Shown here: positions 1-24,476 of the stretch, one piece after another
Layout: every line of letters begins with the position of its first letter
Numbering within the stretch: the stretch's first letter is position 1
IMG/VR virus record: IMGVR_UViG_3300044946_000125
Location: 1 to 24,476 of that record
Source of the DNA: a virus
Strand: one strand, 5' to 3'
Length of the DNA stretch: 24,476 nucleotides
The notes under the pieces: model-generated
What the model saw: only the letters and a program-made list of their open reading frames with translations
What the model was told of the DNA's origin: nothing
Databases searched by the model: none
Made by a program: the position numbers and the translations under genes

Positions 1-377
1 TCGACCCACCCCTTCGCGATCTCGCAGCGCCACCCGAGCTGCATCATTCGACTCTGAAACTTCTTTTGCTCCTCGGAGACGACACCGCCGCGCGTGCGCT
101 TCATCTCGAGCCAAAGGCCCGGGCAGGACAGGCGCAGAATCGGCACGGGCAGGATGTAATCGAACACGCCCGCCTGCAGGCCTTGCTCGCGGAGCTTGCG
201 CGCAACGACGGCGCCGGCCTTGCGATCAGCACCGTGGAAGGCGCCGTTCGGCACGTGCACCAGAACATCGGAGAGCTTCCAGCCGTTGAAGCGCTGCGTC
301 GACGCCCACTCGATGAGCCAGCGGCACTCCTCGTGCTCGCTCGGCACCGCGAGGAGCTTGTCGAGCTTCACCTTCAC
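1..377 (-). CDS. VRR-NUC domain nuclease, 3' end cut by window edge
   Basis: The visible 125 residues match the phage stand-alone VRR-NUC family, a PD-(D/E)XK-type nuclease expected to cut branched or flap DNA during phage replication or recombination. The visible motifs are VPNGAFH, then GVFDYIL with the catalytic-type Asp, then LEMKR (the E-x-K pair) followed by VSEEQKKFQ, and finally LGWRCEIAKGW. The frame stays open to base 1, so the C-terminus is outside the window. The start is taken as GTG at 377, which overlaps the upstream TGA as GTGA; a second GTG at 371 is possible. It is the last visible gene of the minus-strand early operon. The family call is firm; its exact substrate is not known from sequence. 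Confidence 0.88.
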   Translation of the reverse strand, partial: MKVKLDKLLAVPSEHEECRWLIEWASTQRFNGWKLSDVLVHVPNGAFHGADRKAGAVVARKLREQGLQAGVFDYILPVPILRLSCPGLWLEMKRTRGGVVSEEQKKFQSRMMQLGWRCEIAKGWV

Positions 378-994
378 TCGCGGCTCTTGCGCTTCTTCTT
401 CGTCTCGGCGTGGCGGATCTTGCGGCCGATCGCGCTCTCGGTCGCTTCCTCCTCCTCACGCTCCGCGGCCTCGAGCTCCTCCGGAGAGCCGTTGCCGTGA
501 TCGAGCGGGAGCTCGGGCTCGTCCTCGCGCTTCGCATCGAGCTCGGCCGAGCGGATCGCGATCTGCACCGGCTGATTCAGGAGGCCGGGCACGTCCAGGT
601 GCTCCTTCTCGCTCGTCACCTGGAGCTTGAAGCCGATCTCGGTGTTGCCGCCCGTCTTGAGCTCGAGCGTGATGTCCTTCAGGGAGGCGCCCGAGAACTT
701 GTGATCGCCGACCGGGGTCCAGAGCTGGACCGCGGCGCCGATGAACTTGTGCAGCAGTACGAGCGGCGCGAAGCAGATGAAGCGCGGCACCACCAGGCCC
801 GACTCATCCGTCATGTAGAGCGCGTCGTAGGCCGTGTCGCACCCCGTGAGCGCAACGAGCTCCTCGCCGTCGATGATGAGGCCGCCGACCTTGATGTCAT
901 GCGCTGGCACCTTTTCCTTGCCGTGCATCTCGGTGCGCGTGTTGATCGAGCCGCCGGTCTCGGCCGGCCGCTTCGTCAGTGAGAACTTCTGCAT
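374..994 (-). CDS. Conserved phage early protein, function unknown
   Basis: A 206-residue protein starting at ATG 994, behind a strong ribosome site (AAGAGGGGAT) 4 nt upstream. The N-terminal part (MQKFSLTKRPAETGG, then RTEMHGKEKVPAHDIKV) looks like a family often found next to VRR-NUC nucleases in phage early operons. The middle is beta-rich and includes PVGDHKFSGASLKDITLEL. The C-terminus is strongly charged, with an acidic run (EELEAAEREEEEATES) followed by a basic lysine/arginine tail ending KKKRKSRE. An acidic tail next to a beta-rich core is also seen in some phage single-stranded DNA-binding proteins, but I cannot establish that here. Its stop overlaps the start of the nuclease gene, so the two are probably co-translated. 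Confidence 0.75.
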   Translation of the reverse strand: MQKFSLTKRPAETGGSINTRTEMHGKEKVPAHDIKVGGLIIDGEELVALTGCDTAYDALYMTDESGLVVPRFICFAPLVLLHKFIGAAVQLWTPVGDHKFSGASLKDITLELKTGGNTEIGFKLQVTSEKEHLDVPGLLNQPVQIAIRSAELDAKREDEPELPLDHGNGSPEELEAAEREEEEATESAIGRKIRHAETKKKRKSRE

Positions 995-995
995 G

Positions 996-1223
996 TTATC
1001 CCCTCTTTTTTCGGTGTTTATCGGCGTTCGGGCAGGTCGCAAAGTGTGATTTGTGGCGCTCGAGGTCGAGCTCGATATCGTCAGCCTCGACGGTGTCGGC
1101 ATCGACCGGCATGTTGTTGCCGCGCTCGGTGATGAACCAGATGATCTTCGCGTTGCAGGAGCGGCAGCGCACGATGCGCCGCTCGTGCGCCTCGTTGGTG
1201 TCGTCCGAGTCTTCAAAGCCCAT
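996..1223 (-). CDS. Small zinc-ribbon phage protein
   Basis: A 75-residue protein from ATG 1223 (a GTG at 1232 would add three residues). It has CRSCNAKIIWF near residue 20, then a conserved-looking NMPVDADTVEADDIELD segment, and closes with SHFATCPNADKHRKKRG. The pattern CxxC ... HxxxC fits one bound zinc ion. Similar short proteins are common in proteobacterial phage early operons, where no function is known; nucleic-acid binding is the usual guess. It overlaps the upstream gene by 11 bp and ends just before the ribosome site of the 994 gene. Confidence 0.8.
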   Translation of the reverse strand: MGFEDSDDTNEAHERRIVRCRSCNAKIIWFITERGNNMPVDADTVEADDIELDLERHKSHFATCPNADKHRKKRG

Positions 1224-1443
1224 GGCACACACAGAGGCACGCGGGTCCCTGCTCCTTGCAGCGGCACTCGAAAGGATCTTCGTGATCGCAGGTGCAGGTG
1301 CGCATGCGCTGCTCGAGGAGCTCGCGCCGCAACGCCATGATCATCTCGATGTCGGCCGGGCTCGGTTTCCAGCCGATCTTCGCAGCGCGCACAGTCGCCT
1401 TCGTGCCATCGGGGAGCGTGATCTGGTAGCAGCGGCCGCTCAC
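1213..1443 (-). CDS. Cysteine-rich small phage protein
   Basis: A 76-residue protein. The start is GTG at 1443, overlapping the TGA of the upstream gene as GTGA, which supports translational coupling. The N-terminal half (YQITLPDGTKATVRAAKIGW, then PSPADIEMIMALRRELLEQ) looks like a small beta strand pair followed by a helix. The last 28 residues hold seven cysteines and two histidines (CTCDHEDPFECRCKEQG, CLCVCH), so metal binding is likely. I do not recognise a named family. Confidence 0.7.
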   Translation of the reverse strand: MSGRCYQITLPDGTKATVRAAKIGWKPSPADIEMIMALRRELLEQRMRTCTCDHEDPFECRCKEQGPACLCVCHGL

Positions 1444-1988
1444 GTCGTAAGCCTCGCGTGCAAGGCGACCACTCGCTGCTCATTGCGTGCCGTGATTCGA
1501 TCGCGTCGAAGTTGCAGCGCGCGTGTGCGGTACCCCAGCTCCTTCGCCAGCCTGGATTTGGTAAATCCCTCATCGATGAGGTGCTCGAGGAGGCGCCAGG
1601 CTTTCGCAGCTGGTACGAGCGAGGCGTCCCCGCGCGATGCTGATGTGACGGCCAGAATCTTGCGCTCGGTACGCGCGCGGATCCGCAGCCGGTCGCCATT
1701 CTTGATTTCATGGATCATCGAGCGGGCGATGTCGGTCGCGTGGCAGACCGCCCACTGCCCCACGCCCACGCGAGATAAACGAAACAGGTGCCGCCGCGCG
1801 CGTTTTGCGTCGACGATCCCATTCCAGTCGCCGGCGAGACGCGCGGCTTGTCGCTGGCGCTCGTAGTCGGAATTCGCGCGGCGGCACTTGAAGCACTTGC
1901 AGCCGGCCATGTAGCGCAGACGATTGCCGTGCGGCCGATCGGCGCCGAGCTCGTGGATTGGGCGCAGACCTCGCGCGAGAGGGTTCAT
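1440..1988 (-). CDS. Conserved phage protein with CxxC motif and HTH-like C-terminus
   Basis: A 182-residue protein from ATG 1988, which overlaps the preceding stop as ATGA. The N-terminal signature HGNRLRYMAGCKCFKCRRANSD is a recurring phage motif: a CxCxxC cluster followed by an arginine-rich stretch through YERQRQAARLAGDWNGIV. The rest is helical and basic. It includes ARSMIHEIKNGDRLRIRART near residue 90, which resembles an HTH recognition segment, and FTKSRLAKELGYRTRALQ near residue 145, which resembles a second HTH. A DNA-binding regulatory role is a reasonable inference but is not proven. It lies in the middle of the minus early operon. Confidence 0.78.
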   Translation of the reverse strand: MNPLARGLRPIHELGADRPHGNRLRYMAGCKCFKCRRANSDYERQRQAARLAGDWNGIVDAKRARRHLFRLSRVGVGQWAVCHATDIARSMIHEIKNGDRLRIRARTERKILAVTSASRGDASLVPAAKAWRLLEHLIDEGFTKSRLAKELGYRTRALQLRRDRITARNEQRVVALHARLTT

Positions 1989-2269
1989 CCCGGCTCCGGG
2001 GTCAAATCGAATTCCTGAAAGAATTCGGCCTCGGTGTACACGGCGATGTAGTCGTCCGCAGCGCCTGGATCGAGCTCGACGATCCAGTCGCCGCCGTCCA
2101 GCTTCAGGTCAGCGCCGGTATCCGGGAAATGGAAGGTGAGCTCGAGGCGCCCCTCGACGACTTGAGTCGAGATGCGACCCGCGGCCCAAAGTGGGATCGG
2201 CTGCGCGTCCTTACGCTCCTTCGCGAATTGCCAGCACCGCAGCGCTCGTTTCGGATCACACGTGGTCAT
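1985..2269 (-). CDS. Hypothetical phage protein
   Basis: A 94-residue acidic protein from ATG 2269, overlapping the upstream stop as ATGA and its own downstream neighbour in the same way. The segment GRLELTFHFPDTGADLKLDGGDWIVELDPG suggests a small beta sheet. The C-terminus is acidic (YIAVYTEAEFFQEFDLTPEPG). No recognised family. Its reality rests on the exact 4-bp overlaps at both ends, a hallmark of this operon. Confidence 0.65.
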   Translation of the reverse strand: MTTCDPKRALRCWQFAKERKDAQPIPLWAAGRISTQVVEGRLELTFHFPDTGADLKLDGGDWIVELDPGAADDYIAVYTEAEFFQEFDLTPEPG

Positions 2270-2463
2270 TTGCCCATCTCCTTTTTGAACTTCTCCCAGC
2301 TCGAGAGGAGCCGCGGGATCTCGAAGTCGCCGTGCAGCTCGGGCGTGTCGGCGACCAGGAAGCCGAGAAACATCACGACGAAGCTTTCGGAGTGCACGTT
2401 CTCGAGCTCGGCGATGAGCTCCTCGCGCGTCAGGCTCCGGATGTGATCGCCGACCTTAGTCAT
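2266..2463 (-). CDS. Small hypothetical phage protein
   Basis: A 65-residue protein from ATG 2463 (MTKVGDHIRSLTREELIAEL). The frame runs further upstream, but that extension is rich in Arg and Ser like an antisense shadow. The protein is mostly helical with a central hydrophobic stretch (FVVMFLGFLVA), too short to be a confident membrane segment. The stop overlaps the next start (ATGA). Function unknown. Confidence 0.6.
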   Translation of the reverse strand: MTKVGDHIRSLTREELIAELENVHSESFVVMFLGFLVADTPELHGDFEIPRLLSSWEKFKKEMGK

Positions 2464-2797
2464 GATTCGGAGCGCTCGGATGACGAACCACGACCCCGAG
2501 ATCCGCCTGGAGCGGGATGCCGTCCTTGTGATCCTGCGCGGCTGCTCGAGCATCTCGCGCGAAAAGGAAAGGTCCGCAGATGTGCCGCGGAGCGGAGGTA
2601 GGCGTCGCACAGAGCTCGAGCGAGTAAGACTCGACACTGAGCTCCTCATCGATCTTCTTTGTGATCCGATAGGTGCCGGTCGAGTCGATCATCGTGCGCG
2701 CGGTCTCGTGATCCCAGGTGAGCTCGCGCTTCGCCGGCGTCCGATCGCTCGGGAAGTGGCGGGCGATCTTCTTTCGAACTTCCTCGAAGGTTGGCAT
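2456..2797 (-). CDS. Hypothetical phage protein, first gene of the minus early operon
   Basis: A 113-residue protein from ATG 2797 (MPTFEEVRKKIARHF). The frame is open to 2932, but the upstream part has the composition of non-coding sequence. There is no clear ribosome site before 2797, so the start is only moderately certain. The central region (TYRITKKIDEELSVESYSLEL) alternates polar and hydrophobic residues like beta strands. No family recognised. A TTATCCACA DnaA-box-like sequence on the minus strand abuts the start codon. Confidence 0.6.
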   Translation of the reverse strand: MPTFEEVRKKIARHFPSDRTPAKRELTWDHETARTMIDSTGTYRITKKIDEELSVESYSLELCATPTSAPRHICGPFLFARDARAAAQDHKDGIPLQADLGVVVRHPSAPNHD

Positions 2798-2817
2798 GTG
2801 GATAACTCTGTGGGTAA
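2797..2817 (-). promoter_or_regulatory. Pair of DnaA-box-like sites
   Basis: Read on the minus strand, 2805-2797 is TTATCCACA, a perfect match to the E. coli-type DnaA box TTATNCACA. Positions 2817-2809 are TTACCCACA, one mismatch away. The two are 12 bp apart centre to centre, in the same orientation, at the edge of the gene-free gap. They could mark a phage origin using host DnaA or a DnaA-sensitive promoter. The sequence match is direct; the function is inferred. Confidence 0.45.
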
Positions 2818-3073
2818 CCAGTGCGCAAAATCGACTATCGATGCTCCTCAAGCCCTTTCCGCCTCCAGGTAGCAGCCCCGGATGTCGCGTACTCAGGTCC
2901 CCTGCCGCGCAAGCGCGACCGCCTTTAAGCACCGGGATGGAAGTGGCACACCAGAGCCCGGAATAGCCGATTTCTTGAGGGCCTGGCCGGCTTCGACCGT
3001 TATCTTTCGTGCCTCAGACGGCGATGTGGATTTCTTACTCGGGCATCGCTACACCGAGAGGGCCTGGTGAGCC
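2798..3073. other. Gene-free gap between the switch region and the early operon
   Basis: No convincing coding frame is present on either strand. The short open frames here lack ribosome sites and look like composition artefacts. The stretch holds the DnaA-box-like pair at its left end. It should also contain the promoter for the operon starting at 2797, but I could not find a convincing -35/-10 pair with a sensible distance to the start. No copy of the ACCCG...CGGGT operator seen elsewhere is present. An origin or a regulatory RNA cannot be excluded. Confidence 0.5.
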
Positions 3074-3322
3074 CTAGCGGTGTCCTCTCCCTCGGCCGCC
3101 CTGGCCGGCGCTGCTGCCTCCCTCGATCTGCCCGCTGAATCCCTCAGCGCGCGCAAGGTTCGCCCATACCTTGTGCTCATGATTTTTCTTGAGCGCCCAG
3201 GCGTGGAGAACTTCTCGAACGATATCGGCCTTGTCGCGGCCGAATGCCATGGACTCCGCCTGCAGGGCGAGGTCGGTCTCGGCGGTCAACTTGCCGCGGA
3301 AGTCGCGAAGCTCCGCACTCAC
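3074..3322 (-). CDS. Ribbon-helix-helix-like phage protein
   Basis: An 82-residue protein from GTG 3322, overlapping the TGA of the upstream HTH gene as GTGA. The sequence ELRDFRGKLTAETDLALQAE, then MAFGRDKADIVREVLHAWALKK, fits a ribbon-helix-helix fold: a short strand followed by two helices, with GRDKADIVREVLH resembling helix B of the CopG/Arc class. Such proteins often sit beside the small HTH regulator in proteobacterial phages. The C-terminal tail is glycine and arginine rich. A DNA-binding regulatory role is inferred. Confidence 0.65.
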   Translation of the reverse strand: MSAELRDFRGKLTAETDLALQAESMAFGRDKADIVREVLHAWALKKNHEHKVWANLARAEGFSGQIEGGSSAGQGGRGRGHR

Positions 3323-3522
3323 GCGGCGTCTTCCTTTTCCTTCTTGCGAAAGTAGTTGGCGAGCTTCTCGATGTGGCTGATGCCCGGGTCTCTAATCTCG
3401 CCGCGCGCAATCTTCTCGACCGTGCGATAGGAGACGCCTGAGTGTTTGGCGACGACGCGCCACTTGCCTTTGGAAGCGCCGAGCCGGCCGAGTACGTAAG
3501 CGAAGAGTGAGTCGTTGGGCAT
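3319..3522 (-). CDS. Small HTH transcriptional regulator (Cro/YdaS-like)
   Basis: A 67-residue protein from ATG 3522. A helix-turn-helix spans about residues 20-43 (WRVVAKHSGVSYRTVEKIAR), followed by GEIRDPGISHIEKLANYFRKKEK, a typical small phage regulator. The frame extends to 3615, but ATG 3522 sits just downstream of a predicted -10 element (3531-3536) and lacks a ribosome site. That fits a leaderless mRNA, as for lambda cI. It is divergent from the XRE gene at 3599, with operator O1 between them. It is probably one of the two switch proteins; which one plays CI and which Cro cannot be read from sequence. Confidence 0.82.
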   Translation of the reverse strand: MPNDSLFAYVLGRLGASKGKWRVVAKHSGVSYRTVEKIARGEIRDPGISHIEKLANYFRKKEKEDAA

Positions 3523-3530
3523 GGGTCGCG

Positions 3531-3559
3531 AAATTACACCCGTTCTCGGGTCATCGCAA
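3531..3559 (-). promoter_or_regulatory. Minus-strand promoter with operator O1 inside its spacer
   Basis: On the minus strand TTGCGA (3559-3554) and TAATTT (3536-3531) are separated by exactly 17 bp. The spacer contains the perfect inverted repeat ACCCG-TTCT-CGGGT (plus strand 3538-3551). A start point about 7 nt past the -10 would fall next to ATG 3522, giving a leaderless or nearly leaderless transcript. Repressor bound at O1 would block polymerase directly. The elements are seen; promoter activity is inferred. Confidence 0.6.
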
Positions 3560-3598
3560 TCCGCAGAAGGGTCTCCAAGAACAATAAAGTGGCCCGCA

Positions 3599-3925
3599 AT
3601 GCCCGCCAAACACAAATTGGTGTCTCACGCCGCAAGAAAGACCCGGGAGGCGATGGTCGAGAACTTGCGGCGGCGGATCACCGAGTCATATCCAAAGCTC
3701 TCCACCACCGCCGCCTACGAGCGGATCGGCGCGGACACGGGGATTTCCCTATCGAGCTTCCAGCGAATCATGTCCGGTAGCACCGGACCCTCCATCGACA
3801 CCCTCTCCGATATCGCCCACAACTTAGGCTGCTCCGTTGCCGAGATCCTAAGCCCTCCCAAGGATGGACTCGCCGCTGCGCAGAGCGAGCCGAGCACCCA
3901 GCGTCTTCAACGACGCCGAGGCTAA
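3599..3925 (+). CDS. XRE-family HTH transcriptional regulator
   Basis: A 108-residue protein from ATG 3599. An XRE/Cro-CI-type helix-turn-helix lies around residues 35-85: LSTTAAYERIGADTGISLSS, then FQRIMSGSTGPSIDTLSDIA and HNLGCSVAEIL. The C-terminal 20 residues are low complexity, and there is no peptidase or dimerisation domain as in lambda CI, so RecA-triggered self-cleavage is not expected. The longer frame from 3515 would run over operator O1 and is rejected. No clear ribosome site precedes the start (AAAGTGG is weak). It is divergent from the HTH gene at 3522 and is a likely partner in the lysis/lysogeny switch. Confidence 0.8.
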   Translation: MPAKHKLVSHAARKTREAMVENLRRRITESYPKLSTTAAYERIGADTGISLSSFQRIMSGSTGPSIDTLSDIAHNLGCSVAEILSPPKDGLAAAQSEPSTQRLQRRRG

Positions 3926-3980
3926 AGTCATCGCTATCGGTCCCTTCATCGTTCGCCGCGCGAAGGACAACCCCCAATGA
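3864..3980 (+). CDS. Possible 38-residue ORF
   Basis: ATG 3864 opens a 38-residue frame (MDSPLRRASRAPSVFNDAEA ... ending RRAKDNPQ) that overlaps the end of the XRE gene in another frame. It stops at a TGA sharing bases with the ATG of the 3977 gene (ATGA), the overlap style used throughout this phage. AAGG lies 1 nt before the start, which is too close to be ideal. No family recognised. It may simply be a read-through frame that couples the next gene. Confidence 0.3.
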   Translation: MDSPLRRASRAPSVFNDAEAKVIAIGPFIVRRAKDNPQ

Positions 3981-4132
3981 CGGACTACAAATTCTGGGCC
4001 GTGGTCGTACTCCTGGCCCTCAATCTCCTCGCCCTGCTCTCCATCAGGAGCGCCCTCGGGGATCTCTGGACAAAGCTCCACGAGATGCAGCAGGTGATCG
4101 TGAACTCGATCACCCGGCGGGGCGCGGACTAG
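3977..4132 (+). CDS. Small single-pass membrane protein
   Basis: A 51-residue frame from ATG 3977: MTDYK, then FWAVVVLLALNLLALLSI, a clear hydrophobic segment of about 18 residues, followed by a helical tail RSALGDLWTKLHEMQQVIV. It has the form of a small inner-membrane protein. It lies directly downstream of the XRE regulator, so it may be expressed from the prophage like lysogeny-associated superinfection-exclusion proteins; that is inference. No ribosome site is obvious, so translation may depend on the overlapping upstream frame. Confidence 0.55.
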   Translation: MTDYKFWAVVVLLALNLLALLSIRSALGDLWTKLHEMQQVIVNSITRRGAD

Positions 4133-4150
4133 CGAACCGGCTCACGGCCG

Positions 4151-4193
4151 ACCCGTTTTTCGGTTGACCGCACCCTTTCTCGGGTGTTAGCGT
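4151..4193 (+). promoter_or_regulatory. Plus-strand early promoter with tandem operators O2 and O3
   Basis: TTGACC at 4164-4169 is a good -35 (5 of 6). An extended -10 follows: TG at 4185-4186 and TAGCGT at 4188-4193. The spacer contains O3, ACCCTTTCTCGGGT (4172-4185), 13 of 14 identical to O1. O2, ACCCGTTTTTCGGT (4151-4164), matches 11 of 14 and abuts the -35. O2 and O3 start 21 bp apart, about two helical turns, allowing cooperative binding on one face. Transcription would start near 4200 and drive the 4229-7447 operon. Activity is inferred. Confidence 0.62.
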
Positions 4194-4228
4194 GCCTCCC
4201 GGTCTAAGTGAACAGGGAGTTTTCCGCT

Positions 4229-4429
4229 ATGCCCCACCCATCAAACGTGATCGATTTTCGCCTGGTGCAGATCAAGGCACTCACCCGCCAGATCGCGCGG
4301 GCCCGCGCCGCTGGCCAGGCCTCCGTCCTCGATGAGCGCCTGGCCGAGGCCGAGCTCGTCTTCAATTCGCTCAAGCAGACCCGCTTCGGCGTGATCGACC
4401 TGACCACGCAGATCCGCAAGGAGTGGTGA
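4229..4429 (+). CDS. Small phage early protein, first gene of plus operon
   Basis: A 66-residue protein from ATG 4229, with AGGGAG at 4213-4218 as ribosome site. A GTG at 4208 would precede that site and is not used. The sequence is almost wholly helical (VQIKALTRQIARARAAGQAS, then LDERLAEAELVFNSLKQ) and may form a coiled coil. No named family. The stop TGA shares its last base with the next ATG (TGATG). It sits about 30 nt downstream of the predicted early promoter. Confidence 0.65.
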   Translation: MPHPSNVIDFRLVQIKALTRQIARARAAGQASVLDERLAEAELVFNSLKQTRFGVIDLTTQIRKEW

Positions 4430-4647
4430 TGGGCTTCGCATTCGCGACCGCCCACTGCATCGGCTGCAAGCGGCTCTTCTCGTTCAATCCCGTGCGTGTG
4501 CCGTCGACATCGGTCATCACCGGCACGCGCGAGCCGATCTGTCAGACCTGCATCACGACCATCAACCAGCACCGGCGCGAGAACAATCTCCCCGAGTGGC
4601 CGGTGCACTCGGATGCCTACGAGGCCTGCGAGGAGTCCGAGCTGTGA
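4429..4647 (+). CDS. Zinc-ribbon phage protein (C-x2-C ... C-x2-C)
   Basis: A 72-residue protein from ATG 4429. Residues CIGC (about 10-13) and CQTC (about 39-42) form a four-cysteine zinc site. The intervening FSFNPVRVPS and the following NQHRRENNLPEW, then SDAYEACEESEL, are typical of a small family widespread in tailed phages, including actinobacteriophages, where its role is unknown. It overlaps both neighbours (TGATG upstream, GTGA downstream). The family likeness is from memory; the zinc motif is seen directly. Confidence 0.75.
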   Translation: MGFAFATAHCIGCKRLFSFNPVRVPSTSVITGTREPICQTCITTINQHRRENNLPEWPVHSDAYEACEESEL

Positions 4648-5501
4648 GCACCGAGCTCGCCGTCATCTCAGCGCCGCCCATGACGGTCGCGTCCTTGAAG
4701 GAGCGCAGCCAGCACGTGCAGGCGCTCATCAAGGACCTCATGGTCGAGGGCGTGCACTTCGGCGTGATCCCGGGCACCAAGGAGCGCTCGCTCACCAAGC
4801 AGGGCTCCGAGCTCCTGCTCTCCGCCTTCCACATCGCGGTCGAGCCCGAGATCATCGAGTCGGTCACGCCCGACTATGTGCGCTACACGGTGAAGATCAC
4901 CGGCCGGCACATGGGCTCCGGCATCGTGATCGGCGTCGGGGTCGGGCGCTGCTCGTCCAACGAGGAGAAGTACAAGTGGCGCCGCGCGGTCTGCGTCGAT
5001 GAGTTCGAGGCGACGCCAGAATCGCACCGGCGCATCAAGTGGGGAACGGGCGAGCGGGGCGTGTACACCATGCAGCAGATCCGCACGAACCCGGAGGATC
5101 TCGCGAACACCATCCTCAAGATGGCGAAGAAGCGCGCCCAGGCCGACCTCTGCCTCACCGCGCTAGCGGCCTCGGACGCCTTTAAGACCCAGCGCCGTCC
5201 GGAGAACCCCACCCCCACCGCTACCCAGGTGCGGGATGCAGCCAGAACCCCGCCACGGGCTTCTAATGCGGCCGCGCCACCTGTTAACGGGTCGAAGCCT
5301 GTGGATAAGTCGGACGAGGCGCCGCGGCCGGCAACGACCGCCCAGTTGGGCCTCATCCGCCAGAAGCTCGATCGCGCCGGGATCGCCGAGAACTACTTCT
5401 TCGCGCAGTTCGAGATCGGCCGCTTCGAGGAGCTCGCGTTCGAACGGGTAAATCAGGCCCTGGCGTGGATCGATGAGCTCGACAAGGCGCCGCCGGCGTG
5501 A
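4644..5501 (+). CDS. Phage recombination-associated protein (HFGVIPGT family)
   Basis: A 285-residue protein from GTG 4644, overlapping the previous TGA as GTGA. The N-terminal signature HFGVIPGTKERSLTKQGSEL (about residues 38-57) belongs to a conserved phage family usually found among single-strand annealing/recombination genes. Another conserved-looking stretch is NPEDLANTILKMAKKRAQAD (149-168). A proline/alanine-rich linker (about 184-232) joins a C-terminal helical domain (TTAQLGLIRQKLDRAG through NQALAWIDELD), a module seen at the ends of phage RecT/ERF-type proteins. A role in homologous recombination of phage DNA is inferred. The linker codons contain a perfect DnaA-box-like TGTGGATAA at 5300-5308. 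Confidence 0.55.
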   Translation: MSTELAVISAPPMTVASLKERSQHVQALIKDLMVEGVHFGVIPGTKERSLTKQGSELLLSAFHIAVEPEIIESVTPDYVRYTVKITGRHMGSGIVIGVGVGRCSSNEEKYKWRRAVCVDEFEATPESHRRIKWGTGERGVYTMQQIRTNPEDLANTILKMAKKRAQADLCLTALAASDAFKTQRRPENPTPTATQVRDAARTPPRASNAAAPPVNGSKPVDKSDEAPRPATTAQLGLIRQKLDRAGIAENYFFAQFEIGRFEELAFERVNQALAWIDELDKAPPA

Positions 5502-5707
5502 GCCACAAGCGCGCGAACGTCAGATGGGCCTTGCCCGCGGAGGGCGGCGCGACCATGGAGCAGGCGCAGCTCGCGGTGCTCATGGACATCCGCGTGGAGC
5601 TTCAGACCCTCAATCGGGTCCTCGCGTGTCCCAATTTCCAGGCGATCCCGCAGACCTTGAAGCGGATCAGCCGGAACACCGCGAAGCCCCGCAAGCCGCG
5701 CTCATGA
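5498..5707 (+). CDS. Small conserved phage protein (CPNF..IP motif)
   Basis: Taken from GTG 5498, overlapping the previous TGA (GTGA), giving 69 residues. An internal ATG at 5555 with GGAGGG about 10 nt upstream could be the true start, giving about 50 residues. The conserved-looking part is AQLAVLMDIRVELQTLNRVL, then ACPNFQAIPQTLKRISRNTA, a motif common in short proteobacterial phage proteins of unknown function. The stop shares sequence with the next ATG (TCATGA). Confidence 0.65.
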   Translation: MSHKRANVRWALPAEGGATMEQAQLAVLMDIRVELQTLNRVLACPNFQAIPQTLKRISRNTAKPRKPRS

Positions 5708-5940
5708 CGCGCTGCCTCTGGCCCTCGTGCCGGCATCTTGCGGCCCGCCTCGTGTACTGCCATGCGCATTACGAGGCGCTTGGGCCGGATCTGCAGCGCC
5801 GGCTCAAGGCCGCCCAGGGGACCGAAGAATGGGTGGCGGCGCTCGAGGCCTGCCAGCACCATGCGAAGGCGACGATCGAGTGGGTTCGAAAAACATTCCA
5901 TGGAGGTGAGAATGCTCATTCTGACGCGAAGGCCCGGTGA
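5704..5940 (+). CDS. Small zinc-finger-like phage protein
   Basis: A 78-residue protein from ATG 5704, overlapping the previous stop as ATGA. The N-terminus carries CLWPSC (residues 4-9) and YCHAHY (18-23), a C-x4-C ... C-x2-H pattern that recurs in short phage proteins and should bind zinc. The remainder is helical ([20 protein letters not shown] and on). Its last nine codons run over the ribosome site and start of csrA in another frame, so translation of this gene could modulate csrA initiation. Function unknown. Confidence 0.7.
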
Positions 5941-6100
5941 GGTGATTAAGATCGGCGATACGATCGAGGTCACGGTGATCCAGGTGAACGGCAACCAGGT
6001 GCGGATCGGCGTGAAGGCGCCGCGCGAGGTCCAGGTCGACCGCGAGGAGATCGCGCAGCGGCGGATCGATAATCCCGATTGGAGAAAGGCGGGCCCGTGA
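5912..6100 (+). CDS. csrA: CsrA/RsmA-type RNA-binding translational regulator, phage-encoded
   Basis: A 62-residue protein from ATG 5912 with a strong GGAGGTGAG ribosome site at 5902-5910. It aligns along its length with Csr[21 protein letters not shown], then [20 protein letters not shown]. The RNA-contacting Leu4/Arg6 region (LTRR) and the Arg44-type REEI segment are kept, so it should dimerise and bind GGA motifs in mRNA leaders. In hosts CsrA controls carbon flux, motility, biofilm and virulence. A phage copy next to xis/int could retune host metabolism or regulate phage mRNAs. Its own ribosome site holds GGA, which allows autorepression. The family call is firm; the role in the phage is inference. 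Confidence 0.95.
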
Positions 6101-6252
6101 ATCGCGTGTACCTGGGCGATGGCATCTACGCATCCTTCGACGGGCGCGAGCTCACCCTGCACTTCCAGGGCGAGAGCGCGACGCTCCCGCCGGCGCTTTG
6201 GTACGCGCTCCTCGCCTGGATGAAAGACCAGCGCGCGCGGCAGGCGGCATGA
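6097..6252 (+). CDS. Small conserved phage protein (VYLGDGIYA motif)
   Basis: A 51-residue frame from GTG 6097, overlapping the csrA stop as GTGA and ending with an ATGA overlap into the excisionase-like gene. It begins [20 protein letters not shown], matching a short protein family common in phage early regions (VYLGDGVYA...), function unknown. The C-terminal part ([19 protein letters not shown]) is helical. The exact overlaps at both ends and the recognisable motif make it a real gene despite its length. Confidence 0.78.
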
Positions 6253-6614
6253 TCGAGTCCTTGGGCTTGAAGGCCGCCGCCGCGTTCTTAAAGATCCACC
6301 CGGACACCCTCGCCGAGCGCGCCCGAAAAGGGGTTATTCCCGGTGCTAAGATCGGCCGCGCGTGGGTCTTTTTGCCCCATCTCCTACAACAATACGTCGA
6401 GGGGCAATGCCGCTCTACCGTCGCAAAGCCGAGGGACCCTGGTGGATACGAATCTCGGTCGCTGGCCACAAGATTAGGAAATCTTCGGGCACGACGGATC
6501 GCGAGGCTGCAAAGGAGTTCGAGCGCGTCGAGTTCGAGCGCGCCTACCGAGAGCGAAAGCTCGGTGACCGTTCTGCAATTCCCTGGCGCGAAGCGGCCGC
6601 GCGCTGGCTCCTAG
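6249..6614 (+). CDS. xis: Excisionase-like HTH DNA-binding protein
   Basis: A 121-residue protein from ATG 6249 (ATGA overlap with the previous stop). The N-terminal about 50 residues (LGLKAAAAFLKIHPDTLAER, then ARKGVIPGAKIGRAWVFLPH) form a winged HTH of the excisionase/MerR type, which binds DNA beside the attachment site and can steer recombination towards excision. The C-terminal half from about residue 53 overlaps the integrase gene in another frame for 208 bp. It is low complexity (RSSSASSSSAPTESESS), so the folded part is only the N-terminal domain. Adjacency to int supports a recombination directionality factor; a transcription regulator is the alternative. Confidence 0.7.
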   Translation: MIESLGLKAAAAFLKIHPDTLAERARKGVIPGAKIGRAWVFLPHLLQQYVEGQCRSTVAKPRDPGGYESRSLATRLGNLRARRIARLQRSSSASSSSAPTESESSVTVLQFPGAKRPRAGS

Positions 6615-7447
6615 AGACCAGGAAGCGCACCAAGTCGAAGGATGAGTACATGCTCGCCTGGTTCGGCGGGTACCTCGACAATGAGCCCCTCTCCGGGATC
6701 GATCGCGAGACGATCGAGGATCTGCGCGAGGCGCTCCTCGAGGAGGGCTCCTCCGAGTCGAACGTCGATCGCTACATGGCGCTCCTGCGCGCGATCCTCC
6801 GTAAGGCGCGCGATGAGTGGCGCTGGCTCAACAACATCCCGAAGGTGCCGATGTACGGCAAGGACGAGCTCGAGCCGCGCTGGCTCACGCGCGTCGAGTT
6901 CGAGCGCCTGAAGCGCGAGCTCCCGCCGCACCAAAAGCTCGCCGCAGAATTCGCGGTCCTCACCGGCCTTCGCATGCGCGCCCAGCTCGGGCTCACCTGG
7001 GACCGCGTCGACCTCCGCCGCCGGCGCGCATGGGTGCCCTCCTCGAGCATGAAGGGGAAGGCGACGTTCGGCTTCCCGCTCTCGGCCGCGGCGGTCAAGG
7101 TGTTGAAGCGCGCTCGAGCCGCATCACCGGAAGGCGCGCACGTGTTTCAGTACGAGGGCGCACCGATCGATGACTGCAACACGGCGGCGTTTGAGAAGGC
7201 CGCTGCGCGCGCAGGACTCGAGGGGATCAACTGGCACACCTTCCGACACACCTTCGCCTCCTGGGCGCTGCAGAACGGTGTGACGCTGCACGAGCTCATG
7301 CAGCTCGGTGGCTGGAAGAGCTACCAGATGGTCTTGAAGTACGCCCACCTCGCGCCCGATCACCTGTCAAAAGCGGCCGAGTTGGTAGCACAAAAAGGGC
7401 ACACGGGGCGGCGGGGTGTTCCACGTGGAACGTCAAAAAAGCGTTAG
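6407..7447 (+). CDS. int: Phage tyrosine-recombinase integrase
   Basis: A 346-residue protein from ATG 6407 with GAGGGG just upstream. It is a typical phage integrase. The N-terminal arm-binding domain is about residues 1-50 (RRKAEGPWWIRISVAGHKIR), the core-binding SAM-like domain about 57-145, and the catalytic domain about 155-325. Catalytic residues seen: Arg189 in LTGLRMRAQLGL, a Lys in SSMKGKATFG (216/218), His277 and Arg280 in HTFRHTFASW, Trp303 in place of the second His (LGGWKSYQMV), and the nucleophile Tyr312 in KYAHL. It integrates the phage at a tRNA gene; the tRNA 3' fragment lies 7 bp past its stop. The last codons contain a 17-bp repeat and a parS-like palindrome. Confidence 0.96.
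   Translation: MPLYRRKAEGPWWIRISVAGHKIRKSSGTTDREAAKEFERVEFERAYRERKLGDRSAIPWREAAARWLLETRKRTKSKDEYMLAWFGGYLDNEPLSGIDRETIEDLREALLEEGSSESNVDRYMALLRAILRKARDEWRWLNNIPKVPMYGKDELEPRWLTRVEFERLKRELPPHQKLAAEFAVLTGLRMRAQLGLTWDRVDLRRRRAWVPSSSMKGKATFGFPLSAAAVKVLKRARAASPEGAHVFQYEGAPIDDCNTAAFEKAAARAGLEGINWHTFRHTFASWALQNGVTLHELMQLGGWKSYQMVLKYAHLAPDHLSKAAELVAQKGHTGRRGVPRGTSKKR
7388..7404 (+). repeat. 17-bp direct repeat, left copy (possible integrase arm site)
   Basis: GCACAAAAAGGGCACAC occurs here, within the last codons of int, and again identically at 7575-7591 on the other side of the tRNA fragment. Same-orientation copies flanking the core at about 80 and 107 bp are what integrase arm-type sites look like. 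The identity is seen directly; the binding role is inferred. Confidence 0.6.
7417..7432. promoter_or_regulatory. parS-like ParB-binding palindrome
   Basis: TGTTCCACGTGGAACG contains the perfect 14-bp palindrome GTTCCACGTGGAAC and differs at only the last base from TGTTCCACGTGGAACA, a chromosomal parS form of the TGTTNCACGTGNAACA class bound by host ParB. It lies in the last codons of int (reading V-P-R-G-T), 22 bp before the attachment core. No parA or parB gene is in the window. Function is inferred from the match alone. Confidence 0.5.
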
Positions 7448-7453
7448 AAAACA

Positions 7454-7499
7454 TGGTGGTGAGAGAGGGACTCGAACCCTCGACCTCGGCATTATGAGT
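7454..7499 (-). other. attP: attP core: 3' half of a tRNA gene with CAU anticodon
   Basis: Read on the minus strand this is the anticodon loop to CCA end of a tRNA: loop CTCATAA, stem arm TGCCG, variable loop AGGTC, T-stem/loop GAGGG-TTCGAGT-CCCTC, acceptor strand TCTCACC, A, CCA. The 5' half is absent: the sequence before the loop (CCGGA) does not pair with TGCCG, and no GGTGAGA acceptor strand exists upstream. Such 3' fragments are phage attachment cores that rebuild the host tRNA on integration. CAU with this loop fits elongator tRNA-Met, or the Ile2 type. It is not a functional tRNA gene here. Confidence 0.85.
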
Positions 7500-7538
7500 C
7501 CGGGGGCCTATAAAATTCCCGGTGTTTTGAGGGGCTTG

Positions 7539-7568
7539 CAGGCCGAAAAGGGTGCCTAAACCGGCCTG
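7539..7568 (-). terminator. Inverted repeat downstream of the late operon
   Basis: CAGGCCG (7539-7545) and CGGCCTG (7562-7568) form a 7-bp stem with a 16-nt loop just past the end of the last late gene (7593). On the minus strand no T-run follows the stem, so it is a weak candidate for an intrinsic terminator. It may instead be part of the attachment region, since it lies between the core and the right 17-bp repeat. Confidence 0.3.
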
Positions 7569-7574
7569 TCGGGG

Positions 7575-7591
7575 GCACAAAAAGGGCACAC
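7575..7591 (+). repeat. 17-bp direct repeat, right copy (possible integrase arm site)
   Basis: Second perfect copy of GCACAAAAAGGGCACAC (first at 7388-7404), in the same orientation and on the opposite side of the attachment core. A related AAAAGGGTGCCT lies at 7546-7557. It ends 1 bp before the last codon of the late operon. Confidence 0.6.
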
Positions 7592-7592
7592 G

Positions 7593-7781
7593 CTATTTCG
7601 GCTCTTCCGGGAGCCCCGCCTTGCGCTTCCAGGCCTTGAAGACGCCGGTGCGCGTCATGGCGCTTGTGTCCTCTTCCTCGACCACGATTGAGGGCGCCTT
7701 CGCAGTCTCACGTTTTGAGACCGGCACCTTGTAGGGCGGGATCCGGGGCGGTGGGCTGGGCTTCGACCAGGGCCAGCGCAT
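7593..7781 (-). CDS. Small hypothetical protein, last gene of late operon
   Basis: A 62-residue basic protein from ATG 7781, whose first base is shared with the previous stop (TGATG). It begins MRWPWSKPSPPPRIPPYKVP, a proline-rich basic start, followed by a small acidic patch (VVEEEDTSA) and the tail FKAWKRKAGLPEEPK. No family recognised. It ends beside the right 17-bp repeat of the attachment region. Confidence 0.55.
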   Translation of the reverse strand: MRWPWSKPSPPPRIPPYKVPVSKRETAKAPSIVVEEEDTSAMTRTGVFKAWKRKAGLPEEPK

Positions 7782-8122
7782 CAGCCTGGCTCCTCCTGGC
7801 CTCCGGTGTTGAAGCAACGCCCGGCACGTATGTAGCCGTGCCAGCAGCCCTTGCAGTTGACCGAAGGCGTGAAGGTCGGCTGCTCGCGGTTGCCGTCCCA
7901 GTTCCAGTGCGGGTGTCCGCCGTTCTGCCCGTTCGGGTCGTGCTTGAGGCCGGTGCGTCCATGGATCATGAGGTCCCCGCAGCGCCGGTCGTGCTTCGGG
8001 CATTGGAAGCTGAAGGTCGCCTCCTGGCCGGCCGGCGACGGCTCGCGCGACTTGCCCCACCGCCGCGGGTCGCCGTTGTCGGCGAGCTCGAGCAGATGGA
8101 AGATCACCTTCGCGTCGCTCAT
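7781..8122 (-). CDS. Small Cys/His-rich phage protein (DUF6527-like)
   Basis: A 113-residue protein from ATG 8122 (ATGA overlap with the Rz stop). Cysteines and histidines occur in CPKHDRRCGDLMIHG, then HPHWNWDGNREQPTFTPSVN, then CKGCWHGYIRAGRCF. The order C...G(D)L...W-x-W-DGN-x-x-PTFTPS...C..H..I matches my memory of the DUF6527 family, predicted to bind metal and often seen near phage lysis genes. No enzymatic activity can be assigned from sequence. It sits between the spanins and the operon end. Confidence 0.6.
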   Translation of the reverse strand: MSDAKVIFHLLELADNGDPRRWGKSREPSPAGQEATFSFQCPKHDRRCGDLMIHGRTGLKHDPNGQNGGHPHWNWDGNREQPTFTPSVNCKGCWHGYIRAGRCFNTGGQEEPG

Positions 8123-8556
8123 GGCGCCTTCACCCGGCAGACGTGCGTGATGTAGTCCTGCAGCCCCGCTACTTGGGCGTCGCAGACGTGACCGACGAGC
8201 ACGAGGGGTCGGCCGATGTCGGGCCCTGACACAGAATCGACAACACTTGGTGCTGGTACTGCGGCGGCCGCATCAGCGCCGGGTCGGGCGGCGGGGGCTC
8301 GAGGCACGCAGGCGGCGGCCTCACGGTACTGCACGCGCACAAGAGGAGCGACGATAGGATCGAGAGGCGCCTGCTCGAACTGTTTAGCCTCGAGGTTGAT
8401 CCGGGCCGCATCGGTCGTCTCCTGTTTAACGTTTTGGTCGTCTCGTTTGATGGTCGCCTTCGCCGCGCTCAACTGCGGCTCGAGGCGCCCGACGTAGAAG
8501 CCCCCGCCGAAGAGGATCAGCGCGACGACCAGGGCGGCGATCGCCTTCACGGTCAT
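8119..8556 (-). CDS. Rz: Inner-membrane spanin (Rz-like)
   Basis: A 145-residue protein from ATG 8556, overlapping the previous stop as ATGA. One N-terminal membrane anchor, AIAALVVALILFGGGFYVG (about residues 5-23), is followed by a charged helical periplasmic region (LEPQLSAAKATIKRDDQNVK through LEAKQFEQ), as in Rz i-spanins. The second half is proline/alanine rich and then ends in a Cys-containing segment (GHVCDAQVAG...HVCRVK). It lies after endolysin and holin-like genes and contains a nested lipoprotein ORF, the classical Rz/Rz1 layout. Together they would fuse the inner and outer membranes at lysis. Confidence 0.78.
   Translation of the reverse strand: MTVKAIAALVVALILFGGGFYVGRLEPQLSAAKATIKRDDQNVKQETTDAARINLEAKQFEQAPLDPIVAPLVRVQYREAAACVPRAPAARPGADAAAAVPAPSVVDSVSGPDIGRPLVLVGHVCDAQVAGLQDYITHVCRVKAP
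8169..8411 (-). CDS. Rz1: Outer-membrane spanin lipoprotein (Rz1-like), nested inside Rz
   Basis: An 80-residue frame from ATG 8411 lying wholly within Rz in another frame. Its N-terminus has basic residues (SRLNSSSRRLS), a hydrophobic stretch (ILSSLLL) and a lipobox-like LCAC. The mature part then begins CSTVRPPPACLEPPPPDPAL. A lipidated Cys followed by a proline-rich stretch is diagnostic of Rz1 o-spanins (compare lambda Rz1 with its PPPPPAW). The embedded architecture matches lambda. The -2 position of the lipobox is Cys, which is unusual, and two Cys at the site leave the lipidated residue to be tested. Confidence 0.75.
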   Translation of the reverse strand: MRPGSTSRLNSSSRRLSILSSLLLCACSTVRPPPACLEPPPPDPALMRPPQYQHQVLSILCQGPTSADPSCSSVTSATPK

Positions 8557-8804
8557 GGCGCGGCGCCATGCGGTGAGGATTTGCGCATCAGGTCTTGCAG
8601 CTTGTCGAGCTCCGCCGTCAACCATCGCAAGCGCTCCCGGGAGAGACTCGTCTGCATGCGCATCTCATCGACGATGTGCGAGATCTGCGAGCGCGCCGCC
8701 TCGAGGCCGCGAGAGGAGTTCTCGAGGGCATCGAGCATGGAGCTCGTGTCCTTGATGTCGATGCCGAGCTTGCGCGCTCGCTCGAGAAGGCCGGTGTCGG
8801 TCAT
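8553..8804 (-). CDS. Small helical protein of the lysis cassette
   Basis: An 83-residue protein from ATG 8804, with ATGA overlaps at both ends. The sequence (LERARKLGIDIKDTSSMLDA through SRGLEAARSQISHIVDEMRM to LRWLTAELDKLQDLMRK) has heptad-like hydrophobic spacing and no membrane segment or signal peptide, so it is probably a cytoplasmic coiled-coil protein. No family recognised. Its position between holin-like and spanin genes suggests a part in lysis or its control. Confidence 0.6.
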   Translation of the reverse strand: MTDTGLLERARKLGIDIKDTSSMLDALENSSRGLEAARSQISHIVDEMRMQTSLSRERLRWLTAELDKLQDLMRKSSPHGAAP

Positions 8805-9073
8805 GGGTGTCCCTTGATCAGAAGCGCAACGACTACGCCGGCGACGATCTCGACGGCACACACCACCAGAACACCGCGCACCAGCCACACAAGCCCATCC
8901 ACGCGCTCGGTCAACACCGCAAGGTCCTTGTACCAGTCCCGCTGCCGCTCGAGCTGTGCGGCCATCTTATCGATGTTCTCGGTGAGCGCGCGCCGTTTGT
9001 CATCCGCGGCTTCGCGTAGGACGAGCGCCTTCAAGTCGCGCACCGTGTCGGTGTATTCGTTGCGCCGGCTCAT
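8801..9073 (-). CDS. XhlA-like coiled-coil membrane protein
   Basis: A 90-residue protein from ATG 9073, overlapping both neighbours as ATGA. A long charged helix (residues about 5-55: LKALVLREAADDKRRALTEN, then DKMAAQLERQRDWYK) is followed by a C-terminal membrane segment (LVWLVRGVLVVCAVEIVAGV ... ALLIKG). A soluble coiled coil plus C-terminal anchor is the layout of XhlA/haemolysin-type lysis proteins that work with a holin. It lies directly after the holin-like gene. The longer upstream frame is an antisense-type extension and is rejected. Confidence 0.65.
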   Translation of the reverse strand: MSRRNEYTDTVRDLKALVLREAADDKRRALTENIDKMAAQLERQRDWYKDLAVLTERVDGLVWLVRGVLVVCAVEIVAGVVVALLIKGHP

Positions 9074-9276
9074 GAGTCCCGGCGCCGATCGTTGTAGTGA
9101 CCAATCGCTGCGACGCTCGCGCCGAGGACTATCATCCCGATGTGCTCGCGGCCCTGGATGCCCATCTCCACCGAGCCGCCAATGACTCCGAGATATCCCG
9201 CGATCTTGGTGCGATTCGCCCACACGATTGCCCAGCGGGCGGCGAGCGCGCCCTTGAGTCGTTGCAACCACAGCAT
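9070..9276 (-). CDS. Holin-like membrane protein
   Basis: A 68-residue protein from ATG 9276. After a basic N-terminus it has a hydrophobic stretch (ALAARWAIVWANR) and then IAGYLGVIGGSVEMGI and IGMIVLGASVAAIGHY, consistent with one or two weak membrane helices, ending in a charged tail NDRRRDS. The small size, hydrophobic segments, charged end and position next to the endolysin fit a holin. Families with RTKIAG...GxxxxxIGxYN are common in proteobacterial phages. The number of helices and pore activity cannot be read from sequence. Confidence 0.65.
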   Translation of the reverse strand: MLWLQRLKGALAARWAIVWANRTKIAGYLGVIGGSVEMGIQGREHIGMIVLGASVAAIGHYNDRRRDS

Positions 9277-9279
9277 GGC

Positions 9280-9630
9280 TCACAGTTTGAGGGCGTCGCT
9301 CACGAGAGTCTGCGGAGAGCATCCCACCCACGTGCACACGTTTGCGAGGTACTGCGCAGAATCGTTTTCATTCGGCGGCGCGTAGCAGTCCTCGATCATC
9401 TGCTGCACTGTTAAACCGCGCGCGGAATAGAGCGTCAACTGGCGCTCGAGCTTCGCCCACCCGTCCGCCGCGTTCGGAAAGGAGCCGACCGCATCGGGCT
9501 CGCCCGCCGGGTGAGTCTCATCCGGCGCGTGCCGCAGATCGCCCGGGTTGTTGTTGCGCGTCGGCAGTGCGCCCGGGATGCCGAAGCCCTCCTCGCGCGC
9601 GATCGCCTGGGCGAGCTTGGTGTCGAGCAT
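9280..9630 (-). CDS. Lysozyme-like endolysin (NNNPGDLR family)
   Basis: A 116-residue protein from ATG 9630, immediately after the previous stop. It begins LDTKLAQAIAREEGF, with a Glu suited as catalytic acid, then GALPTRNNNPGDLRHAP, then GSFPNAADGWAKLERQLTLY, and TVQQMIEDCYAPPNENDSAQ. This is a compact lysozyme-fold peptidoglycan-cleaving family seen in many phages with the NNPGNLR signature. It would cut the cell wall during lysis or, in other phages, serve as a virion-associated enzyme. There is no signal peptide, so it needs the holin to reach the wall. Its neighbours support the lysis role. Confidence 0.72.
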   Translation of the reverse strand: MLDTKLAQAIAREEGFGIPGALPTRNNNPGDLRHAPDETHPAGEPDAVGSFPNAADGWAKLERQLTLYSARGLTVQQMIEDCYAPPNENDSAQYLANVCTWVGCSPQTLVSDALKL

Positions 9631-9768
9631 TTACTTCGTGAGATCCTTCTCGGCGTTTTGCACGCGCGTCTCGATCGCGCCCACCTTGGCGGAGAGTTTC
9701 TTTGACGCCCACCACCCGAGGCCGAAGCCCACGACGAGCGCTGAGAGGCCGATGACGATCGATTCCAT
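9631..9768 (-). CDS. 45-residue single-pass membrane protein
   Basis: ATG 9768 behind AGGAG opens a 45-residue frame: MESIVIGLSALVVGFGLGWW is a clear N-terminal membrane helix, followed by a charged helix ASKKLSAKVGAIETRVQNAE. It lies just before the endolysin and right after the tail appendage gene, so it may be a pinholin/antiholin-type partner of the 9276 gene. Too short for family assignment, but the ribosome site, membrane segment and tight packing support a real gene. Confidence 0.6.
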   Translation of the reverse strand: MESIVIGLSALVVGFGLGWWASKKLSAKVGAIETRVQNAEKDLTK

Positions 9769-9777
9769 GAATGACTC

Positions 9778-10770
9778 CTAGATCTGTGGGTAGACGAGAT
9801 TGATGTTGCCGGAGATGCCCTTCGCGCCCGAGGTGGTCCAGCCTGAGTAGTTCGGGGTGCTCCCAAGACCGAAGGTGAGAACGCCCGAGGTGTTGATCGA
9901 CACCCAGCCGGCTTGACCCGCGGTGCCGTTGTCCTCGACCAAACAGGGGAGCACCACGCCCAAGGTCAAGGGCGCCAGGCCATTCGCGCCGGTGGGGAGC
10001 CCGGTCATGGTGAAAGTGTTCGCGTTCGAGGTGCCGGTGTTCGCGGACGTGATGATCGAGACGACGCCGTCCTGCAGCTTGTAGGCGTAATTGAAGACAG
10101 GCGCGGTGCCGGAGAAGCCGGTACCGGTGAGCGTCCCGGTGCCCGAGATCGGCGCTTGCCCCATGCGCAGGTACCGCCCGGTCGCTGGGCTACTCGAGGG
10201 CTCGATGGTGTTCGCGCCGTCATCTGCCGCGCTCGAGGTCGCATTCCAGTAAAAGAGCCCGCCCAGGCCGTCGCTGATCGAGACCGCGCCCTCGACCGCG
10301 ACGATGAGCGTCTGCCCGGAGGCGAGCGTGGGCACGTTCGCGGCGCGGAGTGATGCGAAGACCGAGTAGCTTTTGACGGCGTTCGCGACCAGGTCCGCAC
10401 CGAACCCTGAGGCCGGGTTCGCAAGGTTCGACTGGATGGAGCCCGGCGCCCCCGGGTCATTGATGCCGGAGATGCCGAGGATCGACCAGGTCTCGCCGAG
10501 CGTGTCGACAAAGTACGCATCGATCGTGGTGCCCGAGGCGACCCAGAAGTTCGTGAACGCACCGCCCGAGCCTGCAGGGCGGCCGGCGCTGTTCAACGTC
10601 ATCGGGTTCGGGTTCGGGCCGCCGCCGCCCGCGGTCGAGTAGGTGGGCGCCAGAATCGACACCGATCCCGACACATAGGTCGTGATCACAGCGCCGCCGG
10701 CGATGACGCCCGCGTTCGTCAGCATCTGCACGAGCGCGGAGAGAATCGTCTGGTAATAGCTAGTTGCCAT
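9778..10770 (-). CDS. Tail appendage / receptor-binding protein
   Basis: A 330-residue protein from ATG 10770, overlapping the end of the ATP-grasp gene by 11 bp. The N-terminus (SYYQTILSALVQMLTNAGVI) leads to a stretch rich in G/S/T with GPNPNPMTLNSAGRPAGSGG, which resembles the head-binding N-terminal domains of podovirus tailspikes and fibres (the P-x-N-P-x-x-L-x-x-x-G-x-P pattern). The middle and C-terminal parts are beta-rich and low in charge (SGTGTLTGTGFSGTAPVFNY), like trimeric fibre shafts. No lyase or hydrolase motif is visible. Position between the ejection protein block and lysis genes fits a host-recognition protein. Confidence 0.62.
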   Translation of the reverse strand: MATSYYQTILSALVQMLTNAGVIAGGAVITTYVSGSVSILAPTYSTAGGGGPNPNPMTLNSAGRPAGSGGAFTNFWVASGTTIDAYFVDTLGETWSILGISGINDPGAPGSIQSNLANPASGFGADLVANAVKSYSVFASLRAANVPTLASGQTLIVAVEGAVSISDGLGGLFYWNATSSAADDGANTIEPSSSPATGRYLRMGQAPISGTGTLTGTGFSGTAPVFNYAYKLQDGVVSIITSANTGTSNANTFTMTGLPTGANGLAPLTLGVVLPCLVEDNGTAGQAGWVSINTSGVLTFGLGSTPNYSGWTTSGAKGISGNINLVYPQI

Positions 10771-12070
10771 ATTTGAACTCCGTCGCGTAGCCGTGCGCCT
10801 GGAGCTCGGTGAGCTCCTTCTCGAGCTTCTCGCCGATATCGTCGCGCCATCCAAGATCCGGGACGTGGACCTGGTCGACGGCCTTGTACATGCGATCGCA
10901 GGCCTGGCGCACGGTCTTGCCCGTGCCCGTCACCACCGCAACGTAGTCACCTGCGGTCGCCCACATCTTCTTGTCGACGATCTCCTCGCCCTTCATCGCC
11001 GGGAGCTTCGCCATCTTCACCGACTGCGGGTGCACGAACTTGCGCGCCGGCGTCTCGACGGTCACGGGGATGTCGATGAGCTCCTTGGGCTCGCGCGGTT
11101 CCAACTGCAGCACCACGCCCGCGGCGATCGAGTAGTCGACCTCGAGCGTGTCCTCGCCCTCATAGGCGTTCAGCATCCACTCGACCGGGTCGCCCTTGTG
11201 AGTGGCCCACATGATGTTGGCCGCCGGCCACCCCCAGCGCATGGTGAACTCGAGCGGCCAGGCCTTGCCCTTGTCATCGATCTTGCAATTGACGTCGACA
11301 TCGCCTAAGTGCCCGAGCTTGACGAGCTCGTCCTCGAGGGGGGCGAGCACCGTCTCGCCCAGCTTCGAGGCCTTCACGTACTTCATCACCGTGCCGGCCT
11401 CGCCGCAGTTCGGGCCGCAGTTGCCCGAGAGCTGCTTTTTAAATTCGAAGTTCTCGTTGTAATCGCCGATGAAGCCCTCTTTCCCCATCCAGCGCGAGAC
11501 TCCGAACTCGGGGCCTTCGATAAAAGTCTGCAGCATCACGGGGCCCTTGGGGTTTAGCCCCAAGCGCTTCCATCGCTGCAGCCGGGCAATCATATCGGCG
11601 GGGGATTTGCCGACGTAGGAGAGGCTTTTGTCCTCTTCTGAGCCCAAAGTTTTGAATACATAGCGGCCCGGCTTCTTGCGCACGTGCGCTTCCGCCTCAT
11701 CGAGCGACTTGAAGGTCTCGTAGGCCGGCACATCGATCCCGGCGCGCTTGAAGGCCTTCATGCCGTCCTCGCGCTTGATCTCGAGTGCAGCGCTTCGCGC
11801 GCTCGGAGCAAACACTGCCACGCCTCGCTTTCGCAGGGCGTCGAGCTTCGGCAAGAATTGATCGTTCCCGGTGAGGAGCACGAGATCGGCCCAGGAGCTC
11901 GCGGAGGCGACCCAGTTCTTGATGCGCTCGAGGCCTTTGAAGCCTTCGCCGACAATCTGATTATTTTCCGGGCGGAGGAAGTAGCGCACTTTGTGCCCCG
12001 CCTTGAGACATGCCAGGGCAAAGGGCAGTCCACACCCTGCGTCCTCCATTTCCAGGAGCAGCACATTCAC
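10760..12070 (-). CDS. PurD-like ATP-grasp ligase
   Basis: A 436-residue protein from GTG 12070, overlapping the previous TGA (GTGA). The domain order is that of phosphoribosylamine-glycine ligase (PurD): an N-terminal Rossmann-like part (MNVLLLEMEDAGCG; DLVLLTGNDQ), a pre-ATP-grasp part (MKAFKRAGIDVPAYETFKSL), then the ATP-grasp core. The core shows the lysine strand RYVFKTLGS, the adenine-region glutamates QTFIEGPEFGVSRWM, a glycine-rich loop GPNCGEAGTV resembling PurD GPNTGGMG, and a metal-binding-type segment PLEFTMRWGWPAANI in place of EFNxRFGDPE. It may ligate an amino acid or nucleotide-linked acceptor rather than act in purine synthesis. Sitting in a virion operon is unusual. The fold call is good; the substrate is unknown. 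Confidence 0.72.
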   Translation of the reverse strand: MNVLLLEMEDAGCGLPFALACLKAGHKVRYFLRPENNQIVGEGFKGLERIKNWVASASSWADLVLLTGNDQFLPKLDALRKRGVAVFAPSARSAALEIKREDGMKAFKRAGIDVPAYETFKSLDEAEAHVRKKPGRYVFKTLGSEEDKSLSYVGKSPADMIARLQRWKRLGLNPKGPVMLQTFIEGPEFGVSRWMGKEGFIGDYNENFEFKKQLSGNCGPNCGEAGTVMKYVKASKLGETVLAPLEDELVKLGHLGDVDVNCKIDDKGKAWPLEFTMRWGWPAANIMWATHKGDPVEWMLNAYEGEDTLEVDYSIAAGVVLQLEPREPKELIDIPVTVETPARKFVHPQSVKMAKLPAMKGEEIVDKKMWATAGDYVAVVTGTGKTVRQACDRMYKAVDQVHVPDLGWRDDIGEKLEKELTELQAHGYATEFKYGN

Positions 12071-14442
12071 TGCCTATCGCCTTGATAGGTCGGCGGAGTC
12101 TTGATGACGCCCGAGCGCTGCAGGCGCCGAAGCTCGGCGTCGGTGGCCTGGGCGCCGGCGCGCTCGGCCGCGCTCGTGGCGGTCTCGCCGGCGGTGCGCA
12201 CCGCGGCGCCCTTCTCGACCTGCTTTGCGCCCATCTCGGCTAAGTGCACGAGCGGCCCGCCGCCCACGTTCTTGACCAGGCTCCCGAAGCCCGTGTCGTC
12301 CATCCAGTTCAAGATCTTCTGGAAGGTGTTGGAGCCCACATTGCGCACCGTGGGCTCGGTCTTCGTGATCTGCGCGGCCTCGCGGATCTTCAGAAGGTCG
12401 GCCGTCGCGCGCTTGCCCCACACGACGTTCAACTTCTCGATCCCGCCCTCGAGGGTCCCGTCCTGGCCGATGCCCTTCACCCAGTTGTTGATCGATTCGG
12501 CGGTGATGTTGGGATCGCCGCGCTCGTTGGTCGAGACGTTCTTCGTGATCTCATCCAAGAGGTTCTGCGCAGTCGAGGCGCGCAGCGTCCGCAGCGCTCG
12601 CTTGCCCTCGAGGCGGGTCGCGGCATCGCGTCCGGAGAGGAGCGTGCGCTTGACGGTCCGCACATCCTCGAGGCTCGCGTTCTTCACCGACACCTTCCAC
12701 ACATCCTCGAGCGCGGTCTTGGGATCCGAGCCGAACTTGCCGCCCTTGGTCTCGACTAAGCGCGCGATCGCGCCCTGGTTCGCAAACTCGCCGCGCTCGG
12801 CCGCGTGCGCCTGGCGTGCGGCCTTCCACTTATCCGCCGAGGCCGGCAGTCCCTCATCGAACATCTTGTCGATGACGCCTAAGACCTTGCCCGCGTAGTG
12901 CGCAGAATCGCCGGTGCCGCCGGCGCGCTCGCCCGCGAGCTTACGAAGGTCATCGAGCTCGATGGCGCTGATCGGCCGGCGGTCGCCGATCGGCTCGCCA
13001 TCGGGCCCGAGCTTCTCGATGCCGGCGCGATTCAACCAAGAGCGGAGCCACCCGATGTGCTGCGTCATCGGGTTCAAGACGTCGGGCTCGCCCTTGACGA
13101 ATTCGTACATCGGATCCGCGGCGACCTTGGCCTCGGGGTCGGTCTTGCGCGCCTCCTCATACGCCGCCTTCGTGCGCGCCTTCGCCTGGCGCTGCAGTTT
13201 CGTGACCGCGCCCGGCGCTTCTTTGCTCGTGCCGGAGATCACCTCGCCCGCCTTCTCACCGCGCACGGCGCCGGCGCGTGACTGTCCCACACCCTTCAAT
13301 CGATCGATGAGGACCTCGACGTTTCTTCGTAGGTCTCGGTTTGCTTGAACGTCAATATCGCGGATGGGTTGTCCGGATGGGGTAGCTGCAGCTCCCTGCT
13401 CACGCAGTAGCTGCGCCGGATCTCGGTTGAGCTTGCCCGCGGTTGTTTTAATGGGGACCCTGAGCGACTCCAAAGTGGCCTGACGTTTGACGGCCTCGGG
13501 ATTGAGCTTGTCGAGTGCGCGAGCATCGGCCGCGATGCGCTCGAGCTTCGCCTTCGTAGCACTGCCCAGAGCATCCCAGCTAAGACCAAGCCGATCACGT
13601 ACATAGGCCTGCGCCCTCGCGGTTGCAGAGACGTTGATGGTGGGCTGAGGCGGCAGCGGTCCTTCGCCGATCGTCGACGGCGCGGCTCGAGGCGCCGCAG
13701 TCGTTGAGAGCGGCGCTGGAGCAGGAGCGGCCGCCGTCGCGGGAGCACCAGGCTCCGCTGTCATCGGAGGACGCGCGGCACCCGGTGCGACCTCGAGCGG
13801 CGCGGCCGCGGCCGGCGCCTCGATCGCTCGGCCAGGAAGCTTCGCGAGCTCACCGCCCGCGACGGTTGCAAGCGCAGTCGGTGCGGCAGCGGTCGCGGCC
13901 CCGTACGCGGCGGCGACTTGCTCCTTGTGTCGATCGATGAAGTCGACCACCGATTGCGGCGCGCCCAATCCCTTCGCAACCTCGGCCGCCTTGTCGCCCG
14001 CGGCGCGAATCGCATCGTGCGCCTGCTGGCCCTGCTTGAGGCTCCAGTCCTCGAACGCCTTCAAGCCCTTCGAAACATCCGCCATCACTGCCTTGCCGCG
14101 CTCGGTCTGCGGTGTCCAGGTGAGCGCGTGCTCGAGGCGCGCGGCCGCCTCGCTCGCATCTCCTGGGTCGTGCCCCGTGAGAGCCGTCTCAACGGCCTCG
14201 CGTCCGTAGCCGGTCGCTTTCACGATGCCGCCGGCGAGCGATGCAATGCCGCCGGTGACCGCGGCCGCGCCGATGTCCGCATCCTCGGCAAGTGATGCAC
14301 TCTGCGGTTTGGGTGCTGTCGGAGCCTTCGGCGCGCCGCGGCTCGCGATCACGCGCTTGACGGTCGCCTGCACCACCGAGGGATCGGTGCCATCGGGAAA
14401 CTCGAGCGTCCCGATGCCCTCGACTTGTGCCTGCACGCTCAC
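12067..14442 (-). CDS. DNA ejection protein, P22 gp16-like position
   Basis: A 791-residue protein from GTG 14442 (GTGA overlap). Its first 30 residues (GTLEFPDGTDPSVVQATVKR) match the short PDG-type N-terminal motif often found at the start of phage internal virion proteins. Next come an alanine/glycine-rich hydrophobic region (AAAVTGGIASLAGGI), long helices, a proline/alanine linker (about 205-270), and a long charged helical body. No lytic transglycosylase motif is obvious. It is the third and largest of three consecutive genes in the P22 gp7-gp20-gp16 order, so it probably enters the cell with DNA to form a channel across the envelope. The role comes from order and composition; no direct homology is claimed. 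Confidence 0.6.
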   Translation of the reverse strand: MSVQAQVEGIGTLEFPDGTDPSVVQATVKRVIASRGAPKAPTAPKPQSASLAEDADIGAAAVTGGIASLAGGIVKATGYGREAVETALTGHDPGDASEAAARLEHALTWTPQTERGKAVMADVSKGLKAFEDWSLKQGQQAHDAIRAAGDKAAEVAKGLGAPQSVVDFIDRHKEQVAAAYGAATAAAPTALATVAGGELAKLPGRAIEAPAAAAPLEVAPGAARPPMTAEPGAPATAAAPAPAPLSTTAAPRAAPSTIGEGPLPPQPTINVSATARAQAYVRDRLGLSWDALGSATKAKLERIAADARALDKLNPEAVKRQATLESLRVPIKTTAGKLNRDPAQLLREQGAAATPSGQPIRDIDVQANRDLRRNVEVLIDRLKGVGQSRAGAVRGEKAGEVISGTSKEAPGAVTKLQRQAKARTKAAYEEARKTDPEAKVAADPMYEFVKGEPDVLNPMTQHIGWLRSWLNRAGIEKLGPDGEPIGDRRPISAIELDDLRKLAGERAGGTGDSAHYAGKVLGVIDKMFDEGLPASADKWKAARQAHAAERGEFANQGAIARLVETKGGKFGSDPKTALEDVWKVSVKNASLEDVRTVKRTLLSGRDAATRLEGKRALRTLRASTAQNLLDEITKNVSTNERGDPNITAESINNWVKGIGQDGTLEGGIEKLNVVWGKRATADLLKIREAAQITKTEPTVRNVGSNTFQKILNWMDDTGFGSLVKNVGGGPLVHLAEMGAKQVEKGAAVRTAGETATSAAERAGAQATDAELRRLQRSGVIKTPPTYQGDRQ

Positions 14443-16013
14443 GAGATGGGATTGCCCTGGGCGTCAAACTTGAGCACGGTGCCTGCGCCGGCGGGCGGCG
14501 TCACGGCCGCAGGACCACCGGCGGGCGGTGCGCCTCGCCCGGGTGTGCCGGTCAATGAGGCCGGGCCAGGAGGGGGCGCGGGCGTCGGTGTCTGGCCCGA
14601 GATGAAGGCATCGTGCAGGCGCTGCTTCGCACTCGCCGGCGCCGCGAGACTCGCCTCGGTCTCTTGCTGGAAGCGATCGAGCACCGCGTTGTAGGTGCCT
14701 GAGTCCTGGGCCGCGTTCAAGAGCTCGTAGCCGTGCTCCTTGTCGGCGACGGTCGCGACGCCCTTCGGATTGATGGCGCGCGCCCAGGTGTTGATGACCG
14801 CCGTGGTCGCCGCTTTCAGGCTCGCGAGCTTCTTGTTCTCATCGCTCCCCTGCAGCTCCTTCGTCGCCCACTGATCGATCTTGTTCCAGCCCAGGGCGTG
14901 GGCGCGCTGGATCGCCGTGTCGTCGGAGGCGCCGCGCGCGTTCTGGATCATCTGCTGCGCTTCCGAGCTCGCCATCTCGACATTGGCCTGCTGCGTGCCG
15001 AGGGCCCGCTGCTCGGACACATAGCCCTGATACTCGGCGAGGCGCGCGGCCAGGTCCGCGGGCTTCATGCCGTTCTCTTTCGACACCTGCGCGATCGCGT
15101 GGCGCACCATGATGATGTTGGTCGGGCCCTGGGCGCCGCGCCCCAAGCCCGTGAGTACGGACTTGTCGCCGGCGACGTACTGCTCGGCGAGCGCGCGTGC
15201 ATCATCCTCGGTGAACTTGCCCTCGGCGGCGAGCTTCTGCTTCGCCGAGGCGAGCGCCTCCTGGTCCTTCAACTTTCGCTCCGCGATATCGGTGCCGGCC
15301 TCGCCCTTGGTGATTGCCGCCGTGGTCGCACGCTCGAGGCGGCCTTCGTTCGCCTCCTTCAATTTCAGCGCGATCGCCTCCTTCGCCTTCTGGCTGTTCA
15401 TCACGAGCGCGTTGACCGCGGCGGTGTTGTAGCCGTTGCCGAAGTCGCGCTTGATGGTCGCCTTGTCCTGATCGTTGAGGAGTGGCGAGCCGTCCGGAAG
15501 CTTCGCCTGGGCGAGCTGCGTCAAGGTCGAGATCACATCGTCCTTCATCGCATCGTGCGTCGCCTGCTCGAGCTGCTGCGGCGTCGCCTGCGGGTTCTTC
15601 TTTTGGAAGTCCGCGATCACCGCATCGTGCTTCTCTTTGAGTGAGTACACGGCCGAGCCGATCACATCGTTTTTCGCGGCGTAGAGCTTGAGCTGCTGCT
15701 CCTGCTCGGCGTACTTGTCCCCGCGCTGGGCGGAGAAGTCCCGCGCGAGCTGCATGCCCAATTGCGGCGAGCGCTTGGTGATCTCGGCGACCGCGGCGTT
15801 CTGATCCTCGAGCTTCGAGAGATCCTTATCCGCGAGGATCTGCTTGGCGTAGGTCATGTCCGACTGCGATTGCTTCGCCTCGGAGACCTTCATCTTGTTC
15901 AAGGTGTTGGTGTCGTAGAGATCGGCGAGCGTCAAGGCCTTGGCCTGGGCCCCGATCGGGTCCGGACCCATGCCGCCGATGTCGGAGATCGTCTGCGTGT
16001 CGAGAGTTGCCAT
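14439..16013 (-). CDS. DNA ejection protein, P22 gp20-like position
   Basis: A 524-residue, almost wholly helical protein from ATG 16013. It is rich in Ala, Gln, Lys and Asp (SEAKQSQSDMTYAKQILADK, LKLKEANEGRLERATTAAIT), with few aromatic residues, and ends in a proline/glycine-rich tail (about 480-524). This composition is typical of internal virion proteins that are ejected before DNA. It lies between the gp7-like and gp16-like genes. ATG 16013 follows the previous stop by 3 nt. No enzyme motif seen. Confidence 0.6.
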   Translation of the reverse strand: MATLDTQTISDIGGMGPDPIGAQAKALTLADLYDTNTLNKMKVSEAKQSQSDMTYAKQILADKDLSKLEDQNAAVAEITKRSPQLGMQLARDFSAQRGDKYAEQEQQLKLYAAKNDVIGSAVYSLKEKHDAVIADFQKKNPQATPQQLEQATHDAMKDDVISTLTQLAQAKLPDGSPLLNDQDKATIKRDFGNGYNTAAVNALVMNSQKAKEAIALKLKEANEGRLERATTAAITKGEAGTDIAERKLKDQEALASAKQKLAAEGKFTEDDARALAEQYVAGDKSVLTGLGRGAQGPTNIIMVRHAIAQVSKENGMKPADLAARLAEYQGYVSEQRALGTQQANVEMASSEAQQMIQNARGASDDTAIQRAHALGWNKIDQWATKELQGSDENKKLASLKAATTAVINTWARAINPKGVATVADKEHGYELLNAAQDSGTYNAVLDRFQQETEASLAAPASAKQRLHDAFISGQTPTPAPPPGPASLTGTPGRGAPPAGGPAAVTPPAGAGTVLKFDAQGNPIS

Positions 16014-16016
16014 GGT

Positions 16017-16757
16017 TTAAGGCCCCGCGTTCAAATCGGTGGGCGTGTAGTAGGTGCCCGGCGCGACCGCGCCCGGAGGCCCTGCATCGAGGCTCCCCCC
16101 ATAGTTGTAATAGGCCGCGGACGGGCCCCCGCCGCCGCCCGGGTTCGAGAGTCCCTGGAGCGCGTTGTAAGTGAGGTAGCTATTCGTCGCGCCCGAGCCC
16201 GCGCGCGTGATGCCGGCGATCTCGGAGGACTCGATGTTCGCAAGGTTCGTGCCCTGCGAGATCGTCTCGCCGGCGACGTTGGTTGCTGTCTGACCGATAT
16301 TCGCCGCGGTGCCGGCCGCGGCCGCCTGACCGATCTGCTCTTGCCCGAGTGCGTTGTTGATCGCCTGCTGATAGGTCGAGTCGCCCAACTGCGCACCGAA
16401 GCTCTCGACGCCCGCCACCTGGTTGCCCGAGAGATTCAAACCCGAGGCCGCGGCCGCGCGCTCGGCACCTTCGACGCCCTGGCCGTAAGTTGCCTGATAT
16501 CCGGGCGTGTTCTGCAGCGTCTGCTGCACCTGCTGAGGATTCGCCGAGGTGAGCGCGTTGTAGGTCTGGATCCCCGCCTGGCCCTGCTTCGTGTAGGGCG
16601 CAGCGAGCGCTTCCTGCTGCGTGAGCGCATTCTGCTGCTCGGTGACCGCGGCGTTGGTTGCGCTCTTCGTTGCATTCGCCGAGGTGTCGGCTGCATACAC
16701 CGTACCTGCGACGGTCGCGGCCGCACCGATGCCAATCGCCGTTGCTACGCCTGACAT
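16017..16757 (-). CDS. DNA ejection protein, gp7-like
   Basis: A 246-residue protein from ATG 16757 with AGGAG upstream, overlapping the end of the cupin-like gene by 13 bp. The N-terminus VATAIGIGAAATVAGTVYAA is a hydrophobic alanine/glycine segment. It is followed by an Asn/Thr/Gln-rich region with ALAAPYTKQGQAGIQTYNAL, then TPGYQATYGQGVEGAERAAA and ASGLNLSGNQ. The series APYxxxGxxAxxxxxxL, TPGYxxxxxxGxxxxxxxxAAxG, SGxxxxxxxxF is characteristic of phage gp7-like ejection/pilot proteins. It opens the gp7-gp20-gp16 block. Confidence 0.75.
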   Translation of the reverse strand: MSGVATAIGIGAAATVAGTVYAADTSANATKSATNAAVTEQQNALTQQEALAAPYTKQGQAGIQTYNALTSANPQQVQQTLQNTPGYQATYGQGVEGAERAAAASGLNLSGNQVAGVESFGAQLGDSTYQQAINNALGQEQIGQAAAAGTAANIGQTATNVAGETISQGTNLANIESSEIAGITRAGSGATNSYLTYNALQGLSNPGGGGGPSAAYYNYGGSLDAGPPGAVAPGTYYTPTDLNAGP

Positions 16758-17209
16758 AGAAGCTTCTCCTCGAGGACGCGGCCGCGCTCGATCAGCGCCT
16801 GGGCGGGTTCAAAGATATCGAGCTCGAGCGCCAGGGCGTCCTTCGACTCGGTCGGGTTGGGATGGCGCGTGTCCGCGATCACATCGGTCAAGGTGAAGGC
16901 GACCGCGTGAAAGCCGGGATCGGTGACGATGCCGGCCGGCGCATCGAAACGGCGCTTGCCCTGCGGTGCAATCAAAATCGCCGACCCCTTGACGAGGTGC
17001 ACCTCATGGCCGTGATTGTGCTTGCGGCCGAGAAAGAGCGTCGCGGCCGGGATGTGCATGCGGCGGATGTAAAAGCCCGGCTCGAAGCGGTGCTCGACCG
17101 GGCACTCGCGCTGCTCGAGCTTCGAGAACTGATAGGTGAGATACGCCACCTTCTCCGCCCAGGTCAGGCTCGAAGGCGCATCGTCCCAGGGCACGACAAT
17201 CACGTTCAC
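16745..17209 (-). CDS. Cupin-like phage protein
   Basis: A 154-residue protein from GTG 17209, overlapping the SET gene stop (GTGA). Residues 37-47 ECPVEHRFEPG, then IRRMHIPAATLFLGRKHNHG and HEVHLVKGSAILIAPQGKRR, are followed by an AGIVTDPGFHAVAFTLTD segment. These give the HxH...G and PG-x-H elements of a double-stranded beta-helix (cupin) fold. Short proteins with ECPVxHxFxPGxYxR are seen in podovirus and other phage operons. Metal binding through the His cluster is likely; catalysis is unknown. It sits between the SET protein and ejection proteins. Confidence 0.68.
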   Translation of the reverse strand: MNVIVVPWDDAPSSLTWAEKVAYLTYQFSKLEQRECPVEHRFEPGFYIRRMHIPAATLFLGRKHNHGHEVHLVKGSAILIAPQGKRRFDAPAGIVTDPGFHAVAFTLTDVIADTRHPNPTESKDALALELDIFEPAQALIERGRVLEEKLLCQA

Positions 17210-17658
17210 TTGCGCATCTCCCGAAACTTCTGAAAACACAAGATCTGCTCGAGCGAGCGGTTCAGCTTCTTGAGCTCCGCGAGCACCGGATCCGCTGCGG
17301 CGACATTGGTCGCGACCGCCTGTCGATAGTTGACCGTGATCTCATCGCCCGGCTCGAGCGCTCTTTCGGCGATCAGATAGATGTCGGGCCCGAATGCCTG
17401 CATCTTCGCGTTCGGGTCCCGCGCATGGTTGGCGTACCGCCCGGCCTGCGTGCGCATCCCCTGCAATCGCGCGGGCGCAATCAGCTGGCCGGCGGCAAAA
17501 GCGCGGGAGGCAAAGAGGCCGGTGCCCTCGATGAGTGAGGGCGCGGTGCGCCAGCCGTCCTCGGCGATCGTCACCTGGTCGGCGAGGTTCTCCGAGATCG
17601 CGCGCGCGGTCGCTTCGGTGACGCCCATCTCGGCCAGGAAGTCTTGATAGTCGCTCAT
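17206..17658 (-). CDS. SET-domain protein (putative protein-lysine methyltransferase)
   Basis: A 150-residue protein from ATG 17658 (ATGA overlap with the previous stop). It carries the ordered SET-domain hallmarks: EGTGLFASRAFAAGQLI (about 44-60, the GxG cofactor loop), RYANHARDPNAKMQA (about 74-88, the NHxxxPN motif), and ALEPGDEITVNYRQ (about 100-113, the GEEItxxY motif with the catalytic-type Tyr). This is a minimal SET core without pre/post-SET zinc domains. It would transfer a methyl group from AdoMet to a lysine of a virion or host protein. The helical ends are extra. The fold call is firm; the target is unknown. A SET enzyme inside a tail operon is uncommon. Confidence 0.85.
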   Translation of the reverse strand: MSDYQDFLAEMGVTEATARAISENLADQVTIAEDGWRTAPSLIEGTGLFASRAFAAGQLIAPARLQGMRTQAGRYANHARDPNAKMQAFGPDIYLIAERALEPGDEITVNYRQAVATNVAAADPVLAELKKLNRSLEQILCFQKFREMRK

Positions 17659-17993
17659 ACGGGTGTCCCTGCCGAATTCACCCACACGGTCGGGTTCAAG
17701 CTCTGCACCCAGATGGGGATCCCGAGCGACTCATCGAAGAACGGGTAGCCGATGAACAGGCCCGCCATCGGGCGATTCGCGGTCACATCGGCGCCGCCGA
17801 TCGTCTTCACCAGGTTGTAGTTCTGCGAGAGATAGGCGTTCCACACCGGGTGGATCACTGGCGCTGGCTTCGGTGCCACGGGCGCCGGCGCACGCCGCGT
17901 CGGATCAAAGGGCGGCGGCGTCTCGCGGATCGGTGCGAAGAAGGGCGCCGAGCTCGGCAAGGGACCTAAGAGCGGAGGCTTCGGGGCGGCCAT
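17655..17993 (-). CDS. Small virion protein with PIW...W tip motif
   Basis: A 112-residue protein from ATG 17993, whose last base is shared with the previous stop. The first half is proline rich (PKPPLLGPLPSSAPFFAPIR, then APAPVAPKPAPVIHPVWNAY). The C-terminus FFDESLGIPIWVQSLNPTVW, then VNSAGTPV, matches the LGxPIWxxxxxWVxxxG tip motif often seen at the ends of phage structural proteins. It occupies the slot after the gp10-like hub where P22 has the tail needle gp26, but it has no coiled coil and does not look like gp26. Confidence 0.55.
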   Translation of the reverse strand: MAAPKPPLLGPLPSSAPFFAPIRETPPPFDPTRRAPAPVAPKPAPVIHPVWNAYLSQNYNLVKTIGGADVTANRPMAGLFIGYPFFDESLGIPIWVQSLNPTVWVNSAGTPV

Positions 17994-19486
17994 CAGAAGG
18001 TCTCCGGCTTGCCCTTGCGCCGGATCGCCCCGTCGGTGATCACGAACTTCACCGGGTCGGTCATGCGAAAGCGAAAGGTGAAGACCCGCGACATGCCGAA
18101 GCGACGCACATTGACGCGCGTAACGAACTGCCCTTGCGCACCCAACGGGATGAGCCTCGCCTGGAGCCAGGTGCGCCCATTGTCCTTCGAGCACTCGACC
18201 GAGATCACCGGCGCCTGGCCCTGCACCGGGCTCGAGGTGTTGCCCGAAAGCCCGACGCCCGTCTCCATGTCGAGATAGAGCTGCGGGATCCGGAAGCGGT
18301 TGTAGCCGCGGGTCTGATGCTTGGTCACCACCTCGCGCAGGATCGGCACGGTGTTATCCGCGTAGGTGTTGTCGTCCATCCGATAGACGAAGCCGTTCAC
18401 ATAGTCGGTGAGGAGCGTGTCGCCGTTGTAGTAGCACGAGAGGTTCGCTGCGTGGCGCAAAAAGCCCCCGGTCGAGAGACCGGTCTGCGTCTCACCCCAG
18501 ATCCCGGTCGAACAGTCGTACAGGAACGAGCGATTCATCGTCGGGAAGGTGAGCTGCACGAAGGCGTGCACATCACGCTGATACGAGAGCATGGTCGCAT
18601 CGGCGTAGGTGAAGCCGGGCTGGTTCATGATGTAGTCGATCTCCTGCGAGATCGGCGTCACCGTGTAGCCATCGATGCGGCACACCCGGCGGGTCCCCGC
18701 GGCGCTTTGGGCGAGGAAGAAGAGCGCGTTGTCGGCCTGCGTGCGTGCGAACACCGCAGCCAAACCCCACTTGATCGGAGACGATTGAATGAGTTGGAAG
18801 GGTTGCGCCGGCGGCGGTGTGCCGACCGGTTGCCAGAACTCCAGGTGCTGCTGCGCGAAGAGGATTAGGTTGCCCATCAAGTTATCGACGGCCACCATGA
18901 TGTCGGGGTAGGCCGCGGCGGTCGCGATCGAGAGCGCATAGCCCGTCGTCGCATCGTTGATGTTGGAGGCCGCGAATTCGCCCGTGTTCGGCACTTCGGT
19001 GACGAAGTAGCCGCCGACATTCGTGCAGGTCTTAGCGCCCGGCGTGAACCAGGCGGCGCCGGCGCCCAGCTGCGTGAGTGTCTGCGCCTGCGTGTTGAAC
19101 ACCCACCCCGAGGAGCCGTCGACCAGGAAGATCTGCGAGACGGACGGATTCGCCGCGAGCGAGCAGAGGCCCTGGATCGTGCCGATGAAGCCTGAGAAGT
19201 TGACGCCTGCGGGATTGCCCACGACCGCGGGCGGTGAGAGCGATTGGAACTCGTTCGACACCACCGCATAGAGCGTTGAGTTGGTGGGACCTAAGATCGC
19301 GCGCACGGGTGTGTTCTGAGAGGAGCCGACCGAGAACACCTTCACGAGCCCGGGCGTCCCATAGACCACGACCTTCGCCTTGTCGCCGTCCGCGCGCTGC
19401 TCGTAATAGCAGTTGACGCGCCTCTGGCGGGTCACCACCGCGCTCTTCGCGTACACCCCAGCACCAAATAGTGGAACAGGTTGCAT
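17993..19486 (-). CDS. P22 gp10-like tail hub / packaged-DNA stabilisation protein
   Basis: A 497-residue protein from ATG 19486, close to the 472 residues of P22 gp10. It begins with a strand region containing TRQRRVNCYYEQRADGDKAK and VVYGTPGLVKVFSV, similar in layout to the family start (few residues, then the PVN-type motif, then a PG segment). It continues as a long series of beta strands: GFIGTIQGLCS, SQIFLVDGSSGWVFN, GNLILFAQQHLEFWQPVGTP. C-terminal segments ECSKDNGRTWLQARLIPLG and RFGMSRVFTFRFRMTDPVKF resemble the hub family end. In P22 gp10 hexamers close the portal channel below gp4. Placement after the gp4-like gene supports the call. Confidence 0.75.
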   Translation of the reverse strand: MQPVPLFGAGVYAKSAVVTRQRRVNCYYEQRADGDKAKVVVYGTPGLVKVFSVGSSQNTPVRAILGPTNSTLYAVVSNEFQSLSPPAVVGNPAGVNFSGFIGTIQGLCSLAANPSVSQIFLVDGSSGWVFNTQAQTLTQLGAGAAWFTPGAKTCTNVGGYFVTEVPNTGEFAASNINDATTGYALSIATAAAYPDIMVAVDNLMGNLILFAQQHLEFWQPVGTPPPAQPFQLIQSSPIKWGLAAVFARTQADNALFFLAQSAAGTRRVCRIDGYTVTPISQEIDYIMNQPGFTYADATMLSYQRDVHAFVQLTFPTMNRSFLYDCSTGIWGETQTGLSTGGFLRHAANLSCYYNGDTLLTDYVNGFVYRMDDNTYADNTVPILREVVTKHQTRGYNRFRIPQLYLDMETGVGLSGNTSSPVQGQAPVISVECSKDNGRTWLQARLIPLGAQGQFVTRVNVRRFGMSRVFTFRFRMTDPVKFVITDGAIRRKGKPETF

Positions 19487-19489
19487 AGC

Positions 19490-20545
19490 CTAGTAGTTCT
19501 GATCGTCGTCTTCGGGTTGAAAGTACTGCGCGGTCACCTGGGGGTTTCCCTCGCGCGCCTGCGAGGTCGCGAGCAAATAGTTGCTCTTCCGATCCTCCGT
19601 CCAGTCGCCATCGAACATCGAGCAGACCGGGAGCGCGAGACTCCACACCAGGTGCCAGAACCACTCCTGCGGGTACTCGGGCGCATCGAGCGGATTCACG
19701 AAGTCCATCGACTCGCGCAAGAAGACCGCGTGGATGCCCTTGGTCACGTCCTGGGCGCCGGCGCAATCGGTGTAAAGGTGCCCTTGATTGCCGATCATGC
19801 GCGCCTCGTAGTACCAGGCGGTCGGGTCGGCGACGTTGGTCGGCATGGTCTTGGTCGGCAGCGCCTCGTACTGCTCGAGCGTCATCTCGGTGAGCGGTGT
19901 GTCGTTGAAGGTGATATCGCGCAGAAGCGCGGTGAGCACCTTCATCGGCCGCTGCGCAGGCGTCGTGTAGTTCCACACATAGTTGGTGGAGTTGGCATAG
20001 CTGCCTGAGGGCAGGCCCGTCGCCATCGTGACCTGGCCCGTGAGCGTGTTCACCGAGGAGACGGTCGACCAGAAGATATCGGTCACGCCCGAGGCGAGCG
20101 TCACCTGCACACCGATGTAGTCGTTCACATTGACCGCGGTCGTGTTGCCGATGCCGACCTGGAGCACGTTGCCGCCGGCGTTGACCGCGGTGACGAGCTG
20201 GTTCTGCTGATAGAGGTTCGGGTACGGCAAGCCCGTCACCCCGCCCGCCCAGTTGTCGGTCGAAGTGCCGCCCAGCTGATAGACGTACTTCGAGGCGCCC
20301 AAGAAGAGATGCCCGCGGTAGCGCTGCCACATCTTGAAGCCGGGGGCCTTGTCCAACTGCCCCGCGAGCTGCTTCGTGATCATGTTCAAGACCGCCGCGC
20401 AGTCGACGATCTCCTGTGCGGTCGGCACTTCGGAAGGCTCCAGGATCCCGTTCACCAGCATGGCGGCGCGAATGATCTGGTCGCGATACACCGAGAAGGT
20501 GAACGAGCCCGAGGGAACAAACGGCAGCGGGTAGGTGATGGACAC
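19490..20545 (-). CDS. P22 gp4-like head-tail adaptor, with inserted beta domain
   Basis: A 351-residue protein from GTG 20545, 2 nt after the previous stop, with GAGG upstream. Residues about 18-65 (YRDQIIRAAMLVNGILEPSE, then QEIVDCAAVLNMITKQLAGQ) form the helical start of the gp4/adaptor family. The C-terminal part has RPMKVLTALLRDITFNDTPL, then MTLEQYEALPTKTMP, and LDAPEYPQEWFWHLVWSLAL, which are typical adaptor motifs. Between them (about 85-200) lies a beta-rich stretch making it twice the length of P22 gp4 (166 residues). It would sit under the portal. Order before the gp10-like gene supports the role. Confidence 0.65.
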   Translation of the reverse strand: MSITYPLPFVPSGSFTFSVYRDQIIRAAMLVNGILEPSEVPTAQEIVDCAAVLNMITKQLAGQLDKAPGFKMWQRYRGHLFLGASKYVYQLGGTSTDNWAGGVTGLPYPNLYQQNQLVTAVNAGGNVLQVGIGNTTAVNVNDYIGVQVTLASGVTDIFWSTVSSVNTLTGQVTMATGLPSGSYANSTNYVWNYTTPAQRPMKVLTALLRDITFNDTPLTEMTLEQYEALPTKTMPTNVADPTAWYYEARMIGNQGHLYTDCAGAQDVTKGIHAVFLRESMDFVNPLDAPEYPQEWFWHLVWSLALPVCSMFDGDWTEDRKSNYLLATSQAREGNPQVTAQYFQPEDDDQNY

Positions 20546-20547
20546 TG

Positions 20548-22317
20548 CTAAGCCTCGATCGCGCTCTTCTCGATCACTTCGGCGGGATTTCGGATGTGCT
20601 CAGGGAGTGTCGCGCGCACCCGCATGAGCTCCTCGGGCGAGAGCTGCACGAGGCCGGGCGGCGGGAGACCATCACGCTTCGCGTACTCCTCGAGACGCCA
20701 CTGCACGACGTGCCAGAGCACCTTGTAGGCATCCTGCGGGCCGATGTCCCACTGACACTGCGACACCCCGGCACCGTTCCTTTTGCCCCCGATGCGCTTG
20801 TAGAGCTCCTCCGTCTCCGCGGCCGCCGGCGCCTCGGTGCAGCGATCCCAGCCGTAGTGCATCTGGTGACAGGCCGGCGCCTCATCGTTCCCGCGGCCCT
20901 TGCACACGGTCCCCACGCTCGCGAGCGAGTGGGTGTTGACCCAGTGCTTGGTCAAGTTCTCCTGGGATGAGTGCGACAGGAAGATCACCTTCGGCATCTC
21001 CTCCATCGCCATGGCGTTGAGCACCCCGGTCTCGGGCCCCACGATCACATCGCACTCTTGAGCCAAGGCGAGTGAGTCGCGGATCGAGTACTTGCCCGAT
21101 CGGCAGTGCGCGCGCGGGGTCTCCTCCCAGCCCTTCTCGAGGATCACGCCGTCCTCACCGCCCACGAACACCACCGACACCTCGGGGAAGTCGACCAGGA
21201 GCCCGGACACGGCGTTGTCGACGAAGGGCCAGATCTTGTGCACCGATGAGCCGGTGAGCGCCCAGAGCACGAGGAAGGAGCCGAGCGCCTTCTTCTCGAG
21301 CTTCGCCCACTTTTTCTCGGCCTCGGTTGCGTAGAAGTGGATCCGGTGCGGCGCATCCGGCACGCCCGCGATCAAGTGCTGGCGATCGACGTAGTTCCAA
21401 TTGAGGATCTCGTGCCGCGCGGCCGGTGAGTAGGTATCGACGGGCCGGCCCGCCATCGAGAGAAGGCCGCCCTCGACGGACTCGGAGAGGTTCACCCACT
21501 TGTCGAACTTTTTCTTGTGGTGCTCCCAGAAGGAGCCGAGCGCCTGGTCGGGGACCTGGCCGCGCCCTTGGATGTAGAACTCATCAATGTGCGGGTCGTG
21601 CTCGATCGAGTCATACCCCGGGCCTTCGGCGCAGTAGAGCGTGATGTGATAGCCCTGCTCTTTGAGCGCGGCGAATACCGAGGCCGCCTGCATCGAGTCG
21701 CCGATCGCGCCGTAGCGCACGACGCCGCAGGTCTTGCCGATCGGCCGCGGGCGATCGTGGTGGAAGAAGCGCGGGGTCTCGAGCGTCTTCTTGAACACGA
21801 AGAAGAGCGAGTACTCGATGCCCTCGCTCCGTTTCTGATAGTCCATCAGATCGAAGGGGACCTTGGCCGCGTGCATGACCTTCATGAGGCCGTTGAAGGT
21901 CACGTTCCACTTGTGATCGGGGTTCGCGCCCTCCTCGCCCACCTTCGGATACTCATCCGCATCGGGCAGATAGAGCACCATGTAGCCGCCGACCTTGACC
22001 ACCCGCCACCACTCGCGCAGGCACTTCACGAGCTTGTCCTCCTCGATGTGCTCTAGCAAATGGGATGAAAAAACGAAGTCCATCTGCTCATCGGCCAGGA
22101 TCGAAAGGTCTGCCGCGTGCTGCACGAAGAGATCGGGCCGCACCATCTGCTGGCCGAAGAGCAGCGCATCGACGTTGTTGTCGACGGTGATGAAGTGCGG
22201 GAAGGTGCGCGAGTTCCCGGCGCCGATGTCGAGGCCCTTGCCCCGCGTCCACTTGACGATCTCCCAGGAGATCTTCGCCGATTCGTTGCCCTGTGGGCCG
22301 TCTTTTGTCCAAGTCAC
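20548..22317 (-). CDS. Methyltransferase-glycosyltransferase (GT9-like) fusion
   Basis: A 589-residue two-enzyme protein from GTG 22317, behind AAGAGGGGA. Residues about 25-180 are a class I AdoMet methyltransferase: motif I GLDIGAGN (28-35), an acidic VDN after strand 2 (45-47), SSHLLEHI (84-91) and WRVVKVGGYMVLYLPD (104-119). Residues about 195-470 resemble heptosyltransferase family GT9: VVRYGAIGDSMQAASVFAAL (199-218) as the acceptor-side glycine loop and VGPETGVLNAMAMEEMPKVI (426-445) as the sugar-nucleotide site. A Cys-rich tail follows (CKGRGNDEAPACH, WDRC, CQWDIGPQDAY). It might modify host LPS or a virion component. An intergenic hairpin precedes it, and it is framed by virion genes. 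Both folds are clear; acceptor and donor are unknown. Confidence 0.82.
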   Translation of the reverse strand: MTWTKDGPQGNESAKISWEIVKWTRGKGLDIGAGNSRTFPHFITVDNNVDALLFGQQMVRPDLFVQHAADLSILADEQMDFVFSSHLLEHIEEDKLVKCLREWWRVVKVGGYMVLYLPDADEYPKVGEEGANPDHKWNVTFNGLMKVMHAAKVPFDLMDYQKRSEGIEYSLFFVFKKTLETPRFFHHDRPRPIGKTCGVVRYGAIGDSMQAASVFAALKEQGYHITLYCAEGPGYDSIEHDPHIDEFYIQGRGQVPDQALGSFWEHHKKKFDKWVNLSESVEGGLLSMAGRPVDTYSPAARHEILNWNYVDRQHLIAGVPDAPHRIHFYATEAEKKWAKLEKKALGSFLVLWALTGSSVHKIWPFVDNAVSGLLVDFPEVSVVFVGGEDGVILEKGWEETPRAHCRSGKYSIRDSLALAQECDVIVGPETGVLNAMAMEEMPKVIFLSHSSQENLTKHWVNTHSLASVGTVCKGRGNDEAPACHQMHYGWDRCTEAPAAAETEELYKRIGGKRNGAGVSQCQWDIGPQDAYKVLWHVVQWRLEEYAKRDGLPPPGLVQLSPEELMRVRATLPEHIRNPAEVIEKSAIEA

Positions 22318-22346
22318 TGCTGTTCCCCTCTTACGTTAGATGCGCA

Positions 22347-22370
22347 GACGCCCGCAGCGAGGCGGGCGTC
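22347..22370. terminator. Intergenic GC-rich hairpin before the fusion enzyme gene
   Basis: GACGCCCGC (22347-22355) and GCGGGCGTC (22362-22370) form a perfect 9-bp stem with a 6-nt AGCGAG loop. It lies in the gap between the coiled-coil gene and the methyltransferase-GT9 gene. No T-run follows on the minus strand, so full termination is unlikely. Partial termination or mRNA protection is possible. Confidence 0.5.
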
Positions 22371-22392
22371 CGTTTCGTCAAGGCCTCTCAGC

Positions 22393-22842
22393 CTATTTCG
22401 GTTTTTGAGCTCCACGGGCCGGATCCTTCCCAGGCGGGTGGAGCTGCGCGGAGGTGGGCCCGCTGTACACCTCGGGCGGCTCCGGATCGGGCGGCGTGGG
22501 CGCCGGCGTCTCGGCCTTCTTCTCGAGCTGCGCCATCAGGCGCTCGAGGAGCTCGTTGGTGCGCTTCTGGCTGTCCTCGAGGTCCTTGATCCGATTCTGC
22601 AGGACCTGGTTCTCCTCGAGGAGCTCGTCCGCGTGCTTGGGCAGCGGCACACCGAACTTATAGCCGACCGGGGCGTGATCGCCCTTGTAATGCATCTCGC
22701 GCCCTTCGTACTCCTGGATGAACTTCACTTCGACGAAGCCATCCGAGTAGACGACGCCGTGTGGCTTCGTCGGGTTGAAGAGCCGCACGCCGTCATCGGT
22801 GAAGCGGTCGCGCTCGATCTTGATCTTTTTGACTGCTGACAT
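22393..22842 (-). CDS. Coiled-coil virion-region protein
   Basis: A 149-residue protein from ATG 22842 with AAGAGGGGAT upstream. The N-terminal half (KKIKIERDRFTDDGVRLFNP through VYSDGFVEVKFIQEYEGREM) is charged and strand-like. Residues about 72-110 (ADELLEENQVLQNRIKDLED, then SQKRTNELLERLMAQLEKKA) form a strong coiled coil. The C-terminus is proline rich. No family recognised; it could be a scaffold or minor virion protein. It precedes the hairpin and the fusion enzyme. Confidence 0.6.
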   Translation of the reverse strand: MSAVKKIKIERDRFTDDGVRLFNPTKPHGVVYSDGFVEVKFIQEYEGREMHYKGDHAPVGYKFGVPLPKHADELLEENQVLQNRIKDLEDSQKRTNELLERLMAQLEKKAETPAPTPPDPEPPEVYSGPTSAQLHPPGKDPARGAQKPK

Positions 22843-22854
22843 TTCGATCCCCTC

Positions 22855-23292
22855 TTAGTCCCAGAGACAGTTGGCGCTGCCGAGCGTCGCGGATCCCGAG
22901 ATCTCAACGACGAGTGCGCCGTTATACCGAATACCCGGCCAGCCGATGGTGGATGAGCCCGTGATGAAAGCGCCGGCGGCGCTCGCGGTGCCGTTCGCGA
23001 TCAGGTTCGTGGTGGTGGCGGTGTTGGTGCCGAGGCCTGTGGGCGGGATCACATCGAAGACGTTGACCACCTGCGCAGCGCCACCCGTGCCCGTGCCCGT
23101 GGTGGTGTTGGTCCCGAGGCCATTGAAACTCACCCCGTAGAAGACCGATGGATACTGCCCCGCCGGCGTCGGCGCCATGTAGCCCTGCGCGTTCACCGCC
23201 GGCCCCGGATTCACCGTGAAGGTCGCCGTGTTTGACTGCGTGCCCGCCTGGAGCGGCGTGTATTTGCAGTTGTCCTGGTAGAGGTTCGGCAC
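22855..23292 (-). CDS. Putative virion protein, Thr/Gly/Asn-rich
   Basis: A 145-residue protein; the start is GTG 23292, 3 nt after the previous stop. Composition is low in charge and rich in Thr, Gly, Asn and Ala (GLGTNTTTGTGTGGAAQVVN; GLGTNTATTTNLIANGTASA), with two GLGTNT repeats about 28 residues apart. This is typical of beta-rich structural proteins such as head decoration or fibre components. It ends ISGSATLGSANCLWD. No family assigned; its place in the virion operon supports a structural role. Confidence 0.55.
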   Translation of the reverse strand: MPNLYQDNCKYTPLQAGTQSNTATFTVNPGPAVNAQGYMAPTPAGQYPSVFYGVSFNGLGTNTTTGTGTGGAAQVVNVFDVIPPTGLGTNTATTTNLIANGTASAAGAFITGSSTIGWPGIRYNGALVVEISGSATLGSANCLWD

Positions 23293-23295
23293 GGG

Positions 23296-23721
23296 TCAGA
23301 GCCGATCGAGCATGTTGTTGCGCTCGGCGAAGCCCACCTCACCGTCGACGTTCATCTCATCGTAGAAGGCGTCCTGGTGCGCCTTCGTGTATTCATCGTC
23401 GGTGGCGCGCATCGGCAGGCGCTTGAAGCCCTTCGCGACCGCCTCGCTGTTCCAATCTCGAGACACATCGGACTCACCGCCCATCGTGGTCGCAAACTTG
23501 CGCTGGTCGGTCTCCTCCTGGTCCTCCATGTCCATGCCCGGCGGGAGCGAGTTGAACATCGCCGCGTTGGTCGAGGGGTCGGGCTTGACGCTCGCGTTCT
23601 CCTTGCCCGGCATGCCCTTCTTCGTGCGCGCGCTCGAGTCACTCTTCCAGCCCGAGTGCGCATCGTCGTTACCCTGCTGCGGGTAATCGACTTGGAACTT
23701 CTCCTGTAAGATGCCCGGCAT
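23296..23721 (-). CDS. Virion-region protein, paralogue of the 23731-24165 product
   Basis: A 141-residue polar protein from ATG 23721. Residues 54-77 (MFNSLPPGMDMEDQEETDQR) match a segment of the upstream gene product (MLQSLPPGMDIEDQENADIR) at nearly every position, followed in both by a Met/Gly/Asp-Trp stretch. Outside this the two differ. Rich in Asp, Glu, Lys and Met, with no signal peptide or membrane segment. Function unknown; a minor virion or assembly protein is possible. No clear ribosome site precedes the start. Confidence 0.58.
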   Translation of the reverse strand: MPGILQEKFQVDYPQQGNDDAHSGWKSDSSARTKKGMPGKENASVKPDPSTNAAMFNSLPPGMDMEDQEETDQRKFATTMGGESDVSRDWNSEAVAKGFKRLPMRATDDEYTKAHQDAFYDEMNVDGEVGFAERNNMLDRL

Positions 23722-23730
23722 GGCGGCGGG

Positions 23731-24165
23731 CTACTTGTTGGTCTCGCCGGGGCGGCCGCGATCCGCACCGCTCGTCCACCCATCGCCCGGGTAGCCCATG
23801 TCGGTGATCGTCTTGAAGGGCATCTTCCGGATGTCCGCGTTCTCCTGATCCTCGATGTCCATGCCCGGCGGCAAAGACTGGAGCATCACGTTCGCGCCGC
23901 CTTCGACCAGGCCCTTCTTGGTGAGGTACCCGTCATCGCGGATACCGACCATCTCGTTGCCCTCGATGTGCGCGGAGTTCGGGAGGAAGTTCACGTCCGC
24001 GTAGCGATCGCCCTTCATCTCGTGGCGCTTGCCGCCGCGCGCATTCGCGCTCTTCACGATCGCTTCCTTCGAGGGGCTCTTGCCGCCCGAGGTCTTCGTG
24101 GAAAGACCGTCCGGGGCCACCTGCGGTGACTCGTAGACGCCCTTTTGCTTCATGCCTTTTGCCAT
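23731..24165 (-). CDS. Virion-region protein, paralogue of the 23296-23721 product
   Basis: A 144-residue basic and polar protein from ATG 24165 with AAGGAGAG upstream. The N-terminal half is lysine/glycine rich (MAKGMKQKGVYESPQ; SANARGGKRHEMKGDRYADV). The middle holds FLPNSAHIEGNEMVGIRDDG and then the shared motif SLPPGMDIEDQENADIRKMP, also in the next gene. It may be a product of tandem duplication. No known family. It lies just downstream of a GC-rich hairpin. Confidence 0.58.
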   Translation of the reverse strand: MAKGMKQKGVYESPQVAPDGLSTKTSGGKSPSKEAIVKSANARGGKRHEMKGDRYADVNFLPNSAHIEGNEMVGIRDDGYLTKKGLVEGGANVMLQSLPPGMDIEDQENADIRKMPFKTITDMGYPGDGWTSGADRGRPGETNK

Positions 24166-24195
24166 CTGCGCTCTCCTTGGAGCTCGTGAAACGAT

Positions 24196-24219
24196 GAGGG
24201 CGGTGGCAGTCCCGCCCTC
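24196..24219. terminator. Intergenic GC-rich hairpin
   Basis: GAGGGCGG (24196-24203) and CCGCCCTC (24212-24219) form a perfect 8-bp stem with an 8-nt loop, between the right-edge gene and the 24165 gene. No T-run follows on the minus strand. It may attenuate transcription or fix an mRNA end after a highly expressed upstream head gene. Confidence 0.45.
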
Positions 24220-24225
24220 GAGGGA

Positions 24226-24476
24226 TCAGGCCGCCACAGCAGCAAGCGGCTGGATCTGGTAGTCGAGCTCGACCGTCTCGGTCGCCGTCGCATCGGTCCC
24301 GGAGACCACGTAGAAGTACGAGCCCTGTGGGATCACGATGCCACCCAGGCCCGCGGTGCCGGTGTTCGTGTTCAACTGCGCCTGGCTATAGGCGCCCACC
24401 TGGTTGGTGAACGTGCCCGAGGCGCCGAACTGCCCGCCGAGCACATAAGGCCCGTAGGTCGTGGTCGACAATGACA
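24226..24476 (-). CDS. Putative head/virion protein, 5' end beyond window
   Basis: About 83 visible codons, open to the right edge. Only a TTG at 24471 is available as an internal start, so the true start may lie outside. The sequence (TTYGPYVLGGQFGASGTFTN, then QVGAYSQAQLNTNTGTAGLG, then VIPQGSYFYVVSGTDATATE) is low in charge and beta-prone with many Gly, Thr and Ser, like small phage head decoration or virion proteins. It ends LDYQIQPLAAVAA and is followed by a hairpin, which would fit a highly expressed gene. Family unknown. Confidence 0.5.
   Translation of the reverse strand, partial: SLSTTTYGPYVLGGQFGASGTFTNQVGAYSQAQLNTNTGTAGLGGIVIPQGSYFYVVSGTDATATETVELDYQIQPLAAVAA

Follow-up and report, generated by a model that had tools for sequence, protein, structure and literature searches.

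The window (the whole stretch of 24,476 nt that was analysed, virus record IMGVR_UViG_3300044946_000125) carries an integration locus with the following features.

6250..6614, + strand: small excisionase-like HTH protein, directly upstream of int (phrog_1840 excisionase, E=2e-7)
6407..7447, + strand: tyrosine integrase (PF00589, E=9e-25; phrog_1, E=8e-60); the ORF opens at 6362, and 6407 is the probable start
7381..7405, + strand: left copy of a 25-nt direct repeat (88% identity between the two copies), putative Int arm-type site
7417..7432, + strand: parS, 16/16 with Xanthomonas citri parS; its 14-mer is the clustered parS of 32/40 candidate host genomes
7454..7498, - strand: attP core, 45 bp without a mismatch to intact host tRNA genes; it is the 3' half of tRNA-Met(CAT), running from the anticodon loop to CCA
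7568..7592, + strand: right copy of the 25-nt direct repeat, beyond the attP core, putative Int arm-type site

The integrase, the host-identical tRNA 3' half and the flanking arm repeats together constitute a tyrosine-integrase attP at a tRNA gene. The 25-nt direct repeats flanking the core are probably Int arm sites. The left copy overlaps the int codons for the C-terminal peptide AQKGHT, which is thus encoded by an apparent arm site; this may explain the GHT-like tail kept by related integrases. Conservation in the integrase alignment ends before the C-terminal tail that holds the parS. On the opposite side of attP are genes with a weak resemblance to lysis genes (spanin-like, endolysin-like), thus the contig appears to show the unintegrated phage. 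Elsewhere in the window, a 589-aa phage protein (20548-22317) carries a methyltransferase domain at its N-terminus (Methyltransf_11, E=2e-9); for a 436-aa protein (10760-12070) there is a weak GARS ATP-grasp match, under the curated cut-off.

The 16-mer TGTTCCACGTGGAACG is present on the + strand at 7417-7432 and contains the perfect 14-bp palindrome GTTCCACGTGGAAC (7418-7431), as the first-pass annotation had described. It falls within the last codons of the integrase ORF, which ends in GRRGVPRGTSKKR and a stop, and the palindrome codons read V-P-R-G-T. The left arm repeat is ~12 nt away and the CCA end of the tRNA-Met 3' half (7454) exactly 22 nt, the distance to attP originally noted; lying between the left arm repeat and the tRNA-Met core, the parS is inside attP. 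The site is a 14-16 bp palindrome of the TGTTYCACGTGRAACA type. It had been described as a 15 of 16 match to a chromosomal parS; the chromosomal form stands and the figure was too low, as X. citri parS consists of the same 16 bases (PMC3937727). In P. aeruginosa, parS2 and parS3 have the sequence TGTTCCACGTGGAACA, and the last base of parS1 and parS4 is C; the ParB of that species favours perfect palindromes of the parS form, its binding to TGTTCCACGTGGAACC being only a little weaker (PMC4368675). Being on a virus record and not near the oriC of a chromosome, the window parS is not classed as a chromosomal centromere.

Under Markov models of order 1-3, the copies expected in the window are 2e-5 to 6e-5 for the 14-mer, 1e-4 to 2e-4 for the four canonical parS forms and 3e-6 to 8e-6 for the exact 16-mer. 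A reversed control 14-mer occurs once in the ~140 Mb of 40 candidate host genomes, i.e. ~2e-4 per window. These figures argue against a chance match. The earlier reader scans many windows for any notable motif, thus the bare match is weaker than the figures suggest, and it is the comparative evidence that carries the case.

The attP core is matched in 61 genome contigs, nearly all from Gammaproteobacteria (Steroidobacter, Povalibacter, Arenimonas, Rhodanobacter and similar), with 45/45 identity to the tRNA-Met of L156 and L149, and in two Gammaproteobacteria genomes an intact tRNA-Met copy adjoins a relative of the integrase. The 14-mer GTTCCACGTGGAAC occurs in 32/40 genomes holding the attP core, at 1-3 copies and always in a single cluster per genome. 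The window site thus matches the parS form of its resident host, that host being assigned from attP-attB identity and not from isolation, and the initial reading of a host-type parS holds, as GTTCCACGTGGAAC is the chromosomal form in Gammaproteobacteria with the matching tRNA-Met. At one candidate host locus (L194), two parS 14-mers (1501 and 2153) lie one inside recF and one just behind it, followed by gyrB. The recF-internal copy coincides with the codons of the motif WGVFHVE, so that protein and centromere constraint meet in the same bases. Within the candidate hosts at L190-L219, parS 14-mers are mostly paired, ~600-650 bp apart. ParB is encoded in 5/5 candidate host genomes examined. No match to the ParB_N profile (PF02195) was found in the window contig, which may be incomplete; to that extent the phage lacks the ParB gene that defines a phage-encoded ParABS and resembles mobile elements whose parS uses the ParB of another replicon. 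The window parS would very probably be bound by the host ParB.

Viral contigs in general are rich in such sites. The exact 16-mer was found in at least 120 stretches as against 7 and 28 for two same-composition control 16-mers, both scanned to completion; it is thus at least 4- to 17-fold commoner, these viral enrichments being lower bounds, with only two controls for comparison. TGTTCCACGTGGAACA is likewise abundant in viral contigs, among the matches listed. The sites do not form one big related clade, as 225 of them split into 188 unrelated clusters (again among the matches listed). By crude gene calls, 32% of the listed viral sites are intergenic vs 13% of random positions, the corresponding values for control sites being 14% vs 11%. 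Among viral 14-mer matches unselected for flanks, the outer base is T, the parS consensus base, in 60/80 intergenic half-sites (75%) and 89/142 coding half-sites (63%), where ~25% is expected. The intergenic sites have phage genes as neighbours (terminase, capsid, endonuclease VII, lysozyme) and not chromosomal ones, which argues against host DNA in mis-binned contigs. ParB_N is present in only 2/50 parS-bearing viral records, which argues against service to a phage-encoded ParB. The enrichment, intergenic bias, outer T, phage neighbours and rarity of ParB combine to make a large part of the viral parS occurrences look selected. Coding viral matches look functional less often than intergenic ones, and the window site is coding. 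The parS-bearing viral loci (L002-L121, L250-L348, L464-L524) include some contigs with three or four sites (L054, L101, L292).

Viral parS sites do not go with integrases as a rule, as a recognisable tyrosine integrase is present in only 6/280 viral parS loci. Of these six, L285 has its parS 125 nt past the end of int, with a tRNA-Arg 5' half ~6 nt away. In L295 the parS follows int by 192 nt and is located between two pairs of arm repeats, at 21 nt from a tRNA-Arg 3' half. In L025 it follows int by 117 nt, and a tRNA-Lys 3' half is ~25 nt away. In L272 it precedes int by 100 nt, beside an ssrA-like stretch that is the probable attP core. In L028 the parS is inside the open frame near the int start, and in L036 it is 1.7 kb from int. 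Thus 5/6 integrase-bearing loci have parS inside int or at most 200 bp from it (P ~9e-4), 4/6 have it outside int within the same 200 bp (P ~6e-5), and for the three clear attP neighbours (L285, L295, L025) P is ~6e-5; all three tests are post hoc, devised after the cases had been seen and based on six integrase-bearing loci. An automated tRNA-half test, likewise devised after the cases had been seen, gave 4/293 sites vs a background of 0.185%; its T-arm match in L272 is spurious, and its match in L333 is a complete phage tRNA gene, not a half. In that viral contig (L333, 7409-7501) a perfect parS lies 2 bp from the 5' end of the complete phage tRNA-Met gene. The stretch AATCAATCACTTA adjoins parS and attP in two unrelated viruses (L285 at 12845, L295 at 2005); similar stretches occur near attP in L384, L385 and L389, perhaps as a common att-proximal motif. 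Sequence comparison indicates that parS beside attP recurs in unrelated viral contigs, with three clear cases and one probable.

Several uses may be considered for a parS in this position. The likeliest is that the unintegrated genome is partitioned or tethered, with recombination control as the main rival. On a non-integrated or freshly excised phage circle, host ParB-CTP would load at the single parS and slide onto the flanking DNA; host ParA would then tether and partition the circle with the nucleoid, such that both daughters would keep a copy until integration. Given the place of the parS within attP, Int recombination or int expression may also be influenced by this ParB complex. The rival gives this second effect the main part: ParB as an accessory or regulatory factor of recombination, bound between arm site and core, where it would aid or block the intasome, or repressing int by spreading. 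The placement in attP speaks for such control. The site lies between arm repeats and core in both the window and L295 and adjoins the core in L025, L285 and probably L272, and the spacing to the tRNA CCA end is 22 nt in the window, 22 nt for a partial site in L384 and 21 nt in L295. Consistent with this, P. aeruginosa ParB is reported to repress promoters adjoining parS3 and parS4 (PMC5521831). However, L285 and L025 depart from this layout in spacing and side, and most viral parS sites are far from any integrase, so that recombination cannot be their general use. The known precedents (phi29 and SGI1) are partition-like and would favour partition or tethering. Overall, recombination control as the main function seems rather unlikely.

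Relatives of the integrase bear on a second rival, that of chance or coding coincidence, in which the palindrome arises by accident from the V-P-R-G-T codons of a free int tail and has no function. A single-sequence integrase query gave no matches in the viral and genome collections, and relatives were found with an alignment query. Integrase relatives are present in 27/396 genomes of one order. Some host-genome relatives lie at the same tRNA-Met and others at tRNA-Phe, Thr or Arg. Near int, no parS-like site with at most 2 mismatches was found in 30 host-genome relative loci, save two weak, distant ones, and near the int end of 80 viral integrase relatives there was no parS except the partial copy in L384. 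The test proposed in the first pass, whether related phages keep the palindrome, therefore mostly fails, as ~30 host-genome relatives, some of them at the same tRNA-Met, are without it. The partial copy belongs to a 56%-identical viral integrase with the tail RSSPRGTRKTP, in which CCACGTGGAACG is identical and in homologous position (12 nt of the site kept), 22 nt from the virus's own, different tRNA half. In its P-R-G-T codons 4/4 fourfold sites are identical vs 43% elsewhere in the gene (p ~0.03). The palindrome's left arm, however, is degraded in L384, which is thus at best a half-parS with a partial partner. Half-parS heptamers are bound by P. aeruginosa ParB (PMC10419367).

A separate observation concerns the two closest phage relatives, in which no matching integrase was found. 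Both carry TCCACGTGGAAC, a one-mismatch parS (L122 12183-12198, L123 11551-11566), in the indel-rich linker of a homologue of a 791-aa window protein; the window itself has no site there. These near-parS sites at first resembled chance matches, but TCCACGTGGAAC is common to both within a diverged linker. In the host genomes, the tRNA-spacer-parS arrangement was found 0 times in 369 Gammaproteobacteria and 300 genomes of the Arenimonas order, and control matches were also 0; integrated prophages of this type are thus rare at best. A parS far from oriC can harm the host in P. aeruginosa, and a cost of ectopic parS has been suggested (PMC5098823); lysogens with parS at a tRNA gene should accordingly pay a cost. 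The lack of tRNA-parS junctions in the 669 genomes fits either rarity or such a cost.

Coincidence is thus suggested by the host-genome relatives without the site, by the unconserved int tail and by the many windows read in such scans. Set against it are the low expectation for the 14-mer, the exact match to the parS of the predicted host group, the 12 nt kept in L384 with all four fourfold sites, the same placement beside attP in unrelated viruses and the 4- to 17-fold rarer controls in viral contigs (lower bounds). On balance coincidence is improbable, to about the same degree as recombination control, and the window parS is likely to be under selection. A palindrome centred on CACGTG would suit many dimeric regulators, and a class of the viral sites might serve as operators, but an operator of some other protein with the same palindrome (a phage repressor or other host regulator) is most improbable here, as all 16 bp of the consensus, outer bases included, are those of parS, the candidate-host 14-mers lie in only one cluster per genome and the contig has no ParB-type protein.

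Taken together, the site is probably a genuine host-type parS in the attP of a temperate phage, recruiting host chromosomal ParB, with partition or tethering as its likeliest use. That partition or tethering is its main use is put forward tentatively, with a likelihood short of even. More speculative is the wider proposition, rather doubtful at present, that temperate phages of ParABS bacteria have repeatedly and independently placed host parS inside attP, with host ParB acting directly on the integration site, such that the choice to integrate or excise, or the efficiency of doing so, would be coupled to the host's segregation state, and with host-type parS widespread in phages that have no ParB. 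If ParB is recruited to attP, the phage integration reaction would be tied to the host segregation machinery. Integrating phages would then use host ParABS before integration, as plasmids use their own, and parS sites would be a common, overlooked part of phage genomes.

Several known systems may be compared with the window site. Chromosomal parS is closest in sequence, the window site being 16/16 with X. citri and 15/16 with P. aeruginosa parS1 to parS4, but it clusters near oriC whereas the window site is on a phage. Phage-encoded ParABS systems (P1, N15, actinophages) likewise place a centromere site on phage DNA; those phages encode ParA and ParB, whereas the window contig has no ParB_N match. 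Bacillus phage phi29 carries several sites. Records of the phi29 group matched a padded 18-bp parS query, which agrees with the use of host Spo0J (ParB) by phi29 for spore entrapment, reported by Meijer et al. 2005 (cited in PMC9437464). Like the window phage, phi29 is a virus with no ParB of its own that relies on a host chromosome-segregation protein; it differs in being virulent and linear with no attP, whereas the window phage is temperate, of Gammaproteobacteria, and has a single site embedded in attP. SGI1 is an integrative element with parS mimics of another replicon's ParABS; its parS-like sites are bound by IncC plasmid ParB, and both binding and stabilisation have been shown (PMC10954446). 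There, a plasmid ParB is hijacked through two sites in direct repeats, whereas the window has a candidate site of chromosomal type inside attP. Among the papers searched there was no report of chromosomal parS in temperate phages or in attP. Parasitism of the ParB of a host or another replicon is already known from phi29 and SGI1, and its attP-embedded form appears to be new.

Follow-up and report, generated by a model that had tools for sequence, protein, structure and literature searches.

PurD, the glycinamide ribonucleotide (GAR) synthetase (EC 6.3.4.13; TIGR00877, PF01071 plus PF02843), is the reference for the enzyme described here. Its natural acceptor is a sugar amine, and its GGREHA loop is presumed to hold this phosphorylated sugar amine (phosphoribosylamine). 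For Aquifex PurD, published modelling assigned K103, K143, E185, E192 and K214 to ATP, D212, R287 and E292 to glycine, and E100 and K214 to Mg; according to the same study, a phosphoribosylamine-bound PurD structure is not known (PMC8880213). Two archaeal 'extra PurD-like' proteins, rrnAC0307 and Hlac_1553, are reported to lack the RFGDPE Asp and to diverge in their N-terminal loop, and were therefore judged not to be GAR synthetases (PMC3261824). In short-tailed phages, ATP-grasp enzymes are described from LUZ24-like podoviruses, such as UFV-P2 ORF28, a protein of 291 aa encoded in an early module together with an amidoligase, a COOH-NH2 ligase and a GATase (PMC3890496).

Here we describe a PurD-like ligase gene in IMG/VR virus record IMGVR_UViG_3300044946_000125, of which positions 1 to 24,476 (24,476 nt) were analysed and are called the window. 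The ligase is a real and conserved enzyme that defines a phage lineage; it descends from PurD and has a new pocket. It shares an ATP-grasp fold and a short-tailed phage setting with UFV-P2 ORF28, but differs from it, as far as published descriptions allow the comparison, in length and in its place among virion genes. In the literature searched, of which coverage was partial, we found no paper on this phage gene.

The ligase gene and its PurD fold

A preliminary description of the window, made from its letters alone, had read a PurD-like protein at 10760-12070, between ejection and tail appendage genes and away from nucleotide metabolism. The open reading frame proved real, but its strand had to be corrected to minus, as stops interrupt the plus strand across this interval, and the gene order bears out its placement among structural genes:

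9778..10770, minus strand: tail-appendage-type gene directly downstream of the ligase, no family match; its likely ATG start at 10770 overlaps the ligase end
10760..12070, minus strand: PurD-like ATP-grasp ligase, 436 aa, GTG start
12067..14442, minus strand: third ejection-type protein, 791 aa, assigned purely from gene order, without a Pfam or PHROG match; its stop codon and the ligase start share 4 bases (GTGA)
14439..16013, minus strand: second ejection-type protein, 524 aa, assigned by gene order, no family match
16017..16757, minus strand: DNA ejection protein, gp7-like (phrog_598, E 1.9e-17)
16745..17239, minus strand: cupin-like protein (phrog_12032, 'short tail fiber protein'); cupin called by eye, no Pfam match
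17206..17685, minus strand: SET-domain protein (PF00856, E 1.7e-9)
17993..19486, minus strand: head closure Hc3 / P22 gp10-like stabilisation protein (phrog_578, E 4.8e-75)
19490..20545, minus strand: tail-adaptor-type gene upstream of Hc3 (phrog_12985, unknown function), assigned by synteny with annotated MW202796
20548..22317, minus strand: methyltransferase with a glycosyltransferase-9-like C-terminal part, a core gene of the lineage; the GT9 match is weak and found in relatives only

The PurD layout that had been claimed for the protein was confirmed at the level of both sequence and fold. Homology to PurD is beyond chance (TIGR00877, E 1.9e-18; PDB PurD 2xcl, E 8.4e-19), and the solved proteins nearest by sequence are PurD/GAR synthetases. 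The structure model (pLDDT 94.8, pTM 0.92, 44 sequences in the alignment) has PurD 2yw2 as its best solved match (Z 36.3, 395 residues aligned), and Foldseek combined with VIA-align ranked 13 entries for PurD at the top (VIA Z 31-36, up to 396 residues), ahead of PurT and PurK with Z about 25, while the RimK-type fold, with which a comparison had been proposed, was not among the 50 structural entries listed. Because PurD entries lead over the full alignment, the fold is that of PurD from end to end, the C-domain with its RxDIG motif included, with other ATP-grasp families further away. Within the ATP-grasp superfamily, the ligase originates from the PurD branch.

Descent from PurD is not membership. 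Against TIGR00877, the NCBIfam PurD equivalog with a cut-off of 288 bits, the ligase scores 66.5 bits and its phage-type relatives 65-110 bits, and the Pfam matches (GARS_C, 31.1 bits; GARS_A, 20.6 bits) both lie under the curated cut-offs. A PHROGs search gave no match for the window ligase and, among ten relatives, one weak match (E 0.14). Judged by its sequence, the ligase is a PurD-type ATP-grasp protein that would not be a GAR synthetase.

Conserved ATP-site residues and a replaced substrate pocket

To locate the differences from PurD, 128 relatives (87 phage or prophage and 41 cellular) were compared with eight reference PurDs; the Aquifex residue numbers of PMC8880213 agree with the chain numbering in the sequence alignment to solved PurDs. 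The window equivalents of the Aquifex ATP residues are R100, K140, Q181, E188 and K211, those of the glycine residues E209, R278 and A283, and that of the Mg residue E100 is E97. Invariant in relatives and PurDs alike are E97, K140, E188, K211, E274 and R278, whereas all 128 relatives differ from the eight PurDs by K to R100, E to Q181, D to E209, G to E224, A/S/V to T227 and N to T276. The position of PurD D290 is occupied by W, Y, H, F or S (W in 83/87 phage and Y in 35/41 cellular sequences), and that of E292 mostly by A or T and, among the residues tallied, by none that is acidic. Six pocket positions are fixed to non-PurD residues and two more never match PurD; the replacement signature is common to 128/128 relatives and found in 0/8 reference PurDs. 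Two segments carry several of these changes:

11390..11416, minus strand: loop GPNCGEAGT (residues 219-227), in place of PurD GPNTGGMGA; E224 and T227 invariant in 128/128 relatives
11222..11254, minus strand: segment LEFTMRWGWPA (residues 273-283), in place of PurD IEFNxRFGDPE; E274 (metal Glu) and R278 kept, Asn to Thr, Asp to Trp, Glu to Ala

The shifted glycine loop GPNCGEAGTV noted in the preliminary description is present at residues 219-228, as is the segment EFTMRWGWPAANI (residues 274-286) in which a changed metal site had been seen. The latter wording holds only in part: the metal Glu E274 remains, next to an Asn to Thr change, and the larger change lies in the glycine-binding D-P-E part. 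Instead of the PS00184 motif R[LF]GDPEx with its glycine-binding Glu, the ligase has RWGWPAA (D to W, E to A), and in place of the N-domain loop GxGGREHA it has EMEDAGCGLPFA, with no GR or EH. The archaeal rrnAC0307 and Hlac_1553 resemble the ligase in these two losses, a likeness drawn from their published description and not from sequence.

The ATP- and metal-binding residues of an ATP-grasp enzyme, by contrast, are all kept or conservatively changed, the latter rating applying to K to R100, E to Q181 and N to T276. Loss of ATP-site residues, named beforehand as the observation that would speak against a ligase, was checked and not seen in any of the 128 relatives. Read from these residues, the ligase would keep the ATP chemistry and carboxylate activation of PurD and would have lost the recognition of glycine and phosphoribosylamine. 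With GDPE, GGMG and GGREHA gone and the carboxylate pocket rebuilt, the pair that it joins is probably not glycine and phosphoribosylamine.

A phage lineage and its cellular sister clade

Relatives of the ligase are encoded in 372 IMG/VR stretches, and many phage contigs share the protein with 37-87% identity. In INPHARED a single clear relative was found, MW202796 (39% identity), which is also the only one with a ligase among the 40 INPHARED records with Hc3 relatives. Matches at 21-24% identity in INPHARED (H2-H6, fecal and Staphylococcus 'phage' records) are possibly bacterial purD genes in unannotated records. GTDB genomes yielded 83 relatives, among them phage-type loci in Paraburkholderia, Glaciimonas, Rhodanobacteraceae and others, several of which lie beside Hc3 and ejection genes. 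A tree built by a quick method, with SH-aLRT supports and no bootstrap, splits phage (96), cellular (98) and PurD (100) sequences, the phage and cellular groups being sister clades.

The cellular clade is about 30% identical to the phage ligase and is spread over bacteria and archaea (Acidobacteriota, Gemmatimonadota, Woeseiaceae, Planctomycetota, Nitrososphaerota, DPANN and Patescibacteria). Its members share R100, Q181, E209, E224, T227 and T276 and the pattern GE(M)GT ... LEFTxRxG(Y/W)P with the phage ligase, but in most of them Tyr takes the place of Trp where PurD has Asp, and they are mostly lone genes. In a few cases DAP epimerase, a PGM1/BesA-like amino-acid ligase or a protein methyltransferase (PCMT, PRMT-like) is encoded nearby, and in Moranbacteria-type genomes (L173, L174, L170) a diaminopimelate-epimerase-family gene directly follows the paralogue; these isolated cases are too few to fix a substrate, and the neighbours were rejected as a functional clue.

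In 9/12 genomes the cellular paralogue (90-125 bits) occurs together with a full PurD (404-583 bits), and 6/7 bacterial genomes with a phage-type gene have their own host PurD. As PurD coexists in most genomes of both clades, neither clade substitutes for it. This bears on the reading of the gene as an ordinary divergent PurD, an auxiliary metabolic gene that raises purine synthesis during infection. The closest fold and profile are indeed those of PurD over the whole length, C-domain included, but the three PurD motifs are lost, the pocket positions are fixed otherwise, the gene sits in a virion module in hosts that already own PurD, 12 phage records, mostly of about genome size, contain no PurM/AIRS, no other purine genes were found in the phages checked, and the archaeal PurD-like proteins were excluded as GAR synthetases on two of these changes in a 2011 curation of archaeal purine genes (PMC3261824). 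Ordinary purine synthesis is an unlikely role for the ligase, and on profile score, lost motifs, host PurD and missing PurM we rejected the auxiliary metabolic purD, to which we give hardly any credence.

What emerges is a large, coherent group of PurD-related enzymes with a changed substrate site and with no PHROG and no NCBIfam model above cut-off; the catalogues searched miss it or would mislabel its members as purD. The existence of the cellular clade suggests that many uncultured bacteria and archaea perform a so far unrecognised ligase reaction.

Within the phages, the position of the gene is conserved as well. Across 77 phage loci the ligase typically lies after the ejection-type block and before the tail-appendage-type gene, gene order around it is identical in 35/35 loci, with the ligase directly after the third ejection-type gene, and its start overlaps the preceding stop by 4 bases in 52/73 loci. 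When loci were found through Hc3 and only those with at least 7.5 kb downstream were counted (n=33), the ligase was present in 31/33. One exception, L250, carries the ligase elsewhere on the same contig (L027); in the other, L219, it is truly absent and the third ejection-type gene abuts the appendage gene, so that the ligase is not strictly required. Since the Hc3 alignment was seeded from ligase-bearing phages, and some loci come from shared contigs, these counts describe fixation within one lineage and not in all P22-like phages. In this lineage the ligase is nearly fixed in the virion module, and with a dN/dS of about 0.01-0.17 it is under purifying selection.

A catalytically idle ATP-grasp protein with a structural or assembly role in the ejection module would also suit the constant gene order and the conserved overlap of stop and start with an ejection-type gene. 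Idle descendants of enzymes, however, usually drift at their ATP and metal ligands, and here these ligands are invariant in 128/128 relatives, the non-viral clade included, which makes an idle protein very improbable.

Candidate substrates of the ligase

The neighbourhood of the gene offers a direction for its target. Between Hc3 and gp7, 94/105 loci have an Asp/Asn beta-hydroxylase (PF05118) and/or a GNAT protein, or a cupin-like and/or a SET protein. These form two interchangeable cassettes, hydroxylase with GNAT or cupin-like with SET, the window (16745-17685) having the latter; among the relatives noted for this interval are L027, L014, L029 and L073. Protein side chains are frequent substrates of hydroxylase, GNAT and SET families; the cassette genes are probable side-chain modifiers, and a protein is for this reason the favoured guess for the ligase target. 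The preliminary description had proposed a ligase acting on a virion protein or on phage DNA, and of these the protein has gained circumstantial backing from the hydroxylase, GNAT, SET and methyltransferase neighbours.

The DNA part of that proposal found no such backing. Production of a modified nucleotide or modification of phage DNA would suit the nucleotide-related ancestry of PurD, and ATP-grasp and amidoligase genes are known in phages (PMC3890496). Against it, the gene lies among virion and not replication genes, and Pfam surveys of the window fragment and two near-complete relatives, which detect described families only, showed none of the known hypermodification genes (e.g. HMdU kinase, pyrophosphorylase-type transferases). 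We consider this reading highly improbable.

On the available evidence we lean, at somewhat better than even, towards a PurD-derived ATP-grasp carboxylate-amine ligase with changed substrates that attaches a carboxylate to a late-module product, preferably a virion or ejection protein. The chemistry is likely an ATP-dependent amide-type ligation. Expression of the ligase would probably be late and coupled, at translation, to that of the last ejection-type protein. Mg-ATP would be bound via R100, K140, E188 and K211, E97 and E274 would sit at the metals, and R278 would hold the carboxylate in a pocket rebuilt by D to E209, G to E224 and GDPE to GWPA and without the GGREHA loop of the N-domain. 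As in PurD, an acyl phosphate would form and the acyl group would then pass to an amine. An amino acid or similar carboxylate would most likely be attached to the late-module product, with a virion or ejection protein as the preferred candidate. A virion-protein target would have to be weighed against two points: the modifier cassettes may be independent cargo, a shared neighbourhood being no proof of a shared target, and the cellular clade has no virion, so that the original substrate may have been something other than a virion protein.

A sugar acceptor deserves attention as well. The ligase might acylate a sugar amine or decorate a glycan, the product being an amidated sugar on the virion, the host surface or a nucleotide sugar. 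The acceptor of PurD itself fits this, as does the methyltransferase domain in core gene 20548-22317, a methyltransferase/GT9-like fusion that is near-universal in the lineage just upstream of the tail-adaptor-type gene and in which Glyco_transf_9 is matched weakly, under the Pfam cut-off, in 5/23 records. In Pfam searches of 22 records, six had SIS_2 and nine CTP_transf_like; in five (G013, G017, G018, G035 and G041) the two genes are separated by 1-3 kb, a pair that suggests a phage-borne heptose-like nucleotide-sugar pathway. The core gene together with this pair in some members keeps a sugar acceptor possible, but most records are without SIS_2 and CTP_transf_like, in G017 the two are some 12 kb away from the ligase, and the loop with which PurD presumably binds the sugar phosphate is missing. 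On balance we regard a sugar or glycan acceptor as improbable, if conceivable.

Returning to the protein target, a near-fixed gene in the virion module suggests that short-tailed phages may chemically modify injected or structural proteins. As a wider and tentative proposal, which we rate well short of even, the lineage might use the PurD-derived ligase together with the interchangeable hydroxylase plus GNAT or cupin plus SET cassettes to modify ejection or virion proteins covalently before packaging, and the cellular sister clade might be an unrecognised amino-acid or peptide ligase across bacteria and archaea. The role of the ligase is experimentally accessible, since cultured Paraburkholderia lysogens, such as P. 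tropica LMG 22274 and P. phenoliruptrix LMG 22037, carry the gene.

The window phage is probably temperate: within 6362-7478, a tyrosine integrase gene ends beside a tRNA 3'-end-like sequence on the minus strand, from the CAT anticodon arm to CCA, which is a probable attachment site. At 5738-6100, a CsrA-family regulator is encoded (PF02599, E 1.2e-21).

Follow-up and report, generated by a model that had tools for sequence, protein, structure and literature searches.

Few cases of phage virion glycosylation are known. The capsid of mycobacteriophage Che8 is reported to be glycosylated (as cited in PMC11256854), and the phage-encoded glycosyltransferases of mycobacteriophages are linked to glycans that the major capsid protein bears. 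In Chlorovirus PBCV-1, the protein A064R combines two rhamnosyltransferases and a methyltransferase in one polypeptide and serves the capsid glycan (PMC9614988). Phage-encoded heptose genes are found in cyanophages; in Synechococcus phage S-T4 (record positions 72809-85549) a type 11 methyltransferase, an ADP-heptose synthase, a phosphoheptose isomerase and fucosyltransferases are clustered. Two further groups of enzymes are relevant here. The GT9 LPS heptosyltransferases (WaaC, WaaF; PF01075; 3TOV, 1PSW, 2H1H) combine a GT-B fold and a C-terminal cysteine cluster with a GxxGD motif that carries the catalytic Asp, a conserved Lys and a (D/E)TG motif. In the TibC/Aah group (BAHT), the GT-B enzyme TibC uses ADP-D,D-heptose to heptosylate protein, and its four cysteines, which hold one ferric ion, are required for assembly and activity (PMC4358343). 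Our literature search for a phage heptosyltransferase or a methyltransferase-GT9 fusion gave nothing specific.

The window, by which we mean the whole stretch of 24,476 nucleotides that was analysed and that makes up one entire virus record, encodes such a fusion on its minus strand. The gene and its surroundings are laid out as follows.

20548..22317, minus strand: methyltransferase-GT9 fusion, whole gene; GTG start at 22317, stop at 20548-20550, 589 aa in one open frame; recurs in relatives
21778..22317, minus strand: class I AdoMet methyltransferase domain, residues about 1-180 (Pfam Methyltransf_11, E 1.6e-9)
Within this domain: methyltransferase motif residues, namely motif I LDIGAG (D30, G32, G34), D46, H86 and E89; G32, G34, D46, H86 and E89 are invariant in 54 sequences
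20908..21738, minus strand: GT9-like GT-B glycosyltransferase domain, residues about 194-470 (hhalign, Foldseek, NCBIfam TIGR02193 in relatives, residue counts)
20755..20904, minus strand: four-cysteine cluster C472, C483, C493, C521 with H484 and H487 (alignment to cellular GT9 enzymes, iron finger of TibC)
20551..20754, minus strand: C-terminal helices and tail, residues 522-589 (AlphaFold2 confidence lower at the end; shorter in distant relatives by alignment)
22325..22331, minus strand: probable ribosome-binding site AGAGGGG (GGGG-type), read from the sequence
22345..22372, minus strand: 11-bp GC hairpin just upstream of the fusion gene (U-run absent here; energy unexceptional against shuffles, z -1.17)
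22393..22842, minus strand: small virion-operon protein of 149 aa, upstream neighbour (counterparts in the relatives L002 and L003)
19490..20545, minus strand: gp4-like or head-completion-type gene, downstream neighbour (phrog_12985; synteny)
17993..19486, minus strand: head closure Hc3 gene, second downstream neighbour (phrog_578, E 4.8e-75)

The phage protein shares all the listed features of the GT9 LPS heptosyltransferases, but it is only about 16% identical to them, carries an N-terminal methyltransferase, has Glu at position 429 where they have Asp, stays under the PF01075 cut-off and sits in a phage virion operon. With TibC/Aah, whose heptosyltransferases act on protein, it has the GT-B fold in common, and four conserved cysteines stand at the place that matches the finger. 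The phage protein lacks the N-terminal beta-barrel of that group, having the methyltransferase in its place, its cysteines are spaced differently, and the fold match to TibC is weaker than that to WaaF. TIGR04414 (BAHT) was absent from the NCBIfam matches of the window protein up to E 1; with this profile unmatched and the beta-barrel missing, membership in TibC/Aah was rejected. A064R is similar in that sugar transfer, together here with a predicted sugar O-methylation, is joined in one viral polypeptide. However, its glycosyltransferases belong to other families, the sugar is rhamnose, the host is eukaryotic and the domain order is reversed, so that we regard the likeness as analogy, not homology. 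The cyanophage clusters resemble our phages in their heptose genes and, in S-T4, in the accompanying methyltransferase; they are found in large T4-like phages together with fucosyltransferases, and the fusion was not detected there. The mycobacteriophages differ in their mycobacterial hosts and in the location of the genes: those of Maravista, a phage related to Che8, are found close to the genome end and not in the capsid operon.

Identity of the two domains

The profile score of the N-terminal half (PF08241, 38.7 bits against a cut-off of 21.2), the GxG of motif I and the acidic ribose-binding residue D46 identify a class I AdoMet methyltransferase. The second half is more divergent. Pfam gave no match to PF01075 (GT9) in the window protein, and the close relative L004 scored 14.4 bits, below the cut-off of 22. 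Because the gathering score is missed, we call the protein a divergent GT9-like relative and not a Pfam-recognised member; Pfam as sole evidence would have missed the domain. Profile-profile alignment with hhalign against 12 cellular GT9 enzymes gave a probability of 99.4% and an E value of 2e-21, and 14 of 54 relatives matched the NCBIfam heptosyltransferase I family, the best at 3.6e-7. An AlphaFold2 model built from 54 sequences reached a mean pLDDT of 90.6 and a pTM of 0.84 (a model from three close relatives only, with pLDDT 34, was set aside). The top PDB matches found with Foldseek are GT9 enzymes, namely 3TOV (2.1e-13), WaaF 1PSW (7.2e-13), WaaC (1.2e-8) and TibC (4.5e-7), and the N-terminal part matched many class I methyltransferases. 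The residues D207, K361 and E429, which hhalign aligns with GT9 residues, are invariant in 54/54 sequences. D207 is the counterpart of the GT9-type catalytic Asp (TibC Asp-110, PMC4358343) and K361 that of the phosphate-binding Lys, while at E429 a Glu replaces the Asp found in the TG motif of other GT9 enzymes. From profiles and model we take the second half to be a divergent enzyme of the GT9 type. The class of its donor is well supported, and heptose is the likely donor itself.

The sequence-only reading had proposed just such a joining of a methyltransferase with a GT9-type enzyme and had suggested structure prediction of both domains. Pfam, NCBIfam, profile-profile and fold searches all agree with it, the predicted structure matches both enzyme classes, and the catalytic residues are present. 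That reading had also seen a Cys-rich tail as an added, possible metal site. Indeed, the cysteines are real and a metal site is probable: C472, C483 and C493 are found in 54/54 sequences, and C521 in 52/54, with a gap in the other two. The four stand at the finger position of TibC, as do the cysteines of further GT9 enzymes. A CxxC..C..C cluster that aligns with the phage cysteines is common to cellular GT9 enzymes (e.g. L191, L192 and L195), and the tail is therefore a feature of the family and not an extra. By alignment and by analogy with TibC, the cluster, with H484 and H487, would probably serve as the finger that binds Fe or Zn in this family.

Comparison of the window gene with those of L004 and L005 gave dN values of 0.13-0.17 against dS values of 0.54-0.73, indicating purifying selection on both domains and on the tail. 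Both domains are in a single frame at nearly all loci that were inspected closely, on many independent contigs. This recurrence, together with selection on all parts, shows that the fusion is neither a chance event nor an assembly join.

Operon position and distribution among relatives

Searching viral contigs with a growing query alignment gave 2, then 26 and then at least 417 relatives, a part of which may share the methyltransferase only; the best 80 were taken, and weak matches that cover just the methyltransferase part (L023-L029 and most from L130 onward) were excluded. Among 50,697 phage records, four different queries returned no full-length or GT9-domain match, only matches at the level of the methyltransferase. 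Patterns drawn from three relatives gave no match in bacterial genomes, and the 54-sequence alignment revealed prophages. The bacteria whose prophages or phage contigs encode the fusion include Paraburkholderia, Aromatoleum, Pseudothauera and Polaromonas, with Paraburkholderia sp. C35, P. rhynchosiae and Aromatoleum anaerobium as named prophage carriers.

Wherever the flanks are long enough and the neighbours recognisable, the gene occupies the same slot, downstream of the major capsid gene and followed on the same strand by the gp4-like and Hc3 genes; at some of the most distant loci, L019-L021, L120-L122 and L124, the neighbours were not recognised by the profiles used. The label gp4-like for 19490..20545 comes from its position and from comparison with the head completion adaptor of Vibrio phage 1.232.O. 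For an independent count we sampled relatives by capsid homology, which gave 80 contigs, 61 of them informative. A GT9 gene fills the slot in 60/61: 39 fused to the methyltransferase, 4 split, and 17 with GT9 alone, the methyltransferase not being detected. Only in L285 (3175-5075) is the slot empty with both neighbours in place, showing that the gene can be dispensed with; it is also absent from cultured phages of the same capsid family such as PTXU04 and Vibrio phage 1.232.O. The fixed slot in 60 of the 61 contigs makes the gene a core late gene of the lineage and not recent cargo. Its location in the virion operon, which had been recognised from the letters, is thereby confirmed with its capsid, gp4-like and Hc3 neighbours on the same strand, while the idea of inserted cargo does not hold across this large phage lineage.

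The hairpin that had been noticed beside the gene is real. In L011 and L044 it is terminator-like and has a U-run. A canonical terminator was rejected for the window phage, in which the U-run is absent. It is possible that the hairpin acts as a partial terminator between the capsid genes and the enzyme gene, and it may in this way hold the level of the enzyme under that of the capsid proteins.

In five relatives (L022, L261, L307, L321 and L322) the two domains are encoded by separate genes that stay close together; in some of the five, unrelated genes intervene. In L022 an endonuclease-like gene of the GIY-YIG/NUMOD3 type (10513-11193) lies between the methyltransferase and the GT9 part and splits the fusion, from which it follows that the domains can work as separate chains. 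A similar gene, recognised by a weak match, stands at the domain junction in L261 (3915-4565). In L110 (3343-6058) a complete fusion precedes another copy that is split into a methyltransferase frame and the start of a GT9 frame.

Heptose genes in relatives and the likely acceptor

A point that the sequence-only reading overlooked is that relatives of this phage carry genes for heptose biosynthesis. At least one ADP-heptose biosynthesis homologue is encoded by 13/18 near-complete relatives, which are not independent samples: the HldE-type adenylyltransferase by 12, the HldE-type kinase by 10, GmhA by 7 and GmhB by 3 (one weak). In a targeted search the heptose kinase was found in 10/19 larger relatives, and the HldD epimerase in 0/19. 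A single contig, G009/L234, has the full set, with GmhA, HldE kinase, HldE adenylyltransferase and GmhB in a row. As background, the 50,697 phage records contain 11 GmhA-like and 35 kinase-like sequences, several of them cellular sequence or from cyanophages. The best NCBIfam matches of the homologues are heptose enzymes with scores below the curated cut-offs, and the exact sugar could thus differ. Given that HldD is absent from the phages, the expected product of their genes is ADP-D,D-heptose, the donor of TibC. In some relatives, a group 1 glycosyltransferase and cupin genes are found beside the heptose kinase (L214:9068-10213, L214:8760-9080 and L222:6433-6843), which suggests a longer or different glycan there.

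The window itself carries no such donor genes. G001, the near-complete contig of the closest viral relative (fusion identity 80-81%), aligns with the window in circularly permuted order. The part of G001 that remains unaligned, at about 18.4-34.1 kb, holds the MCP, portal and terminase genes and the heptose genes (29.7-32.8 kb). The window is a fragment that lacks the corresponding region, so the absence of heptose genes from it is uninformative. The prophages in bacterial genomes whose upstream flank could be read have no heptose genes there and would rely on ADP-heptose of the host.

With moderate confidence, we propose that the fusion protein is a late cytosolic enzyme by which a virion protein receives a heptose from an ADP donor, probably in methylated form. 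It would be a soluble two-domain enzyme made alongside the virion proteins. Before the particle is assembled, or while it is, the GT9 domain would take heptose or a similar sugar from an ADP-activated donor and place it on a phage virion protein; the methyltransferase domain most likely caps the transferred sugar by O-methylation. This donor would come from the Gram-negative host, and many relatives may boost its supply with phage GmhA, HldE kinase, HldE adenylyltransferase and GmhB. The benefit may be that the particle surface is shielded or altered. Since GT9 occurs without a detected methyltransferase in 17/61 capsid relatives, methylation is not essential. We favour a virion acceptor because of the place in the virion operon and the near-universality in the capsid lineage. 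Of the two proposals made from the sequence, decoration of the virion fits this context better than a change of LPS.

What counts against a virion acceptor is that the nearest characterised enzymes, by sequence and by fold, are LPS heptosyltransferases and 3TOV, with TibC ranking lower. Because these enzymes act on LPS, we keep as the main, though unlikely, alternative that the phage changes the host lipopolysaccharide late in infection. A methylated heptose on the inner core would then change or cap the receptor, so that progeny are kept off debris and infected cells, or other phages are excluded. GT9 enzymes normally build the LPS core, the GT9-type sequence matches are LPS heptosyltransferases I, II and III and RfaQ, the folds are those of WaaF and WaaC, and each named carrier in culture (Paraburkholderia, Aromatoleum, Pseudothauera) is Gram-negative. 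Lysogenic-conversion genes, however, usually lie outside the late virion operon and have their own control. The fusion gene lies inside that operon, and no sigma-70-like promoter was found in 16500-24476. Moreover, hardly any sampled member of the capsid lineage lacks it, a conservation stronger than a host-specific receptor change would lead one to expect, and a phage heptose pathway seems needless if the host already makes heptose for its LPS.

The five relatives with separately encoded domains and the 17 contigs with GT9 alone would also suit an arrangement in which the methyltransferase acts on a protein or another small molecule, the GT9 part glycosylates, and the two are joined for co-expression only. 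We consider this improbable, as the fusion is the commonest arrangement (39/60), the separated partners stay near each other, and a TylF-type sugar O-methyltransferase (Pfam E 7.8e-16) directly upstream of the split fusion in L261 (2834-3391) points to methylation of a sugar. Slightly more improbable still is that the sugar, which may then be one other than heptose, goes to phage DNA bases, to a small molecule or to a lipid carrier. The sub-cut-off scores of the heptose-gene homologues leave room for it, as do the group 1 glycosyltransferase and cupins of some relatives, with which a different or longer glycan could be made. Yet homologues of four enzymes from a single pathway occur together, heptose enzymes are the families that they match best, and we know of no GT9 enzyme that modifies DNA.

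Returning to heptosylation of the virion, one may extend the proposal, more tentatively, to the whole group: a widespread tailed-phage lineage may use a core enzyme of the operon to heptosylate and O-methylate the proteins of its own virions, some members having a complete GmhA-HldE-GmhB route to ADP-D,D-heptose. If this is true, it would be a phage-encoded system of protein heptosylation that reaches from sugar synthesis through capping. It would account for the heptose biosynthesis genes in such phages, give a testable route to the sugar coat of a large environmental phage group and provide soluble protein heptosyltransferases for glycan engineering. A GT9 enzyme that is near-universal in a capsid operon is unmatched in any of the 50,697 records of the phage collection searched, and the prophages in named bacterial genomes make testing practical.

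Further genes of the window

A tyrosine integrase is encoded on the plus strand at 6362-7447 (phrog_1, E 7.9e-60). This gene makes a temperate phage probable, which agrees with the prophages among its relatives. In the late region, on the minus strand, an ATP-grasp protein at 10760-12070 shows weak GARS_A and GARS_C similarity and is without a PHROG match; it possibly ligates an amino acid or a peptide. Finally, also on the minus strand and within the virion operon, a SET-domain protein (17206-17685; Pfam SET, E 1.7e-9) overlaps a protein with short-tail-fibre/adhesin PHROG matches (16745-17239). In L002 and L003 the SET and adhesin-type parts form one frame of 287-332 aa, and the SET-domain protein could be a lysine methyltransferase for virion proteins.
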